Below are positions 1-64,000 of a stretch of 64,000 nucleotides of DNA, piece after piece. Each line of letters starts with the position of its first letter. Within the stretch, counting starts at the first letter, position 1. Under the pieces are notes generated by a model that had not been told where the DNA came from, did no database searches, and worked only from the letters and a program-made list of their open reading frames with translations. Position numbers and translations under genes: made by a program. Location: the NCBI RefSeq assembly GCF_003402975.1, contig NZ_QURB01000002.1, positions 422,101 through 486,100 on the forward strand, given 5' to 3'. This DNA is from Brumimicrobium aurantiacum. Lineage in GTDB: Bacteria > Bacteroidota > Bacteroidia > Flavobacteriales_D > Crocinitomicaceae.

Positions 1-40
1 CATCAGATTTACTTTCAATGAATTTAAACTTAATAAAGCA

Positions 41-295
41 CTATATACCGTCCTCTTTATTGTCTTTTTCGTTGATTACTTCGTCACGTTTCTTGTGAAC
101 TTTTTTAGACCAACCACGTGCAATAATCAAAACTAGAATCAGCACTCCACCAATAATCATGGCTGTATTTGATTCCCAAAAATTAACTTGTTCATCATCT
201 GTTTGCGTAACATGTTGGGGTGTTTGGGCATTTAAAATGCATCCCATCATGAATAAAGTAATCGTTAAAAATATATTTTTCTTCATAATTGTCAA
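41..295 (-). CDS. small secreted/membrane protein of unknown function
   Basis: 84 residues. An N-terminal signal-like hydrophobic stretch ends at about residue 23 in NAQ, followed by an acidic, polar linker, one strong membrane helix (about residues 45-60, rich in I, L and V) and a short, very charged K/D/E tail. It is therefore probably a one-pass inner-membrane protein with a cytoplasmic tail. It lies 30 bp downstream of the ApbE-like gene on the same strand and is probably co-transcribed with it. I do not recognise the family. ApbE flavinylates membrane electron-transfer proteins, so an accessory role near such a complex is possible, but this is inferred from position only. Confidence 0.6.
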   Translation of the reverse strand: MTIMKKNIFLTITLFMMGCILNAQTPQHVTQTDDEQVNFWESNTAMIIGGVLILVLIIARGWSKKVHKKRDEVINEKDNKEDGI

Positions 296-325
296 TATAG
301 TTGTTTATTCGAAACTAATGAAATT

Positions 326-1468
326 TTAATCTAATAAGTACTGATTCATTCCACGACTGTATGCTCTTTCGATGCGACCTTGTTTATTTTCAAAAAGCAA
401 ATACGATTCAATTCCAAATTCGGGATTGTCTTTAATCAATTGAAGTGATTCCTCTACTCCCATCACCATAAATGCTGTTGCAAAAGCATCAGCTGTTGCA
501 GCATCTTCAGCAATTACTGTGGCACTTAGAATATTATGTTTAACTGGTCTACCTGTCTTTGAGCTAATCGTATGACTGTATTTTCTTCCATTGAGTTCAT
601 AAAATTTTCGATAATTGCCAGAGGTTGCAACAGCCTTATCTGAAATAGAAATATAGTTTTCCAATTCACGTTGCTGCTCTCCTTTTACACCCGTATTGGA
701 TTCAACAGGTTCATCAATACCGATTACCCAATTCTTTCCTTGATCATTTTTACCTTTTACGCGAATTTCACCACCGACTTCAATAAAGTATTGCGACTGA
801 CCTTTATCTTCCAAATGTGTTGCTAGAACATCAACAAATTGACCTTTTGCAATGGCATTAAAAACCAATTTGAAACGAGAATCTTTCTTATTTAATAATC
901 CTTCCTCGTACTGGAATGTTGATTTATCTAATCCTACAAATTGTAATACACTATCAATTTCATCTTCTGTTGGTACAACATCTATATCTTTGAAAAAGCC
1001 CCACAAACTAACCAATGGGTAGACTGTAGGATCAAAAGCTCCATCAGTTTGTTCATATATCGTTTTACTCAATTCAAAACATTGCTTAAAGTACTTTGTC
1101 GAATTTAAATCAATAGTTGTATCCGCAGTATTAAAATGACTAATCAATGAACTTGAATGATAGGTTGAAAGTTCTTGATTAAAATCTTCAATCAAGGCAT
1201 CAATTTGTTCTGGATTGGTCAATAAAGAATCGTCACTTGATTTCACAACGAAGGTTGTACCTAAAGCATTTCCATGAATTAATTTTTCATTTTGCCAAGC
1301 TACATTCTCTGTGTTTTGAGCGTACAAACTCTTCTGTTTAAGATCAGAAGTTTCATCTTCGGCAATTTCTTGTGATTCTTGTGTTCCACATGCAAAAAGC
1401 ATAGATAAAATCACTGTTCCTAAAATTTTTTTAGTAGTGTTTTTCCAAATTAGCGTCTTCTGTACCAT
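326..1468 (-). CDS. apbE: FAD:protein FMN transferase (ApbE family lipoprotein)
   Basis: 380 residues. ApbE enzymes transfer FMN from FAD to a threonine of exported or membrane flavoproteins such as Nqr/Rnf subunits. Visible hallmarks are AIAKGQFVD (substrate and metal loop), the VGGEIRVKG strand, SGNYRKF followed by YSHTISSKTGRPV, and the C-terminal DAATADAFATAF metal-binding motif. The N-terminus is a lipoprotein signal with lipobox LFAC (Cys at about residue 27), which places the enzyme on the periplasmic side. The first Met overlaps the end of the upstream giant TPR gene by 38 bp. No other in-frame Met precedes the hydrophobic stretch, so this start is kept. The flavoprotein substrate is not in the window; an nqr operon beyond the left edge is plausible but unseen. 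Confidence 0.92.
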   Translation of the reverse strand: MVQKTLIWKNTTKKILGTVILSMLFACGTQESQEIAEDETSDLKQKSLYAQNTENVAWQNEKLIHGNALGTTFVVKSSDDSLLTNPEQIDALIEDFNQELSTYHSSSLISHFNTADTTIDLNSTKYFKQCFELSKTIYEQTDGAFDPTVYPLVSLWGFFKDIDVVPTEDEIDSVLQFVGLDKSTFQYEEGLLNKKDSRFKLVFNAIAKGQFVDVLATHLEDKGQSQYFIEVGGEIRVKGKNDQGKNWVIGIDEPVESNTGVKGEQQRELENYISISDKAVATSGNYRKFYELNGRKYSHTISSKTGRPVKHNILSATVIAEDAATADAFATAFMVMGVEESLQLIKDNPEFGIESYLLFENKQGRIERAYSRGMNQYLLD

Positions 1469-4400
1469 TTATCCAATTTTGTTCTGTTACTGGCGAACCA
1501 TTTTTACTATAAGTTAAACCATTTCTTGTTTGTGTTCGAATATACACTTCCCCTCTTCCATCGACTACAACAATACGTCTTGTAACGATTTTAACAGGTA
1601 TTCCCTTACTGTCTTTTCTAATATAGTTTTCCTGAGTAACTCCTTCTGGGAAATCTTCCCCTAACTCATTCGCTATAGCTTCGGTAAAGTTGATTTTGTT
1701 ATTTTCAATATCGTCTATATAGCTTCCAGTATTTCTATTTTCTTCTACCTCACGTTGTCTTTTATTTCTGTTTTTTTCTTCGTAATTATCTATACGCTCC
1801 TTCACATCCTTTTCAACAACTGTTAGGTCTTTGGTGTTTTTTATCGATCTTTCAGTATTTTCAGTTTTAATCCCTTCTACTTCCAAGTAAATTTCTTCTG
1901 TTCGGTCTTCTTTTTCTTTACTTCTTTCGAGATTTTGAACCTGTTGACTTTGATCCATTTCTTTTAACTGTTCCACTGCTCTTTGTCGGGCATCATCTTT
2001 TCCTAATGTAGTTTTATCATATTGATTTTCGTAAGCCGTAATTTGCTCATCAATTTCTACACTAACACCATGAACTGTACTCGCTTCATTTTCGTATTTC
2101 TTTTCTAATGTCATTTCATAAGCAAGAAGATCTTCTTTCATCTGTTGTTGAATTGCACCTTTTTCTTGAGAAGATTCCGCCACTTTAATTTCAGCTAAAA
2201 TCGCCTCATCTTGCAAACGAATTACATCTTCATACTCCGTTCTTGAATCTTCAACTGGATTCTGACCGTTTTCGATTTCATCAATCTCCTCACCTGTTGC
2301 TGTAACCTTAACATGATGATGTTTTGATTCAGTTTTAGTCATAATATTACGTTCCGACTCAATGGCTTTTAACTCTTCTATGGCATCTTTATGCTTTGCT
2401 CGATAATCAGCCTTCTCAACATCAAAATCATCTTTTACATATTCAATCTCTTGACTTGAACGAGATAACTCTCCATCTTTATACTTCGTCAATTGATTCG
2501 TTTTCTTTTCAAAAGTGTAGATCTGATCATCGACTTTTTGTGCCAATTCTCCTTTGTTCTCTTCTTCTTTTAATTGTGATTGATCTCTTAAATCGGCAAT
2601 TGCTTTTACCTCATTATTAAACTCGACACGTTCATCATAATCACTCAGTTCACGTTGAGCATCCTCTCCTTCAAACTTACTTAATCGATTTGCAACAGCC
2701 GCTTGCTTCAAACGCTCTCTTTCGATTTCTCCTTCTTGAAGCAAAGCAGCCCCTTCCAATATTGAAATATTAGATTTCTCACCAAGATTTTCTAATCCAC
2801 CTTTTTCCTTAATTAAAGCTGCTAATTTCTGTTGAGCTTTTGCTATTTGTGTCTTAGGATACTGAGATGTACTCTTTAAATTACTCGCACTCTTATAAGC
2901 TGTAATTGCTTTTTCATACTCTTCATTATTGAAATATTCATCAGCGATTTTAATCGATTGTTTATAACGTAAATCTTGTTTTTTCGCTAACTCTTCACTA
3001 GCTTTCTGGATACTTTTACTTAATTGCTCCTTAGCATATGCATCATCGGATTTAATACTTAGTGCTTTTTGGTATGCTGATTTTGCTTGCTGATAACTTT
3101 CATCTTTGAATAATTGATCTGCCTCAGCTATGTATTCATCAAACATTTCTTCTTGAGACTCCTGTTTTCTTTTGGCTTCAGCAAGATTGTCTAAAATCTG
3201 TTGAGTTTCATCAATCTTATCTTTGGCCTTACTATCCTCTTCCTTTATTTCTAAAGCTGATTTATAATTCGCCAAGGCTTTTTCATAGTTCTTATTTACA
3301 AATTCAGTATCTCCTGCAGATATGAAATTATTGTACTCCTCCTCTACTTGATTTGAAGCATTTTCTGTTATCGCTTGGTCTACTTTTAAAATTTGAGCCT
3401 TTGGATATTCTTCTTCAGCTTTATAAGATAATGCCTCATTATACAAGACAATACTTTCTTTATAGTCACCACTATTGAATGCCTTGTCTGCATTTGCAAT
3501 CGCCTTTTTGTAATTTTCCTCTAATTGATCTTTTGCATTTACTTTATCCAAAATAGATTGAACCCTATCAATTTCCTCCTGAGGAAAAGTCTCAGATGGT
3601 TTTAAGTTTTTTGCTGTTTTCAAATGCGTAATTGCTTCCTCGAACTTTTCTTCCTTAACTGCTGAAGCGGCTAACTGAATTTCTTCATCATATTTTTCTG
3701 CATTTATTTCAGCTTGCTTATTGGCTTGGATTGCTGCTAATTTTTCTTTGATAACATTCATATTCGCTTCTATCTCTGAATCAGTTTGAATTTTCAAGGC
3801 TTCTTCATATTTAGCTTGCGCATTTTCCCATTTTTCTTTATCAAATAATTTATTTCCGTCTTCTTTTAAAGCCTCAAATTCTTCACTTTGATTTTGTGCC
3901 GTTTCAAAAGCTTCTTTACTCGCTTTAGCTGCTGTTAATTTCTCTTCAACATCTGTTCTGCTTTCATCAATCTTTAACGCCTTTTCATATTTAGCAATTA
4001 CATCCGACCATTTATTTTCTGGCTTCAATGCTTCAGCTTCATCAAGTAATGCTTGTATTTCAGCATTCTTTTCAGCATTTTCTGACTGTAATGCCAACTG
4101 CTCTTCGATCTTTTCAATACGATTATTAACATGCTCATCACCATCATTTATTGCTTTTGCAGCACTATACTTTTCTTTGGCCTTATTCCAATTCTCAGCG
4201 TCAAATGCTTCATCAGCTGCACTTACTAATGAATTAAACTCTGCCTTTGCTTCCTTTTCAGATTGCTGTGCTTCATATTCTGCTTTGCTTGCTTTTGCTG
4301 CTTCTAACATTTCTGAAACATCTGTTCTTCCTTCGTCAATAGCCAATGCAGATTCATATTTTGAAATCACCTCAGACCATTTATTTTCAGGTTTTAATGC

Positions 4401-7103
4401 TTCTGCTTCGTCAAGTAATGCTTGAATTTGTTCTGAAGATTCTGCTTTCGCTTGTTGTGCTTCAAACTCAGCTTTGCTTGCTTTTGCTGCTTCTAACATT
4501 TCTGAAACATCTGTTCTTTCTTCATCAATAGCCAATGCAGATTCATATTTTGAAATCACCTCAGACCATTTATTTTCAGGTTTTAATGCTTCTGCTTCAT
4601 CAAGTAATGCTTGAATTTGTTCTGAAGATTCTGCTTTCGCTTGTTGTGCTTCAAACTCAGCTTTGCTTGCTTTTGCTGCTTCTAACATTTCTGAAACATC
4701 TGTTCTTTCTTCATCAATAGCCAATGCAGATTCATATTTTGAAATTACCTCAGACCATTTATTTTCAGGTTTTAATGCTTCTGCTTCGTCAATTAATGCT
4801 TGAATTTGCTCTGAAGATTCAGCTTTCGCTTGTTGTGCTTCATATTCTGCTTTGCTTGCTTTTGCTGCTTCTAGCATGTCTGAAACATCTGTTCTTTCTT
4901 CGTCAATAGCCAATGCAGATTCATATTTTGAAATCACCTCAGACCATTTATTTTCAGGTTTTAATGCCTCTGCTTCATCAAGTAATGCTTGTATTTCCGC
5001 TGAGTTCGCTTCTTGCTCTGCCACTTTGGATAATGCTGTTTCAACAGCCTCAATTCGCTCATTCACGTGTTTATTATCGTCAAACAAAGCTTTTGCTTCC
5101 AAGTACTTTTCTTTCGCTTTTTCCCATTCAGCATTATCAAAAGCTTGATCTGCAGTTGTCACTAACTCATTGAATTGTGATTCTTTTTCTTGGTTCGCAT
5201 TTTTTTCTACCAACAAAGTTTCAGCATTCTCTTTTCCTTTTATCGCTTCAGCGTTCGTTTCTTCAATCGCTAAAACAGCATCAAAATCAGTAATCGCTCC
5301 TGAGAAATCTTCAGCTGTAAGCTTTTCCTTAGCACTTGCCAATAAGCCATCAATTTGTTCACTTTTTTGAGCTTCTGCAATTTTAGATTCAACCTCTGTA
5401 ATTCTATTATTCACATGTTCATTATCATCAAAAACACCTTGTGCTTCAACGTATTTAGTCTTTGCTTCTTCCCATGTTTTTGCTTCAAAGGCTTGATCAG
5501 CTGCTGCTACTAGTTCTTCAAACTTAGCTTGTTTTTCTTGGCTAACCTTCTTTTCTTCAAGCAAAGCTGCTGCATTTTCTTTACCAGTTTTCGCTTCTGT
5601 ATTCGTTTCATCAATAGCTAGAACAGCATCAAAATCATTGATAGCCCCTGAATAATCTTCTGCTGAAACTTTTTCTTTAGCTGCAGTCAATAAATCCGCA
5701 ATTTGTTGGGCCTGTTGCTCTTTATTCTTTTGTTCTTCCAATAGACTTTTCGCATTGTCTAATTTTGTTTGAACCTCTGGACTTTCCATTAGAGCAATTG
5801 CTTGGGTATATTTGTCAATAGCAGGTTGATATTCTTTTGCGCTAATGTGTGCGTCTGCTTCAGTGACAAGTTTATTAAATTCTTCCTGACTTTTAGCTTT
5901 AGAAATTTCTTCTTTGGCCATTTTTATTCTTCCTGGTGGATAAGTCGCTGCACTTTCAAATGTCAAAGCCTCTTCATATTTAACAATAGCTTCTTCAAAA
6001 TTTCCAGCATCAAAGAGTTTATCAGCTTCGGCCACTGCTTTATTATAATTATCTTTCTTTTCCTTTATGGCTTTCTGTTCATCCAACTTTCCTTTAATTA
6101 TCTCCAATTGAGACTTCGGGTATTCTTCATTCGGTAAAATTTTCAAGGCATTTTGATACATATCTCTTGCTGCTTGAACACTATTTTGTTTAAAGAAACC
6201 ATCGGCACGTTTGATCAACTTATCATATTCTGCCTGCTTTTTCGCCTTTTCTTTTTCAGCATTTAACGTAGCAATTCGATCTTTTGGATATTGTTCATCG
6301 TCTTTAATTACAATGGCCTCTTCATATTTTGAAATGGCTTTATCATATTCTTTGGCTTTGGCAAAATTATCTGCAGCTGCGATCAAATTTAAGTAGGCTT
6401 GATTATCTTGTTGGAAAGCCAACTCCTCCTCTTCCTTCTTCTGAAGTAACTCTTCAATTTCCAATAAACGGGCATTGGGATGCGCCTCTTTTTGCTTACC
6501 CGGTAACTGCAAAGCAGCAACATATTTATTCAATGCTTCCTCTAATTTACCTTCATCAAATAATTTGTCAGCATCTTTAATCAATTTGTTATACTCCGCA
6601 TCTGCATTTTTTAAAGCGCTTTCTGCTTCCAATAATAAATTTTCAATTTTCTTTTTGGTTTGCATCATTTGACCGTTGTTGTAATTCATTCGGTCACCAT
6701 CAAGATACCATTTTACCACAGGAGTTGTTTCCAAAAATGAAAAATCATAACCAGGTCTTTTTTGAAATAGATCTAGATTAATTGGAGGGAAAATCTTTCC
6801 ACCAGGAGGCATATCTTCAGCAATAACAGAAGTTACATCTAATTCAATGATTTTTGTAACATAACCAGATTTGGTGTATTTCACAGTATACTTCTTTCCA
6901 ACAGGAAAGTTTACGGAGTACTTCCCTCCACCAGAGGTCGTTGAACTTGTAACATTCAAACCACCCGAAAGAACAGTAACTGTAACTCCTGATATAGATT
7001 TTTGCGAGTCCATGTCTGTGATTGTACCATCATAAGTAATGTTTTGACCATAGCCAAAATTAACAAAAAGTACAAATGCTAAAATTGAGAAAAAATGCTT
7101 CAT
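1431..7103 (-). CDS. giant secreted TPR/coiled-coil protein with carboxypeptidase-regulatory-like N-terminus
   Basis: 1890 residues with a signal peptide ending at about residue 19 (FGYGQ). Residues about 22-95 form a carboxypeptidase regulatory-like beta-sandwich (DGTITDMDSQKSISGVTVTV, then KSGYVTKIIELDV). Residues about 150-1400 are more than twenty degenerate TPR-like helical pairs of the type ADKLFDxGxxEEAIxKYEEAL followed by YPxxRI. Four consecutive 63-residue units (residues about 698-950) are almost identical. The last 450 residues are highly charged, coiled-coil-like and lack TPRs, ending in a small domain around RIVVVDGRGEVYIRT. The protein is probably an exported periplasmic or envelope scaffold. 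No catalytic motif is visible. It is the first gene of a minus-strand run that continues into apbE. The function is unknown. Confidence 0.85.
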   Translation of the reverse strand: MKHFFSILAFVLFVNFGYGQNITYDGTITDMDSQKSISGVTVTVLSGGLNVTSSTTSGGGKYSVNFPVGKKYTVKYTKSGYVTKIIELDVTSVIAEDMPPGGKIFPPINLDLFQKRPGYDFSFLETTPVVKWYLDGDRMNYNNGQMMQTKKKIENLLLEAESALKNADAEYNKLIKDADKLFDEGKLEEALNKYVAALQLPGKQKEAHPNARLLEIEELLQKKEEEELAFQQDNQAYLNLIAAADNFAKAKEYDKAISKYEEAIVIKDDEQYPKDRIATLNAEKEKAKKQAEYDKLIKRADGFFKQNSVQAARDMYQNALKILPNEEYPKSQLEIIKGKLDEQKAIKEKKDNYNKAVAEADKLFDAGNFEEAIVKYEEALTFESAATYPPGRIKMAKEEISKAKSQEEFNKLVTEADAHISAKEYQPAIDKYTQAIALMESPEVQTKLDNAKSLLEEQKNKEQQAQQIADLLTAAKEKVSAEDYSGAINDFDAVLAIDETNTEAKTGKENAAALLEEKKVSQEKQAKFEELVAAADQAFEAKTWEEAKTKYVEAQGVFDDNEHVNNRITEVESKIAEAQKSEQIDGLLASAKEKLTAEDFSGAITDFDAVLAIEETNAEAIKGKENAETLLVEKNANQEKESQFNELVTTADQAFDNAEWEKAKEKYLEAKALFDDNKHVNERIEAVETALSKVAEQEANSAEIQALLDEAEALKPENKWSEVISKYESALAIDEERTDVSDMLEAAKASKAEYEAQQAKAESSEQIQALIDEAEALKPENKWSEVISKYESALAIDEERTDVSEMLEAAKASKAEFEAQQAKAESSEQIQALLDEAEALKPENKWSEVISKYESALAIDEERTDVSEMLEAAKASKAEFEAQQAKAESSEQIQALLDEAEALKPENKWSEVISKYESALAIDEGRTDVSEMLEAAKASKAEYEAQQSEKEAKAEFNSLVSAADEAFDAENWNKAKEKYSAAKAINDGDEHVNNRIEKIEEQLALQSENAEKNAEIQALLDEAEALKPENKWSDVIAKYEKALKIDESRTDVEEKLTAAKASKEAFETAQNQSEEFEALKEDGNKLFDKEKWENAQAKYEEALKIQTDSEIEANMNVIKEKLAAIQANKQAEINAEKYDEEIQLAASAVKEEKFEEAITHLKTAKNLKPSETFPQEEIDRVQSILDKVNAKDQLEENYKKAIANADKAFNSGDYKESIVLYNEALSYKAEEEYPKAQILKVDQAITENASNQVEEEYNNFISAGDTEFVNKNYEKALANYKSALEIKEEDSKAKDKIDETQQILDNLAEAKRKQESQEEMFDEYIAEADQLFKDESYQQAKSAYQKALSIKSDDAYAKEQLSKSIQKASEELAKKQDLRYKQSIKIADEYFNNEEYEKAITAYKSASNLKSTSQYPKTQIAKAQQKLAALIKEKGGLENLGEKSNISILEGAALLQEGEIERERLKQAAVANRLSKFEGEDAQRELSDYDERVEFNNEVKAIADLRDQSQLKEEENKGELAQKVDDQIYTFEKKTNQLTKYKDGELSRSSQEIEYVKDDFDVEKADYRAKHKDAIEELKAIESERNIMTKTESKHHHVKVTATGEEIDEIENGQNPVEDSRTEYEDVIRLQDEAILAEIKVAESSQEKGAIQQQMKEDLLAYEMTLEKKYENEASTVHGVSVEIDEQITAYENQYDKTTLGKDDARQRAVEQLKEMDQSQQVQNLERSKEKEDRTEEIYLEVEGIKTENTERSIKNTKDLTVVEKDVKERIDNYEEKNRNKRQREVEENRNTGSYIDDIENNKINFTEAIANELGEDFPEGVTQENYIRKDSKGIPVKIVTRRIVVVDGRGEVYIRTQTRNGLTYSKNGSPVTEQNWINGTEDANLEKHY
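4258..5012 (-). repeat. tandem 189-bp coding repeats, four near-identical copies
   Basis: Inside the giant TPR gene, a 189-bp unit (63 codons) is repeated four times head to tail. Each unit encodes a segment containing DEAEALKPENKW, SKYESALAIDEERTDVS and EAAKASKAE. Copies differ by only a few substitutions (D/E, I/L, Y/F, G/E). A fifth, more diverged copy lies at about 3890-4060. Because the period is a multiple of three, copy-number change would keep the reading frame. Boundaries are approximate. Confidence 0.9.
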
Positions 7104-7498
7104 CTTATATAAATAGAACGCTGAATATAACTTCGGTTACATCTGGCGCTTTTTGGTTCATAGTTTAACTTACAAATATCGATAAAAATATGATAATTCC
7201 ATAGAATTCTCACTACCGAAACAGCACCAATTCAATCACGATGCCAATTTATTGATTGACAACATTTAGACCTTGAATTAATTCACGCTTTAAGATTTAT
7301 GACAACGATTCAAATAACAACATACAAAACATTGATTAACAATCAATTTAATAAAGTTGATAATTTAAAAACAAATAGCTTAAAAACAATCATTTTTACA
7401 TAGCGATAGAAATTTGTAAAAACGAATTAAGTAAAATTATAATTGTATTAATTTAAGACCATACAAACGCAATACAAGAAATTCATTAAATTCGCCAC
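7104..7498. other. intergenic region between divergent genes
   Basis: A 395-bp, very AT-rich gap separates the divergent giant TPR gene and comB, so it must hold promoters for both. I see no clean TTG-N19-TAnnTTTG promoter on either strand. A short perfect inverted repeat, ATTGATT-AAC-AATCAAT, lies at 7331-7347, with a related TTGATTGACAAC at about 7251-7262; either could be a regulator site. No ORF, tRNA or terminator is apparent. Confidence 0.5.
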
Positions 7499-8221
7499 AT
7501 GCAGAAAAAATTAATTGAAGTTTGCTATACTCCAGCAGACTATGCCTATTTTAAAGGAAAATTTGAAATCGTTGTTGTAATCGACGTATTAAGAGCAACT
7601 TCCGCTATTTGTTCAGCAATTAATAATGGTGTGAATAGTGTCATTCCTGTTTCAACAATTGAAGAAGCTAAAGATTACCAAAAAAAGGGGTATTTAGTTG
7701 GTGCCGAAAGACAAGGTGAAATCGTTGAAGGTTTTGATTTTGGAAACTCACCATACAGCTACATGAAGCCTGAATTAAAAGGAAAAGACATTGTACTTTC
7801 AACAACGAATGGTACGCGCGCAATCAACATAGCAAAAGAGGCAGAAACTGTTGTTATTGGTGCATTAACAAATTTAGATGTGCTTTGTGAGTGGTTAGCA
7901 AAACAAGACAAAAATGTTGTGTGCTTATGTTCTGGTTGGAAAGACAATTTCAATCTTGAAGACACCATTTGTGGTGGAGCAATTGCAGAAAACTTATTAA
8001 GAACAGGAAATTTCGCTTCAAACGAGGACTCTTCAGTTGCAGCAAAATATTTATATTTAACTGCTAAAGACAACTATTTCGGCTTTTTAAAAGCCAGTTC
8101 ACATAGAAGAAGGTTGAAAAAATTGAACTTGAATGAAGACATTAAGTTTTGTTTAACACCAAACCAAATGGACGTTATTCCAGTTTTGAGGAACGACAGA
8201 ATTGAAAAACTAAAATATTAA
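7499..8221 (+). CDS. comB: 2-phosphosulfolactate phosphatase (ComB family)
   Basis: 240 residues, the usual length for the ComB family of Mg-dependent acid phosphatases, which dephosphorylate 2-phospho-3-sulfolactate in coenzyme M and sulfolactate pathways. Family signatures are visible: VVIDVLRATSAI near residue 26, the VGAERQGE loop, FDFGNSP, STTNGTRAI and the late SGWKDNFNLEDTICGGAIAE segment. Many bacteria without coenzyme M carry this gene, so the physiological substrate here is uncertain. Only 1 bp separates its stop from the next ATG, so it is translationally linked to the secreted nuclease gene. The family assignment is firm; the substrate is inferred. Confidence 0.85.
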   Translation: MQKKLIEVCYTPADYAYFKGKFEIVVVIDVLRATSAICSAINNGVNSVIPVSTIEEAKDYQKKGYLVGAERQGEIVEGFDFGNSPYSYMKPELKGKDIVLSTTNGTRAINIAKEAETVVIGALTNLDVLCEWLAKQDKNVVCLCSGWKDNFNLEDTICGGAIAENLLRTGNFASNEDSSVAAKYLYLTAKDNYFGFLKASSHRRRLKKLNLNEDIKFCLTPNQMDVIPVLRNDRIEKLKY

Positions 8222-8222
8222 A

Positions 8223-10157
8223 ATGAAAAGCCTACTGTTTATTCTACTTTTAATAATTGCTCCAATTGCATTTGCAGTAAAGGATGACACGAGTAAAGTA
8301 GAATGGATAAAGGTTTATTTCAACGGTCAATCAGATCATAGTTTTGCACTCCCTCACAATAAATCAAACGACCTACAAGACCTTATTCAAGCCTTAGTTG
8401 ACCGAATAGACAGTGCTAAGGTCAGCATTGACTTGGTGGCCTACGATTTACAAAATATGCGTGTTGGACATGCGCTTGCCAATGCTAAACGTCGAGGTGT
8501 TAGAGTTCGAGTAATTACAGATGTTATTCACCGAAATCACGCTCCAAGATTTACTCATCCAATGTGGGATACTTTGCGTGCAGCAGGAATATACAACATT
8601 GATGATAGCGGAACAATTTACGCTCCAGATGGTGAAATTATTGAATTGTATGAAAGCCTTCCTAACTCAGGGGCTAACATGCACCACAAATTCGCTGTTT
8701 TTGATTTAATTAACGACGACCCAGAAGATGATTATTTATGGACGGGATCGATGAATGTCACTTATACTGGACCATGGAATACGAATGTTACAATGGTCAT
8801 TAAGGACAGTGGATTATCCGGAGTTTACGGAGAAGAATTTCAACAAATGTGGGGAAGCGACACCGAAATTCCCAATGCAAAAAGGGCACGTTTTCATAAA
8901 GACAAGAAAAATGTTTCTGAAAACATTCATTATATCAAGGACATAAAAGTTGAAGCCTATTTCGGTCCACTTGATAGAGATAAACGTAAACCAAGTATTT
9001 CCGCTAGAATTACAGAGCTCATCAATGATTATGCAAAACATGATGTTCGTTTTCTAGCATTCGCAATTAGTCCTAACATTTCAATTAGTGAGGCATTAAT
9101 TGACCGTTCTGGACGAGGAGAAATTAATTTAGAAGGAGTGATCGACCCTGCTTTTTATGCAAGATACCGAAACAACAATCAAATTTGGGCGAGTGCAGAA
9201 ATGAACTTTGGAAATCGAAAAGTTGTGGCTGGTAGAGAAGTAAGAAAACTCCATGCGAAAACCTTGATTATCGATGCACAATACCCTTACCCAGAAAAGC
9301 ATAAAGCCTTAACAATTGTAGGTTCTTATAACTTTTCAGCAGCCGCAGAGATCGCCAATGATGAAAACATTCTCATGATTTACGACAATAAAATTGCCAA
9401 TCTATTTTTACAAGATTTCAAAGGAGTAATGAGTCGCGCAGAACAAAAAACTTACCATCGTTACCCGAAAATCGATACCAGTCATTGGTACACAAACTTT
9501 AGATTTGGTCGCAGTGGCAACATTGAAGTTGAGTTAGATACAAACTTTTATTATCCTGTTTCTCTTTTAGGTGTAAATGTACCTAGAGTTTGGGGCGGTC
9601 ATGAGGATTCTAGTTATTTCTTTGCTGAGGAATCAAATGATTACCTTAAGAATTTACTTGAAGGAGCACAATTGAAGATTAGCGCTGGAAAGGAAATGCC
9701 TAGCCATCAATTTGGTCGATATAGTGCATATATTTTGGCTAGAAAAGGGAAGGATACGATTTCTGTAAATAGAGAAATGTTGAAATCGGGACATGGCACC
9801 TACTCCACTTACAATCGACAACAAAAAGATTCTATTTTAAACTTTAAAATGTTAGAACAAATTGCCAAAGAAAATAAAGTTGGAATTTGGGGTTTTCCGA
9901 AATTATTTAAAACAAAGGTTTTAACCAAAGAAGCTGAAAAACGCAAAAATCTATTTCCATTGAATTTGAATACAGCATCATTAGAAGATTTAACTTTTAT
10001 TCCTTCAATTGGAGAGAAAACAGCCGAAAGTATTATTGAATTCAGAGAAAAACGTGGTGCATTTAAAAAGCTCAATCAACTAACATTAATACCTGGAATA
10101 GGATCTGCAACATTAAAGAAATTAGAACCCTATCTATACATAGAAGATAAAAAATAA
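8223..10157 (+). CDS. secreted multidomain nuclease: two PLD domains, SNase-like domain and HhH domain
   Basis: 644 residues with a Sec signal peptide (hydrophobic, ends about residue 18 in AFA). Domains in order: a first phospholipase D-like half with HHKFAVFDL and WTGSMNVT (about residues 30-210); a second PLD half with KLHAKTLIIDA and VGSYNFS (about 230-410); a staphylococcal-nuclease-like region (about 430-560) recognisable from GVNVPRVWGG, the HQFGRYSAYI strand and a closing KENKVGIWG; and a ComEA-type helix-hairpin-helix tail (about 575-640) with LNTASLEDL and IPSIGEKTAE then IPGIGSATLKK. Two HxK motifs support one composite PLD active site. The likely role is extracellular or periplasmic DNA degradation or processing, with HhH binding DNA. 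In the SNase region the usual catalytic arginines are not all evident, so that domain may be degenerate. Confidence 0.85.
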   Translation: MKSLLFILLLIIAPIAFAVKDDTSKVEWIKVYFNGQSDHSFALPHNKSNDLQDLIQALVDRIDSAKVSIDLVAYDLQNMRVGHALANAKRRGVRVRVITDVIHRNHAPRFTHPMWDTLRAAGIYNIDDSGTIYAPDGEIIELYESLPNSGANMHHKFAVFDLINDDPEDDYLWTGSMNVTYTGPWNTNVTMVIKDSGLSGVYGEEFQQMWGSDTEIPNAKRARFHKDKKNVSENIHYIKDIKVEAYFGPLDRDKRKPSISARITELINDYAKHDVRFLAFAISPNISISEALIDRSGRGEINLEGVIDPAFYARYRNNNQIWASAEMNFGNRKVVAGREVRKLHAKTLIIDAQYPYPEKHKALTIVGSYNFSAAAEIANDENILMIYDNKIANLFLQDFKGVMSRAEQKTYHRYPKIDTSHWYTNFRFGRSGNIEVELDTNFYYPVSLLGVNVPRVWGGHEDSSYFFAEESNDYLKNLLEGAQLKISAGKEMPSHQFGRYSAYILARKGKDTISVNREMLKSGHGTYSTYNRQQKDSILNFKMLEQIAKENKVGIWGFPKLFKTKVLTKEAEKRKNLFPLNLNTASLEDLTFIPSIGEKTAESIIEFREKRGAFKKLNQLTLIPGIGSATLKKLEPYLYIEDKK

Positions 10158-10162
10158 TAACA

Positions 10163-10624
10163 ATGACGAACAACGATATTTTACGCCAAATACGATATGC
10201 ATTTGACTACAACGACGATGAAATGATGGGGCTATTTGCTTCTGCAGGAATGGAAGTCACGCGTGCACAAGTGTGTGATTGGTTAAGAAAAGAGGAAGAA
10301 GAATCTTATGTGAAACTAAGCGATAAAGAAATGGCTACATTTTTGAATGGTTTCATCAACGAAAAAAGAGGTAAAAAAGAAGGTCCACCTATGCGTCCTG
10401 AAGACAATTTAAATAACAACATCATTTTCAGGAAACTTAAAATTGCATTAAACCTTACAGATGTTGACATCTTGGACATTCTCGATTTAGCAAATATGCG
10501 TGTAAGTAAACATGAATTGAGTGCATTTTTCAGAAAACCAACACAACGTCAATATAGAAAATGTAATGATCAATTTTTGAGAAACTTCCTTTATGGAATG
10601 CAACTGAAATACAGAAAAAAATAG
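10163..10624 (+). CDS. DUF1456 family protein (YehS-like)
   Basis: 153 residues with the internal two-fold repeat typical of DUF1456/YehS. Each half begins with an NDILRQIRYAF- or NNIIFRKLKIALNL-type helix and continues with a D(D/I)(E/L)M/DLFxxAGMxV(T/S)xxxVxxWLRK-like helix pair. The family has no proven biochemical role; the fold suggests a small cytoplasmic alpha-helical protein. It starts 5 bp after the nuclease gene stop, so it is part of the comB-nuclease operon. The family call is confident; the function is unknown. Confidence 0.85.
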   Translation: MTNNDILRQIRYAFDYNDDEMMGLFASAGMEVTRAQVCDWLRKEEEESYVKLSDKEMATFLNGFINEKRGKKEGPPMRPEDNLNNNIIFRKLKIALNLTDVDILDILDLANMRVSKHELSAFFRKPTQRQYRKCNDQFLRNFLYGMQLKYRKK

Positions 10625-10684
10625 ATATTTTTACTCTATTTTCAAGAACTTTTAAAACATTATTTATTCTTATAAATATAACTT

Positions 10685-11449
10685 ATGATTCAAGTACAAT
10701 ATATTCGTAAAGAATTTGAATTAACCAAGAAACAGCAAAAAGAGAACAATACTTCTGAAAAAGTTGCTGTAGCGGTTAATGACATTAGTTTTGAGTGTAA
10801 ACCTGGACGTATTTTTTCATTACTAGGTCCAAATGGAGCAGGAAAAACAACCACGCTAAGAATGTTAGCAGGGATCTTACAACCTACAAGTGGATCTATT
10901 CAAATTAATGAAATTGATATTCAGAAAAATCCAAATGAAGCCAAGAAAGACATCGGTTTTTTAACAGGCTCAACAGGACTTTATGAACGATTAACAGCCA
11001 ATGAAATCATTAGCTATTTTGCCAAACTTTACGGTGTTTCAGATCAAGACTTCAAACAAAGAAAAGAGCACCTATATGAATTATTGGGAATGCATGATTT
11101 TCAGGATAAAAGAATTGGTCGTTTAAGTACGGGAATGAAGCAAAAAGTTTCTATTGCAAGAACAATGATTCACGATCCTAAGGTAGTGATTTTCGATGAA
11201 CCAACAAGTGGATTAGATGTGATAACAGCCGAAAATATCATTAAATTAATTAGTGACTGTAAAGAGCAAGGTAAAACCGTAATCTTTTCTTCACATATAA
11301 TGAGTGAGGTTGATTTATTATGTGATGATTTAGCGATTATTCACAAAGGAAACATCGTGCATTCAAGCACAATGGAAGAATACAGAAATGCAATGACAAC
11401 TTCAAGTTTGACTGCAGAGTTTATTAAAATCATTAATGAAAATAACTAG
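10685..11449 (+). CDS. ABC transporter ATP-binding protein, NatA-like
   Basis: 254 residues. It has all nucleotide-binding-domain motifs: Walker A GPNGAGKTTT, a Q-loop region around LTGSTGLYERLT, signature LSTGMKQKVS, Walker B VVIFDEPTSGLD and the switch His in FSSHIM. The closest known type is the NatA subunit of Na+-exporting NatAB or related ABC-2 exporters. It sits 3 bp upstream of a matching ABC-2 permease gene, so the two form one exporter in the inner membrane. The transported substrate cannot be read from sequence; Na+ is a family-based possibility only. Confidence 0.93.
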   Translation: MIQVQYIRKEFELTKKQQKENNTSEKVAVAVNDISFECKPGRIFSLLGPNGAGKTTTLRMLAGILQPTSGSIQINEIDIQKNPNEAKKDIGFLTGSTGLYERLTANEIISYFAKLYGVSDQDFKQRKEHLYELLGMHDFQDKRIGRLSTGMKQKVSIARTMIHDPKVVIFDEPTSGLDVITAENIIKLISDCKEQGKTVIFSSHIMSEVDLLCDDLAIIHKGNIVHSSTMEEYRNAMTTSSLTAEFIKIINENN

Positions 11450-11452
11450 GCC

Positions 11453-12646
11453 ATGATATTTACAATTTTCAAAAAAGAGCTAACCGATACTTTACGCGAC
11501 CGAAGAACAATTATCGCAATGATTGTTGTTCCTATTTTAGTATTCCCTATCATTTTAGGCTTGTCCACTTCTGTTTCGAAATATTTTGACGATAAACAGA
11601 AAGAGGAAGTTCTTAAAGTTGCATTAATTTCAGAAGATACTGATAATCAATTTACCCAAAGACTTTCAGCAATTCCTGATTCTTTAGGACCAAAAGAACT
11701 TATTTTCAGACAAGACACGATTGGACTTAAGAAAGAAATTAGTGAAGATTCTTTGCAATTGGCCATTGTGATTCCTGCAGATTTTGATCAACAGCAAAAA
11801 GAGAATCAACAATCAACAATTCAAGTTTTCCATAAAGGAGTAAATTTAGGTAATAAAGACAGGGTTGAAGGATATGTATCCATCATAGAAAATACTTTAT
11901 TAGAAGATCGTTTTGAGCGATTGTCACTTGACAAACAACTTATCGATCCTATCAATGAGCAGTACGTTGACATTTCAAGTAAAAAGGAGGTCATCGGAAA
12001 AGTTGCTGGAGGTTTCCTTCCATATTTATTCATCATTTTTGGTTTTATAGGATGTATGTACCCTGCAATAGACTTGTTTACCGGTGAAAAAGAGAGAAAA
12101 ACCTTGGAAACATTATTGACAACTCCTGTTCCGCGTTGGAAAATACTTGTCGGAAAAATGTTAGTTATATCATTATCTGGAATTGCCGCAGCTGTGTTCG
12201 CATTAGTAGGTATGTTTGCTGGATTAAGACTTTTCAATTTAGTAGATATTCCTGGAATCAATGAAATTATTGATGGAATTTTAACGCCTTCATTTATTGT
12301 AGGATTGTTGATTCTCTTAATTCCACTAACGATATTTTTTGCTGGAATTATGATTCCTGCTACCATTTATGCAAAATCGTTTAAAGAAGCGCAAAGTGTT
12401 TTAACTCCGGTGAATTTCATCATTTTCCTTCCTGCTATTATCGGGATGTTACCAAATATTGAATTGGATTATACCACAGCATTTATCCCGATTGTGAACA
12501 TCGTTTTAGCCACAAAGGAAATGGTTGCAGGTACAATTGATTTTGTCTTGTTAGGCATTAGTTATTTGGTCATGGTAATTTTCGCTGCATTATCAATTCT
12601 CTTTTCTTATAAAAGATTTGGTAGAGAAAGTAACATTGTTTCCTAA
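11453..12646 (+). CDS. ABC-2 type permease, NatB-like
   Basis: 397 residues. One N-terminal membrane helix (about residues 20-40) is followed by a large extracytoplasmic domain (about 45-185) and five or so C-terminal helices. The motif LFTGEKERKTLETLLTTPVP is the hallmark of NatB/ABC-2_3 permeases. Together with the ATPase gene directly upstream it makes a complete exporter. A strong terminator follows at 12736-12786. The Na+-export function of NatAB is family knowledge; the substrate here is not proven. Confidence 0.9.
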   Translation: MIFTIFKKELTDTLRDRRTIIAMIVVPILVFPIILGLSTSVSKYFDDKQKEEVLKVALISEDTDNQFTQRLSAIPDSLGPKELIFRQDTIGLKKEISEDSLQLAIVIPADFDQQQKENQQSTIQVFHKGVNLGNKDRVEGYVSIIENTLLEDRFERLSLDKQLIDPINEQYVDISSKKEVIGKVAGGFLPYLFIIFGFIGCMYPAIDLFTGEKERKTLETLLTTPVPRWKILVGKMLVISLSGIAAAVFALVGMFAGLRLFNLVDIPGINEIIDGILTPSFIVGLLILLIPLTIFFAGIMIPATIYAKSFKEAQSVLTPVNFIIFLPAIIGMLPNIELDYTTAFIPIVNIVLATKEMVAGTIDFVLLGISYLVMVIFAALSILFSYKRFGRESNIVS

Positions 12647-12735
12647 TTCAATAATGGAATACAATAAGACTTTAAAATTGACGCAGTTGATTTTAATTGT
12701 AATAAGAAAATAGTGGATTAAAATCAAAAAGATAC

Positions 12736-12786
12736 ATCCCTCGGAAAACTAAAAATTTTGTTTTATGTTGTCCGAGGGATTTTTGT
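12736..12786 (+). terminator. intrinsic terminator after the ABC exporter operon
   Basis: Perfect 10-bp stem ATCCCTCGGA (12736-12745) / TCCGAGGGAT (12771-12780) with a 25-nt AT-rich loop, directly followed by a run of T. It lies 90 bp after the permease stop and before a convergent gene. Confidence 0.85.
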
Positions 12787-12807
12787 AAATACAATCTAAT
12801 TACTTCT

Positions 12808-13572
12808 TTATTTTTGCCAAAGTCCAATGACAAGTCCAAGATTTAAGTTTAAAAATTGAATTGATTCTTTATAAGATTTGTCTGATTCAATCGGAAATTT
12901 AGAATAAAGATCTGTTTTAGTATTATGAATTGTAATAGGTACATTAGGCATGATATTATATGTTCCAGAAACAAATATTTTTAATCTCCTATTTAGTTGG
13001 TAAGCAACATTTGCATTAGGCTCTATAAATAAATTGACCATATTACCGTATTTAGGTACAATATTAATTTCATAATATTGATTGGCTCCTTTTTCTTTTA
13101 AAATATAAGCGTATTCTAAATTGCTCATTGAAGCAAATCCAACACCAAGTCCAAGTTGATATTCCCATTTATTTTGAGTCCAACGGTACATCCCTCCTAT
13201 TGATGCAAAAATATTCTCAGGCTTATCTTCTTCCGTATTGCGTACTCTTTCAGTTTGTAAAACGTAAAAATGATCGTCATAATAACTTTCAAGGGAATTG
13301 GTCGTTTCTGGAAGATTTATATTTCTTCCTGTAGCTTGAATTTTGAAGTATGCCAACCAATTGCTATTTATATTTAATGAAGCCTTAGCATGAATCCCGA
13401 AATGATGTGCTTGATTTTCATCTATTGCACTATATATCGAAGAAGAGGAAAAGTTACTTATTTGATTAGCATAATCTACTCCTATATGTAGACCAAAACG
13501 AAATTCATCATCCTGTGAAAGAGCACAATTGGAAATCAGAATGATTAACAAAAATTTAGTTAGCGTTTTCAT
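12808..13572 (-). CDS. outer-membrane beta-barrel-like protein
   Basis: 254 residues with a signal peptide ending at about residue 20 (CALSQ). The mature part has alternating amphipathic strands, for example FRFGLHIGVDYANQ, WLAYFKIQATG, KWEYQLGLGVGFASM and FLNLNLGLVIGLWQK, ending in an aromatic-rich strand. This resembles an 8- to 10-strand outer-membrane barrel of the porin/OmpW-like Bacteroidota type. The start codon overlaps the stop of the upstream lipoprotein gene by 4 bp (ATGA), so the pair is translationally coupled. Its role is not known. Confidence 0.65.
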   Translation of the reverse strand: MKTLTKFLLIILISNCALSQDDEFRFGLHIGVDYANQISNFSSSSIYSAIDENQAHHFGIHAKASLNINSNWLAYFKIQATGRNINLPETTNSLESYYDDHFYVLQTERVRNTEEDKPENIFASIGGMYRWTQNKWEYQLGLGVGFASMSNLEYAYILKEKGANQYYEINIVPKYGNMVNLFIEPNANVAYQLNRRLKIFVSGTYNIMPNVPITIHNTKTDLYSKFPIESDKSYKESIQFLNLNLGLVIGLWQK

Positions 13573-14129
13573 AGTGTTAGTTGAATTGATGGTGATGTCG
13601 CTTCGAAGACCTCATTATTCATTGTAACTATCCTTATTGTAAACTCATGATTTTCTTCTTGAGTTGGGAGTTCTTTTAATAATAAATCTATTGATTCAAA
13701 AAAAGAACCATCTTTTCGTTCATTCACTTTGGCTACACGGTCACCAGATAAATAATCTTGGACTGAATAAAACATATAATTTTCAAAAACAGAAAAATGA
13801 TTAATCAAATTTTCCCCTGATTGATGCTCACTATCAAAATTGGACGAAGATGTTATTATTATTGAATCTATTGTATTCTTTACTGAAAAATCTGGTTCAT
13901 CCTCCCAATCAGAATCTTCTGTTAATTCTAGATCAAGATATAATTTTAAACCAAACGCTTTTGCCGATAAAGACTCCTCATTGGAAGTTGTTGGTTCTTC
14001 AAAACGATTATCAGACAAGAAAAGGTTAATTTTTTCAATATTAACAAGCTCATTATCATACTTCTGTGTACAGGCAAAAATAAGCCCCGACACCAACAAC
14101 AAATAAACTCCAAATTTGATCATTTTCAT
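13569..14129 (-). CDS. lipoprotein of unknown function
   Basis: 186 residues. The N-terminus is a lipoprotein signal peptide with lipobox LIFAC (Cys at residue 20), followed by an acidic, Ser/Glu-rich region and beta-rich segments (LKLYLDLEL, then HEFTIRIVTMNNEVFEATSPSI near the C-terminus). No catalytic motif is visible. It is the first gene of a two-gene unit with the barrel protein, with a 4-bp stop/start overlap, so the two probably act together at the outer membrane. I do not recognise the family. Confidence 0.65.
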   Translation of the reverse strand: MKMIKFGVYLLLVSGLIFACTQKYDNELVNIEKINLFLSDNRFEEPTTSNEESLSAKAFGLKLYLDLELTEDSDWEDEPDFSVKNTIDSIIITSSSNFDSEHQSGENLINHFSVFENYMFYSVQDYLSGDRVAKVNERKDGSFFESIDLLLKELPTQEENHEFTIRIVTMNNEVFEATSPSIQLTL

Positions 14130-14289
14130 GTTTTCAATTTTAAATAAATAATAGAATTTTAATATTTAATACTCTCTTTAACGGAACTACCTATTTAAAG
14201 GTTGGCAATTAATATATAAACTCTAATTATATCTATAATTAATTAATTCTGATTTTATTTGTTTACTTTAGACTCTCAAAACCAAACAA

Positions 14290-15213
14290 ATGAAACAAAA
14301 GTTTATTTTCAAAATTACATTGACAATTCTCATTCAATTTTGTTTCTACTATGGATTTTCTCAAAAAACAAACTCTATTTTAACTAATTTACCTACGAAT
14401 TTTAAATATCAGGTAATTACAGATTCAATTCCTGCTAATAATTTTCTTGCTCAGTCTTCATCTTTTAATGAAGGAAGTCAAAAATTAAATATAGGATGTT
14501 CCCCCACTGTTGAGGTTGAATTAGATTTTTCATTGGTTATCTCTCATCCTTTTCTTTTTGACTGGAACCATTATAAAAAAGATGGAAGCATGATCATATA
14601 CGCCATTAAGAAAAGTTTTCTTAAGCAAGATTCTACAGTTCTCAAAGCTTTAGATGATTACTGTTTTTATGGTCAAATGAACTATGCTCACGTCACAGAA
14701 ACACATATATTATTTCTTTATTCTAAATATACTAATTCCCGCCATTTTGCTGATCGTTTGAAAAACACTTCCATGTGGAAAATGATTTTAGATCCTTTAG
14801 AAGTAAGCTTACAATCTGTTGATTTTATCACGAATGAAACACAAGATATTGTAGAGGGAGTAAATGGATTTCACGAAAAGAAAAAGATTATAGGAAAATA
14901 CAAACTTTGCTCAATGGCACTGCCTGCACGAAAGATTCAGAAGGATAATAAAGAATTAAAAATCTCTCAAGGCTATGAAAATTGTAACACCATACTAAAG
15001 TTTAAACGTAACGGTAATGCTAAAGCATATTCAGCTAACGAAGGTAGAAGACTGTTTCTTGGAAATTGGAAGTGGAACATGGATAGTCAATACATTTATA
15101 TAGATAAACAAAATACTAGAGGAATGTCAGGATATCAAATCGTAGGACCTAAAAGAATCCTTTCATTAAATAATAATTCGAAAGACGGAGTCATTTTGTA
15201 TCCATTTCCATGA
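14290..15213 (+). CDS. secreted protein of unknown function, possible lipocalin-like C-terminus
   Basis: 307 residues with a signal peptide ending at about residue 24 (YYGFSQ). The N-terminal half holds a region around DWNHYKKDGSMIIYAIKKSF. The C-terminal 110 residues (from IIGKYKLCSMA through NCNTILKFKRNGNA to GNWKWNMDSQYIYI) follow the order seen in Bacteroidota lipocalin-like domains: a GxW/Y start, a Cys pair and a beta-barrel. That reading is tentative. The stop overlaps the start of the next secreted-protein gene by 4 bp. Transcription is divergent from the lipoprotein/barrel pair. Confidence 0.6.
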   Translation: MKQKFIFKITLTILIQFCFYYGFSQKTNSILTNLPTNFKYQVITDSIPANNFLAQSSSFNEGSQKLNIGCSPTVEVELDFSLVISHPFLFDWNHYKKDGSMIIYAIKKSFLKQDSTVLKALDDYCFYGQMNYAHVTETHILFLYSKYTNSRHFADRLKNTSMWKMILDPLEVSLQSVDFITNETQDIVEGVNGFHEKKKIIGKYKLCSMALPARKIQKDNKELKISQGYENCNTILKFKRNGNAKAYSANEGRRLFLGNWKWNMDSQYIYIDKQNTRGMSGYQIVGPKRILSLNNNSKDGVILYPFP

Positions 15214-15695
15214 AAAAACTCAAAAATATGAAGTTATCAATGTTATTATTATTCATCTTCATGGCGACTAACTTAATTGGGCAAGATGATTGCAAACTTT
15301 GTAAAACCATTTCAAAAGGTCAATTTAATAAGATGGAACACATTGTAAAAACTGAACTCTTAAAATACAAATATGGTACAATCATCAAATCACCATCGGC
15401 GAGTTACACCAATTATGATGATTCCTACGATACAATTGTAGCCTGGTTAAATTCTAAATCATGCGTTGAGCAAGCCACGTGGGACAAATGTCAAGATAAA
15501 ATCCAGCCTTACCCCAACTTTTCTAGGTTGGGATTCCGTTTAAAATCGGGTGATGAGTTTGTTTTTCATATTCAACAAGGACATTCCAATAACTTAAAAA
15601 ACAGATTAAAATTTAGAGAACGACTTTATTATCTTTCTATGACAGAAGATAAAGGATTCGTGAAAAAGCAAATCACTCTTTGTAAAGGTCATTAA
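15210..15695 (+). CDS. small secreted cysteine-containing protein of unknown function
   Basis: 161 residues with a signal peptide (hydrophobic stretch to about residue 24, TNLIGQ). The mature protein begins DDCKLCKT and contains two further central cysteines (SCVEQATWDKC) plus a near-terminal Cys (ITLCKGH), suggesting periplasmic disulfides. The start overlaps the preceding gene stop (ATGA), so the two are coupled. No family recognised. Confidence 0.6.
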   Translation: MKKLKNMKLSMLLLFIFMATNLIGQDDCKLCKTISKGQFNKMEHIVKTELLKYKYGTIIKSPSASYTNYDDSYDTIVAWLNSKSCVEQATWDKCQDKIQPYPNFSRLGFRLKSGDEFVFHIQQGHSNNLKNRLKFRERLYYLSMTEDKGFVKKQITLCKGH

Positions 15696-15853
15696 TAATC
15701 GAACCAAAAACACTTAAATTTAAATCAATTATTCACAAAAATTTAATAATTATTTCTTATTGAAGGCTGTGGTTTTAACGCTTAAAAAGAACTTAAAACT
15801 GTTTAACCGGATAATTTTATAGACGAAACCCATTTACTATAAGATTAATTATA

Positions 15854-15861
15854 TATATTTG
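15854..15861 (+). promoter_or_regulatory. -7 promoter element TATATTTG
   Basis: Matches the Bacteroidota -7 consensus TAnnTTTG, 22 bp upstream of the 113-residue membrane protein start. No clear TTG -33 box lies at 19-20 nt, so it is a moderate candidate. Confidence 0.45.
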
Positions 15862-15882
15862 CACGGATTTTAAATACTAATT

Positions 15883-16224
15883 ATGAATTCTGTCGAATTA
15901 ACAAAGAATCAAAGAATATCAAATTCGGTTAACATATTTGCGTTTCTATCTATTATAACTGCAATTGTATTTTTAATTTTCAAATTATGGAGCGAATCTA
16001 AATTCATGACAACCACCATGATACCAGATTATACTGTTCTTTATATGAATAAAGCCGAAATTAATTTAATTGCATTTCTTATCGGTTCAACAATTCCAGC
16101 ACTCTATTTTAGATTTAGAGGACAGCACTTAATATCAACTGTATGTATTTCTGTATTTTACATTATGGGACTTTTCTTTAAGAACTCAGTTGATATTATC
16201 GAAAACTGGTATGCTCTTGTATAA
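15883..16224 (+). CDS. small membrane protein, paralogue of the 32009-32326 gene
   Basis: 113 residues with three hydrophobic helices (about 17-37, 60-78 and 86-104). It aligns over nearly its full length with the last gene of the KilA-N cassette at 32009-32326. Shared positions include PDYTVLYM/PKYVSIYM, INL..F..G..IPAL and the ending I.EN(W/F)Y. This makes a two-member family within the window, 16 kb apart. The function is unknown. It has its own candidate promoter 22 bp upstream, separate from the secreted-protein pair before it. Confidence 0.65.
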   Translation: MNSVELTKNQRISNSVNIFAFLSIITAIVFLIFKLWSESKFMTTTMIPDYTVLYMNKAEINLIAFLIGSTIPALYFRFRGQHLISTVCISVFYIMGLFFKNSVDIIENWYALV

Positions 16225-16278
16225 TTCAAAAAGAAATATTTAAATAAACTTAATCTATTTTTTACCTTGTTCAGTAAG

Positions 16279-16836
16279 TTATTTCTTAAAAATACTTGCT
16301 AAGTCATACAATGATTCAACAGTAAAATAATTTGAATGACTTTTTGGATGTATATACACATTGATCATTCCTGCTTTATCTCCAAATTGCATATCACTGA
16401 TTGAATCCCCTACCATAATTGATTTTGAAAAATCAATCGTTGGAAAATCTGATTGAGCCTTCTTGGCCATTCCTATTTCAGGCTTACGCATTTCACTATT
16501 TTCTGCTGCTAGTTGAGGCGCATAATAAACAGCATCTATTTTTCCTCCGGCAGACCTAATTTTATCTAAAACTTCATCATGGACTATTTTCAAATCATCA
16601 TGAGACATTAATCCCTTCCCTATCCCCTGTTGATTAGTTACAATAACAATTCTGTGAAAGTATTTAGAAAGTAAAGCAATAGCTTCAATGGCACTTGGAA
16701 AAACATCTAATTCATCCAAGTTTTTCACGTAATCATTGTCTAATTTTCGGTTTATCACACCATCGCGATCCAAAAACAAAGTCCAGCTTTCATCTACATT
16801 TGAAAATAGATTTTCATAATTTTGGTTACTTTCCAT
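16279..16836 (-). CDS. HAD-family phosphatase, GmhB/HisB-N-like
   Basis: 185 residues. HAD motif I is FLDRDGVINR (both catalytic Asp), motif II is VTNQQGIGKG, motif III is the Lys in MRKPEIGM, and motif IV is MVGDSISDMQ with GDKAGM. This order fits the D-glycero-D-manno-heptose-1,7-bisphosphate phosphatase/histidinol-phosphatase group. The zinc-binding Cys cluster normally found between motifs II and III is missing: the loop reads YYAPQLAAENSEMRKP. Substrate specificity may therefore differ from true GmhB. The gene starts 3 bp after the glycosyltransferase stop, suggesting a role in envelope glycan or nucleotide-sugar synthesis. Confidence 0.8.
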   Translation of the reverse strand: MESNQNYENLFSNVDESWTLFLDRDGVINRKLDNDYVKNLDELDVFPSAIEAIALLSKYFHRIVIVTNQQGIGKGLMSHDDLKIVHDEVLDKIRSAGGKIDAVYYAPQLAAENSEMRKPEIGMAKKAQSDFPTIDFSKSIMVGDSISDMQFGDKAGMINVYIHPKSHSNYFTVESLYDLASIFKK

Positions 16837-16839
16837 TTG

Positions 16840-17976
16840 CTATTTTTTTGTTTGTCTATAAAGTTCTAGGATGTTATTGACTAAAATCTCCCAACTGTAT
16901 TTCTTCTTCTCTTCCTTGATTCCTTCTAATAGAATATTCTGATCTGTTTGTTCGTAAAAACGTTCAATTGACTCAGCCAAAGCAGATTTATCAACTGGTA
17001 CGACAAATCCTACTTTACCGTCTGGACACATTTCTTTCAATCCACCAACATCAGTCACAATCATTGGTTTATTAAAATGATATGCGATTTGTGTAACACC
17101 ACTTTGGGTAGCAGTTTTATACGGTTGAACAACAACATCTGCAGCACAGAAATAATATTTCACTTCAGAATCCTGAATAAACTCCTCCACATGAATTACC
17201 TCTTCCGTTAATTGATACTTTTCTATCAACTTCAAATACTTTTCCTTATCCGTGTAATATTCTCCTGCAATAATCAATTTAATTTTCTTGTCCCTCAATC
17301 GTTTTTCAGCGAAGGCTTCCAATAAAATATCCAAACCTTTATATTCTCTGATTAATCCAAAGAACAGCATATACTTGAATTCTGGATCTAATTTCAAATA
17401 GCGTAAAGCTTCTTGTTTTTCAATATGTTCACCAAAATTATCGAAGATGGGATGCGGAGAAATCAATCTAGGTTTTTGCTGATCAAAAGTAGATAAATCC
17501 TCTTGAACCACTTTTGTCATGGATAAAAATGCATCAACTGATTTCACAAAGTACTGAGTAAACATTTTATCCCCAATTCTTGACTCATGGGGAATCACGT
17601 TATCCAAAATTGAAATTACTTTTGTGTGCTTATTGCGTTTAACAACACGCAAGATCGTTCCCAAACATGGTCCCATAAATGGCAACCAAAATCGAGGAAT
17701 AATAATATCAGGTTTTTCTTTAGCAATTTGACGTCCAACTTTTAACCAGTTTAATGGATTCACGGAATTCACTGTACGTACAATATTTAAATCGTAGGTT
17801 GGTACTTCGTCAACAAATTGAGTTTTTCCTGGAAATAAAAACTGTGGATATTGCAAACTAAAAGTATGTATTTTTACTTGATGCCCCTCATCCTCTAAGG
17901 TTTTGGCTAATCTTTCATTATATACTGCCAAACCTCCTCTATAAGGATACGCTGGACCAATAATTACAATTTTCAT
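16840..17976 (-). CDS. glycosyltransferase family 4
   Basis: About 378 residues from the chosen start, the Met of MKIVIIGPAYPYRGG at 17976. An in-frame upstream Met at 18045 adds 23 basic residues that do not fit the family, so it is rejected. The N-terminal Rossmann domain has GGLAVYNERLAKTL. The C-terminal GT-B domain has LFFGLIREYKGLDILLEAF, VVQPYKTATQSGV and the acidic donor-binding region VTDVGGLKEMC. The likely role is adding a sugar from an NDP donor to a lipid or surface glycan in the cytoplasm. It is followed 3 bp later by the HAD phosphatase, forming a two-gene unit. Acceptor and donor are not known. Confidence 0.88.
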   Translation of the reverse strand: MKIVIIGPAYPYRGGLAVYNERLAKTLEDEGHQVKIHTFSLQYPQFLFPGKTQFVDEVPTYDLNIVRTVNSVNPLNWLKVGRQIAKEKPDIIIPRFWLPFMGPCLGTILRVVKRNKHTKVISILDNVIPHESRIGDKMFTQYFVKSVDAFLSMTKVVQEDLSTFDQQKPRLISPHPIFDNFGEHIEKQEALRYLKLDPEFKYMLFFGLIREYKGLDILLEAFAEKRLRDKKIKLIIAGEYYTDKEKYLKLIEKYQLTEEVIHVEEFIQDSEVKYYFCAADVVVQPYKTATQSGVTQIAYHFNKPMIVTDVGGLKEMCPDGKVGFVVPVDKSALAESIERFYEQTDQNILLEGIKEEKKKYSWEILVNNILELYRQTKK

Positions 17977-18212
17977 ACTTTTAATAACTCTTAAATTTCG
18001 GCTGAAACAATTTTGTTTGCGTCCTGATTTATTGACAAACATCACGATTTTTTTTCAAAAACAATACTATTTCAAGTCGAAATATTGAAGTTTTAAATCT
18101 CCTAGAGAAGGCTTTGCTTATAATCGACAAAAAATCACAGAAAAAGCAAACAAATACCAATCAAATTAATGAGAATCCTTAATTTTATAGCACGAAAATA
18201 ATTTTAGAAAAT

Positions 18213-19106
18213 ATGATAAAAAAAGTTGCAGTTATTGGTGCAGGAACAATGGGAAATGGTATTGCTCATGTATTCGCACAATTTGGATATGAAGTATCAT
18301 TGGTTGATATAGCTCAAGAATCGTTGGACAAAGGAATGGCTACGATTGAGAAAAATCTTGACCGTATGGTTAGCAAGGAGAAAATCAGTGCAGATGACAA
18401 AGCTAGTACAATAGGTCGTTTAACAACATTTACTTCTACAGAAGAAGGAGTTAAGAATGCAGATTTAATCGTTGAAGCAGCAACAGAGAATGAAAGTTTA
18501 AAATTCAAAATTTTCGAACAACTGGATAAATTTGCTAAACCAGAAGCAATTTTAGCAACGAATACATCTTCAATTTCAATTACAAAAATTGCAGGCGTAA
18601 CTTCTCGTCCAGACAAAGTAATTGGAATGCACTTTATGAATCCAGTTCCAGTAATGAAATTGGTTGAGATTATTCGTGGATATTCTACTTCAGACGAGGT
18701 AACTGACTTAATTATGGAAACTTCAAAATCATTGAAGAAAACTCCAGTTGAAGTGAATGACTATCCTGGTTTTGTTGCCAACCGTATTTTAATGCCTATG
18801 ATCAACGAAGCAATTATCACATTGAACGAAGGCGTTGCTGGTGTTGAAGAAATCGATACAGTAATGAAATTAGGTATGGCTCACCCAATGGGACCATTAC
18901 AATTGGCTGATTTCATCGGATTAGATGTTTGTTTAGCTATTATGGAAGTACTTTACGATGGATTAGGTAACGATAAATACGCACCTTGTCCTCTACTTGT
19001 GAACATGGTAGCAGCAGGTAAAAAAGGTGTTAAATCTGGGGAAGGATTCTATGACTGGAGTCACAAAACAAAAGATTTAATTGTTGCTGACAATTTCAAA
19101 AAATAA
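18213..19106 (+). CDS. hbd: 3-hydroxybutyryl-CoA dehydrogenase
   Basis: 297 residues, standard length. An N-terminal NAD-binding Rossmann fold starts with VAVIGAGTMGNGIAHVFAQ. The catalytic segment GMHFMNPVPVMKLVEIIRG carries the conserved His, and EVNDYPGFVANRILMPMINEA marks the C-terminal dimerisation domain. The enzyme interconverts 3-hydroxyacyl-CoA and acetoacetyl-CoA in fatty-acid, butyrate or aromatic degradation. It is monocistronic, with a strong terminator at 19167-19200. Confidence 0.94.
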   Translation: MIKKVAVIGAGTMGNGIAHVFAQFGYEVSLVDIAQESLDKGMATIEKNLDRMVSKEKISADDKASTIGRLTTFTSTEEGVKNADLIVEAATENESLKFKIFEQLDKFAKPEAILATNTSSISITKIAGVTSRPDKVIGMHFMNPVPVMKLVEIIRGYSTSDEVTDLIMETSKSLKKTPVEVNDYPGFVANRILMPMINEAIITLNEGVAGVEEIDTVMKLGMAHPMGPLQLADFIGLDVCLAIMEVLYDGLGNDKYAPCPLLVNMVAAGKKGVKSGEGFYDWSHKTKDLIVADNFKK

Positions 19107-19166
19107 GAATTAACTAAACAGGATTGAAAAATAATTTGATATCCTAAATAATTTAGTTTATACTAA

Positions 19167-19200
19167 TGCAAGTACCTTAATATAGGTACTTGCAATTTTT
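19167..19200 (+). terminator. intrinsic terminator after hbd
   Basis: Perfect 11-bp stem TGCAAGTACCT (19167-19177) / AGGTACTTGCA (19184-19194), 6-nt loop, followed by ATTTTT. Confidence 0.9.
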
Positions 19201-19268
19201 ATATATAACTCTTTCATTGAACTGGTATTATTTGTGTAACAAATCAAGATCTTAAACGTTATAAAGTT

Positions 19269-20336
19269 ATGAGACTATCCATTTTATTTTTATTCGCATT
19301 TTTAATTTCATCATTTTCTTTCTCACAGGGGAATGAATCGAAACTTCGTGAAAAAGAATTAGAGCTTTCTCAATTATTGGCAGAATTAAGATCTGTAAAA
19401 GAGGATGCTAAAATTGATGATCTCAATGCTGAATTTAAAAAAGAATTTAAACGTGCATTATTAATTGACGGAGCTTTTGATTATCCTTTTGAATCCTTAA
19501 GAACAGTTGGTAAAATTCACTCTCAAGATAAATTGGTACGCGTGATAACATGGAACGTTCAATATGAAAATTTGGCGTTCAACTACTCTTCTTTCATCAT
19601 GAAAAAGGATGAAAGAAGGAATAAAGTTTATGTTACAGAATTAAATCGACAACAGCAGCCGTATTCTATGATAGAAGGAGAATCTGTAACCGATGAAAAT
19701 TGGTATGGCGCATTATACTATGATATTATCGATGTTAAACGAAGAAGCAGAACATTTTACACCTTACTTGGATATGATGCAAACAATCAATCAAGTTCTA
19801 TAAAATTGATTGATGTGCTTTATTTCACTGGAAGTAAACCAAATTTTGGTTACCCTCTTTTCAATACTAAAAACGGAAGAGCACGCAGGGTTATTTTTGA
19901 ACATTCGGCAAAAGCGACAATGTCTTTAAAATATGATGACAAGCGTGAAAAAATCATCTTTGACCATTTGACACCAGAGTCTCCAAATTTGAAAGAATTT
20001 AGATCATATTATATTCCAGATATGTCATATGATGCTTTTAACTGGGATGGAAAACAATGGAATTTAGAAGAAGATATAATTGCAATCAACAAAGAAGAGT
20101 CTGACCGAGTAGAATTAAAAGCCTACGATTCAAAATTAGATACCGTTGTCACAGTTCCAGTAAAGAAAAAATGGATTAATCCTGAAGATCCAAATTCAGC
20201 AGTGAGCGGTGGAAAACACCAAGCGATAACACCTGAGGATATAGAAGAAGGCAATTCAAAAAAGAACAAAAAGAAACGTAAAAAAGAAAAAAAGAGAAAA
20301 TCTAGTTATCCTCCTTCAAATATTGGAAGACCATAG
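19269..20336 (+). CDS. secreted protein of unknown function with basic C-terminal tail
   Basis: 355 residues with a signal peptide ending at about residue 19 (SFSFSQ). A short coiled-coil-like segment (about 22-55) is followed by a beta-rich body containing VRVITWNVQYENL, WYGALYYDIIDV, FTGSKPNFGYPLF and MSYDAFNWDGKQWNLEEDI. The tail (about 325-355) is a dense Lys/Arg run ending in SSYPPSNIGRP. It resembles conserved hypothetical periplasmic proteins of Bacteroidota; I know of no function. It stands alone between two terminator-like hairpins. Confidence 0.7.
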   Translation: MRLSILFLFAFLISSFSFSQGNESKLREKELELSQLLAELRSVKEDAKIDDLNAEFKKEFKRALLIDGAFDYPFESLRTVGKIHSQDKLVRVITWNVQYENLAFNYSSFIMKKDERRNKVYVTELNRQQQPYSMIEGESVTDENWYGALYYDIIDVKRRSRTFYTLLGYDANNQSSSIKLIDVLYFTGSKPNFGYPLFNTKNGRARRVIFEHSAKATMSLKYDDKREKIIFDHLTPESPNLKEFRSYYIPDMSYDAFNWDGKQWNLEEDIIAINKEESDRVELKAYDSKLDTVVTVPVKKKWINPEDPNSAVSGGKHQAITPEDIEEGNSKKNKKKRKKEKKRKSSYPPSNIGRP

Positions 20337-20792
20337 ATTGAAGTAAATCCAATTGGTGAGGTCACGAAAATTTTCGGAATCATCCCTCATCAAATTTAAA
20401 TTGTCAGTTACCTAGGGATGATTTCAATCACTTACTTCAATAGATTCGAGAAATTACTCCACTATTAAAGATGTTTTAAATACTATCGGTTGGATTTATT
20501 TTAAATTTATAAAAGTTGAATTTTAAGTCCTTGAAACGACTCGTGGCTGAGCGTACTATTTCTATTGAATGTTTGATAAATTCCACCTCAATAAAATTTG
20601 ACTCCAATTAAAAACACATTTTTATTGCGTTGACCAGATCCCCTATTCTGACCAATTTCTCACAATAAAATCTGATTAAAATTAACTTAAGAAATTAAGT
20701 TATTTTATAAAGTTTCTCACTTATGTTTGTCTTATCCTCGGTAGGAATAGTCAAATAAAATCCTTATTTTCGCACTCTAAAATTTTAACCTT
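20337..20792. other. 456-bp intergenic region with terminator-like hairpin
   Basis: Holds a 10-bp inverted repeat, AATCATCCCT (20378-20387) / AGGGATGATT (20414-20423), with a 26-nt loop. It could end the upstream gene, but there is no strong T run. The rest is AT-rich with no ORF or RNA gene recognised. Just before the E1 gene lies TATTTTCG (about 20764-20771), one mismatch from the TAnnTTTG promoter element. Confidence 0.5.
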
Positions 20793-23246
20793 ATGTCAAA
20801 AAACACAGTCCTTAAAGAGGAACCCAATAAAATAGATTTCGAAGACTTCAAAAAAGAAGTAATTGCTGATTATGAATTGGCTTGTATTTCTCGTGAAGCA
20901 TCTTTGCTTGGAAGACGTGAAGTCTTGACTGGGAAAGCAAAATTTGGAATTTTTGGTGATGGTAAAGAAGTCGCTCAAATAGCTTTAGCTAAACAGTTTA
21001 AAGATGGTGATTTTAGATCAGGTTATTACCGTGATCAAACCATAATGATGGCAATCGATCAACTGAATGTTCAACAATATTTTGCTGCCCTATATGCTGA
21101 AACAGATGTTAATTTAGAACCAGCTTCAGCAGGTAGACAAATGGGAGGACATTATTCTACACGTAACATTGACGAAAACGGTGAATGGAAGAATTTGATG
21201 GAACAAAAAAATAGTTCTGCAGACATCTCTCCTACTGCTGGTCAAATGTCTAGATTATTAGGATTAGCACAGGCATCAAAGGTTTATAGAAACCATGATG
21301 AGTTAAAAAACATAGAAAAATTCAAATCATTTTCAAACGGAGGTAACGAAGTTGCTTTTGGAACAATCGGAGATGCAAGTACATCTGAAGGTCAGTTCTG
21401 GGAAGCAATGAACGCTGCTGGTGTACTTCAAGTACCAATGGTAATGTCTGTTTGGGATGATGGATATGGAATTTCAGTTTCAAAGAAATTTCAAACCATA
21501 AAAGAAAATATTTCTGAGGCATTATCTGGATTTAAACGTACAGAAGAAAAACCTGGTTTTGAGATTTTCAACACTAAAGGTTGGGATTATCCACACTTAT
21601 GCGCAACTTACGAAAAAGCAGTTCGTTTAGCGCGTGAAGAACATATTCCAGTTTTGGTTCACGTTGAAGAGGTAAATCAGCCACAAGGTCACTCAACTTC
21701 AGGATCTCATGAAAGATATAAATCTGATGAGCGTTTGAAATGGGAAAAAGAATTTGATGCTTTAGCGAAATTCAAAGAGTTCATCGTTAACTTTAAGGGA
21801 GAAAACGGCGAAACGATTGCCAATGAAGAAGAGTTAGATACTATTCAGAAGGCGGCTAAAAAATCTGTAATGGCTCAAAAGAAAGCAGCTTGGGCTGATT
21901 TCAGAAATGGTGTCGGTGCAGATTTCAATACAGCAATTCAATTGATGAAAAACGTAGCTTCTGAAAGTGCTAACGGAACATTCATCAATAAAGAAATCGA
22001 ATCTTTAGAAAAGGAGTATGAACCAATTCGAAGAGATGTTTTCAATACTGTAAACAAAGTTTTACGTTTAGTACGTGGCGAAAAAGGTGATGCAAGAGCA
22101 CAACTGATTAACTGGTACAAAGGGAAATTAAAAGAAAATAAGGAGCGTTATGGATCACATCTACACTCTTCTTCAAAATATGCTGTAACAAACATTGAAG
22201 GTGTTGCTCCAACTTATGGAGACGATGAAAAAGTGGATGATGGAAGAATCATCCTTCGTGATAACTTCATGAAATTGTTTGAAAAGCATCCAGAAATCAT
22301 CACTTTCGGTGAGGATACAGGAAAAATTGGTGGTGTAAACCAATCAATGGAAGGAATGCAAGAGAAATTTGGTGAATTACGTGTTTCTGACACTGGTATT
22401 CGTGAAAACACGATCCTAGGTCAAGGAATAGGTATGGCCATGAGAGGTTTGCGTCCAATCGCTGAGATTCAATATTTAGATTACCTATTGTATGCAATTC
22501 AAGTTATTTCTGATGATTTAGCAACATTGCAATACCGTACAAAAGGTGGACAAAAAGCACCTGTTATTATTCGTACACGTGGTCACCGTTTAGAAGGAAT
22601 CTGGCACTCTGGTAGTCCAATGGGAATGATCATTAATGCTGCTCGAGGTGTGAATGTTTGTGTACCAAGAAACATGACTCAAGCCGCAGGAATGTACAAC
22701 ACATTGATTGAAGCAGATGAACCAGCTTTGGTAATTGAGCCATTAAATGGTTACCGTGTTAAGGAACCAGTTCCAACGAACCTTGGTGAATTTAAGGTTG
22801 AGCTTGGAAAAGTTGATGTGGTAAAAGAAGGTACTGATTTAACATTAGTAAGTTATGGTTCAACTTTCAACATTGCTGAAGGTGCTGTAAAAGAATTGGA
22901 AAAATCTGGAATTAGCGTTGAATTAATTGACGTTCAGACCTTATTACCTTTTGATTTAGATCATACCATTTCTAAGTCATTAGAAAAAACAAGTCGTTTG
23001 ATGATTGTTGATGAAGACGTTTCAAGTGGAGCATCTGCATATATTTTAGATCAAATATTAGTGAAGCAAAAAGCATATTACTTATTAGACAGTGAACCTG
23101 TTACAGTAAGTGCAAATGACCATCGTCCGGCTTACGGAACGGATGGAGATTACTTCTCTAAGCCAAATATTGATGACATTTATGCAGCAGCATATAAATT
23201 GATGAATGAGGCAGATCCAAAAGAGTTTCCTTCTTTTTTGGATTAA
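20793..23246 (+). CDS. 2-oxoacid (branched-chain) dehydrogenase E1, fused alpha and beta subunits
   Basis: 817 residues. The N-terminal half (about 1-400) is a thiamine-diphosphate E1-alpha domain with SGYYRDQTIMMA, AGRQMGGHYSTR and the ThDP motif TIGDASTSEGQFWEAMNAA. The C-terminal half (about 465-815) is an E1-beta/transketolase domain with ITFGEDTGKIGG, VSDTGIRENTILGQGIGMA and a transketolase C-domain (SYGSTFNIAEGAV, LIDVQTLLPFD). Such alpha-beta fusions are typical of Bacteroidota and are usually assigned to branched-chain 2-oxoacid (2-oxoisovalerate) dehydrogenase; pyruvate is an alternative substrate. No E2 or E3 genes are nearby. A strong terminator follows. Confidence 0.9.
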   Translation: MSKNTVLKEEPNKIDFEDFKKEVIADYELACISREASLLGRREVLTGKAKFGIFGDGKEVAQIALAKQFKDGDFRSGYYRDQTIMMAIDQLNVQQYFAALYAETDVNLEPASAGRQMGGHYSTRNIDENGEWKNLMEQKNSSADISPTAGQMSRLLGLAQASKVYRNHDELKNIEKFKSFSNGGNEVAFGTIGDASTSEGQFWEAMNAAGVLQVPMVMSVWDDGYGISVSKKFQTIKENISEALSGFKRTEEKPGFEIFNTKGWDYPHLCATYEKAVRLAREEHIPVLVHVEEVNQPQGHSTSGSHERYKSDERLKWEKEFDALAKFKEFIVNFKGENGETIANEEELDTIQKAAKKSVMAQKKAAWADFRNGVGADFNTAIQLMKNVASESANGTFINKEIESLEKEYEPIRRDVFNTVNKVLRLVRGEKGDARAQLINWYKGKLKENKERYGSHLHSSSKYAVTNIEGVAPTYGDDEKVDDGRIILRDNFMKLFEKHPEIITFGEDTGKIGGVNQSMEGMQEKFGELRVSDTGIRENTILGQGIGMAMRGLRPIAEIQYLDYLLYAIQVISDDLATLQYRTKGGQKAPVIIRTRGHRLEGIWHSGSPMGMIINAARGVNVCVPRNMTQAAGMYNTLIEADEPALVIEPLNGYRVKEPVPTNLGEFKVELGKVDVVKEGTDLTLVSYGSTFNIAEGAVKELEKSGISVELIDVQTLLPFDLDHTISKSLEKTSRLMIVDEDVSSGASAYILDQILVKQKAYYLLDSEPVTVSANDHRPAYGTDGDYFSKPNIDDIYAAAYKLMNEADPKEFPSFLD

Positions 23247-23262
23247 TAAATAGTTAAAATAG

Positions 23263-23297
23263 AAAAGAGCGTTTCGAAAGGAACGCTCTTTTTTTTG
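23263..23297 (+). terminator. intrinsic terminator after the E1 fusion gene
   Basis: 13-bp stem AAAAGAGCGTTTC (23263-23275) / GGAACGCTCTTTT (23280-23292), one G-U pair, GAAA (GNRA) tetraloop, then a run of T. Confidence 0.93.
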
Positions 23298-23339
23298 TGC
23301 TTGAATTTTGATAAAAAAAAATGAAATGACTCATGATTA

Positions 23340-23600
23340 TATTCTGAATAATTAAGTGGTTGAAACCACTTTTGGATAGAATTTCGTTTCTATTAGTGAG
23401 GGATGAATTCCTCACCAATAGTACGTTAAAAAATAATATTAATTATTTATCAGATATTTATTCTTTATATATTTCTATCTGTTTTTAGAATTTCATAAAT
23501 CATAGATAACTATTCGATTCCATTGATGCGGGATTCATCCCGCATTCAATGAAATTTGTACAAACTTTAGCCGTTTTAACGGCTTTAAATTTTGAGTTAT
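23340..23600. repeat. REP-like palindrome cluster
   Basis: Four short palindromes in 230 bp: AAGTGGTT-GA-AACCACTT (23354-23371); an imperfect TGAGG/CCTCA hairpin at about 23397-23414; ATGCGGGAT-TC-ATCCCGCAT (23526-23545), extended by ATTG/CAAT; and AGCCGTT-TT-AACGGCT (23569-23584). The spacing and style resemble REP elements mobilised by REP-associated tyrosine transposases in Bacteroidota. No such transposase is present in the window, so that origin is inferred. Confidence 0.6.
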
Positions 23601-23800
23601 TTTATTTAGAGGCCCTTCCCTCCTAATATTATGTTTTCAAGACAATTAATTTATACACATTAAACGCATTATTTAATTAATTTCTCTACTTTTCCAGATT
23701 CAAAAATGAGGTACTAAAAAAAATATTTGAATTTTTATTACTCATTAATGAACCTTAAACATTATCGTTTGTACAGTACACTTATAACAACAAAATAGCA

Positions 23801-26800
23801 ATGAAACTCCAACATATTCCTTTACTTTTTCTTCAGATTTTCTTGATTAATTCTTCGCTTAATGCACAACCTGAAGAATTGCCAATTTTCAGACAATATC
23901 ATGCTACAGATACACTTGAAAATCAAAACTTCATTGGGCATCTTTTTGACACAAAAGATTTAATCATTCGTGATCAAGAAAAGGATACGATTGAAATCGT
24001 TTCCTTACGAAAAGGAAAAAAACATGGGGAACGAAAAATCTTCTATAAAAGTGGTCAAGCAAAAGCAATTGCAGAATATAAAAATGGATTTCTCGATGGA
24101 GCTGTAAAATACTACCAACAGTACAATCAATTATTGACTAAAATTGAACATTATAAATCATTTCCAAAGCAAGACACGTCTTTGCTCGATGGTAAAACTA
24201 CCATTTACCGTAACGGAACTGAAATTCAAGAAGAATATGAATACGCTGAGGGATTAAAAAACGGTAAATATCGTATTTTCAATTACAATGGAACATTAAA
24301 AGAGGAAGGTCAACTTGAGAATGGAATCAATGTTGGCAGAAGACTTTCCTACGATGGTAATGGAAGGCTTAGAAAAGATGAAAACTATAAAATCATAGAT
24401 AATCCAAACTACATCCAAATAAAGCAGCGACACCAAGAAAAATACGGTGAAGTTAGACATAAAGAAATCGTACATATTCCACAAAAAAAAGCTGTATTAG
24501 ACGGAACTTGTCGTTATTATTATAAAGATTTCTTAAAAACAGAAAACGAATTCTTAGAAGGACAAAAACATGGAACTTGTAAAGAGTATCACCAAAACAG
24601 TACTACTTTAAGTTCCGTCAATGAATACAAGAATAATTTACGTCATGGTGCATTTGTCAATTATTTTGCCAATGGTAAAGTCAAAAGTAAGGGAATATAT
24701 TACCGTACAATTAAGGTTGATGATCAAGTCTATAACAATGTTTATGATGGAGAAATTATACATTACAAAGAACGTAAAATGCCAGATGGTTCAATGCAAA
24801 TCACAAAAGACCGTGTTGAACACTGGGATAATTACATGAAAAATGGGGTCTTTGAAAATTACTCTTACCATAATGGAACATTAACACAACGTACAATTTA
24901 CAAAGACAATTTAAAAGCAGGTTTAGAACAACGATTTGATCAAGAAGGAAACAAAAGCTATGAAGCAAATTATGAAATTGTAACGGTTAACGGAAAACAG
25001 ATTTCTCAAAAAACTGGAACCGAAAAGGCATGGAATAATGGGAATCTAAGCTATGTTAAACATTGGAAAAGTGGGAAAGAACATGGAATTACAACCACTT
25101 ATTATGCCAATGGAAATATTGAACGAAAAATGACTTTTGTCGATAATGAACTAAAAGGGCCTTATCAATCTTATTATGAAAACGGTCAGTTAAAGGAAGA
25201 TTTAAATTATCAAAAAGCACCCTACTCTAGTTCAAACATGCATGTAGCTTGGAATAGAAAATATGACGAAAATGGAAAGCTTACCAATATTTTTTATGCA
25301 CAAGGAAAAGATGAAAAAAGTATAAACTTGGCCTTTGAAAATGGTCAGCCTACCGAAATCTTGTTAGCCAACTCCTTGAGGTTTATGATTAACAAGAACA
25401 AAAAGCTAAAATCTGTTCATTGGATCAATTACTCTAGACCTTATCTTGGTTTCGATAATTTCAGTAATGGTCAATTAAGACGAGTTCATTTTAATGCTAA
25501 TGGATTTAATCCTGCATTGGCGAACTTTACAACAGAGGGTAAAATCATCCAAGTTTATACCAATACTGGACAAAATGTTAGGAATCAAGAATTAGAAAAC
25601 ATTGCCCAAGCCATTGCAGAAAGTCAAAATCCAGACTGGAACAATGAGAACCTTGTTACTGAAGGATTCACCAATAAAACACACCAATGGAAGTTTGCTG
25701 ATGGAACTCCATTTTTCAAAGTTTCATTTAAAGACAGTTTACCAGATGGCATTTGGACCGTCTATAGTCCGATCACCAAAGACACCATTTACAGACAAGA
25801 ATATTCAAATGGAAAACCTATTGGAAATTGGTTCGAAAAAACAATTGATGGAATAAACTTGAATCGTTCTAGTTATCATGAAAATCATAAAATCAAGAAA
25901 AATATCCGCTACATCAAAGATGGCATTGTAAAGGAAATTAAAGAAACCGACAAAAACGGAAATGAGATTTACTATGCAGAATATTTTGAAGATGGAACAA
26001 TCCACAATTGGAGAAAACCGAAAGAAGAAGCCTATTTATACATGCGAAAAGAAGGTGATACCTCAAATTACAGATATTTCGATACACGAGCAGATTCTAT
26101 TCAAATAGAACGTCAATTTTACGCAGGAAACCAATTAAAAACCATTCGTAAAAACAACATTACAACTGGTCGTGGTGAAGTTCGCACCTATTATGAAAAC
26201 GGACAATTGAACACGCTACATGAAATGAAAGATAAGGTGGCACATGGCGTTTACAAACGATTCAGAGCCAACGGAGAACTTTGGACCATCGGTAGTTTCA
26301 AAGAAAAGAAAAGAGATGGAAAGTGGATCAATTACGACGAAAATGGTAAAGCTGAAATCAGTAATTTTAAAAATGGAAAAATTGTCATTGAAGAAAATTT
26401 AGGAGAAGATGATTTTTGTAGATGTTACGATACTAGCCTGCAAACTGGTTCCATTGGTTATGCCGGAATGCTTTCCCACTTTGAAGAATACGAAAATGTT
26501 GTCAAGTATTTCCCAAAGAAAATTGTTCCGATCGACAGCTTAAATTATGATCATATATTCTACCTTGGGTTACAAACGGACAATAACCGTTCGGGTGGTT
26601 ACACCAGTTTTAAACTTTTAATGTTTAGAGATTTCTCTTTTCATTATCCAGCACAGAATTATCTAAAATTTAACTTAAATCCATGTAGAACGACCGGTTA
26701 CATCAGCAACATGAGAGGTGAATTTAGCTACCAATTCAACAATGAACGTACGATGAATTCGACGCTTTACGCAAAAAACATCGCCATTGGACTAAATAAT

Positions 26801-27328
26801 AACCCTTTAATGCAAAGTAATGGAAATGCTTACACTGTGAATTTTGATACAAAAAGAATTCGTTTTAATGAAAATGACATTCAATCCATCACTTTTAATG
26901 AAGCTGAAACAGTTTGTTATCCTCCTGGCATAATCAACTCAATACTGCAGATTGAAATTAAAAAAGCAGCATTAAACTACAATCGTCCAAGTTTAAATAC
27001 TTATGGGCTTCCACTCTTTCCCAATGAGGCTAAACAGTTTTACGGATTTGAAATCACTGTAGCCGATCTTGAATTTCAAATGGAAAATCTACAGAAAACA
27101 AAAATTCACGCAAGTGCTGAAAGAATCGTCGCAGGTGCGAATTATGTTGCTGGTAAAATCAAAGTTGAAGGAAATCTAAAAGAAGAAAATGTATTCATTT
27201 TAAAGAGCAGTAATACGCCAGTTAAAATTGATGAAATACAACGATTTTTAGAGCAAAAAGGATTTTACAGAGTTAAAATTGAGCAAGAGAACGATGCTTT
27301 ATACATCGAATTTTTTACAGAAAAATAA
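23801..27328 (+). CDS. giant secreted MORN/YwqK-repeat protein
   Basis: 1175 residues with a signal peptide ending at about residue 22 (SSLNAQ). From about residue 65 to 870 it consists of many MORN_2/YwqK-type repeats with the pattern Y-x-NG-x(4,6)-Y-x-NG-x-L(K/D)G, for example YYANGNIERKMTF, YYENGQLKEDLNY and RANGELWTIGSFKEKKRDGKW. The last 290 residues lack repeats and contain the only Cys-rich motif (DDFCRCYDTSLQTG) and beta strands. YwqK-like proteins are often annotated as toxin-antitoxin components in Bacteroidota, but evidence for that role is thin; a large surface or periplasmic repeat protein is all the sequence shows. It is followed closely by a second secreted protein gene. Confidence 0.8.
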   Translation: MKLQHIPLLFLQIFLINSSLNAQPEELPIFRQYHATDTLENQNFIGHLFDTKDLIIRDQEKDTIEIVSLRKGKKHGERKIFYKSGQAKAIAEYKNGFLDGAVKYYQQYNQLLTKIEHYKSFPKQDTSLLDGKTTIYRNGTEIQEEYEYAEGLKNGKYRIFNYNGTLKEEGQLENGINVGRRLSYDGNGRLRKDENYKIIDNPNYIQIKQRHQEKYGEVRHKEIVHIPQKKAVLDGTCRYYYKDFLKTENEFLEGQKHGTCKEYHQNSTTLSSVNEYKNNLRHGAFVNYFANGKVKSKGIYYRTIKVDDQVYNNVYDGEIIHYKERKMPDGSMQITKDRVEHWDNYMKNGVFENYSYHNGTLTQRTIYKDNLKAGLEQRFDQEGNKSYEANYEIVTVNGKQISQKTGTEKAWNNGNLSYVKHWKSGKEHGITTTYYANGNIERKMTFVDNELKGPYQSYYENGQLKEDLNYQKAPYSSSNMHVAWNRKYDENGKLTNIFYAQGKDEKSINLAFENGQPTEILLANSLRFMINKNKKLKSVHWINYSRPYLGFDNFSNGQLRRVHFNANGFNPALANFTTEGKIIQVYTNTGQNVRNQELENIAQAIAESQNPDWNNENLVTEGFTNKTHQWKFADGTPFFKVSFKDSLPDGIWTVYSPITKDTIYRQEYSNGKPIGNWFEKTIDGINLNRSSYHENHKIKKNIRYIKDGIVKEIKETDKNGNEIYYAEYFEDGTIHNWRKPKEEAYLYMRKEGDTSNYRYFDTRADSIQIERQFYAGNQLKTIRKNNITTGRGEVRTYYENGQLNTLHEMKDKVAHGVYKRFRANGELWTIGSFKEKKRDGKWINYDENGKAEISNFKNGKIVIEENLGEDDFCRCYDTSLQTGSIGYAGMLSHFEEYENVVKYFPKKIVPIDSLNYDHIFYLGLQTDNNRSGGYTSFKLLMFRDFSFHYPAQNYLKFNLNPCRTTGYISNMRGEFSYQFNNERTMNSTLYAKNIAIGLNNNPLMQSNGNAYTVNFDTKRIRFNENDIQSITFNEAETVCYPPGIINSILQIEIKKAALNYNRPSLNTYGLPLFPNEAKQFYGFEITVADLEFQMENLQKTKIHASAERIVAGANYVAGKIKVEGNLKEENVFILKSSNTPVKIDEIQRFLEQKGFYRVKIEQENDALYIEFFTEK

Positions 27329-27389
27329 AGCATAATAAATCATGAAAAATCCAAAATATTTAGTTCATCCATTGAAAAATAAATTCAAC

Positions 27390-29126
27390 ATGAAACACGC
27401 CTTCCTTTTTATTCTTTTGTTCTCTTTTACCATTTCAGTAAAAGCACAGTTTACCGACATTTATCAAAATAAGAAATACGAAATTCACAATTTGGTACTC
27501 AAAGCTGAAATTAAAGCTGCCTACTCTCCGAGTCAGCTAGAAATCGTACAATCCAGAAATGAAGAAAAACCTGAAGATTGGGCTAAAGTAGAGGATAAAA
27601 TATTTGATATCGCTGTGAATCAAGTGAAAAATGAGATTTCTTTTTTTAAAATTCAATCTAAAGCCATAGACTTTCGCAATCGCATTCAAGAATGGAAAAG
27701 AATCAACGGAAGAGACTCCTATTCTACGATGCAGCCTAACTTCACCTCTATTGATATAGATTTAGTAAGTGTTTTAAACAATTGTGCTGTTTACGCCATG
27801 AAATTCAATTTTGTGATCAACAAGAACAGCTATTATGGTGACGATGAAGCAGTGATTACACAATATTATTTTGCAAATTTCAAAAAAGGTACAGTTACTC
27901 CATTTAACGAGCAATTAACGCAAGAACAACAAAATAAGCTAAAGGATTTATGCTTGAATCGATTCAAGAAATTATACCTCTTACAAACCCAAAAACTTGC
28001 GTTAGATGAGTTAGATAATGATGAAAAAATGAACCTAGACCACAATTCAAGTTTCGCATCAAAAATCTTCTTTTCAGAAGCCATTATTTATCCGTATTTG
28101 GCAGGAGTTATTGTTGAATTCCCTCAATACTCAAATTCGTCAAAGCTCTTTTTTAATTATCCTGTTCGTGTTTTCCTTAAAGGCAATGATGTTCAGCAAT
28201 TATTAAAGGACTTTCCAATAATTGAACCGGCCTTCAGTAATCCATTGAAAGCACCGACACCGAATCAAATAGAACAACTAAACAATGATGAGAATTTCAA
28301 TTTGATTCGTTTTAGCACTGCTCCTAAAGAACTTGATATGTTAGAATATTTAGATCCTAAGAAATCGATTTATACCCTGTCTATTGACAACATTTACCAT
28401 AGAGATACAACACAAACAAGACAATCAACCAAAAAGTTTTTCTTCAACAAACAAGGTTTGGTTACAGCTGTTGAAACAAGAGACGGGAATGATAAATTAT
28501 TTAGAGAAGAACGTTTCACATACAATGAAAACGCTCAATTAATCAAGGTTGAAAAAACGAGTCGAGAATCGAATATAGATTTTCACTATTATAACGGTAA
28601 AAAGCTAAATTATATTGAAAAAGTCTACATTGACAATGACAGTCGATATGATGAAGATTTAAATGTAAGTATAAATCAAGAACATTTTATCTACAATGGC
28701 AACTACCGCTATCAAGTGAAGATTCACCTTACAGATGAGTTTAAGCCTAGTGGATATCAACATTTCAGGTATTTAAAGGAAAATAAATATTGCACGAACT
28801 CTTATTGTTTATTGCTGAATGAAAATAAAGATGTTGTTGGAGTTCGTTTAGAAAGAGGTTCACCAATGGACATCTTAACCAATGAAAATAATCAGGCGGT
28901 AGAAAGCTTTTTGGATTATGACAGACATCATCATCAATTTAGCTATGATGATCAAAATAGAATTCTTGAATTAAGGTCTACACACGATCGTTCAAATGGT
29001 TTGAATGTAAATTATGAATATTCTGATTCCCCTACTCAACCTTTGATTATTAAAGAGGAACAAAGATCATATAGTAATGTGAATTATAGGGAATACATAT
29101 ATCGTTTGGAGTTTTATAATCATTAA
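27390..29126 (+). CDS. secreted protein with YD-repeat-like C-terminus
   Basis: About 578 residues from the chosen start at 27390, where MKHAFLFILLFSF begins a clean signal peptide ending in KAQ. An earlier in-frame Met at 27342 adds 16 polar residues and is less likely. The C-terminal half has segments such as FTYNENAQLIKVEK, FHYYNGKKLNYIEKV and FSYDDQNRILELRS, which resemble RHS/YD repeats (Y-D-x-x-G/N-R/Q-L). The N-terminal half is unrecognised. It starts 61 bp after the MORN-repeat gene and is probably co-transcribed with it. The function is unknown. Confidence 0.7.
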   Translation: MKHAFLFILLFSFTISVKAQFTDIYQNKKYEIHNLVLKAEIKAAYSPSQLEIVQSRNEEKPEDWAKVEDKIFDIAVNQVKNEISFFKIQSKAIDFRNRIQEWKRINGRDSYSTMQPNFTSIDIDLVSVLNNCAVYAMKFNFVINKNSYYGDDEAVITQYYFANFKKGTVTPFNEQLTQEQQNKLKDLCLNRFKKLYLLQTQKLALDELDNDEKMNLDHNSSFASKIFFSEAIIYPYLAGVIVEFPQYSNSSKLFFNYPVRVFLKGNDVQQLLKDFPIIEPAFSNPLKAPTPNQIEQLNNDENFNLIRFSTAPKELDMLEYLDPKKSIYTLSIDNIYHRDTTQTRQSTKKFFFNKQGLVTAVETRDGNDKLFREERFTYNENAQLIKVEKTSRESNIDFHYYNGKKLNYIEKVYIDNDSRYDEDLNVSINQEHFIYNGNYRYQVKIHLTDEFKPSGYQHFRYLKENKYCTNSYCLLLNENKDVVGVRLERGSPMDILTNENNQAVESFLDYDRHHHQFSYDDQNRILELRSTHDRSNGLNVNYEYSDSPTQPLIIKEEQRSYSNVNYREYIYRLEFYNH

Positions 29127-29160
29127 AACGATAAATAAATAGTACGCTGTAATAAAAATA

Positions 29161-29215
29161 ATTCTAAATAAAACGACCATGAGATAAAATCTCGCGGCAG
29201 CATTTTATTTAGAAT
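29161..29215. repeat. intergenic inverted repeat with internal hairpin
   Basis: Perfect 13-bp outer arms ATTCTAAATAAAA (29161-29173) / TTTTATTTAGAAT (29203-29215) flank an inner GAGAT-AAA-ATCTC hairpin. It could be a bidirectional terminator, a REP-like element or a small MITE; no copies were found elsewhere in the window. Confidence 0.6.
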
Positions 29216-29290
29216 TCCATTAGGTAGCACAGGAGTTTTTCAATTCCAATTTTATTCCCTAAATTTAACCTACACAAAAAACTCACGAAA

Positions 29291-30202
29291 ATGAAATCGA
29301 TTTTACTTCTCTCATTTCTACTCCCTACACTCCTATTTAGTCAAATCACGCATCACTTTTCGAATCAAGATTCAAAATGGCACGTAGCAAAATCATTCAC
29401 TGCAGCCACCCAGGAACATCCGAGTTTTGTAGCAACTACAACAACAGTTTTTGGAATACAAGGAGACAGCACGATAAATAGCGAAGTTTGGTCTAAAATA
29501 TATTCTACAAGTGATTCTTCCTTTCAAAACAACCTTGTTTTTGAGGGATTAACAAGAGTTGATAATGATTTGATATTGTACAAAAACGGAACAAACCCTA
29601 TTGATACGCTTTATAATTTTGATTTAGCAATTGGAGATAGTGTATTTTATGATTTTGACTACTTCACTTCATGGATTCACGTATATGAAATAGAAACCGT
29701 TCTGTTGAACGGAGAAAGTTATAGAAAATTCATTTTTACTGAACCAAATGGTCCCACAGCTTTTGATCACTTAAGTGAAGTTTGGATTGAAGGAATTGGG
29801 AGTGTTCATGGACCACTTTTTCCAAATACACCAACTAAATTTAGTGAAGAAGTTCCTGATTCATTGTTACTGACTTGTTCTTTCTCAAACAATCAAGACT
29901 TCTTTCAGCATCCATCCTATTCTGATTGTTATGTTAATATCACTTTAGGAATTAAAAATCAAGAAGCTTTAGATTTTAGCATTTATCCGAATCCGGTAAG
30001 TTCGATATTGACGATTGAGAGTACACAAAATATTAATGGAGAAATCGAGTTTTTTGATGTGAATGGGAAGTTAGTAAAAACGATGGAATCTTTTGATGAA
30101 AAGGTTACAATTGATGTTTCTGGTTTTGAGAATGGGGTTTACTTTTTACATTTTGATGTTGGTTCTGGGAAAGTTGTGAAGAAGGTATTGGTTGGGGAAT
30201 GA
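29291..30202 (+). CDS. secreted protein with T9SS type A C-terminal sorting domain
   Basis: 303 residues with a signal peptide (MKSILLLSFLLPTLLFSQ) and a C-terminal sorting domain (about residues 225-303). The latter shows the classic FSIYPNPVSSILTIES start, FFDVNGKLVKTM middle and GVYFLHF...KKVLVGE end, so the protein should cross the outer membrane through the type IX secretion system. The central 200 residues (VWIEGIGSVHGPLFP, single Cys residues) match the common Bacteroidota cargo module of unknown function. Monocistronic. Confidence 0.88.
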   Translation: MKSILLLSFLLPTLLFSQITHHFSNQDSKWHVAKSFTAATQEHPSFVATTTTVFGIQGDSTINSEVWSKIYSTSDSSFQNNLVFEGLTRVDNDLILYKNGTNPIDTLYNFDLAIGDSVFYDFDYFTSWIHVYEIETVLLNGESYRKFIFTEPNGPTAFDHLSEVWIEGIGSVHGPLFPNTPTKFSEEVPDSLLLTCSFSNNQDFFQHPSYSDCYVNITLGIKNQEALDFSIYPNPVSSILTIESTQNINGEIEFFDVNGKLVKTMESFDEKVTIDVSGFENGVYFLHFDVGSGKVVKKVLVGE

Positions 30203-30315
30203 AAAACGAATCAAAAGCCTAAGCCAAAATTATTTATGGATTTTATCAATTTCTTCGTATTTTAATTAATGATAAAGGAACAAATTTAAATAACCCTCTC
30301 TAAATCAACAATTTT

Positions 30316-31194
30316 ATGACTGGAAAAAAGAAACAAATTGAAGTTGAACAAAAGATCATTGCAATCACATCTCATAATGATGATGATTATATTTGTTTAA
30401 CTGATATGGTGCGTGGAGAAGAAGGAAATGATCATATTAGAAATTGGATGAGAAATAGAAATACTGTAGAGTATTTGGGCATCTGGGAACAATTAAATAA
30501 TCCAAGTTTTAAAGGTGTCGAATTCGACACCTTTAAAAAAGAAGCAGGATTAAACTCATTTAATTTAACACCAAAAAAATGGGTAGACAACACTGATGCA
30601 ATAGGGATTATATCTAAAAGTGGAAGATACGGTGGCACTTATGCTCATAAAGATATTGCTTTTGAATTTGGTGCTTGGATTAGTCCGATGTTTAAACTTT
30701 TACTAATAAAAGAATTTCAAAGGTTAAAGAAAATAGAATCTAATCAATATAATTTAGAGTGGGATGTGAAAAGAGTTCTTAGTAAAGTAAATTATCAAAT
30801 TCATACTGATGCAGTTAAAAATCATATAATCCCTAAATCAACTCAAAAATTTGATAATTTATGGATTGAATATGCTGAAGAAGCAGACTTATTAAATGTC
30901 GCTTTATTTGGTTGCACAGCCAAGCAATGGAAAGAGGCTAATCCGAGTCTTTCTTTAAATGGTCAGAACATGAGAGATTTTGCGAGTATAAATGAATTAG
31001 CGGTTCTTTCTAATCTTGAATCTATAAATTCCGAATTAATTAGAAATGAAATAAGCAAAGAAAATAGGTTTGAGAACTTGAAAAGGATTGCTATTCATCA
31101 GTTAAGGATAATCGATAAACTAGACATAATAAAATCAATCAAAAAACAATCGGACTCAACCTTTTTGGATGCTCAAAATAAATTTAATAAATAG
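30316..31194 (+). CDS. KilA-N domain protein
   Basis: 292 residues. The N-terminal about 140 residues form a KilA-N DNA-binding domain: YICLTDMVRGEEGNDHIRNW, FKKEAGLNSFNLTPKKWV, AIGIISKSGRYGGTYAHKDI and AFEFGAWISPMFKLLLIKEF. The C-terminal half (from about 160) matches the usual companion helical region, with LFGCTAKQWKEANP and INELAVLSNLESIN. KilA-N domains are found in phage, DNA viruses and bacterial accessory loci. It is the first gene of a tight cluster with three small membrane-protein genes. A perfect 32-bp palindrome lies inside the coding sequence (30507-30538). No phage genes flank it. Confidence 0.9.
   Translation: MTGKKKQIEVEQKIIAITSHNDDDYICLTDMVRGEEGNDHIRNWMRNRNTVEYLGIWEQLNNPSFKGVEFDTFKKEAGLNSFNLTPKKWVDNTDAIGIISKSGRYGGTYAHKDIAFEFGAWISPMFKLLLIKEFQRLKKIESNQYNLEWDVKRVLSKVNYQIHTDAVKNHIIPKSTQKFDNLWIEYAEEADLLNVALFGCTAKQWKEANPSLSLNGQNMRDFASINELAVLSNLESINSELIRNEISKENRFENLKRIAIHQLRIIDKLDIIKSIKKQSDSTFLDAQNKFNK
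30507..30538. repeat. perfect 32-bp palindrome inside the kilA-N gene
   Basis: Each 16-nt arm is perfect, meeting at the centre in GTCGAATTCGAC. It falls in the codons for the SFKGVEFDTFKKE part of the KilA-N domain. In mRNA it would fold into a very stable hairpin, and as DNA it is a symmetric protein-binding site candidate. Confidence 0.9.
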
Positions 31195-31217
31195 ATTTTT
31201 TTTAAATTGAATAAATT

Positions 31218-31586
31218 ATGAGATGGTCTTATTTTTTCAAACATTGGTTTACCACAGTGGTTTTGGGAACAATTTTATGCTCTTTAGTTCTGTTTAACGA
31301 TATTCATATTTTCTGGCTTATGTTCGGTGTATTTTACGTTACCCTATTTTCCTTCCCTACTTTCACGCTTTTGGCCTTTATTTTCCAATATCTAGATAAG
31401 ATAGCAGTAGAAACAAAAAAGGTAAAAGCTATTCTCATTTTATCCACAATTTCAGGAGTGGTTTTATCGGAGTTAGTAATAGTGCAAAATATTACTTTGG
31501 AGATAACTTTAAGTTACTCACTTGCAGCAATTATTTCAGGCATGATATTTAAATTGAAAAGCAAAGAAATTGAAAATATATCTTAA
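31218..31586 (+). CDS. small membrane protein, first of a tandem paralogous pair
   Basis: 122 residues with four predicted hydrophobic segments. It begins MRWSYFFKHWFTTVVLG and ends with SLAAIISGMIFKLKSKE. The next gene begins MRWSYLFKHYAATVVLG and has IAAIISGMLIKLKRN near its end, so the two are diverged tandem duplicates. It lies 23 bp after the KilA-N gene. The function is unknown. Confidence 0.7.
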   Translation: MRWSYFFKHWFTTVVLGTILCSLVLFNDIHIFWLMFGVFYVTLFSFPTFTLLAFIFQYLDKIAVETKKVKAILILSTISGVVLSELVIVQNITLEITLSYSLAAIISGMIFKLKSKEIENIS

Positions 31587-31596
31587 TTTTAAAATT

Positions 31597-32019
31597 ATGA
31601 GATGGTCATATTTATTCAAACATTATGCAGCGACAGTAGTGTTGGGCTCTATGATTTCTCTTGGATATGAAATTGGTTTAAGTGAAATAACCAGCTATTT
31701 TGGTGTTTTTGAAATGTTGTTGATATATATTACTGTTATTGGAACGATTTCAATTCCAGTATTTTTAATAATCCTAATTCTATTTCACTATCTTAAATTA
31801 AAAATAGTAGAAGTTGAAATAGCAAGAATTGTAATTATTGGAGTAACTATTTTAGGAATTTTCCTTACGCTCTTTATTCTAGTAAAAAAATTACCTTTAG
31901 ACATATTTATTCCTTTTTCTATTGCAGCAATCATTTCTGGAATGCTCATTAAACTAAAAAGAAATGTCAATCAAGAAGATATTCCAAACCAATCTAGATT
32001 CACTCAAAATGAAGATTAG
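31597..32019 (+). CDS. small membrane protein, second of a tandem paralogous pair
   Basis: 140 residues from the Met at 31597, the start that aligns with its paralogue; the frame is open from 31570. Four hydrophobic helices, ending in a polar tail (about residues 122-140). It lies 10 bp after the first copy. Its last 11 bp overlap the start of the third membrane-protein gene, indicating translational coupling. Confidence 0.7.
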   Translation: MRWSYLFKHYAATVVLGSMISLGYEIGLSEITSYFGVFEMLLIYITVIGTISIPVFLIILILFHYLKLKIVEVEIARIVIIGVTILGIFLTLFILVKKLPLDIFIPFSIAAIISGMLIKLKRNVNQEDIPNQSRFTQNED

Positions 32020-32326
32020 CAATAAAATTTGGAAGATATTAAACATCCTAATTATCTCAGCCATCCTAATAAATGCCGTTTTAATGATTTTCAGAATCAA
32101 AGATCATATCCAAAATCTCGATTCTCCACTTTTACCAAAATACGTTTCAATTTACATGTATGGATCTGATATAAACCTCACCTGTTTTACATTAGGCGCT
32201 CTGATTCCTGCGCTATTTCTGACATTTAAAAAACATTACATTTCTTCAATTATCGTGATGATTTTGTTTCTTATTGTAGGGTTTCTATTAAGGGAAAAAA
32301 TATTAATCTATGAGAACTTTTATTAG
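32009..32326 (+). CDS. small membrane protein, paralogue of the 15883-16224 gene
   Basis: 105 residues from the ATG at 32009, which overlaps the upstream stop by 11 bp. Earlier in-frame codons lie inside the previous gene and are not needed. Three hydrophobic segments. It aligns with the 113-residue protein at 15.9 kb (KYVSIYM..SDINL, LGALIPALF, HYISSI, IYENFY). It is the last gene of the KilA-N cassette. The function is unknown. Confidence 0.65.
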   Translation: MKISNKIWKILNILIISAILINAVLMIFRIKDHIQNLDSPLLPKYVSIYMYGSDINLTCFTLGALIPALFLTFKKHYISSIIVMILFLIVGFLLREKILIYENFY

Positions 32327-32739
32327 TTAACGGAGTATTTATAAAGCAGTTAAAATCAGAGAGTAATTACTTAAAGAGGTTCAATTTAAACGTAATTAAA
32401 CCTCTAAAACAACAAGAGGGAAAAGTGAATTGATTGGTAATAGGTAGCATTTTACGCTTTTTTTCATGGCAATTCACAATTAATTCGGGTATAAATAATA
32501 AAAGAATATCAATAATAGAACTCCAGTTGGTTCTGTCATATTTATTACAAAACTAAATCCACTTCCTAAATTAGACAGCTTTATTATTCAGAATCATAAA
32601 GAATTATAATTCATTTGACAAAACTTCATTTATTTCTTATATTATAAACAAGCAATTCATTTTCAAACAATACGATTAAAGATTGGAAACACTCAATCTG
32701 ATAAATTCTGCTTTTCAAATCTTAACTAAAAAAATAAAT
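32327..32739. other. 413-bp intergenic region
   Basis: No ORF of note. Two inverted repeats: AGAGGTT (32375-32381) / AACCTCT (32399-32405), and GTGAATTG (32425-32432) / CAATTCAC (32470-32477), the latter with a T7-containing loop. They may end transcription of the KilA-N cassette or form a structured leader for the DksA-like gene. An upstream in-frame TTG for that gene at 32683 is not credible as its start. Confidence 0.45.
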
Positions 32740-33099
32740 ATGTTAAACGAACAAAAACAATACAGTCCAGAAAAACTTAAAGACTTTAAATCAATCATTG
32801 ATAAAGAAATATCAATTGTTGAAAAAGAGCTCAAAAAATTTGAAGAGGATCAAGAAACACAAAAGGAAAAGCGGGCCAATTCCAATGTAGATTTTAATCA
32901 AAGTAGTAGACACTTCCAACAACAAGCTAAGAACAAAGAAATAATGAATCGATTACAACAAAGGTTGAAAGAGTTACAATCGGCATTATTAAGAATTGAA
33001 AATAAAACCTATGGTGTTTGCGAAAGAACAGGAGAATTAATCAGAGAAGAGCGATTAAAAGCCAAGCCTACTGCGAGATATGATATAGCTCAAAATTAA
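32740..33099 (+). CDS. DksA/TraR-family protein lacking zinc cysteines
   Basis: 119 residues from the ATG at 32740, chosen over a TTG at 32683. A long N-terminal coiled coil (about residues 5-85) is followed by the TraR/DksA-type C-terminal motif YGVCERTGELIREERLKAKP. Canonical DksA has a four-cysteine zinc finger here; this protein retains only one Cys, as do many Bacteroidota homologues. DksA proteins reach into the RNA polymerase secondary channel and work with ppGpp. A RelA/SpoT gene is elsewhere in the window, but no direct link is shown. Confidence 0.8.
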   Translation: MLNEQKQYSPEKLKDFKSIIDKEISIVEKELKKFEEDQETQKEKRANSNVDFNQSSRHFQQQAKNKEIMNRLQQRLKELQSALLRIENKTYGVCERTGELIREERLKAKPTARYDIAQN

Positions 33100-33111
33100 T
33101 TACTTTCTAGC

Positions 33112-34998
33112 TTAACCAACCGCAACCGTCTTCTTCATTCCTTCTTTCAAAAAACCTTCAATCATGTCCTTTGGATGTGTCGTTTTAGGAACTGGAAAAT
33201 CGAACCAATGTTGCATATCTTTATCATAACCAACATTATTCATAAAGGCATGAAGGGCTTTATTGAGTCCCTCGGTGTATTTTCGGTGATCAGCGCCAAG
33301 CGGATCTTCGTGATATAAATCATTTTGGGCAAAACCTTCGAAAGTTGGTCCGATTATTTTGATTCCAAATTCGTCTGGATTTTTTCCTACCGGACTGTGC
33401 ACTGTGGTTGTAAATTGGTGCCAATAGGCCGACTGAATACAATTCTTCTGAAACAATTGTTTAACGACTTCAAGAGAATCGATTGTTTCTTGTTCGTTTT
33501 CAGTAGGAAAGCCATACATTAAATAGGCATGCACCATTATATTGAATTGAGAAAAGTTGTTGGTAACACGCGTAACTTGTGCGATATCTACTCCTTTTTT
33601 CATTTTCGACAACAAACGGTCTGAAGCGACTTCTAAACCTCCAGTTACCGCGATACAGCCAGACTTTGCCATTAGTTCACACAATTCGGCTGTAAAGGTT
33701 TTCTCAAAACGAATATTCGTCCACCAGGTTATTTTGACATTGCGTTCAAGTAATTTCAAAGCTAATGACCTACACATTTTTGGTGGTGCAGCTTCATCCA
33801 CAAAGTGAAATCCGGTAATGCCGGTATCAGCAATAATTCGTTCAATTTTATCAACCAAAGCATACGCCGTTGTGTTTTGATAAGTAGCGATATAATCCAA
33901 ATTAACATCACAGAAAGTACACTGCTTCCAATAACAACCATGTGAAATGGTCAATTTATTCCAGCGGTCATCTGTCCACATGCGGTGCATTGGATTTACG
34001 ATATCAAGGAAAGAGACATATTTATCGTAAGGTAATCCTTGGTAATTTGGTGCGGGTAAATCTTTGTGATGAAAAATGGTATTCGGGAACTTATTTTTAT
34101 AAACCACACGTCCTTTTTCAAGGATGTACGTTCTTTCTAGATCCTCTACTCCTATTTCACCTTGCGTAAATTTGGATAAGTTCAATAAAGGACCTTCGCC
34201 ATCGTCTAATGTGATAAAATCTACCCATTCAAAAATACGTGGATCCTCAAGTGAGCGCAACTCTGTGTTACAATACCCTCCTCCCAAAGCAATTTTAGTT
34301 TTAGGAGCAATTTGTTTAAGGTATTGAGCACAACGCAAGGCAGCGAATAAGTTTCCAGGAAAAGGAATCGTAAAACAAACCAAAGTTGGTTGTTCTTGAT
34401 TATACTTCTCTTCCATTAAATCCAACATACGATCTTCAATGAGTGTTGGCTGGTAATGCAGAAACTCATCCAATTGATTAAAACTACACGAAGCGGTTGC
34501 GATTTGTTCTGCATATTTTGTAAAGGCAAAAAACTCATCGACATTGGCTTGTATAAAATCTCCTATTTCTTCAATAAATAAAGTTCCATGGTGCTTCGCT
34601 TTATCAATAATTCCGATATCACCAGCTTTCCATGCTATAGCATTATTCACCTTTGATAGTCGGTGTCCTTTAGGTAAAAAGTCCGCTTGAAGAATAACAT
34701 GAGCAGATTCAAGGTCATTTTTTTGAAGAAACGCGATAACCGTCTCTACACAATCAATATATTTCTGTTTTCGTTTCCAAACTTCAGGAAAATTGAAATT
34801 CCCCAGTTCTTCTGCTTCTTTAAACAATTCGTTCAAAAATTCACCTTTGAAAATTTCAGTGAATAATTCGATACTCAAATCAAAATGTTCCACAGAAACT
34901 CCTTTCTCTTCCAAGAAACCTTTCAAATAGGCTGTTGCTGGATAAGCGGTGTTTAACTGAGTAAACGGAGGAGTGACTAAAAGAAGTTTTGACTGCAT
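33112..34998 (-). CDS. B12-binding-domain radical SAM protein
   Basis: 628 residues. The N-terminal part (about residues 1-280) resembles a cobalamin-binding Rossmann fold (LLLVTPPFTQLNTAYP, IALGGGYCN). The radical SAM domain carries the cluster motif CYWKQCTFCD (Cys spacing CxxxxCxxC by eye, in a HGCYWKQCTFCD context), then GFHFVDEAAPP and TGGLEVASDRLL. The C-terminal about 120 residues carry a conserved TTVHSPVGKNP-type segment. It belongs to the large class of B12/radical SAM enzymes (methyltransferases, ring-forming enzymes); the substrate is unknown. It is convergent with the DksA-like gene, 12 bp apart, and appears monocistronic. Confidence 0.85.
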   Translation of the reverse strand: MQSKLLLVTPPFTQLNTAYPATAYLKGFLEEKGVSVEHFDLSIELFTEIFKGEFLNELFKEAEELGNFNFPEVWKRKQKYIDCVETVIAFLQKNDLESAHVILQADFLPKGHRLSKVNNAIAWKAGDIGIIDKAKHHGTLFIEEIGDFIQANVDEFFAFTKYAEQIATASCSFNQLDEFLHYQPTLIEDRMLDLMEEKYNQEQPTLVCFTIPFPGNLFAALRCAQYLKQIAPKTKIALGGGYCNTELRSLEDPRIFEWVDFITLDDGEGPLLNLSKFTQGEIGVEDLERTYILEKGRVVYKNKFPNTIFHHKDLPAPNYQGLPYDKYVSFLDIVNPMHRMWTDDRWNKLTISHGCYWKQCTFCDVNLDYIATYQNTTAYALVDKIERIIADTGITGFHFVDEAAPPKMCRSLALKLLERNVKITWWTNIRFEKTFTAELCELMAKSGCIAVTGGLEVASDRLLSKMKKGVDIAQVTRVTNNFSQFNIMVHAYLMYGFPTENEQETIDSLEVVKQLFQKNCIQSAYWHQFTTTVHSPVGKNPDEFGIKIIGPTFEGFAQNDLYHEDPLGADHRKYTEGLNKALHAFMNNVGYDKDMQHWFDFPVPKTTHPKDMIEGFLKEGMKKTVAVG

Positions 34999-35126
34999 GG
35001 TGCAAATATAGGGTTCTCTTTTTATTTCTTGGAGAAAGCTTAGTCTATTTCAATCCACAATAAGGCTGATTGGTAATAGCTTTCTCCACGTTGTAAATAA
35101 AAAGGGTCGTTAAAATGCAAGCCCTG

Positions 35127-35237
35127 AATTGTAAGTTGAAGTTTTGAAGATGGCTTCTTAATCTCCGCCACAGCGTGGTGAGATATTACTAAAAAGCTTA
35201 TTCTTAAAGCACAAAAAGCCACAGCGTGGCGACATGT
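35127..35237. repeat. 111-bp direct repeat, copy A
   Basis: Starts AATTGTAAGTTGAAG and ends GGCGACATGT. It contains two CCAC-AGC-GTGG palindromes about 52 bp apart. Copy B at 35409-35519 has the same length and is about 85-90 percent identical by eye. The pair is REP/BIME-like. Confidence 0.85.
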
Positions 35238-35408
35238 TTTTTATGCGCATAATTGCTTCTCATCTCTTTTGTGATTGTGTCACCGCTCTGCGGCTTATCA
35301 AAAAACGGTAAACGTTTTTTTTATTAATGTTTCACCCACTCCGTGGGCTTGTTGAACTGACAATGAAGTTTAAGGTACAAAAGCAAAACTTTAAACAAAG
35401 GATTTATT

Positions 35409-35519
35409 AATTGTAAGTTAAAGTTTTGAAAAAATCTTTTATATCACCGCCACAGCGTGGTGGGATGTTACTAAAAAGCTTATTCTTAAAGCACAACAAG
35501 CCACAGGGTGGCGACATGT
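35409..35519. repeat. 111-bp direct repeat, copy B
   Basis: Same length and order of palindromes as copy A. The second palindrome has one change (CCACAGGGTGG). It lies 124 bp upstream of the 160-residue gene and may hold or disturb its promoter. Confidence 0.85.
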
Positions 35520-35642
35520 CATTACTTCAAATCGTATTGCTAAAAATTTATTTTACTTCTCATTTGAAAATTGTTAAATTAGAAGGAAAATTCATAATTC
35601 GTTATTCGAAATCTTTCGGATCGTTATTCGTAATTTTACTGT

Positions 35643-36125
35643 ATGAAAATTGAATCTATTGTTACTATAAAAAAAGAGCTAAAGCACCTTCCTAAGGAGG
35701 AATTAATTGAGTTATGTTTGCGTTTGGGAAAATTCAAAAAGGAAAACAAGGCTATGCTCACCTATTTATTGTTTCAAGCCGATGATGAACAAGGATATAT
35801 CTCAGCAGTTCAGGAAACCGTTGACGAACTTTTTGATGAGATGAATACCTACAGTTATTTTTACATGAAAAAAACTATCCGTAAAATCTTAAAGCAAATT
35901 AGACAATACATTCGATTTTCAAAAAATAAAACGACTGAAGTTGAGCTTCTCCTATATTTTTGTGAGAAATTACTTCAACTTAAACCTTCTATTTTTAATA
36001 ACACAACATTAACTAATATCTACGAACGTCAAATAGAATCTATCCAAAAGAAAATTGGTGCATTACACGAGGATTTACAATTTGATTATAATCAACGTAT
36101 TGTAGAATTGGAAAGTTTAGAGTGA
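35643..36125 (+). CDS. conserved alpha-helical protein of unknown function
   Basis: 160 residues, almost entirely helical and charged, no signal peptide, so cytoplasmic. Notable segments are LKHLPKEELIELCLRLGKFKK near the start and a central DELFDEMNTYSYFYMKKTIRKIL. It resembles small Bacteroidota proteins known only as hypothetical. It follows directly after the REP-like region and is monocistronic. Confidence 0.65.
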   Translation: MKIESIVTIKKELKHLPKEELIELCLRLGKFKKENKAMLTYLLFQADDEQGYISAVQETVDELFDEMNTYSYFYMKKTIRKILKQIRQYIRFSKNKTTEVELLLYFCEKLLQLKPSIFNNTTLTNIYERQIESIQKKIGALHEDLQFDYNQRIVELESLE

Positions 36126-36171
36126 AATTAAAGATCGACTAAACTATTTCACCCTTATTTGATTTGTTTTC

Positions 36172-36196
36172 TTAACTTTAAATACACTAAAGTTAA
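36172..36196. promoter_or_regulatory. inverted repeat upstream of the 138-residue secreted protein gene
   Basis: Perfect 9-bp arms TTAACTTTA (36172-36180) / TAAAGTTAA (36188-36196) with a 7-nt spacer, 11 bp before the ATG. Possible operator, or an mRNA hairpin near the start codon. Confidence 0.45.
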
Positions 36197-36207
36197 AATC
36201 ACTTAAG

Positions 36208-36624
36208 ATGAAACAACTATTTACACTAATGTTCTCTTTACTTTTTTCAACAGGTTTAATTCATGGTCAGGAACCAATTAACGAAGAAAAATTAGAATTT
36301 AAGAAGCTCGAACAGCTTACAAATTCTACATATAAACTTTATCATACCTCTAATGAAATGGGCAAATGGGTTTATCTAAAACTAAACACTGCCAACGGAA
36401 TGCTTACTCAATTGGTCATTGATGAAAAGAATAACTTAAGTTATGAAAACAATATCAATACCCTTCCGCTTGTAGAAAAATCGAACCAAATCAATGATCG
36501 TTTTGTTTTAAAATCAACTCCAAATAATTATACTTTCATTCTTTTAGATCAAATTAATGGACGAATGTGGAAAGTGTATTGGTCATTAGAGACAGAAGAA
36601 AGAGAAATAATTTCAATTCCTTAA
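36208..36624 (+). CDS. small secreted protein of unknown function
   Basis: 138 residues with a signal peptide ending at about residue 20 (GLIHGQ). The mature part has repeated aromatic beta strands such as MGKWVYLKLNTANGML, TPNNYTFILLDQINGRMWKVYWSLE. The last segment (DQINGRMWKVYW) resembles short repeats in proteins that track kinase or sensor outputs, but no named family is certain. It is 58 bp upstream of the Kelch gene, possibly co-transcribed. Confidence 0.6.
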   Translation: MKQLFTLMFSLLFSTGLIHGQEPINEEKLEFKKLEQLTNSTYKLYHTSNEMGKWVYLKLNTANGMLTQLVIDEKNNLSYENNINTLPLVEKSNQINDRFVLKSTPNNYTFILLDQINGRMWKVYWSLETEEREIISIP

Positions 36625-36682
36625 ATTCCACAACATTTATACATCTTTTACGTTGAACATTGTGTATTCAATCCACAATGAA

Positions 36683-37930
36683 ATGAAAACACCTATTCAT
36701 AAAACTACTTTTATCAATTCCGTTCAAGTTGCTCAGTTGTTGCTTCTTTATCTATCCTTCAATTTTTCATTTCTATTGAATGCGCAATCATGGCAACAGC
36801 TTGACGATTTTCCAGCTACAGAACGTGATGATGGGGTTTCTTTTGTTATTGGTGACAAAGCCTATTGTGGTACCGGATATAAAACAGGTTGGGTTGAAAC
36901 GAAAGATTTTCATGTTTTGGATATGAACACAGATCAATGGTCTACTGTTTCCTCATTACCTATTGGAGAAGAACGCCAGTACGCTTCAGCTTTCGCCTCT
37001 TCAACAAAAGGATTTGTATTTGGTGGAATTAAAGATGGTGATCATTTGAATGATTTATGGAAATATAATTCATCGCAAGACAGTTGGACAGAAATGACTC
37101 CATTACCTGCAGAAGGAAGGCGAGGTTCCGTCTCATTCGTAATTAATGGGGTTGCATATATTGTGGGTGGAAATACAGAAATAGAAAATGCAATTGATGA
37201 AGTTTGGGCGTATAATATCAATGATGATACATGGGAACAAAAAAACGACTTCCCTTTTGGTGGACTATATCGTGCATCAGGAACATCATCGGAGAATTAT
37301 GGATATTTGATTTTTGGTCAGAACGAAAGCAATAATTTAAACAATAAACTTTACGCGTATGACCCTATTTCGGATTCTTGGACTTTGAAAAGTACCTTTC
37401 CTGAAACTGGAAGAATGCATTCTTCCTTAAATTTAATTTCAAATCAATTGTTTGTCATTGCTGGAATAGATGATATGGATGTTTATCATAAGGATTTATG
37501 GCGATTTGATTTAAGTGACTCCACTTGGCATGAGTTAGTGGAAATTCCTGGAAATGTTCGAAAAGGTGGAATGGCTTTTAATAATGGTGACAATCTTTAT
37601 TACACTACTGGAATAAACGACCAGGACGTCAGATTAAAAGAATCATGGAAATGTGTTCAGCCCTTAAGCTTGGATAAAAAAGAGCTATCTCTCAATTTAT
37701 CCATCTATCCTAATCCAGCAAATGAAACACTTATTTTAGCTTGTAATAATTTCAACTTAGTCTCAAATAATGAAATAACTATTACTAATTCAATTGGGAA
37801 ACTTGTCACAAAGGTAAAAATGAATAGTGCACTGACCTTACTTGATATTTCACATTATTCAAAAGGAGTTTTTTTCGTTTCAATTCAAAATGAAAACATA
37901 CATCAAACTATAAAATTCATAAAGAAATAA
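36683..37930 (+). CDS. secreted Kelch-repeat protein with T9SS sorting domain
   Basis: About 415 residues from the ATG at 36683; an upstream TTG at 36653 is not needed. The signal peptide ends near FLLNAQ. Five to six Kelch-type repeats (about residues 40-320) show the pattern GxxAYxxGG....DxWxYxxxxxxWxxxxxxP, for example VAYIVGGNTEIENAIDEVW and GYLIFGQNESNNLNNKLY, forming a beta-propeller. The C-terminal 75 residues are a T9SS sorting domain (LSIYPNPANETLIL, SIGKLVTKV, GVFFVSIQN). It is probably a surface or released binding protein. The CAP-domain gene follows 7 bp later. Confidence 0.88.
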   Translation: MKTPIHKTTFINSVQVAQLLLLYLSFNFSFLLNAQSWQQLDDFPATERDDGVSFVIGDKAYCGTGYKTGWVETKDFHVLDMNTDQWSTVSSLPIGEERQYASAFASSTKGFVFGGIKDGDHLNDLWKYNSSQDSWTEMTPLPAEGRRGSVSFVINGVAYIVGGNTEIENAIDEVWAYNINDDTWEQKNDFPFGGLYRASGTSSENYGYLIFGQNESNNLNNKLYAYDPISDSWTLKSTFPETGRMHSSLNLISNQLFVIAGIDDMDVYHKDLWRFDLSDSTWHELVEIPGNVRKGGMAFNNGDNLYYTTGINDQDVRLKESWKCVQPLSLDKKELSLNLSIYPNPANETLILACNNFNLVSNNEITITNSIGKLVTKVKMNSALTLLDISHYSKGVFFVSIQNENIHQTIKFIKK

Positions 37931-37937
37931 GAAGAAA

Positions 37938-38519
37938 ATGAAAGTTCCAGGTTTAAAAATAATTTTGATAATAACCATAAGTAATCTATTGCTTTTTGCT
38001 ACTACTTTACATAGTCAGGTACCAATTTACTTTGAATCGGATGTTATTGCTGATACACTTTATTTCGGCTTACCAACAGGAGAAGAAGATATTCCACAAG
38101 AATTTAAAGAAGAAGAGCAGGCGATGATGAATTTAATCAATGCAGAACGAAAACGTTTTGGTTTAAAACCACTGAAAATTGATACTGCACTTTCTGCTGC
38201 TTGCAGATATCATGCCTATGACATGGCTACACAAAATTACATTAGTCATACAGGTTATGACAGAGGTAAAGACGGAAAGCGTAAATTTGCAAATTCTACA
38301 TTTGAAAGAATTTCTCAATTTTACGATGCAACAACTTTAATTAATGAGAACATTGCATTCGGTTCTAAAAACGTAGAAGATATGTTTAATTTATGGGTAG
38401 AAAGTGATGGACATTATAAAAATATGCTTGCACCCAATAGCAGAGTTGCTGGAATAGGTCTGGTCTATATTCCTGAGAGTGAGTATAAATATTACTGGGT
38501 TTATAATTCAGCAGAATAA
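37938..38519 (+). CDS. secreted CAP (SCP-like) domain protein
   Basis: 193 residues with an N-terminal signal peptide ending near TTLHSQ. The CAP domain (about residues 60-193) has the expected tetrad positions: His in CRYHAYDMA, Glu in NENIAFGS, Glu/His in WVESDGHYKNML, and the closing GIGLVYI. Bacterial CAP proteins are extracellular; enzymatic activity is mostly unproven. It is 7 bp downstream of the Kelch gene, so both are likely exported together. Confidence 0.9.
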   Translation: MKVPGLKIILIITISNLLLFATTLHSQVPIYFESDVIADTLYFGLPTGEEDIPQEFKEEEQAMMNLINAERKRFGLKPLKIDTALSAACRYHAYDMATQNYISHTGYDRGKDGKRKFANSTFERISQFYDATTLINENIAFGSKNVEDMFNLWVESDGHYKNMLAPNSRVAGIGLVYIPESEYKYYWVYNSAE

Positions 38520-38549
38520 TTTAGCGCTTCAAAAAGTGTATAAAATCAT

Positions 38550-38557
38550 TATTTTTG
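38550..38557 (+). promoter_or_regulatory. -7 promoter element TATTTTTG
   Basis: Matches TAnnTTTG, 19 bp before the TPR/AraC gene start. A TTC lies where the -33 TTG is expected. Confidence 0.5.
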
Positions 38558-38575
38558 CGCTTTAAATAAATACCT

Positions 38576-40156
38576 ATGATCAATAGTTACCGTCTAATTT
38601 CAATTCTTCTACTCCAAGTAATCATTTCAAATTATACTTTTTCAAAAGATAACATAACTGAAGCGGAATTTGATAGTGTATACTTTCATATTGCTTCAAC
38701 TTCACTTACTCACAATCTTGACAATGCATTAAGTTTATCTGATTCTCTCTATAAGGTCAGCAAAAAACCTTCACAACAAATTAGAAGTTTATTATTGAAA
38801 GCCTATGTTAATGAAAACATGGGAAAAATTGATGAAGCTGTATATCTAGCAACCAAAGCTGAAAAGAAGGCCCAACAAAAAAATCATTTTGATCTTGCTA
38901 CTAAAGCTGCTGGTTACATTTCATCATTATATCAAAGTGTTAACCTACACAGTGAAGCAGAACGTTATTTACTTAAGGCAGAACAAGCAAATGCTATGCT
39001 AAAGGATGATGAAATGTTTGCTTTAAGGCAAAGTATTATTCTTCATGATAAAGCCTTTTTAGAAATTGAGAAGGGGAACTATGAAAATGCATTAAAACAA
39101 TTGCATCTTTCCGAAAAAATGTTGGATGAATACGATAGTTCATATATTAAATCGTATTCACTGAGTACAATTTATGAGTCATTTATAGATGTGAATATTC
39201 AACTAGAAAATTACCAAAAAGCCCAAGCATATGTTGACACTCTAAAAACCTATAATGAAACTAATGATGATGCGATTCTAAGTCTATTAAATGGACATAT
39301 TGGAAAGATTGCTTTAGAGCAAAACAATTATGATAAATCGATATCTCATTTAAATAAGGCTTTGGAATATTCGAAGACTTCAGAGAATATGAAATTCATT
39401 AAAAAAACTTATGATAGACTTCATCAATATTTTAGCAAAATAAAAGACTATCCTAATGCGCTTCGTTTTCAAAATAAGATTGACAGTATAACCACGCTAG
39501 AAATAGAACAAAATAAAGTCATTACAGAAAGTATACTCGAAAAGTTAAGGAAGGAAGAAGAGTCTTGGTCTTCAAAAAACAAGGTTTATATTTTAATTAT
39601 TTCAATTTTAGTTATTTTACTTTTAATATCGGTTTTTTATATTAAAAATAAGCGTTTACAATTAAAATCGAATCTTAAGAAAGATGATAAAGAGGTCAAA
39701 GTAGAACCTACTCCTACTCCACAATTAAAAAACGAAGAAGTAAAATCTCATGGATTTACAATTCCTAAAGAAACAGAATTAAGAATTCTCAAAAACTTAA
39801 AGATTCTTGAAGAGAATAAATTCTTTTTATCTAGGGATGTTTCCCTATCCGCAACTACATCCAAATTGAACAGTAATACACGTTATGTATCTCAAGTAAT
39901 TAGAAAGAATAAAAATAAAGACTTTACTAGTTATGTCAACGAATTAAAAATAAATTACGTCATCGATTTGTGGAAAAACGATCCAAAAGCAATTAACTAC
40001 AAACTTTCCCATATCGCGGAATTATCTGGATTTACCTCACATAGTAATTTCACATTTGTATTTAAAAAATTAACGAAAATGACACCTTCGAATTGTTTAG
40101 AGAAAATCAAAAAAGAGAATTTGAAGAAACAATCAGCTGATAATAAAGAGGTTTAA
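38576..40156 (+). CDS. TPR-transmembrane-AraC type regulator
   Basis: 526 residues. The N-terminus is a signal peptide (ends about residue 23). TPR repeats fill about residues 45-320 (for example KAYVNENMGKIDEAVYLATKAE, LGHIGKIALEQNNYDKSI-like). A membrane helix follows (VYILIISILVILLLISVFYI, about 337-356), then a cytoplasmic linker and an AraC-family HTH at the C-terminus (about 430-520: YVSQVIRKNKNKDFTSYV, LSHIAELSGFTSHSNFTFVF). This architecture makes a one-component transmembrane regulator with periplasmic TPRs as the sensor. Target genes are unknown; a link to the neighbouring secreted proteins is only positional. Confidence 0.88.
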   Translation: MINSYRLISILLLQVIISNYTFSKDNITEAEFDSVYFHIASTSLTHNLDNALSLSDSLYKVSKKPSQQIRSLLLKAYVNENMGKIDEAVYLATKAEKKAQQKNHFDLATKAAGYISSLYQSVNLHSEAERYLLKAEQANAMLKDDEMFALRQSIILHDKAFLEIEKGNYENALKQLHLSEKMLDEYDSSYIKSYSLSTIYESFIDVNIQLENYQKAQAYVDTLKTYNETNDDAILSLLNGHIGKIALEQNNYDKSISHLNKALEYSKTSENMKFIKKTYDRLHQYFSKIKDYPNALRFQNKIDSITTLEIEQNKVITESILEKLRKEEESWSSKNKVYILIISILVILLLISVFYIKNKRLQLKSNLKKDDKEVKVEPTPTPQLKNEEVKSHGFTIPKETELRILKNLKILEENKFFLSRDVSLSATTSKLNSNTRYVSQVIRKNKNKDFTSYVNELKINYVIDLWKNDPKAINYKLSHIAELSGFTSHSNFTFVFKKLTKMTPSNCLEKIKKENLKKQSADNKEV

Positions 40157-40427
40157 ATAATAGTATAACAGAATTACATTTCTATTTTAAAATGAGGTAT
40201 TTATTGATATCTTTTCACAAATGATTACATATAATTAGAATAGTATATCAATAAACTCTATTAAAATCAACTTGATATAATCAGCTGTATTCCTAAAATA
40301 TTTTGGGGAATCAATTTTGAAATATAATTTGCTTTACAACATTTTCTTATTGTTTCTGAACAATATTGTTATTTTTATGTTCAATAGACTGCAACAAGTT
40401 TAAATATTAAAATTATATTACAAACGT

Positions 40428-41492
40428 ATGATCGAAACCAAAAAGAAGAAGAAACTAAAATCACTTAAACGAAGAAAAAGTTATTTATCTGAAGCAAAAA
40501 ATCAAATTTTTCTTTTAGAAAGAGAACAACTTATTGGTCCCCGATTTGGCGAAAAACTTAAAGAACATAATCAATTCCCCCTTAAACCTAGAACAATTGA
40601 TATTCTTCAATTAAATTTAGGATATATGTGTGATCTTACCTGCGAGCATTGTCACGTTGATGCTGGTCCAGATCGAAAAGAAATCATGACCAAAGAGACA
40701 TTAGAAGATGTACTTAAAATCATCGATACTGCGAATGTTAAAACAGTAGATTTAACCGGAGGTGCACCAGAAATGAATCCTCACTTTTTATGGTTAGTGG
40801 AAGAATTAACCAAACGAAATGTAAAGGCAATTGTAAGAAGTAATTTAACGATTCTTGTTTCGAATAAACACTATAAAACCTATCCAGATTTTTTCAAAAA
40901 ACACAATGTTGAGGTTATTGCTTCAATGCCGTGCTACACGAAAGAAAATGTGGATAAACAACGTGGTGATGGTGTATTTAACCGTTCCATTGAGGCTTTA
41001 TTGAAATTAAATGAAATTGGCTATGGAATAGAAGGTTCTGGACTAGATTTACATTTAGTATTTAATCCTGGAGGTGCAAGTTTACCACCCGAACAATCTG
41101 CCCTAGAAAAGGATTATAAAAAGCAATTGCGCGATGATTGGAATATTGAGTTTAATTCCTTGTATACGATTACCAATTTACCAATATCAAGATACCTAGA
41201 TTTCCTTTTAGCAGCGAATAAATATGAAAGCTACATGGAAACTTTGATCAACGCATATAATCCTGCAGCTGCAGAAAATGTAATGTGTAAAGACACTATT
41301 TCTGTAGATTGGGAAGGATATTTATACGATTGTGATTTCAACCAAATGCTACAATTAAAAGTACAAGGAAAACGCCAGCATGTTAAGGATTTTGATGAAG
41401 ATGAGTTGTTAAAAAGAAAAATCACCATTGGTCAACATTGTTATGGATGTACTGCAGGGGCGGGATCAAGCTGCCAAGGGACAACCACATAA
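40428..41492 (+). CDS. arsS: arsenosugar biosynthesis radical SAM protein ArsS
   Basis: 354 residues. The radical SAM cluster motif CDLTCEHCHVDAGP is near residue 65. The ArsS-specific C-terminal region is clear: CKDTISVDWEGYLYDCDFNQML, then HCYGCTAGAGSSCQG at the end. ArsS enzymes couple methylated arsenic to adenosyl-derived intermediates on the way to arsenosugars. A TIGR04282 glycosyltransferase, the usual partner, follows 58 bp later, which supports the call. No ArsM methyltransferase or arsenic repressor is adjacent. Confidence 0.92.
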   Translation: MIETKKKKKLKSLKRRKSYLSEAKNQIFLLEREQLIGPRFGEKLKEHNQFPLKPRTIDILQLNLGYMCDLTCEHCHVDAGPDRKEIMTKETLEDVLKIIDTANVKTVDLTGGAPEMNPHFLWLVEELTKRNVKAIVRSNLTILVSNKHYKTYPDFFKKHNVEVIASMPCYTKENVDKQRGDGVFNRSIEALLKLNEIGYGIEGSGLDLHLVFNPGGASLPPEQSALEKDYKKQLRDDWNIEFNSLYTITNLPISRYLDFLLAANKYESYMETLINAYNPAAAENVMCKDTISVDWEGYLYDCDFNQMLQLKVQGKRQHVKDFDEDELLKRKITIGQHCYGCTAGAGSSCQGTTT

Positions 41493-41550
41493 ATAACAAC
41501 ACTTTAAACAATATTATCTAAACTTTTAATATAATCATATTTCTTGCTTT

Positions 41551-42168
41551 ATGAATACTAAAAATGCCTTAATAATAATGACCAAAGACCCTGTTTTAGG
41601 TCAATGTAAAACGCGCTTAGCAAAAACAATTGGGGATGAAAAAGCATTAGAAGTTTATATACAGTTACTCGATTATACAGCTGATTTTTCGAAGAAAGTA
41701 AATGCTGATAAATTCATTTATAGTACAGCAGAATTAAAAGATAAAACGCGCTGGGAAAGTAATCAAACTTTATTTAATCTTCAAAGTAATGGCGATTTAG
41801 GTAACCGAATGAACACAGCTTTAGAAGCTGTTTTTCATTTGGGTTATCATAAAGCTGTTGTCATTGGTTCAGATTGTGCTGAAATTGACGAAAACACCAT
41901 TCAAAAAGCTTATGATGAGTTAGCATCCAATGACGTTGTTGTTGGACCCGCTTTAGATGGTGGATACTACCTCATCGGAATGAAAAAAGCCACTCCTGCT
42001 CTATTCCAAGACATTGAATGGAGTACCGAAAATGTTTGCCCTTCAACAATATCTATTGCCAAGCAAAATCAATTGAGTATTGCCCTACTTGAAGCTAAAT
42101 CAGATATTGATTTTGAAGAAGATTTAAACCGTAAAGGGTATATTCAATGGAAAGTTAAACAAGAATAA
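41551..42168 (+). CDS. TIGR04282-type arsenosugar biosynthesis glycosyltransferase
   Basis: 205 residues. N-terminal MTKDPVLGQCKTRLAKTIGD, then VVIGSDCAEID, VVGPALDGGYYLIGM and DIDFEEDLNRK define the family of small GT-A-like nucleotidyl/glycosyl transferases adjacent to arsS. It probably acts with ArsS in making arsenosugars. It ends 82 bp before a bidirectional terminator hairpin facing priA. Confidence 0.9.
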   Translation: MNTKNALIIMTKDPVLGQCKTRLAKTIGDEKALEVYIQLLDYTADFSKKVNADKFIYSTAELKDKTRWESNQTLFNLQSNGDLGNRMNTALEAVFHLGYHKAVVIGSDCAEIDENTIQKAYDELASNDVVVGPALDGGYYLIGMKKATPALFQDIEWSTENVCPSTISIAKQNQLSIALLEAKSDIDFEEDLNRKGYIQWKVKQE

Positions 42169-42249
42169 TAGTTTAAATTGAGTACAACCCAATCACTAGA
42201 AATAAACCTTGTATTTCCTTTTTAGTTTTTTTCTACATGAAACATATCG

Positions 42250-42295
42250 TTTTTAAAATGGAAGCGTGTTAGCAAGGCATATTCCATTTTAAAAA
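42250..42295. terminator. bidirectional terminator between arsenosugar genes and priA
   Basis: Perfect 14-bp stem TTTTTAAAATGGAA (42250-42263) / TTCCATTTTAAAAA (42282-42295) with an 18-nt loop, A/T-rich at both outer ends so it can serve both convergent genes. It abuts the priA stop. Confidence 0.85.
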
Positions 42296-44779
42296 TTAAG
42301 AAGGGTCAACGTCGATGATAATCCTCACAGACTTATTATAAGCCACACTATAAAAATCATCAATCTTTTGCTGCAATAACTTCTTCACTTTTTTATGTGA
42401 TGCTTCACGTTCCACCTTCAAACGAATAACTTTCAAATAACTATTTTGAATTCGTTTCACAACAGGAAATTCTGGACCTAGCACTCGACTTCCAAAAACT
42501 GCGACTAATCTATCAGCTAAATCGGCAGCCATCATTTCTAGTTTATTCGGATCTCTGTGCTTCAAAGTTAGATTTATCATCTTGTAAAAAGGCGGATAGA
42601 AATAATTCTTGCGTTCAATCAATTCATTTTTATACATTCCGATAAAATCGTGATTGATGACATGCTGAATAATCCAATGATCTGGATCATAAGTTTGAAT
42701 AACTACTTTCCCTCGCTTTGTCTTTCTTCCTGAACGTCCAGAAACTTGTGACATCAATTGATAACTACGTTCAAAAGCACGGAAATCTGGTCGATTCAAC
42801 ATCATATCTGCATCGAGAATCCCGACCAGACTCACATTATCAAAATCTAATCCTTTGGTAACCATTTGCGTACCGACAAGAATATCTATTTTACGATCAT
42901 CGAAATCACGTAAAATATTTTCATAACTATTCTTTTGTCGCGTAGTATCTAAATCAAGTCTTTGCACGCGAACTCCAGGCAAAATAATAGACAATTCATC
43001 CTCTATCTTCTCTGTTCCAAATCCAATCATTTTTAAACGGTTACTCTGACATTTTGGACAAGCTCCAACTGGAGGCGTGAAGTAACTACAATAATGACAT
43101 TTGAGAATATTACTATTCTTGTGATACGTTAGTGAAACATCACAGTTTTTACAATGCGGATTCCAACCACACACTTCACAAGCCCAAACAGGATTATATC
43201 CTCTTCTATTTTGGAATAAAATGATTTGCTCTTTATTTTCAAGTGCTTCTTTCATGTGTTCAACCAAGAATCCAGAAAAGTCAGATTGCATGGTTTTATC
43301 CCTTTTCTCTTTTTTAAGATTGGCAGTAAAAATCTCTGGCATCATCAAGTCACCAAATCGTTTATCTAAACTCACCAATCCATACTTTCCTTCTTCCGCA
43401 TTGAAAAATGTTTCCATTGCTGGAGTAGCAGAACCCAATAGCACTTTGGCATCATGAAAGGCCCTTAAAACAATTGCAGTGTCTCTTCCGTTATATCTCG
43501 GACTCGGGTCATATTGCTTAAACGAAGATTCATGTTCTTCATCAACGATGATTAATCCAAGATTTCTAAAAGGCAAGAAAACTGCACTTCTCGCACCGAG
43601 TACAATTTGAAACTTTGTGGTATCATTATGCAATAATGAATTCCATATTTCAACACGTTCATTTTGATTAAATCGAGAATGGTAAACCCCAACCTTATCA
43701 CCAAAATAGCGTTGCAAACGTTGAATTAATTGAGTGGTTAAAGCAATTTCAGGCAATAAAAATAAAACTTGTTTACCTTGATCTAGTTGCTCTTGTATTA
43801 ACTCAACATATATTTCTGTTTTTCCAGAACCCGTAACCCCGTGTAAAAGTGTTACGTCTTTCTCTATGAAAGAAGTTCTAATTTCATCTAAAGCTGATTG
43901 TTGTGCTTCCGAAAGTGATTTAAAAGAAGAATCAGCCTCGCTACCTTCCGCTAATCTTGAAATCTCAAGACGTTTAATTTCTAAAACCTCATCTTTATTT
44001 AGTGTATTAATAGAAGACGCAGAAGCTCCATGCTCAACGAGTTCTGAACGCAAAATAGGTGTTGATTCACCCTGCTTATAACTTCCTAATTTTAGAAGCG
44101 TCAGTAAGACATCCAATTGCTTCTTCTTTCTTGCGTTTTCGCTATACACTTTTATTAAAGCTTCAATTTGCTCATCAGATTGATAAGCCTTAGCAAATTC
44201 AACAAACAACTGTGTTTTAGGAGCGTATTTCTGTTTTAAATCCTCTTGAGTAATTATTACTCTTTTTTCAATCAAAGATTTAATTACAGGTTGTATGGTT
44301 TTAATCCCAAGAATATCCGAAATTTCCTTCAGGTCTAGTTCATTTTGAATTTCTAAAGCTTCAAAAACTTGGTATTCTTTATCCGTGAGTCGATCAAGAT
44401 TCCCTTCATATTCTGGATGGAGTAAAACTTTTGTTTCACTTCCCAATTTAAAATTTGAAGGCAAAGCAGCATTCATCACATCTCCAAGTGGAGCCATGTA
44501 ATATTCAGAAATCCAATTCCACAATTTAAATTGTTTCCCTGTGATTATTGGAGCATCATCCAATACCGCTTCAACATATTTTGATTGGTAACCTTCCGGC
44601 ACCTTTTCATGTATTTTAATGATAATTCCCGTTTGTAGTTTTGAACGACCAAAAGGTACAACAACCCTTACACCCGTTTTAATGTGTTCATTCATTTCAA
44701 ATGGCACACGATAGGTAAAAGCGTTATTGATGGGTACAGGTAGGATTACATCTACGAAATATGTTTTTCTTTCTTCCAC
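42296..44779 (-). CDS. priA: primosomal replication protein N' (PriA helicase)
   Basis: 827 residues, normal PriA length. N-terminal DNA-binding domain (LPVPINNAFTYRVP, VVPFGRSKLQTGII), helicase with Walker A GVTGSGKTEIY, DEEH box (VDEEHESSFKQYD), ARSAVFLPF, zinc-binding Cys cluster CEVCGWNPHCKNCD / CHYC / CPKC, then VGTQMVTKGLDFDNV and QVSGRSGRK. It restarts stalled replication forks by loading the replicative helicase. Transcribed away from tmRNA. A TAACTTTG element (complement of 44784-44791) directly abuts the start, hinting at a very short leader. Confidence 0.97.
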   Translation of the reverse strand: MEERKTYFVDVILPVPINNAFTYRVPFEMNEHIKTGVRVVVPFGRSKLQTGIIIKIHEKVPEGYQSKYVEAVLDDAPIITGKQFKLWNWISEYYMAPLGDVMNAALPSNFKLGSETKVLLHPEYEGNLDRLTDKEYQVFEALEIQNELDLKEISDILGIKTIQPVIKSLIEKRVIITQEDLKQKYAPKTQLFVEFAKAYQSDEQIEALIKVYSENARKKKQLDVLLTLLKLGSYKQGESTPILRSELVEHGASASSINTLNKDEVLEIKRLEISRLAEGSEADSSFKSLSEAQQSALDEIRTSFIEKDVTLLHGVTGSGKTEIYVELIQEQLDQGKQVLFLLPEIALTTQLIQRLQRYFGDKVGVYHSRFNQNERVEIWNSLLHNDTTKFQIVLGARSAVFLPFRNLGLIIVDEEHESSFKQYDPSPRYNGRDTAIVLRAFHDAKVLLGSATPAMETFFNAEEGKYGLVSLDKRFGDLMMPEIFTANLKKEKRDKTMQSDFSGFLVEHMKEALENKEQIILFQNRRGYNPVWACEVCGWNPHCKNCDVSLTYHKNSNILKCHYCSYFTPPVGACPKCQSNRLKMIGFGTEKIEDELSIILPGVRVQRLDLDTTRQKNSYENILRDFDDRKIDILVGTQMVTKGLDFDNVSLVGILDADMMLNRPDFRAFERSYQLMSQVSGRSGRKTKRGKVVIQTYDPDHWIIQHVINHDFIGMYKNELIERKNYFYPPFYKMINLTLKHRDPNKLEMMAADLADRLVAVFGSRVLGPEFPVVKRIQNSYLKVIRLKVEREASHKKVKKLLQQKIDDFYSVAYNKSVRIIIDVDPS

Positions 44780-44889
44780 ATTCCAAAGTTAAGAATGAAG
44801 AGGAAAACACGAACAGTAAAATCGGAAAAAGTCAAAAAAATAAAAGCTTTAAATTCACCGTTAATAACATTTTTTAATGCTTAGTCTTA

Positions 44890-44919
44890 TTGGATGTCAT
44901 AATAAGTTATGTATATTTG
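44890..44919 (+). promoter_or_regulatory. tmRNA promoter (TTG-N19-TAnnTTTG)
   Basis: TTG at 44890-44892, 19-nt spacer and TATATTTG at 44912-44919 exactly match the Bacteroidota sigma-A consensus. Transcription should begin within about 10 nt, just before the mature tmRNA 5' end at 44935. Confidence 0.88.
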
Positions 44920-44934
44920 CAGGACTAATTATAT

Positions 44935-45336
44935 GGGGCTGACCTGGATTTGACAGCAACTGCATCTAATTAGTATAAGCATGTCGAGCCATGTGGTGAG
45001 TCTCGTTAATCTCTGGTCACACACGATAATTGACAACACGTCATATAATCTTGCAGCCTAATAACCTCAGGTTATTACGCTTAATCCACTCCGAAGCACA
45101 GTAAGAGGGACAAGTTTCTCGCCAGTTCTCCCGTCTCATGAGCGCTGGATCCCGAGAAATCAACAATTTGAGAATAGTTTGTAAACGGCTTCTGTTTGCA
45201 TGCGAAATTGAATGAAGATAAGTTATGGTAAGGGTGTTTGTGTCCGTTCCATAATCGAAAACCTAATCACAAACTAAACATGTAGAAGGCTGATTATTTC
45301 ATTGTTTGGACGAGGGTTCGAACCCCTCCAGCTCCA
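44935..45336 (+). ncRNA. ssrA: transfer-messenger RNA
   Basis: About 402 nt. The 5' end GGGGCTG pairs with CAGCTCC at the 3' end as a 7-bp acceptor stem. The 3' T-arm reads GAGGGTTCGAACCCCTC. The conserved GACCTGGATTTGACAGC stretch follows the 5' end. The tag reading frame, with stop codons TAA TAA at 45059, runs from about 45032: GAC AAC ACG TCA TAT AAT CTT GCA GCC, giving a tag (A)DNTSYNLAA with the usual LAA end. The resume codon is inferred from ATAATT standing where E. coli has ATAGTC. CCA is not fully encoded (ACA follows). tmRNA rescues stalled ribosomes with SmpB. Confidence 0.96.
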
Positions 45337-45340
45337 CAAA

Positions 45341-46436
45341 ACAGTTTTGAGCAAGAGTACTGAGCATACAGCGAAGTAGCTCTTGCGAAAAAATGTTTTG
45401 TCCCTCAAGACTCACACTCAAACTCAAACTAAATCAGTATTTAGCAAGAGTATCAGCATACAGGAAAACCACAAGTTCATCAGAATAAAATGTATAATTC
45501 CTATATCAAAGGAAATATAGTTCAGTTTTGAACAAATGCAATTACAGTTTTGAGCAAGAGTACTGAGCATACAGCGAAGTAGCTCTTGCGAAAAAATGTT
45601 TTGTCCCTCAAGACTCACACTCAAACTCAAACTAAATCAGTATTTAGCAAGAGTATCAGCATACAGGAAAACCACAAGTTCATCAGAATAAAATGTATAA
45701 TTCCTATATCAAAGGAAATATAGTTCAGTTTTGAACAAATGCAATTACAGTTTTGAGCAAGAGTACTGAGCATACAGCGAAGTAGCTCTTGCGAAAAAAT
45801 GTTTTGTCCCTCAAGACTCACACTCAAACTCAAACTAAATCAGTATTTAGCAAGAGTATCAGCATACAGGAAAACCACAAGTTCATCAGAATAAATTGTA
45901 TAATTCCTATATCAAAGGAAATATAGTTCAGTTTTGAACAAATGCAATTACAGTTTTGAGCAAGAGTACTGAGCATACAGCGAAGTAACTCTTGCGAAAA
46001 AATGTTTTGTCCCTCAAGACTCACACTCAAACTCAAACTAAATCAGTATGTAGCAAGAGTATCAGCATACAGGAAAACCACAAGTTCATCAGAATAAAAT
46101 GTATAACTCCTATATCGAAGGAAATATAGTTCAGTTTTGAACAAATGCAATTACAGTTTTGAGCAAGAGTACTGAGCATACAGCGAAGTAGCTCTTGCGA
46201 AAAAATGTTTTGTCCCTCAAGACTCGTACTCAAACTCAAACTAAATCAGTATTTAGCAAGAGTATTCAGCATACAGGAAAACCACAAGTTCATCAGAATA
46301 AAATGTATAACTCCTATATCGAAGGAAATATAGTTCAGTTTTGAACAAATGCAATTACAGTTTTGAGCAAGAGTACTGAGCATACAGCGAAGTAGCTCTT
46401 GCGAAAAAATGTTTTGTCCCTCAAGACTCGTACTCC
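45341..46436. repeat. tandem array of 203-bp repeats directly downstream of tmRNA
   Basis: Five full units start at 45341, 45544, 45747, 45950 and 46153 (period 203, the last 204), with a partial sixth at 46357-46436. Units 1 and 2 are identical; unit 3 differs by one base; units 4 and 5 by several. Each unit holds two copies of a GCAAGAGTAyTnAGCATACAG motif, a GCAAGAG/CTCTTGC hairpin and a GTTCA-GTTT-TGAAC hairpin. On the minus strand each unit contains a 68-codon frame overlapping the next by 4 bp; these look like a by-product of the period. No gene or known RNA explains the array. Confidence 0.95.
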
Positions 46437-46729
46437 AAGACAGTATTGGGCAAGAGTATTTAGCATACAGGACGATTTTTATTGGGTAATTGACGCTAAC
46501 TATTTCCTCTTTTTTCAAACTCAAACTAATTCGGTACGTAGCAAGAGCAATTACAGTATTCAGCATACAGTTTCAGAATACATGACTTACTTTTTATTAA
46601 CTACCAACATTTCTAAAATTGTTTTACCTTAAACATGGTATTGCCTTTTCTTTATAAGCTTTCTAATTTTACGTATTATTTAGAACAATTCTAAATAATT
46701 GAAATTGTTAAATTTAAGTCTAGACAGTC
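46437..46729. other. degenerate distal edge of the repeat array and spacer
   Basis: Two further decayed copies of the GCAAGAG...AGCATACAG motif lie at about 46448-46471 and 46538-46570. They show that the array once extended further or grew from this side. After 46570 the sequence is ordinary AT-rich spacer up to the 105-residue gene. Confidence 0.6.
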
Positions 46730-47047
46730 ATGCCTCAACAAATACTCTCTCACGATAAAAATGGTTTTATCGCTATATGCAATAATTGTGGAAATTATCA
46801 AATCTTTTTTGGCACCACCGGAATCTACTTAAAGTATAATGAACTTATGGAGATTATTGAATTTGCAAGAGATGAATATAAGTACTTTCAAAACTATGAA
46901 TACATTGATCAAAAGTGCATTCAAATACCAACTTTCAATGATAATACCCAATTAGTCTTGACTTATCGTGAACTACAAAAACTCCAAGTTCTTCTTGAAG
47001 AAGCATCTATCATGATTCAAGTGCACAATATTTTAAATGAAAGGTAG
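46730..47047 (+). CDS. small cytoplasmic protein of unknown function
   Basis: 105 residues, no signal peptide. An N-terminal CNNCGNYQIFFGTTGIYL segment has a CxxC pair that could hold a metal with other ligands, followed by a helical C-terminus (LTYRELQKLQVLLEEA). It resembles a small Bacteroidota-only family with a C-x-x-C-G-x-(Y/F)-x-(L/I)-x-F-G start (possibly DUF6686), which I cannot name with certainty. It is isolated between the repeat array and a convergent gene. Confidence 0.65.
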   Translation: MPQQILSHDKNGFIAICNNCGNYQIFFGTTGIYLKYNELMEIIEFARDEYKYFQNYEYIDQKCIQIPTFNDNTQLVLTYRELQKLQVLLEEASIMIQVHNILNER

Positions 47048-47093
47048 ATTTCTTTTCAAGGACATAGGTATTTATAAATTCAAAAGTTGAATA

Positions 47094-47807
47094 CTAAATC
47101 ATCGTTTGTATATATTGATAACCTAAACCTATTAACATTGCCAAACCAAAACTGAACAATGTCCCAATTAAAATATACTCTGTGAGTTTCCTATCTTTTG
47201 CATTGGATAAATCTCCAAATCGAAAAACTGACTTCGCGGCTAACAAGAATCCAATTCCTTCCCAATAATCTAAAATTATGAAACCAAATATGAACAATCG
47301 CTCCAACATTCCGATATAGGCCCCAGCATTTTGTAAAGATTCATGATTATTTTCTTCTGGCTTCCATTTTGAAATAAGAACTCGCATCACAATTGATGTT
47401 ACATTCGTTACCAAAAGAATAGCAATGGTCAACAATAATATATTTGGTGTAAACAATTCAATACTTGACATTATTTCAGGTTGATAAAGGTAAACCACTC
47501 CAAAGATTATAAATAAGTGTAATAATTGATCTATAAAGAAAAGTGTTATATTATTAAAACGATCATTCGCATATAGTTTCCCCAAATCAATAACATAGTG
47601 CGATACCAAAATTATTGTGAAGCCTTTCCAATAACTAAAGTCAAACTGGAAGACAACAATTAGAAAAATTGCGTGAATCAAAAGATGTAAATACAACTTT
47701 GTTGATTTAACCTTATACCTCCTTTTATGTTGTACCCATCTACTCGATTGAAACACAAAGTCTCCTAAAATATGCGCCAATAAAAACTTTAGTACGAGTA
47801 CAATCAT
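47094..47807 (-). CDS. DUF3307 membrane protein
   Basis: 237 residues with six or so membrane helices. The N-terminal LLAHILGDFVFQSSRWVQHKR and HLLIHAIFL followed by VSHYVIDLGKLY are the DUF3307 hallmark (His/Asp residues in membrane helices). Its start overlaps the stop of the upstream SatD-like gene by 4 bp. DUF3307/SatD pairs recur in bacteria, but the function is unknown. Confidence 0.85.
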   Translation of the reverse strand: MIVLVLKFLLAHILGDFVFQSSRWVQHKRRYKVKSTKLYLHLLIHAIFLIVVFQFDFSYWKGFTIILVSHYVIDLGKLYANDRFNNITLFFIDQLLHLFIIFGVVYLYQPEIMSSIELFTPNILLLTIAILLVTNVTSIVMRVLISKWKPEENNHESLQNAGAYIGMLERLFIFGFIILDYWEGIGFLLAAKSVFRFGDLSNAKDRKLTEYILIGTLFSFGLAMLIGLGYQYIQTMI

Positions 47808-48403
47808 AATTTCTGAATTTCTTCTTTATAATAGTTTAATAGTCTCTGTATTTCATCAAATCCACCACGCTTTAATGCAATACTTATATTACTCTGACTT
47901 TTGTCTAGTAATTTAGCCATTTCAGATTGCGTCATGTTAGGATTTTTTAAACTCAATTGAATGATTTTAGAAGATAATGGAGTCCAACTATTCATTGATA
48001 TTCCCGCTAGTGAAAACATTACATTCATTGTTTTGTCAAAGTTTTTGTCGGGTGACTTCATCTTTAAAAGATCTTTCTTTAGCTGCTCAAAGCATTCACC
48101 TGACCTCAAAAATGCATCTCCATTTGATTCTGTTATTTTTTCAGCTTCATAATTAACTTCTCCTATTCCAATAGCCATTCTGATATCTAACGCTTTGAAT
48201 TGTTTAATTTGTGCTTTTAATAGAACAGCCGCTAACAAAGCTTTTTTGGGTTCTACTTTCAATTGAAAACTATCACCTCTATATATTTCCCATTGTCCAG
48301 GCTCATTACCGAATAAGCTTAAGCATTCTTTGAGTTTCGAGATCCACACTTTTGCTTCTATAGCTCTCGAATTTACAATATCACCTGTTATAATTGCTTC
48401 CAT
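47804..48403 (-). CDS. SatD-family protein with C-terminal HTH
   Basis: 199 residues. It starts AIITGDIVNSRAI, typical of the SatD family, with a YRGDSFQLKV middle and an IRMAIGIGEVNY strand that recalls nucleotide-cyclase-fold proteins. A helix-turn-helix (NMTQSEMAKLLDKSQSNISIALKRG by eye, about residues 155-180) suggests DNA binding. It is translationally coupled to the DUF3307 gene. A perfect 18-bp palindrome 33 bp upstream is a good candidate for its own operator. Confidence 0.82.
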   Translation of the reverse strand: MEAIITGDIVNSRAIEAKVWISKLKECLSLFGNEPGQWEIYRGDSFQLKVEPKKALLAAVLLKAQIKQFKALDIRMAIGIGEVNYEAEKITESNGDAFLRSGECFEQLKKDLLKMKSPDKNFDKTMNVMFSLAGISMNSWTPLSSKIIQLSLKNPNMTQSEMAKLLDKSQSNISIALKRGGFDEIQRLLNYYKEEIQKL

Positions 48404-48435
48404 GACTTATACTAATTAAATATACCCATTTTTAT

Positions 48436-48453
48436 GTATAATTTAAATTATAC
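48436..48453. promoter_or_regulatory. 18-bp palindromic operator candidate
   Basis: GTATAATTTAAATTATAC is a perfect palindrome, 33 bp upstream of the satD-like start and about 110 bp from divergent uvrB. Similar TATAC/GTATA half-sites lie on both sides (48411-48426, 48462-48468). It could serve as an autoregulatory site for the HTH of the SatD-like protein. Confidence 0.55.
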
Positions 48454-48551
48454 TCTATTTTGTGTATATCTACAAACATACTCATTTTTAAATATAATTC
48501 ATCATACAAACTGAAATTTAAATACTTCAATTAATACTGACAATAATTCTT

Positions 48552-48559
48552 TATGTTTG
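48552..48559 (+). promoter_or_regulatory. -7 element TATGTTTG of uvrB
   Basis: Matches TAnnTTTG only 4 bp before the uvrB ATG, so transcription would begin at or next to the A of the start codon (leaderless or nearly so). No clear -33 TTG. Confidence 0.45.
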
Positions 48560-48563
48560 TAAT

Positions 48564-50552
48564 ATGGAATTTAAACTTGTATCTCCGTTCGAACCAATGG
48601 GCGATCAACCCCAGGCAATTAAAGAACTTGCTGAAGGTGTGAACAATAATACTGAGCATCAAACTTTGTTAGGCGTGACAGGAAGTGGGAAGACTTTTAC
48701 AGTGGCTAATGTCATTAAAGAAGTTAAAAAACCAACCTTGATATTGTCACACAATAAAACCTTAGCAGCTCAACTTTACAATGAATTTAAACAGTTCTTT
48801 CCTGAAAATGCAGTTGAGTATTTTGTTTCATACTATGACTATTATCAACCTGAGGCTTACTTGCCAGTTACAGATACATTCATTGAGAAAGATTTAGCCA
48901 TTAATGATGAAATTGAAAAGCTTAGACTTTCTGCTACTTCTGCCCTACTTTCAGGACGAAGAGACGTTATTGTGGTTTCGTCGGTTTCTTGTATATATGG
49001 TATTGGAAATCCAAATGAATTTGAAAAGAGCATTATCCCTGTAGCGGTTGGAGATACCATCTTAAGAAATAAGTTTCTATTTAAATTAGTAGAAAACCTA
49101 TACTCTCGTGCTGGAGATGAGTTTAAACGTGGAACTTTTCGTGTCACCGGAGATACAGTAGATGTTTATCTCGCTTATGCAGATTATGCCTTGAGAATTG
49201 AATTTTGGGATGATGATATTGAAGGGATTTTCACCATTGATCCAGAAAGTAATGATGTCATTGATGAATTAGATGCCATCAACATTTATCCGGCCAATAT
49301 CTTTGTGAGTTCACCAGAAACAACGAAACAAGCCATTGAATTTATCCAGGAAGACATGGTAATTCAAGTGGAAGCTTTCAAACAAGAAGGTAAACACGCT
49401 GAAGCAAAACGTTTGTTAGAAAGAACGGAATATGACTTAGAAATGATCCGTGAACTAGGATATTGTCAAGGAATTGAGAATTATTCACGTTATTTTGACA
49501 AAAGATTACCAGGTACACGTCCTTTCTGTTTGTTGGATTACTTCCCAAAAGACTTTTTGATGGTTGTTGATGAAAGTCATGTGACACTACCTCAAATTCG
49601 AGCTATGTATGGTGGTGACCGTGCAAGAAAAATCAATTTGGTAGATTATGGATTCCGTTTACAAGCCGCTATGGATAATCGCCCGTTAAAGTTTGAGGAA
49701 TTTCAATCCATCATGAATCAAATGATTTATGTGAGTGCTACACCTGCCGATTATGAAATTGAAATGTCTGATGGTGTTGTTGTAGAACAAGTTATTCGTC
49801 CTACTGGTCTACTCGATCCTGAAATTGATGTTCGTCCAAGTTTAAACCAGATAGATGATTTAATTGAAGAAATTCAAAATAGAATTGCAGTTAAAGAAAG
49901 AACCCTTGTAACGACTTTGACGAAAAGAATGGCTGAGGAATTACAAAAATACCTCGACCGAATGGGGATTCTTTGTCGATATATACACAGTGAAGTGGAT
50001 ACACTAGAACGTGTTGAAATTTTGCAACAATTACGAGAAGGTGTTTTTGATGTTTTAATTGGCGTTAACCTTTTACGTGAAGGACTTGATTTACCAGAAG
50101 TAAGTTTAGTAGCAATTCTCGATGCGGACAAAGAAGGATTTTTGAGAAATGAACGTTCACTCGTTCAAACCGTTGGTAGAGCTGCAAGAAATGTCAATGG
50201 ATTAGTCATCATGTATGCCGATAAAGTTACTAAGTCGATGGAAAGAACAATTGACGAAACCAATCGTAGACGAGCGATACAAATGGCGTATAACGAAGAA
50301 CATGGAATCGTACCGACTGCATTAAACAAAACCAATGAAAATGCTTTCCATTATAGAACTGAGGAAGAAGACAACAGTATGATTGCCGCTGATCCGGTAG
50401 AACAATACATGGACACAAAACAATTGGAGAAGAGTATTAAAAATGCAGAGCGTCAAATGAAAAAAGCTGCCAAAGACCTTGACTTTATGGAAGCAGCTCG
50501 TTTGCGTGATGAAATGTTTAGACTTCAAAAATTAATGGAAGGAAAAGATTAA
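48564..50552 (+). CDS. uvrB: excinuclease ABC subunit B
   Basis: 662 residues, standard length. Walker A LLGVTGSGKTFTVANV, the damage-verifying beta-hairpin region YFVSYYDYYQPEAYLP, DESHVTLPQ Walker B, YVSATPADYE, and helicase motifs V/VI (LREGLDLPEVSLVAILDADK, QTVGRAARN). The C-terminal UVR motif that contacts UvrC is present (KQLEKSIKNAERQMKKAAKD). It acts in nucleotide excision repair with UvrA and UvrC, which are not in the window. Confidence 0.98.
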   Translation: MEFKLVSPFEPMGDQPQAIKELAEGVNNNTEHQTLLGVTGSGKTFTVANVIKEVKKPTLILSHNKTLAAQLYNEFKQFFPENAVEYFVSYYDYYQPEAYLPVTDTFIEKDLAINDEIEKLRLSATSALLSGRRDVIVVSSVSCIYGIGNPNEFEKSIIPVAVGDTILRNKFLFKLVENLYSRAGDEFKRGTFRVTGDTVDVYLAYADYALRIEFWDDDIEGIFTIDPESNDVIDELDAINIYPANIFVSSPETTKQAIEFIQEDMVIQVEAFKQEGKHAEAKRLLERTEYDLEMIRELGYCQGIENYSRYFDKRLPGTRPFCLLDYFPKDFLMVVDESHVTLPQIRAMYGGDRARKINLVDYGFRLQAAMDNRPLKFEEFQSIMNQMIYVSATPADYEIEMSDGVVVEQVIRPTGLLDPEIDVRPSLNQIDDLIEEIQNRIAVKERTLVTTLTKRMAEELQKYLDRMGILCRYIHSEVDTLERVEILQQLREGVFDVLIGVNLLREGLDLPEVSLVAILDADKEGFLRNERSLVQTVGRAARNVNGLVIMYADKVTKSMERTIDETNRRRAIQMAYNEEHGIVPTALNKTNENAFHYRTEEEDNSMIAADPVEQYMDTKQLEKSIKNAERQMKKAAKDLDFMEAARLRDEMFRLQKLMEGKD

Positions 50553-50724
50553 TTAGGGAGTGGTTTGAAGGTCTAGGGAGAGGTTTGGGAGTTTAAGAAC
50601 AGAGTTTTTAAAATTCTAGCAACGAATAAATGAAAGAAATAAAATATGAATATTCCACCCTTGATTCATCACACTTTGAATAGATTTCGTGAAAAGAAAA
50701 AAACAATTAAATTTGTAAAAAATA

Positions 50725-50775
50725 TTGGCAATGATGTCTGCCCAAAACCGTCCGCAAAAGACTAATGACTTCTGT
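50725..50775 (+). promoter_or_regulatory. fluoride riboswitch (crcB motif)
   Basis: GGCA/TGCC stem (50727-50730/50739-50742) enclosing ATGATGTC, then AAAACCG, a small GTC/GAC hairpin with a CGCAAAA loop, and TAATGACTTCT. This follows the order of the crcB consensus (stem, AUG in loop, AACCG, UGAUGRCNCCU). The pseudoknot GATGT/ACTTC pairs with one U-U mismatch. It is 27 nt before a CLC gene of the fluoride type, a known target of this riboswitch. It probably controls translation, as no terminator is seen. Confidence 0.8.
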
Positions 50776-50801
50776 TTAAACTTTAAATTAAGGGATTAAA
50801 T

Positions 50802-52016
50802 ATGAGGTCAAAAATTTCGCAAATAAGTCAATGGCTACTCATCGTTATACTTGTTTCTATAGTTGCAGGAAGTATTTCAGCACTTTTCTTGGGAAGTCTA
50901 TCATTTGTAACCAATCTACGTTCTAATCACGATATTTTCATTTATCTTTTACCTATTGGTGGATTATTAATTGGACTCATGTACTTCTATGGTTCAAGAG
51001 GTGTTGAAGGTGGAAACAATTTACTCATCAAGGAAATGAATGCTCCTAAAACAACAATTCATTGGAAAATCGTCCCATTGGTTTTTATTGGAACGATAAC
51101 AACACATTTATTTGGCGGTTCCGCTGGACGAGAAGGAACTGCTGTCCAAATGGGAGGAGCTATTGGTGACGCAATAACTTACTTCTTTAAATGGACTAAA
51201 AAACATAGAAAACGTTTATTAAGAATGGGAGTTGCAGCTGGGTTTTCTGGAGTATTTGGAACCCCACTCGCAGGTGCAATTTTCGCTTTTGAATTGGCAA
51301 GAGATAAAAAGTTCAATATTCAAGATTCTATCTTGGTTATAATGACCTCTTTTGGTGGACACATTTTTTGTATAATTTGGGGAGTAAATCATACAACTTA
51401 TCCTGTAAAAATGTTCCCCGAATTTTCATGGACCCTACTGCTATTGGTAATTATCGCAGGACTTTCTTTTGGAGTTTCCGCCTATGTTTTCGCAAAATTC
51501 AAACAGTTTTTTACCCAGCTTTTCAGTAAAATACAAATTCCCTTTTTACGACCAATGATTGGAGGAATAATCTTACTGCTCCTATTTATCACTTTTAAAA
51601 TCCGACCATTTCTAGGATTAGGAATTCCCGAAATTCAAGATGCATTTATGCAACAACAATTTGAGTTCAGTTTTCTGATTAAGATTTTACTCACCGCATT
51701 AACATTAGGAGCTGGGTTCAAAGGTGGAGAAGCCACTCCACTCTTCTTCATTGGTGCTATGTTGGGAAATACATTATTCTTATTCCTACCATTACCGATG
51801 GACTTCCTTGCAGCTTTAGGTTTTGTCGCTGTATTTGGTGCAGCAACCAATACGCCTATTGCAAGTAGCTTGATTGGTGCAGAGTTATTTGGATTTGAAG
51901 GATTGTTGTATTTTACAATCGCCAATTTCTTCGCTTATATCATTTCAGGAAACAATAGTGTTTATAGCGATCAACAAAAGTTATTGAAAAAGAAATCACT
52001 TTTTTCACGCAAATAA
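50802..52016 (+). CDS. CLC-family fluoride/proton antiporter (CLC-F type)
   Basis: 404 residues with about ten membrane helices. Family motifs: GSAGREGTAVQMG (GREG with the gating Glu, followed by Thr instead of the Pro of chloride CLCs), GFSGVFGTPLAGAIFAFE, GGEATPLFFIGAMLG and TNTPIASSLIGAELF. The GREGT and GGEATP forms are those of CLC-F antiporters that export F- in exchange for H+. The canonical GSGIP motif of chloride CLCs is absent (region reads YGSRGVEGGNN). The riboswitch immediately upstream independently supports fluoride as the substrate. Monocistronic; hairpin terminator at 52010-52049. Confidence 0.85.
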   Translation: MRSKISQISQWLLIVILVSIVAGSISALFLGSLSFVTNLRSNHDIFIYLLPIGGLLIGLMYFYGSRGVEGGNNLLIKEMNAPKTTIHWKIVPLVFIGTITTHLFGGSAGREGTAVQMGGAIGDAITYFFKWTKKHRKRLLRMGVAAGFSGVFGTPLAGAIFAFELARDKKFNIQDSILVIMTSFGGHIFCIIWGVNHTTYPVKMFPEFSWTLLLLVIIAGLSFGVSAYVFAKFKQFFTQLFSKIQIPFLRPMIGGIILLLLFITFKIRPFLGLGIPEIQDAFMQQQFEFSFLIKILLTALTLGAGFKGGEATPLFFIGAMLGNTLFLFLPLPMDFLAALGFVAVFGAATNTPIASSLIGAELFGFEGLLYFTIANFFAYIISGNNSVYSDQQKLLKKKSLFSRK

Positions 52017-52049
52017 AAAAGCGCTTTATTCACACGGAACAAAGCGCTT
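52010..52049. terminator. shared hairpin terminator for convergent genes
   Basis: AAGCGCTTT (52019-52027) / AAAGCGCTT (52041-52049). On the minus strand it is followed by a T6 run, making it a good terminator for the 85-residue gene; on the plus strand it can end the CLC transcript. Confidence 0.8.
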
Positions 52050-52067
52050 CAATGATTTTGAAGTAGT

Positions 52068-52325
52068 TTACTGCATTTTATTCAAACGGTCAGTCCACTC
52101 ATTTCTTGTTTTTTCAACTTTAGCTTCAATCGCCTTGTAGTCTTTTTTATTGCTTGCTTTTTTAATTTCAGCCATAATTTCTTCTTGAAAATCAGCAGCG
52201 TCATCGATAAAAGCATCAGATTCTTCAGTTTTTGATTCATTATAAAGTTGAACGCTATAACATTCGTCAACTACATCATATATCATCCCATTAATGTTCT
52301 TTTTCAAATCTCTAATATTTGCCAT
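52068..52325 (-). CDS. small helical protein of unknown function
   Basis: 85 residues from the Met of MANIRDLKKNINGM at 52325; a longer frame to 52355 adds ten residues that do not match its character. It is helical and acidic, with segments YDVVDECYSVQLYNE and DFQEEIMAEIKKA. It resembles a family of short cytoplasmic Bacteroidota proteins without assigned function. Convergent with the CLC gene and sharing its terminator. Confidence 0.7.
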   Translation of the reverse strand: MANIRDLKKNINGMIYDVVDECYSVQLYNESKTEESDAFIDDAADFQEEIMAEIKKASNKKDYKAIEAKVEKTRNEWTDRLNKMQ

Positions 52326-52557
52326 TTTTTTAATCTTTAAATGTGCACACAGCACCGTTAGTAAATCGTAGTAAAGTTAATTCTAAACTTTTACTTTATC
52401 TGTATATTATTCAATTGAAATTTATAACACTCACATAAAAACTCATTAACACACTGTTTTACAACAAACTACGTCTTATTAAAATTTACTTTGATAAACG
52501 AATTGAATAGCATATCTTTTTCTAAAAAAATGAGCAAAAAAAATATTTTGATAATAA

Positions 52558-52588
52558 TTGGTCGCTATCATTAATGATGTTATTTTTG
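52558..52588 (+). promoter_or_regulatory. promoter of the DinB/NlpC operon
   Basis: TTG at 52558-52560, 20-nt spacer and TATTTTTG at 52581-52588: a good Bacteroidota sigma-A match, 19 bp before the DinB-like start. Confidence 0.75.
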
Positions 52589-52607
52589 ACTATTCAAGAA
52601 TAAAATT

Positions 52608-53198
52608 ATGAAAGGATTTTTAATAGAAGAATTGTTGACAGATTTAAAGAATATCAGTGAATCTAACATCAATTTGGTACAGAAAAAATGTACGCATCTC
52701 GGTGAAAATCAAATAAAATGGAGGCCCAACAAGGAGAGTTGGAACATTCAAGAAGTGCTTTCCCATTTGAATAGCTATTCTTCCTATTATCATCATCTTT
52801 TTATAGAAAAAATCAACAATACTAAATTTCTAAGCATCAAAGAGAACTTTGTTTCTTCTCCTTTAGGCAGAAGTGCATGGAAATCTATGAAATTAGGACG
52901 TTTAAACAATGTTAAACGAAAGTTTCGTGCACCAAGAAATCAAAATCCATCAATTACACCAGAGTTAATTGAAAAAGAAGCTGTTGAAAAATTCATCAGT
53001 AATCAGAAAGAAATGTTGACAATCTTGGATTCTGCTGAAAAGGTAAACTTGAAAAAAGTTAAAATTCCGATTTCTATCAGTAAAATTGTTAGACTTCGGT
53101 TAGGAGATGCACTAATGTTTGTCGTTTATCACAACGAACGTCACATCCAACAAGTAAAAAACATTCTTAGTCATCCTAATTTCCCTAAAAAACAATGA
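52608..53198 (+). CDS. DinB-family metal-binding protein
   Basis: 196 residues, four-helix-bundle character. The DinB/YfiT metal-ligand histidines are seen in ESWNIQEVLSHLNSY (first His) and YHNERHIQQVKNIL (last two). Members include thiol-dependent transferases; the substrate here is unknown. The stop overlaps the NlpC/P60 gene start by 4 bp. Confidence 0.82.
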   Translation: MKGFLIEELLTDLKNISESNINLVQKKCTHLGENQIKWRPNKESWNIQEVLSHLNSYSSYYHHLFIEKINNTKFLSIKENFVSSPLGRSAWKSMKLGRLNNVKRKFRAPRNQNPSITPELIEKEAVEKFISNQKEMLTILDSAEKVNLKKVKIPISISKIVRLRLGDALMFVVYHNERHIQQVKNILSHPNFPKKQ

Positions 53199-53962
53199 AC
53201 ATTGGCATTAACGCAATTTGTGGACTAACAGTAATTCCTGTTCGAGCTGATCATCAAGACACTTCTGAAATTGTAACTCAACTTCTTTTTGGAGAAACAG
53301 TTACTATAATTGAAATTCATCATCAGTGGGTGAAAATAAAAATTGTTCACGATCAATATGAAGGTTGGGTAGACAATAAACAACTTTTAAAAGTTTCAGA
53401 TAGCACATTTGAATCTTTGAATAAGAATACCAAGAGACAGCATACAGATTTAAATACATTGCAAACACCTTGGGGGAAACAACATGTATTACAAGGCAGT
53501 CCGATCTTGAGTACATCAAATAATTTTCGAATTGACGATTTACAATTTGAATCCCATTCAAATTCGGGGTCAAACACAGTTTACGATTCTTTGACGGAAA
53601 TAGCACTCTCCTACTCCAACAGTCCATATTTATGGGGAGGAAGAACAGCTTTTGGAATTGATTGTTCAGGCTTTACTCAAACGGTATATCACCAAATGAA
53701 TTATTATTTACCTCGAGATGCTTCTCAGCAATTCCTAAAAGGAGAACCAATTGCATTTGATCAACAACAACCTGGCGATTTAGCTTTTTTCAAGTCAGAA
53801 AAAACAGGAAACATACACCATGTGGGAATAATTTTGGATAAAGAAAAAATTATTCATGCCCATGGAAAAGTTAGAATAGACACTTTAAATCCAGAAGGAG
53901 TTTATAACGAGGATAAAAAATATTATTCTCATAAGTTTACTGGCATAAAAAGATACTTCTAA
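53195..53962 (+). CDS. NlpC/P60 family peptidase with N-terminal SH3-like domain
   Basis: 255 residues. No strong signal peptide (begins MNIGINAICGLTVIPVRAD). A bacterial SH3-like domain (about residues 8-70, with LLFGETVTIIEIHHQWVKI and EGWVDNKQL) precedes the C40 peptidase domain (about 125-255). The catalytic Cys is in GIDCSGFTQ, the His in HHVGIIL and the third polar residue in IHAHGK; SPYLWGGR is the usual entry motif. Such enzymes cleave D-Glu-meso-DAP bonds in murein peptides. It may act on imported or cytosolic muropeptides given the weak signal. Coupled to the DinB gene. Confidence 0.88.
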   Translation: MNIGINAICGLTVIPVRADHQDTSEIVTQLLFGETVTIIEIHHQWVKIKIVHDQYEGWVDNKQLLKVSDSTFESLNKNTKRQHTDLNTLQTPWGKQHVLQGSPILSTSNNFRIDDLQFESHSNSGSNTVYDSLTEIALSYSNSPYLWGGRTAFGIDCSGFTQTVYHQMNYYLPRDASQQFLKGEPIAFDQQQPGDLAFFKSEKTGNIHHVGIILDKEKIIHAHGKVRIDTLNPEGVYNEDKKYYSHKFTGIKRYF

Positions 53963-54008
53963 TCATAACCAAATCTAAAAATTGATAATAAGAATAAAAC
54001 ACAAGCGA

Positions 54009-55283
54009 ATGAAAAGAGATAAAGAAATTTTTAATCTGATTGGATTAGAAAAAGAGCGTCAAATCAACGGTATAGAATTGATTGCATCAGAAAACTTTGT
54101 TAGTGAAGAAGTAATGGAAGCAATGGGATCAATTTTAACCAATAAATACGCTGAAGGTTTACCTGAAAAAAGGTATTACGGAGGTTGTGAAGTTGTAGAT
54201 AAAGTTGAACAACTTGCAATCGACAGATTGTGCGAACTCTTTGGAGCTGAATGGGCCAATGTACAACCTCACTCTGGATCTCAAGCAAATGCTGCAGTAA
54301 TGTTAGCATGTCTAAAACCTGGAGATAATATTCTTGGGTTTGACCTATCTCACGGTGGTCACCTAACCCATGGTTCTTCTGTAAATTTCTCAGGAAAACT
54401 ATACAATCCACATTTTTATGGTGTAGACAAAGAAACAGGACTTATTGACTATGATGCTTTAGAGCAAAAAGCAGAAGAAGTTAAACCAAAAATGATTATC
54501 GCTGGAGCTTCCGCATATTCAAGAGACTGGGATTATGCACGAATTCGTCAAATCGCAGATAAAGTTGGAGCTTTAATTCTAGCAGATATTTCTCACCCTG
54601 CAGGATTAATTGCGACTAAACAATTGGCCAACCCAATGGAACATTGTCATATCATTACCTCAACAACGCATAAGACATTGCGTGGACCTAGAGGTGGTGT
54701 AATTATGATGGGAAAAAACTTTGAAAACCCATTTGGAATTCGTTGGAAGAACGGAAATTTAAGAACAATGGCTTCTTTACTAGATGCTGCTGTATTCCCA
54801 GGTACACAAGGCGGACCATTAGAACATGTAATTGCTGCAAAAGCAGTTGCGTTTGGTGAAGCACTAGATCCTAAATTTACTGAATATCAAAAACAAGTTG
54901 CTGCCAATGCAAAAGTTATGGCTGAAGAATTTGTTAAACGTGGTTATGATATAATTTCTAAAGGGACTGACAATCACAGTATGTTGATCGATCTTCGTTC
55001 AAAAGGAATTACAGGAAAAGATGCAGAGATTGCATTGAATGACGCTCATATTACGGTTAACAAAAATATGGTTCCATTTGATACAGAATCACCATTTGTT
55101 ACTTCAGGAATTAGAATAGGTACACCTGCAATTACAACGAGAGGATTAAAGGAAAAAGATATCCCAAAAATTGTTGAATTGATGGATAAAGTAATGACCA
55201 ATATCAATGATCAAACAGTTACAGAATCTGTTGTGAAAGAGGTAAAAGAAATGATGTCGGGCTACCCTTTATTTCAACTCTAA
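54009..55283 (+). CDS. glyA: serine hydroxymethyltransferase
   Basis: 424 residues from the ATG at 54009, where [18 protein letters not shown] matches the family; a TTG at 53982 is rejected. PLP-dependent fold type [39 protein letters not shown], and the PLP lysine in [13 protein letters not shown]. It converts serine and tetrahydrofolate to glycine and methylene-THF. A terminator follows at 55301-55334. Confidence 0.98.
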
Positions 55284-55300
55284 TTTTAATTGAATATTTC

Positions 55301-55334
55301 AAAGGGCAATTGAGATCTCACTTGCCCTTTTTTT
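55301..55334 (+). terminator. intrinsic terminator after glyA
   Basis: Perfect 9-bp stem AAAGGGCAA (55301-55309) / TTGCCCTTT (55322-55330), 12-nt loop, followed by a T run. Confidence 0.92.
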
Positions 55335-55431
55335 ATGCTTCATTTGGCATATTCATAAATGAAACAATATTTGCATATTTACCGATTCCAAGAATGCAAA
55401 AAAATAGCTCAAAATCACTTCTATTTCACCT

Positions 55432-55461
55432 TTGAAGAATCGAAAGACTTTAGTATTTTTG
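55432..55461 (+). promoter_or_regulatory. fahA promoter (TTG-N19-TAnnTTTG)
   Basis: TTG at 55432-55434, exact 19-nt spacer and TATTTTTG at 55454-55461. The start codon is 28 bp further on. It probably drives fahA and the RelA/SpoT gene. Confidence 0.85.
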
Positions 55462-55489
55462 CTTAAAACAAAATCAAATCAATAATAAA

Positions 55490-56761
55490 ATGATTAAAGC
55501 AAACGACCCTTCATTAAAATCTTGGATTGAAGTAGAAGAAAATTCAGATTTTCCTATTCAAAATTTACCTTTTGGAATTTTTAAAACTGATCAAGAAAAA
55601 GCCCGTGTAGGGAGTAGAATTGGAAACAAAATCATTGATCTTTCTGCATTGTATGTTTTGGGTTATTTTAAAAACTTACCATTCGAGCAATCAGACTTCC
55701 AAACAGATGCGCTTAATCCAATAATGAAAAAAGGAAAAGAAGCAACAACTGATTTGAGAAACAGATTATCTAAATTGTTTGATGTAAACAATGATGATCT
55801 TTCAAACAACAATCATCACGTAGAGCAAGTATTGATCGACGAATCAAAAGTTGAAATGTTAATGCCTGTTCAAGTTGGTGACTATACTGATTTTTATTCT
55901 TCTAGAGGACACGCAACAAATGTTGGAACTTTATTTAGAGATCCAGACAATGCCCTTTTACCAAACTGGTTATGGATTCCTGTAGGATACCACGGAAGAG
56001 CAAGTTCTATAATTCCTAGTCATCAAGATATCAAACGTCCAAAAGGACAAACAAAACCAAATGACGATCAAGATCCAGTTTTCGGACCAAGTAAATTGGT
56101 TGATTTCGAATTGGAAATGGCATTTGTAACTTTTGATGGTAAACCATTAGGAGAAAACATTTCGACTGCTGAAGCAAGTGATTACATCTTTGGTATGTGT
56201 ATCATGAATGACTGGTCAGCACGTGACATTCAAAAATGGGAATATGTTCCACTAGGACCTTTCTTGGCTAAGAGTTTTGCTTCGTCAATTTCTCCTTGGA
56301 TAGTTACAATGGATGCTTTAGAACCATTTAAAACAGAAGGTCCAAAACAAGATCCAAAAGTTCTTCCATATTTAGAATACGAAGGTAATCATCACTATGA
56401 TATTAACCTAGAGGTTGGTATCAAACCAGAAAACAGTGAAGAAACTACAGTTTGTAACTCAAACTACAAGTACATGTATTGGAACATGGCACAACAATTA
56501 GCACATCACACGATAAATGGATGTAATGTTCGTTGTGGTGACATGATGGCTTCAGGTACTATTTCAGGTGATGAACGTGAATCATTTGGTTCGATGTTAG
56601 AATTATCATGGAGAGGTACTAAACCACTTCCAATGAAAGATGGTTCTGAGAGAAAGTTTATTCAAGATAACGACACTGTAATTATGCGTGGACACTGTAA
56701 CGCAAATGGAGTACGTATTGGTTTTGGTGAAGTTTCAACTAAAGTATTACCTGCAGATTAA
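55490..56761 (+). CDS. fahA: fumarylacetoacetase
   Basis: 423 residues, the usual length. N-terminal SH3-like domain, then the catalytic region: DFYSSRGHATNVGTLFR, VDFELEMAFV (metal Glu residues), NDWSARDIQKWEYVPLGPF, LAHHTINGCNVRCGDMMASG and GTISGDERESFGSM. It hydrolyses 4-fumarylacetoacetate to fumarate and acetoacetate, the last step of tyrosine and homogentisate catabolism. The other enzymes of the pathway are not in the window. The RelA/SpoT gene begins 18 bp after. Confidence 0.96.
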   Translation: MIKANDPSLKSWIEVEENSDFPIQNLPFGIFKTDQEKARVGSRIGNKIIDLSALYVLGYFKNLPFEQSDFQTDALNPIMKKGKEATTDLRNRLSKLFDVNNDDLSNNNHHVEQVLIDESKVEMLMPVQVGDYTDFYSSRGHATNVGTLFRDPDNALLPNWLWIPVGYHGRASSIIPSHQDIKRPKGQTKPNDDQDPVFGPSKLVDFELEMAFVTFDGKPLGENISTAEASDYIFGMCIMNDWSARDIQKWEYVPLGPFLAKSFASSISPWIVTMDALEPFKTEGPKQDPKVLPYLEYEGNHHYDINLEVGIKPENSEETTVCNSNYKYMYWNMAQQLAHHTINGCNVRCGDMMASGTISGDERESFGSMLELSWRGTKPLPMKDGSERKFIQDNDTVIMRGHCNANGVRIGFGEVSTKVLPAD

Positions 56762-56779
56762 CATTTATATTTAGACTGA

Positions 56780-59038
56780 GTGGAAAACAAGCAAGAAATT
56801 GATTTAGAAAAAGAACGCAAGGAAATATTAAATGCGTTTAGAAGTTTACTACGTGTAACGAAAGATAATCGAACACGTGAAGAAACTAAACAAATTCGTA
56901 AAGCATTTGACGTAGCTGTTGAAGCTCATAAAGATATGCGACGCAAATCGGGTGAACCTTATATTTATCACCCGATTGCTGTTGCAAAAATCTGTGCAGA
57001 AGAAATGGAACTTGGTCCAACTGCAGTTATTGCAGCACTTTTGCACGATACCGTAGAAGACACCTATATCACCCTTGATGATATTGAAGAGCTTTTTGGA
57101 GAAACAGTACGTAAGGTCATTGATGGTCTAACAAAAATTCCAGAAGTTTTTGATGAAAATGTGTCTATACAAGCTGAAAATTTCAGAAAAATGATCCTTA
57201 CCATCTCTGATGATTTAAGGGTGGTTTTAATTAAATTGGCAGATCGTTTACACAATATGCGTACCCTAGAAAGTATGCGGCCAGATAAACAACTAAAAAT
57301 TGCTTCAGAAACTAATTTTCTGTATGCTCCTCTCGCCCATCGACTAGGATTATATACCATTAAAAGTGAATTAGAAGATTTATGTCTTCGTTACATGAAT
57401 CCTCAAGCATACCGTGAAATCAGTAGTAAACTTAAGTCAACACACGCAGTTCGACAACGTTTTATTCGCCGATTTACACATCCGATTAAAGAAGCACTTA
57501 AAAACGAAGGATATGTTTTTGATTTAAAAGCAAGAACCAAATCCATTGCTTCTATTTATCGTAAAATGAAAAGTAAAGGAGTACCATTCGAGGAGGTATT
57601 TGACTTATTTGCCATTAGAATTATTTTAGATACTCCTGAGGAACTTGAAAAGCCAGATTGCTGGAGGGTTTATAGTATTGTCACTGATTTTTATCAACCA
57701 AATCCTGACAGACTGAGAGATTGGGTATCTACTCCAAGAGCAAATGGATATGAATCACTTCATACCACTGTAATGAGCCCACAAGGTAAATGGGTTGAAG
57801 TTCAAATTCGTTCTCAACGAATGGATCAAATCGCTGAAAAAGGTTTGGCGGCACATTACAATTATAAAGAATCGAAAAGTGGTGAAAACAAATTTGATCG
57901 ATGGATTGGTGAAATCCGTGATTTAATTGGAAATCATTCCCAAGATGCAATGGATTTTGTGAATGAATTCAAACTAAATCTTTTCAATGATGAAATTTAT
58001 GTGTTTACACCTAATGGAGACCTGCGAGTACTTCCTACAGGAGCAACAACATTAGATTTCGCCTTTGATATTCATACTGATATTGGACTTACTTGTATTG
58101 GTGCTAAAGTGAACAAAAAATTAGTTCCGTTAAGTCACCAATTGAAAAGTGGACATCAGGTAGAAATTATCACCTCAAGTAAGCAAAGACCAAATGAAGA
58201 ATGGTTGAAATTTGCAATTACAGGACGTGCTAAACAAAAAATTAAAGCCGCTTTAAATGAGGAACGCAATAGAATTGCTGAAGATGGTAAAGAAATTCTA
58301 GACCGAAAGTTTAAGCAACATAACATTCGTTTTATAAGTGAAAACATCTCTGTACTAGAGCGTTATTACAATGTTTCAACAGGAACAGAATTGTACATAA
58401 GAATCGCTAAAGGAAAAGTCGATCTCACTAAACTTCGTAAGATAAAGAATGTTGGTGGGATTTTAAAAGTTGAAAAAGAACACAAACCTAAAAAAGTCAA
58501 ACATGCTTCTGACATCAACAAACGCATTGATAGTAAGAAGGACACTTTAGTAATTGGTGATGACTTTAAAGACATTGATTACGATTTTGCCAAATGTTGT
58601 AACCCATTACCCGGTGATGGTGTTTTCGGTTTTATTACGGTTAGTAATGGAATAAAAATACACAGAAATGATTGTCCTAATGCAGAAAATTTAATGGGTA
58701 AAATGAATTACCGTTGTATTGCTGCAAAATGGAAGAACCATGAGGTTAAAGACCACTTGGCGAAATTGAAACTTATTGGAATCGATGACATCGGAATTGT
58801 AAATAAAATTACAGAAATCGTGTCCTTCCAGCATAATGTAAATATGCGTTCAATTAGTTTTGAATCTAAAGATGGAATTTTTGAAGGGAAAATCCAAGTG
58901 TATGTTATGGACAAATATCATCTTGATGAATTAATCGAGAAGTTTGAAATGACTGAAGGTATTCAGCGAGTAGAACGATGGGATGATATCTCAAAAGAAA
59001 ACCCATTGGATTATATAGAGGGTGATTTCCATGATTAA
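56780..59038 (+). CDS. bifunctional (p)ppGpp synthetase/hydrolase, RelA/SpoT homologue
   Basis: 752 residues; starts with GTG (GTG GAA AAC AAG) just after fahA. The HD hydrolase domain has HPIAVAKICAEEM and ALLHDTVEDT with intact HD residues (about 60-200). The synthetase domain has KSIASIYRKMKSKG and LFAIRIIL, TPRANGYESLHTTVM (about 240-370). TGS domain: DEIYVFTPNGDLRVLPTGAT (about 400-460). Then a zinc-finger-like segment FAKCCNPLPGDGVFGF and a C-terminal ACT region. A full-length, probably bifunctional Rsh enzyme that makes and degrades (p)ppGpp. Confidence 0.96.
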   Translation: MENKQEIDLEKERKEILNAFRSLLRVTKDNRTREETKQIRKAFDVAVEAHKDMRRKSGEPYIYHPIAVAKICAEEMELGPTAVIAALLHDTVEDTYITLDDIEELFGETVRKVIDGLTKIPEVFDENVSIQAENFRKMILTISDDLRVVLIKLADRLHNMRTLESMRPDKQLKIASETNFLYAPLAHRLGLYTIKSELEDLCLRYMNPQAYREISSKLKSTHAVRQRFIRRFTHPIKEALKNEGYVFDLKARTKSIASIYRKMKSKGVPFEEVFDLFAIRIILDTPEELEKPDCWRVYSIVTDFYQPNPDRLRDWVSTPRANGYESLHTTVMSPQGKWVEVQIRSQRMDQIAEKGLAAHYNYKESKSGENKFDRWIGEIRDLIGNHSQDAMDFVNEFKLNLFNDEIYVFTPNGDLRVLPTGATTLDFAFDIHTDIGLTCIGAKVNKKLVPLSHQLKSGHQVEIITSSKQRPNEEWLKFAITGRAKQKIKAALNEERNRIAEDGKEILDRKFKQHNIRFISENISVLERYYNVSTGTELYIRIAKGKVDLTKLRKIKNVGGILKVEKEHKPKKVKHASDINKRIDSKKDTLVIGDDFKDIDYDFAKCCNPLPGDGVFGFITVSNGIKIHRNDCPNAENLMGKMNYRCIAAKWKNHEVKDHLAKLKLIGIDDIGIVNKITEIVSFQHNVNMRSISFESKDGIFEGKIQVYVMDKYHLDELIEKFEMTEGIQRVERWDDISKENPLDYIEGDFHD

Positions 59039-59068
59039 AATCCAGTTTACTTATTATTTCAGTTAGCA

Positions 59069-60319
59069 ATGAGTTATCGATACATCATCTTCTTTTCCAT
59101 AATTCTTGGAATATTTATCGTCTTTGATTTATATATATGGAAAGGATATAGCAAAACTGTTCAGCAGAAAAGATTTAGCATTTTCAAATGGCTCATCCCC
59201 TTTTCATCTCTGTTATTTTTAGCTGGATTTGCGATCAACCTATATAGAGGTTCAAATGGTATTTATAATGCCAATCCAATTATTAACATATTTTTCGGGA
59301 CATCACTCGGTTTTTTCGTAGCAAAACTTATCGCAGCCATATTTCTACTTACCGAAGATATTGTACGTATTAGCTTTTGGATTAAAAATTTAATTTTTAA
59401 GAAGGATAAAAAAGAGAAGAACTTTGCCAGCAGAAGAAATTTCGTTCGCAATATTTCACTTGGAATGGCCTCCCTTCCTATTCTCGGAAGTATTTATGCA
59501 GTGACGAAAGGCAAATACAACTTCCACATCAAGAGGTTAGACCTTTCAATGAAAAGACTACCAGCGTCGTTTGATGGCTTGCAAGTTATTCAGTTTTCAG
59601 ATTTTCATGCAGGAAGTTTCGACGATTTTGAGTCTGTTGAATACGGATTATCCCTCATTAATAAAGAAAACCCAGATTTAATTCTTTTTACTGGTGACCT
59701 AGTAAATAACCGTGCAGCAGAAATGTTACCTTATATAGAAAGCATGAAAAAACTTTCAGCCAAATATGGAAAATTTGCGGTATTGGGAAATCATGATTAT
59801 GGTGATTATGTTCCTTTTGAAAATGAAGCTGCCCGACAAGCCAATTTAGATTATTTAGAAAGTATATTCAAAGAAGCTGGTTTCAAACTTTTGAAAAATG
59901 AAAGTATACAAATAAATAATGGTCAAGAAGAAATAGATTTAATTGGATTAGAAAACTGGGGAGAAGGTCCATTTCCAAAGTATGGAGATATTGATTTAGC
60001 TTCCATTAATACTCCTTATGAACGCTTTAATATCGTAATGAGTCACGATCCTGATCATTGGGAAAACGAACTTCGCATGCATAAAAAGCAATTTGATTTA
60101 ACCTTAAGTGGTCACACACATGGTTCCCAAATTGGGATCGAAATTCCTGGATGGAAATGGAGTCCGGTGAAGTATAGATACAAAAGATGGTTGGGTTTAT
60201 ATGAAGAAAACGATCAGTATCTTTTTGTAAGTAAAGGTTTTGGATTCTTAGGTTTCCCGGGAAGAATTGGGATGTCACCTGAGATTATAAAATTTAAATT
60301 ACATGCCAACAAGGCTTAA
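59069..60319 (+). CDS. membrane-anchored metallophosphoesterase
   Basis: 416 residues. Three N-terminal membrane helices (about 5-22, 38-58, 75-97), a basic SRRNFVRN segment, then a calcineurin-like phosphoesterase domain with motifs FSDFHAGSFDD, LFTGDLVNNR, VLGNHDYGDY, VMSHDPDHW and LSGHTHGSQIG. This layout matches YaeI/UDP-2,3-diacylglucosamine-hydrolase-like membrane phosphoesterases. The substrate is not identifiable. It is 30 bp after the RelA/SpoT gene and may be in its operon. Confidence 0.9.
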   Translation: MSYRYIIFFSIILGIFIVFDLYIWKGYSKTVQQKRFSIFKWLIPFSSLLFLAGFAINLYRGSNGIYNANPIINIFFGTSLGFFVAKLIAAIFLLTEDIVRISFWIKNLIFKKDKKEKNFASRRNFVRNISLGMASLPILGSIYAVTKGKYNFHIKRLDLSMKRLPASFDGLQVIQFSDFHAGSFDDFESVEYGLSLINKENPDLILFTGDLVNNRAAEMLPYIESMKKLSAKYGKFAVLGNHDYGDYVPFENEAARQANLDYLESIFKEAGFKLLKNESIQINNGQEEIDLIGLENWGEGPFPKYGDIDLASINTPYERFNIVMSHDPDHWENELRMHKKQFDLTLSGHTHGSQIGIEIPGWKWSPVKYRYKRWLGLYEENDQYLFVSKGFGFLGFPGRIGMSPEIIKFKLHANKA

Positions 60320-60387
60320 CATATATGGATTAACCATCGTTAACACTAAAGATTAAGTTGAAATGTTAAAAAGGTCTCTTAAATGAC

Positions 60388-60395
60388 TATTTTTG
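60388..60395 (+). promoter_or_regulatory. -7 promoter element TATTTTTG
   Basis: TAnnTTTG match upstream of the 193-residue secreted coiled-coil gene, predicting a leader of about 80 nt. The -33 region reads GTTA rather than TTG. Confidence 0.5.
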
Positions 60396-60479
60396 TCAAA
60401 CAATTCCGCTTATTGATTTTATTCATAACAAATGTAGAATCAAAAGTAAATAGACTACAATATTGAACAAATTTAACAG

Positions 60480-61061
60480 ATGAAAAAGAACATTTTATTT
60501 TTAACTGCACTACTATTCTCATTAAACTTTGCAAGTTTTGGACAGGACACAAATTCAATTGACGATCAATTTAGTGATTTAATTAATAAATCTAATTCAT
60601 ATCAAAGCTATAAAGTCATTGACAAAACAGAATTAGGTAAATTACAGAACAACATTCATGATTCTATTGCTAATTTAAAGGAGACCATCAAAACTTCAAA
60701 AGCAAAAATTACAGCGCAAAAAAATAAAATTGACAGTATTTCAAATCAAGTATCTGCATTAGAAAAAGAACTAACTGATACAAAAAAACAAGTTGAAACC
60801 ATCGATTTTGTGGGTATTCCAACACATAAAGTAGTTTACAATAGCATTACTTGGGGAATTATTGGCGGATTGATGATATTGAGTTTAATCTTATTCGTTA
60901 TTTTCAACAAAAGCAATAGAAAAACAAAAGAAGCCAAAGAAAAGCTTCAATCGACAGAAAATGATTTAGTAAGTTTAAGAAAAAGATCTTTGGAAAAAGA
61001 GCAACAAATTAAACGTGAATTGCAAGACGAAATCAATAAAAACAGACAACGTAAGGAGTAA
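60480..61061 (+). CDS. secreted coiled-coil protein with one membrane helix
   Basis: 193 residues. A signal peptide ends at about residue 22 (SFGQ). A coiled coil (about residues 50-110) is followed by a membrane helix (WGIIGGLMILSLILFVIF, about 125-142) and a second charged coiled coil. Similar Bacteroidota proteins are sometimes labelled tRNA (guanine-N1)-methyltransferase, but no SPOUT or SAM-binding motif is present and the topology argues against it. The function is unknown. Confidence 0.7.
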   Translation: MKKNILFLTALLFSLNFASFGQDTNSIDDQFSDLINKSNSYQSYKVIDKTELGKLQNNIHDSIANLKETIKTSKAKITAQKNKIDSISNQVSALEKELTDTKKQVETIDFVGIPTHKVVYNSITWGIIGGLMILSLILFVIFNKSNRKTKEAKEKLQSTENDLVSLRKRSLEKEQQIKRELQDEINKNRQRKE

Positions 61062-61162
61062 AACAATATAGATTTGATGTAATTTTAATACAACTCAAAT
61101 TTCACTGTTTATAACTTATCTATAAATCTCGAGAAAAGAGCTTATCAGTTTCACAATTTCCT

Positions 61163-61170
61163 TATTTTTG
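61163..61170 (+). promoter_or_regulatory. -7 element TATTTTTG of the fur-STAS-purA operon
   Basis: Exact TAnnTTTG, 19 bp before the Fur-like start. The -33 position reads CTT rather than TTG. Confidence 0.55.
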
Positions 61171-61189
61171 TCTTTTAAGTAATTGATGC

Positions 61190-61651
61190 ATGAATAGCGT
61201 ACAAGAAACAGTTAAAGATATATTTTCTGCTTATTTAGAAAAGAATGGTCATAGGAAAACACCTGAAAGATTTGCTATACTTGAGGAAATATACAATTAT
61301 GAAGGTCACTTTGATATAGAATCACTTTATATTAAAATGAAAAACAAAAATTATCGTGTATCGCGTGCAACATTGTACAACACGATAGATTTATTGTTGG
61401 CTTGTAACCTTGTTCGAAAACACCAATTTGGTAAGAATATTGCACAATTCGAAAAGTCACACGGATTTAAACAACATGACCACCTTGTATTGACAGATAC
61501 TGGGGAGTTAATTGAGTTTTGTGATCCAAGAATTCAGAATATTAAATCGACTATAGAAGAGGTATTTGGTGTTAAAATCAATCACCATTCACTTTACTTT
61601 TATGGTGAACGTGTTGAAAAAGACACTGACAATTCATCTGAAAAATCTTAA
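61190..61651 (+). CDS. Fur-family transcriptional regulator
   Basis: 153 residues. The winged-helix domain has [16 protein letters not shown] and [16 protein letters not shown], the standard Fur recognition helix. The dimerisation domain has [16 protein letters not shown], with the metal-binding HDH. The structural CxxC zinc sites found in many Fur/PerR proteins are absent (only one Cys, in EFCDPRI). Fe, Zn or peroxide specificity cannot be told. It heads a run with STAS and purA genes, 3 bp before the STAS start. Confidence 0.92.
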
Positions 61652-61654
61652 AAC

Positions 61655-62011
61655 GTGAGTCTTTCTATCGACATAGAAATAGAATCTTCAGTTTGTTGCT
61701 TGATTTTTTCGGGCACTATTTTATCACAAAATGAGGCGATAGAAGCAGTTGATCTTGTAGAAGAAAAAATACATGAAGGGTTTAAGAATTTCATAATAGA
61801 CTTAAAAGATTTAAAACAAATCAACAGTAGTGGTTTGAACTTACTTTTAAGAATGTTTACACGAATTAGAAATAAAGGAGGTGAGTTAATCCTCACAAAT
61901 GCTAACAAAACTGTTAGTACACTATTTAAAATATCTAAGTTAAATACAGTTTTTAAAATTTCGGCAGACAAACAAACTGCCATTAACCAATTAAATGCGC
62001 CAGAGGCATGA
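61655..62011 (+). CDS. STAS-domain protein (anti-sigma-factor antagonist-like)
   Basis: 118 residues with GTG start 3 bp after the fur stop. The STAS fold shows FSGTILSQNEAIEAVD, FIIDLKDLKQINSSGLNLLLRM (phosphorylatable Ser-Ser at the helix start, as in SpoIIAA) and GGELILTNANKTVSTLF. No partner kinase or sigma factor is nearby. Overlaps the purA start by 4 bp. Confidence 0.88.
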   Translation: MSLSIDIEIESSVCCLIFSGTILSQNEAIEAVDLVEEKIHEGFKNFIIDLKDLKQINSSGLNLLLRMFTRIRNKGGELILTNANKTVSTLFKISKLNTVFKISADKQTAINQLNAPEA

Positions 62012-63285
62012 GTAAAGTAGACGTATTATTAGGATTACAATGGGGTGATGAAGGAAAAGGGAAAATCGTTGATGTATTGACCCCAAAATATGATATCATC
62101 GCACGTTTTCAAGGAGGACCAAATGCAGGTCATACTTTGGAGTTCGATGGAATTAAGCATGTTTTGCATACAATTCCGTCAGGTATATTCAGAAAAGGAA
62201 CATTGAATATTGTTGGTAACGGTGTTGTTATAGACCCTGTAATCTTTCAAAAAGAGATTGAAAACCTAGCTCAATTCAACCTTCCGATTAAGGAAACTTT
62301 GTTGATTTCAAACAAAGCTCACTTGATTTTACCTACTCACCGTTTATTGGATGCTGCATCTGAACAAGCGAAAGGTAACTCTAAAATCGGTTCTACATTA
62401 AAAGGAATTGGTCCAACTTACATGGACAAAACAGGTAGAAATGGTTTGAGAGTTGGTGATATTTTTACAGCTAACTTTCAAGAAAAATATGAAAGTCTTG
62501 TAGAAAAGCACAAAGGAATGCTTGATCACTACGAAGGATTTGAATACAATGTTGAGGAGTTAGAAGCTGCTTTCTTTGAAGGAATTGAACTATTGAAATC
62601 ATTGACAACTATTGACAGTGAACACTACATCAATAAAGCAATGAAAGAAGGAAAAACAATTCTTGCAGAAGGTGCTCAAGGTACTCTTTTAGACATTGAC
62701 TTTGGTAGTTACCCATTTGTAACTTCGTCAAATACAATTACAGCAGGTACTTGTACAGGTCTTGGAGTTGCACCAACAAAGATTGGTGATGTAATCGGTA
62801 TTTTTAAAGCTTACTGTACACGTGTTGGTTCGGGGCCCTTCCCTACTGAACTTCATGATGAAGTTGGAGAAAACATCCGTAAAGCAGGTGGTGAATTTGG
62901 AGCTACAACAGGAAGACCAAGAAGATGTGGTTGGATCGATTTACCAGCATTAAAATATGGTATTATGATTAATGGTGCTTCGGAACTTTCTATGATGAAA
63001 GGTGATGTACTTGATCACTTCGAAGAAATCAAAGTTTGTACACATTACATCATTGATGGCAAGAAAATTGATTATCTTCCGTTTGATATTACGGACATTG
63101 AAATTGAACCTGTTTACGAAACAATCAAAGGATGGAATACTGATACAACGAAATTAACTTCGTTTGATGATGCTCCAAAAGCGCTTAAAGACTATGTAAG
63201 TTATTTGGAAAAACACCTTGAAGTTCCGATTACAACAGTTTCAGTTGGTCCAGATAGAAGTCAAACATTGAACAATAAAAAGTAA
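62008..63285 (+). CDS. purA: adenylosuccinate synthetase
   Basis: 425 residues, standard length. GTP-binding and catalytic loops: GLQWGDEGKGKIVDVL, GGPNAGHTL, KGIGPTYMDKTGRNGLR, TRVGSGPFPTEL and FGATTGRPRRCGWID. It joins IMP and aspartate to adenylosuccinate in AMP synthesis. It overlaps the STAS gene by 4 bp and abuts the OstA-like gene, which starts on the next base. Confidence 0.98.
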   Translation: MSKVDVLLGLQWGDEGKGKIVDVLTPKYDIIARFQGGPNAGHTLEFDGIKHVLHTIPSGIFRKGTLNIVGNGVVIDPVIFQKEIENLAQFNLPIKETLLISNKAHLILPTHRLLDAASEQAKGNSKIGSTLKGIGPTYMDKTGRNGLRVGDIFTANFQEKYESLVEKHKGMLDHYEGFEYNVEELEAAFFEGIELLKSLTTIDSEHYINKAMKEGKTILAEGAQGTLLDIDFGSYPFVTSSNTITAGTCTGLGVAPTKIGDVIGIFKAYCTRVGSGPFPTELHDEVGENIRKAGGEFGATTGRPRRCGWIDLPALKYGIMINGASELSMMKGDVLDHFEEIKVCTHYIIDGKKIDYLPFDITDIEIEPVYETIKGWNTDTTKLTSFDDAPKALKDYVSYLEKHLEVPITTVSVGPDRSQTLNNKK

Positions 63286-64000
63286 TTGAAAACCAAATTC
63301 AACATATTTAAAATTGCGCTCCTTCTTGGAAGCGCAATTTTTTTGTCTTCGGGAAATGCCTTCTCTCAGGATTATTTTGAATTATTAGAAGGTTCTGATG
63401 ATATACGTTTGGATGGAAAAACAGGGAATTACATTGTAAAAGGAAATGTGATTTTCAAAAAAGAAAACACAAAACTTTATTGTGATTCAGCCTATTATAA
63501 TCTTGTACAAAGTAACATCCGCGCCTATGGAAACATTCATCTCAACAAGGAAGACACATTAAACATGTTTTGTGACTCTATTTTTTTCGATACTAAAAAA
63601 GAGTATGCAAAAATGTATGGAAATGTGAGAATTCGTGACAATGAATATAAACTCACTACAGATTCTCTCGATTATGATGTAAAAAATGATGTTGGTATCT
63701 ACAAGAATAAAGGATTAATCACCAGTATTTCATCTAGCGACAGTTTAAGCAGTGTCATTGGCTACTTCTATCCAAATAATAAACAATTCAATTTTAGAAA
63801 AAATGTTGTTTACAAAGGAGAAGAATTCACGGTAAAATCAGACACACTTCAATTTAATGCCAATTCTGAAAAAGCATTTTTTTACGGTCCTACTTATATC
63901 ACAAATGAGGACATGAAAATGTATTGCGAAAAAGGATGGTATAACCTTAAGGAAGACATTGGTGTGCTTGAACATAATGCATCTATTGATCGAGAAAACC
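63286..64000 (+). CDS. OstA/LptA-like protein, N-terminal part (runs off the window)
   Basis: At least 238 codons, open to the window end, so partial. Starts with TTG directly after the purA TAA. The signal peptide (MKTKFNIFKIALLL to about FSQ) is convincing, and no other start precedes it. The mature part has repeated OstA-type beta strands: LDGKTGNYIVKGNVIF, LYCDSAYYN, AYGNIHLN, FCDSIFFD, MYGNVRIRDNEYKL and TDSLDYDV. OstA-like proteins handle LPS in the periplasm or outer membrane. A terminator-like hairpin lies within its first codons (63311-63344). Confidence 0.82.
   Translation, partial: MKTKFNIFKIALLLGSAIFLSSGNAFSQDYFELLEGSDDIRLDGKTGNYIVKGNVIFKKENTKLYCDSAYYNLVQSNIRAYGNIHLNKEDTLNMFCDSIFFDTKKEYAKMYGNVRIRDNEYKLTTDSLDYDVKNDVGIYKNKGLITSISSSDSLSSVIGYFYPNNKQFNFRKNVVYKGEEFTVKSDTLQFNANSEKAFFYGPTYITNEDMKMYCEKGWYNLKEDIGVLEHNASIDREN
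63311..63344 (+). terminator. terminator-like hairpin inside the 5' end of the OstA-like gene
   Basis: Stem AAATTGCGCTCC (63311-63322) / GGAAGCGCAATTT (63328-63340) with one bulged base, followed by a seven-T run. It encodes part of the signal peptide (KIALLLGSAIFLS). It may end purA transcripts or act as an attenuator. Confidence 0.7.

Follow-up and report, generated by a model that had tools for sequence, protein, structure and literature searches.

The stretch of DNA analysed here (64 kb, the window) carries a tmRNA gene (ssrA) with a tandem repeat array close behind its 3′ end (Table 1). TRF called the array at 45341-46429 with a period of 203, 5.4 copies and 98% matches. Unit comparison gave five full units and a partial one, starting at 45341 (4 nt beyond the end of tmRNA), 45544, 45747, 45950, 46153 and 46357 (four spacings of 203, then one of 204), a copy number that comes from a 22-contig assembly in which another array of the same motif contains an N gap. 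The array reported beside tmRNA in the preliminary description is thus real, and so is the drift with distance that it described: unit 2 is identical to unit 1, units 3, 4 and 5 differ from it at 1, 4 and 5 positions, and unit 6 diverges after about 80 nt. Its estimate of about 13 motif copies also holds, as AGCATACAG occurs 13 times within 45001-47000, every time in the array; GCAAGAG occurs 14 times in this interval, 13 of these within the array. A 25-nt core pattern (TTGAGCAAGAGTNNTGAGCATACAG, up to 3 mismatches) has eight sites in the 64-kb window, all in the array (0/100 dinucleotide shuffles), and GAG or CTC triads at 3-4 nt spacing are confined to the array on scanning both strands of the 64 kb. 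The four neighbouring proteins that were scanned are PriA, DUF6686, DUF3307 and SatD, with no integrase among them. At gathering score, Rfam recognised only the tmRNA and a fluoride riboswitch in the window, the array giving below-gathering matches only. The riboswitch (RF01734, 50718-50781, 43.6 bits) lies 21 nt upstream of a 404-aa ORF (50802-52016) that has, by eye, the look of a ClC-type channel. A second tandem array at 4263-4996 (3.9 copies, 95% matches) is possibly a coding repeat, since its period of 189 is a multiple of three.

Table 1 Features of the ssrA locus and its repeat array, in window coordinates
Feature	Position	Strand	Basis
tmRNA (ssrA), gene bearing the putative attached element	44935..45337	+	ARAGORN; Rfam RF00023 extends to 45339
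Hairpin copy 1, abuts tmRNA; left arm is the tmRNA trailer	45336..45401	+	Folding z -6.35, covariation, model R1
Five full tandem units, 203/204 bp	45341..46356	+	TRF and unit comparison
CTC-rich tail, unit 1	45402..45430	+	Sequence, triads; similar tails by eye in relatives
Second GAG motif of unit 1, half-hairpin (CAGTATTTAGCAAGAGTATCAGCATACAG)	45435..45463	+	Word positions
Hairpin copy 2, left arm weaker	45537..45609	+	Model R1 and unit comparison
Hairpin copy 3	45740..45812	+	Model R1 and unit comparison
Hairpin copy 4	45943..46015	+	Model R1 and unit comparison
Hairpin copy 5	46146..46218	+	Model R1 and unit comparison
Hairpin copy 6, opens the partial unit	46350..46422	+	Model R1 and unit comparison
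Diverged motif copy beyond the partial unit	46441..46470	+	Core-pattern scan and word positions
Most diverged motif words, far end of the array	46538..46570	+	Word positions

Hairpin copy 1 contains two GA/GA internal loops and a GC-ATACA-GC cap. Its predicted fold has an energy of -27.9 kcal/mol (z -6.35), and model R1 scores it at 88.6 bits (45335-45406). The arms are ACAAAACA and TGTTTTGT, the left one being supplied by the tmRNA trailer. In copies 2-6 the right arm is still TGTTTTGT, but the left arm is GCAATTACA and the fold is weaker (-23.4 compared with -28.4 kcal/mol for copy 1). A conserved right arm facing a mismatched left arm, with a weaker fold, makes the tmRNA-adjacent copy look ancestral, and array copies 2-6 probably derive from it. 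In an alignment of nine hairpins from tmRNA, tRNA-Ser, tRNA-Arg and related sites, two-sided changes were seen in 9 of 24 pairs and 90.2% of cells were paired, neither value being reached in 500 shuffles and slid versions of the structure pairing at only 38-54%; these controls lean toward the structure, since it came from the fold of the window itself and was tested on related sequences. One covariation measure, further pair types, was matched by 10 of the 500 shuffles. A Bacteroidales hairpin (L128), which is arranged differently, is included in alignment A1 and omitted from A2 and from the pair count. A candidate pseudoknot that would pair the tmRNA trailer with TGTTTTGT and GTTTTGAG with CTCAAGAC was dropped, as the nested hairpin has the lowest free energy and agrees with the alignment.

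No terminator-like site was called on the + strand of the array, and the stem is followed by GAAAAAATGTTTTGT, not by an immediate T-run. The earlier statement that no terminator precedes the array stands in so far as no canonical one was called on the + strand, and is weakened by the first array copy itself, a strong hairpin. Like the intrinsic terminators and tRNA trailers of Flavobacteriales, the ssrA hairpin lies right 3′ of an RNA gene, and related tRNA hairpins have terminal T-runs. Unlike the terminators, it places GAAAAAA between the stem and the U-rich strand, and the terminator search did not call it; unlike either, its motif recurs as half copies 3′ of protein genes. The tRNA hairpins with T-runs support a putative terminator-like role, but the ssrA form has no T-run directly after the stem.

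The motif was searched for in wider sets of genomes. The genome of the window contains 15 core-pattern sites in three places. Two motif clusters in this genome, L009 (C12:297.9-298.3 kb, containing an N run) and L010 (C18:33.3-33.7 kb, between a TonB-like gene and a CAT-anticodon tRNA with a motif-like trailer), have spacers different from that of the array. The core pattern was present in 7 of 20 genomes and its reversed control in 0/20. An exact motif scan over 84,980 species returned 42 stretches, 41 with Bacteroidota titles; in an evenly drawn phylum sample, only the window's own genome was positive (1/296), so that the motif is sporadic. Among phages, plasmids and viral contigs there was no match. 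For orientation, 43 copies were placed with an ORF rule of at least 100 aa, after removal of L122 (Dactylosporangium, actinobacterial). Among the 40 with an upstream neighbour, 33 are in sense and 7 antisense, a count that includes tandem pairs and orthologous sites, hence partly non-independent copies, and that scores L128 as antisense although a tmRNA abuts it. For 20 of the 43, the start lies no more than 20 nt from where a sense ORF, tRNA or tmRNA ends. In three Brumimicrobium genomes (L088, L089, L103) the motif lies 3′ of one orthologous gene, whose end reads ..CPAASRIVEAMR.. by eye, so that certain copies persist at a single site in different species. In some MAGs (L133, L151, L116) it takes the form of 13-nt tandem repeats (GAGCAAGAGTATT-like) directly after ORFs, a period that places TGA in all three frames. 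At L138 and L144 it is antisense within a long ORF, with similar surroundings in both genomes.

Model R1 matched 14 of 150 family genomes. Leaving aside array copies 2-6, 20 of the 25 matches listed remain, and half of these (10/20) abut a tRNA or tmRNA 3′ end: tmRNA in G000 (the window's genome), G001, G014, G347, G361, G371 and G383, tRNA-Arg in G014, tRNA-Ser in G016 and tRNA-Leu in G373. Three more lie 159-175 nt past tRNA-Arg, two of these tRNAs carrying a first hairpin directly, and the remaining seven follow ORF stops or pseudo tRNA 3′ ends (by eye). A separate survey of 29 tmRNA loci (30 genomes, that of the window included; one locus cut at a contig end) found the hairpin in three, G000, G001 and G014; the others have different sequence, mostly T-run terminators by eye. 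Acceptor-half copies of the tRNA/tmRNA 3′ end with an altered T-arm lie about 100-200 nt downstream, mostly with a terminator; such copies occur 3′ of ssrA at L071 (G002), L079 (G003), L077 (G004), L083 (G015) and L072 (G032), and likewise downstream of the window genome's own tRNA-Leu(gag) (L286).

The sister locus lies in G001, a relative of the same genus. There, too, priA (88% identity across 457 aa) and ssrA share one neighbourhood, and 111 nt across the tmRNA end and hairpin match the window at 93.7% identity. Beyond the hairpin, G001 has a GAG array with a spacer of its own, an intact 114-aa gene, and the motif again after the stop codon; no DNA similarity to this gene region was found in the window 3′ of the array. 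The preliminary description had suggested looking among relatives for similar repeats beside ssrA. These exist in so far as the hairpin abuts ssrA within the family and G001 has an array, but the 203-bp spacer has no match in any relative beyond the hairpin or short motif. As the other motif loci form arrays with different spacers, the ssrA array looks like a local amplification.

The G001 gene encodes a four-helix-bundle protein (PF05635) of the 23S rRNA intervening-sequence (IVS) protein family, and ORFs of this family follow the ssrA hairpin in G361, G383 and, in broken form, G347 as well. A same-family ORF is also present at the loci L127 and L128, broken in both. Five proteins that were scanned match PF05635 and TIGR02436, with a weak match to the solved XCC0516 (2gsc); PADLOC gave no match on two proteins. 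In G361 the order is tmRNA, hairpin, gene, hairpin, partial gene, the second hairpin being 3′ of the gene's stop. With the G001 protein as query (E 1e-28), the subfamily was found in 35 of 299 genomes of the order (42 matches). In a phylum sample it was found in 0/395 at 1e-26 with L258 as query, a sample that includes no positive genome and a query and cut-off unlike those of the order search. We compared 30 fetched loci of the 42 subfamily matches with 27 of 30 fetched PF05635 loci (controls; L240, L241 and L254 were omitted as subfamily members), loci and sequences being related and the counts not independent. The gene lies on the same strand within 600 nt 3′ of a tRNA or tmRNA at 16/30 subfamily loci and 0/27 controls, the other 14 having no recognised tRNA or tmRNA within 600 nt. 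GAG/CTC triads are found upstream at 19/30 and 1/27 loci, respectively. Direct repeats flank the gene at 13/30 subfamily loci and also at 7/27 controls, and therefore do not discriminate the subfamily.

The subfamily separates from four other PF05635 proteins in a phylogenetic tree (97/88). Within it, genes linked to Leu(caa), Leu(gag) and Leu(taa) tRNAs are interleaved, which suggests changes of target site, the base of the tree being poorly supported. Ratios of dN/dS, obtained by a simple count, were 0.03-0.16 for eight pairs, several of them with dS >1, and a ninth pair was saturated; on these values the protein is under purifying selection. In Lishizhenia (L259) the motif and a subfamily gene lie 3′ of the same protein gene as in G009 (86% identical, 453 aa); in G009 (L136) the motif is followed a few hundred bases on, judging from coordinates, by a broken match to another PF05635 protein. 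The genome of the window gave no match to a subfamily member, the best tblastn hit in the window having an E value of 1.4. It encodes four other PF05635 genes, and the two that were fetched (L232, L248) have no tRNA or tmRNA within 600 nt upstream. Several PF05635 genes outside the subfamily that are not tRNA-linked (L231, L232, L235, L239, L246) are flanked by direct repeats of 52-237 nt with 74-85% identity, and possibly represent another element type.

Taken together, we read the array as the product of tandem multiplication, in place, of a small IVS-like element that is attached to the 3′ end of ssrA and here has no ORF, and assign this reading a probability of roughly one half. In relatives, the fuller form of the element is a tRNA or tmRNA 3′ end, an abutting hairpin, a CTC-rich tail and a PF05635 gene, to which some loci add another hairpin or a GAG motif 3′ of the gene. 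Because the gene is absent from the window, membership of the window array in this element rests on the relatives. The hairpin would be transcribed as a tmRNA trailer, after which the transcript would end there or the hairpin would be cut off; the tmRNA could then still mature and the element would be tolerated. The window copy may have lost the gene or never had one, and the array may have grown from the tmRNA-adjacent copy, either by slippage or through unequal recombination. On this reading the array need not have a function of its own. We infer mobility, transcription and RNA processing of the element. Two ideas of the preliminary description survive in part. The small RNA family that it proposed is borne out as a conserved structured element, its expression as an RNA being predicted only. 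A relic of an element inserted at ssrA is the best fit among the earlier ideas, given the G001 gene between copies of the same motif and the hairpins 3′ of other tRNA and tmRNA genes, but the tmRNA 3′ end and the four scanned neighbours give its classical integrase version no support.

The main rival reading, which we consider unlikely, assigns the hairpin to the host itself, as a trailer or terminator of ssrA that belongs to a tRNA-trailer type widespread in the family; the array would then be an inert tandem duplication of it and the gene in relatives an independent passenger at tRNA ends. A PF05635 match lies near 4 of the 10 abutting hairpins (G001, G347, G361, G383); the other six, those of G000, G014 (twice), G016, G371 and G373, have none nearby, which fits a host trailer. 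Similar capped hairpins without a PF05635 gene occur at 3 of 34 tRNA trailers examined in the window's own genome (two tRNA-Met and tRNA-Leu(caa), all with T-runs), which a host trailer would predict. These T-run hairpins are linked to the ssrA hairpin by their architecture as judged by eye and not by covariation: they fold well individually, and their alignment (A3) gives a poor common structure of 9 pairs and -2.2 kcal/mol. Ordinary terminators are also duplicated 3′ of ssrA in G002, G003, G004, G015 and G032 (by eye). A host trailer fits less well with the sense orientation of the motif at protein-gene ends (33/40), with the second hairpin after the gene's stop in G361, and with the presence of the hairpin at only three of 29 tmRNA loci.

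Attachment-site debris from an integrase-driven element that uses ssrA and tRNA 3′ ends is an improbable source of the repeats. Such debris could account for the pseudo tRNA/tmRNA 3′ ends seen by eye before hairpins at several loci and after ssrA in G002-G004, and for the direct repeats of 59-102 nt that flank the gene at L258, L279 and L284. The tmRNA 3′ end has one exact match in the window, the two further matches (3 mismatches each) lying on the other strand 9 kb away; with no duplicated tmRNA end and no integrase among the four scanned neighbours, a classical integrase element is not established, and the lack of matches in phages, plasmids and viral contigs also speaks against it. A functional structured RNA, in which read-through repeat RNA would serve as a buffer for the processing or decay of tmRNA or would bind and sequester a protein, is more improbable still. 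Every unit does contain a strong conserved hairpin and no canonical terminator was called ahead of the array, but the array state is particular to the window's genome, the G001 array having an unrelated spacer and G014 a single hairpin with no array. Spread by a REP-associated tyrosine transposase (RAYT), as for REP/BIME repeats, would explain dispersed intergenic copies in tandem clusters with local spacers and is barely credible, as exact GAGCAAGAG occurs in 0/30 fetched Y1_Tnp loci (one-mismatch words in 7; 2 of 3 Y1_Tnp genes of the window's genome among the fetched loci) and the copies are strongly oriented to gene ends.

Returning to the IVS-like element at ssrA, a wider proposal can be made tentatively. 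Compact elements of about 0.5 kb (hairpin, CTC tail and one four-helix-bundle gene) may form an undescribed class that colonises tRNA, tmRNA and some protein-gene 3′ ends in Flavobacteriales, moves between targets, survives as a trailer, and leaves hairpin and GAG scars that amplify into arrays, in effect an IVS with tRNA ends in place of 23S rRNA. Among the matches listed from full-text searches of one open-access library, we found no title or abstract on tRNA- or tmRNA-linked four-helix-bundle elements.

With REP/BIME sequences (PMC3733652) the repeats share dispersed intergenic copies and tandem arrays with local spacers; they differ from these in having no RAYT link, in half copies without the complementary arm (by eye) and in their gene-end orientation. 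Islands integrated at tRNA genes or ssrA likewise use tRNA/tmRNA 3′ ends, and pseudo 3′ ends are found at some of our loci; in contrast to islands, the element is about 0.5 kb with one non-recombinase ORF, and the window has no duplicated tmRNA end. Repeats beside ssrA can be element scars, not regulatory RNAs. Four-helix-bundle (S23/IVP) proteins are best known from 23S rRNA inserts, and a PF05635/S23-type ORF is present in part of the 23S rRNA IVS elements. A study of the Coxiella IVS describes it as a selfish element with an S23p/four-helix-bundle ORF, excised by RNase III, and gives these proteins no known function (PMC4990558). A subfamily tied to tRNA and tmRNA ends together with a hairpin would offer a compact test system for insertion, harmless processing and the protein's ligand. 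The likeness to the Coxiella IVS is that a short element rides on a stable RNA gene and combines one ORF of the PF05635 type with a strong stem-loop. The differences are that the hosts here are tRNA and tmRNA 3′ ends, not 23S rRNA helices; that the hairpin is mostly ahead of the gene, the window hairpin enclosing no ORF; that the window copy has no ORF, the PF05635/S23-type ORF being met in relatives; and that the subfamily protein is under purifying selection, whereas the Coxiella ORF is described as decaying (PMC4990558).
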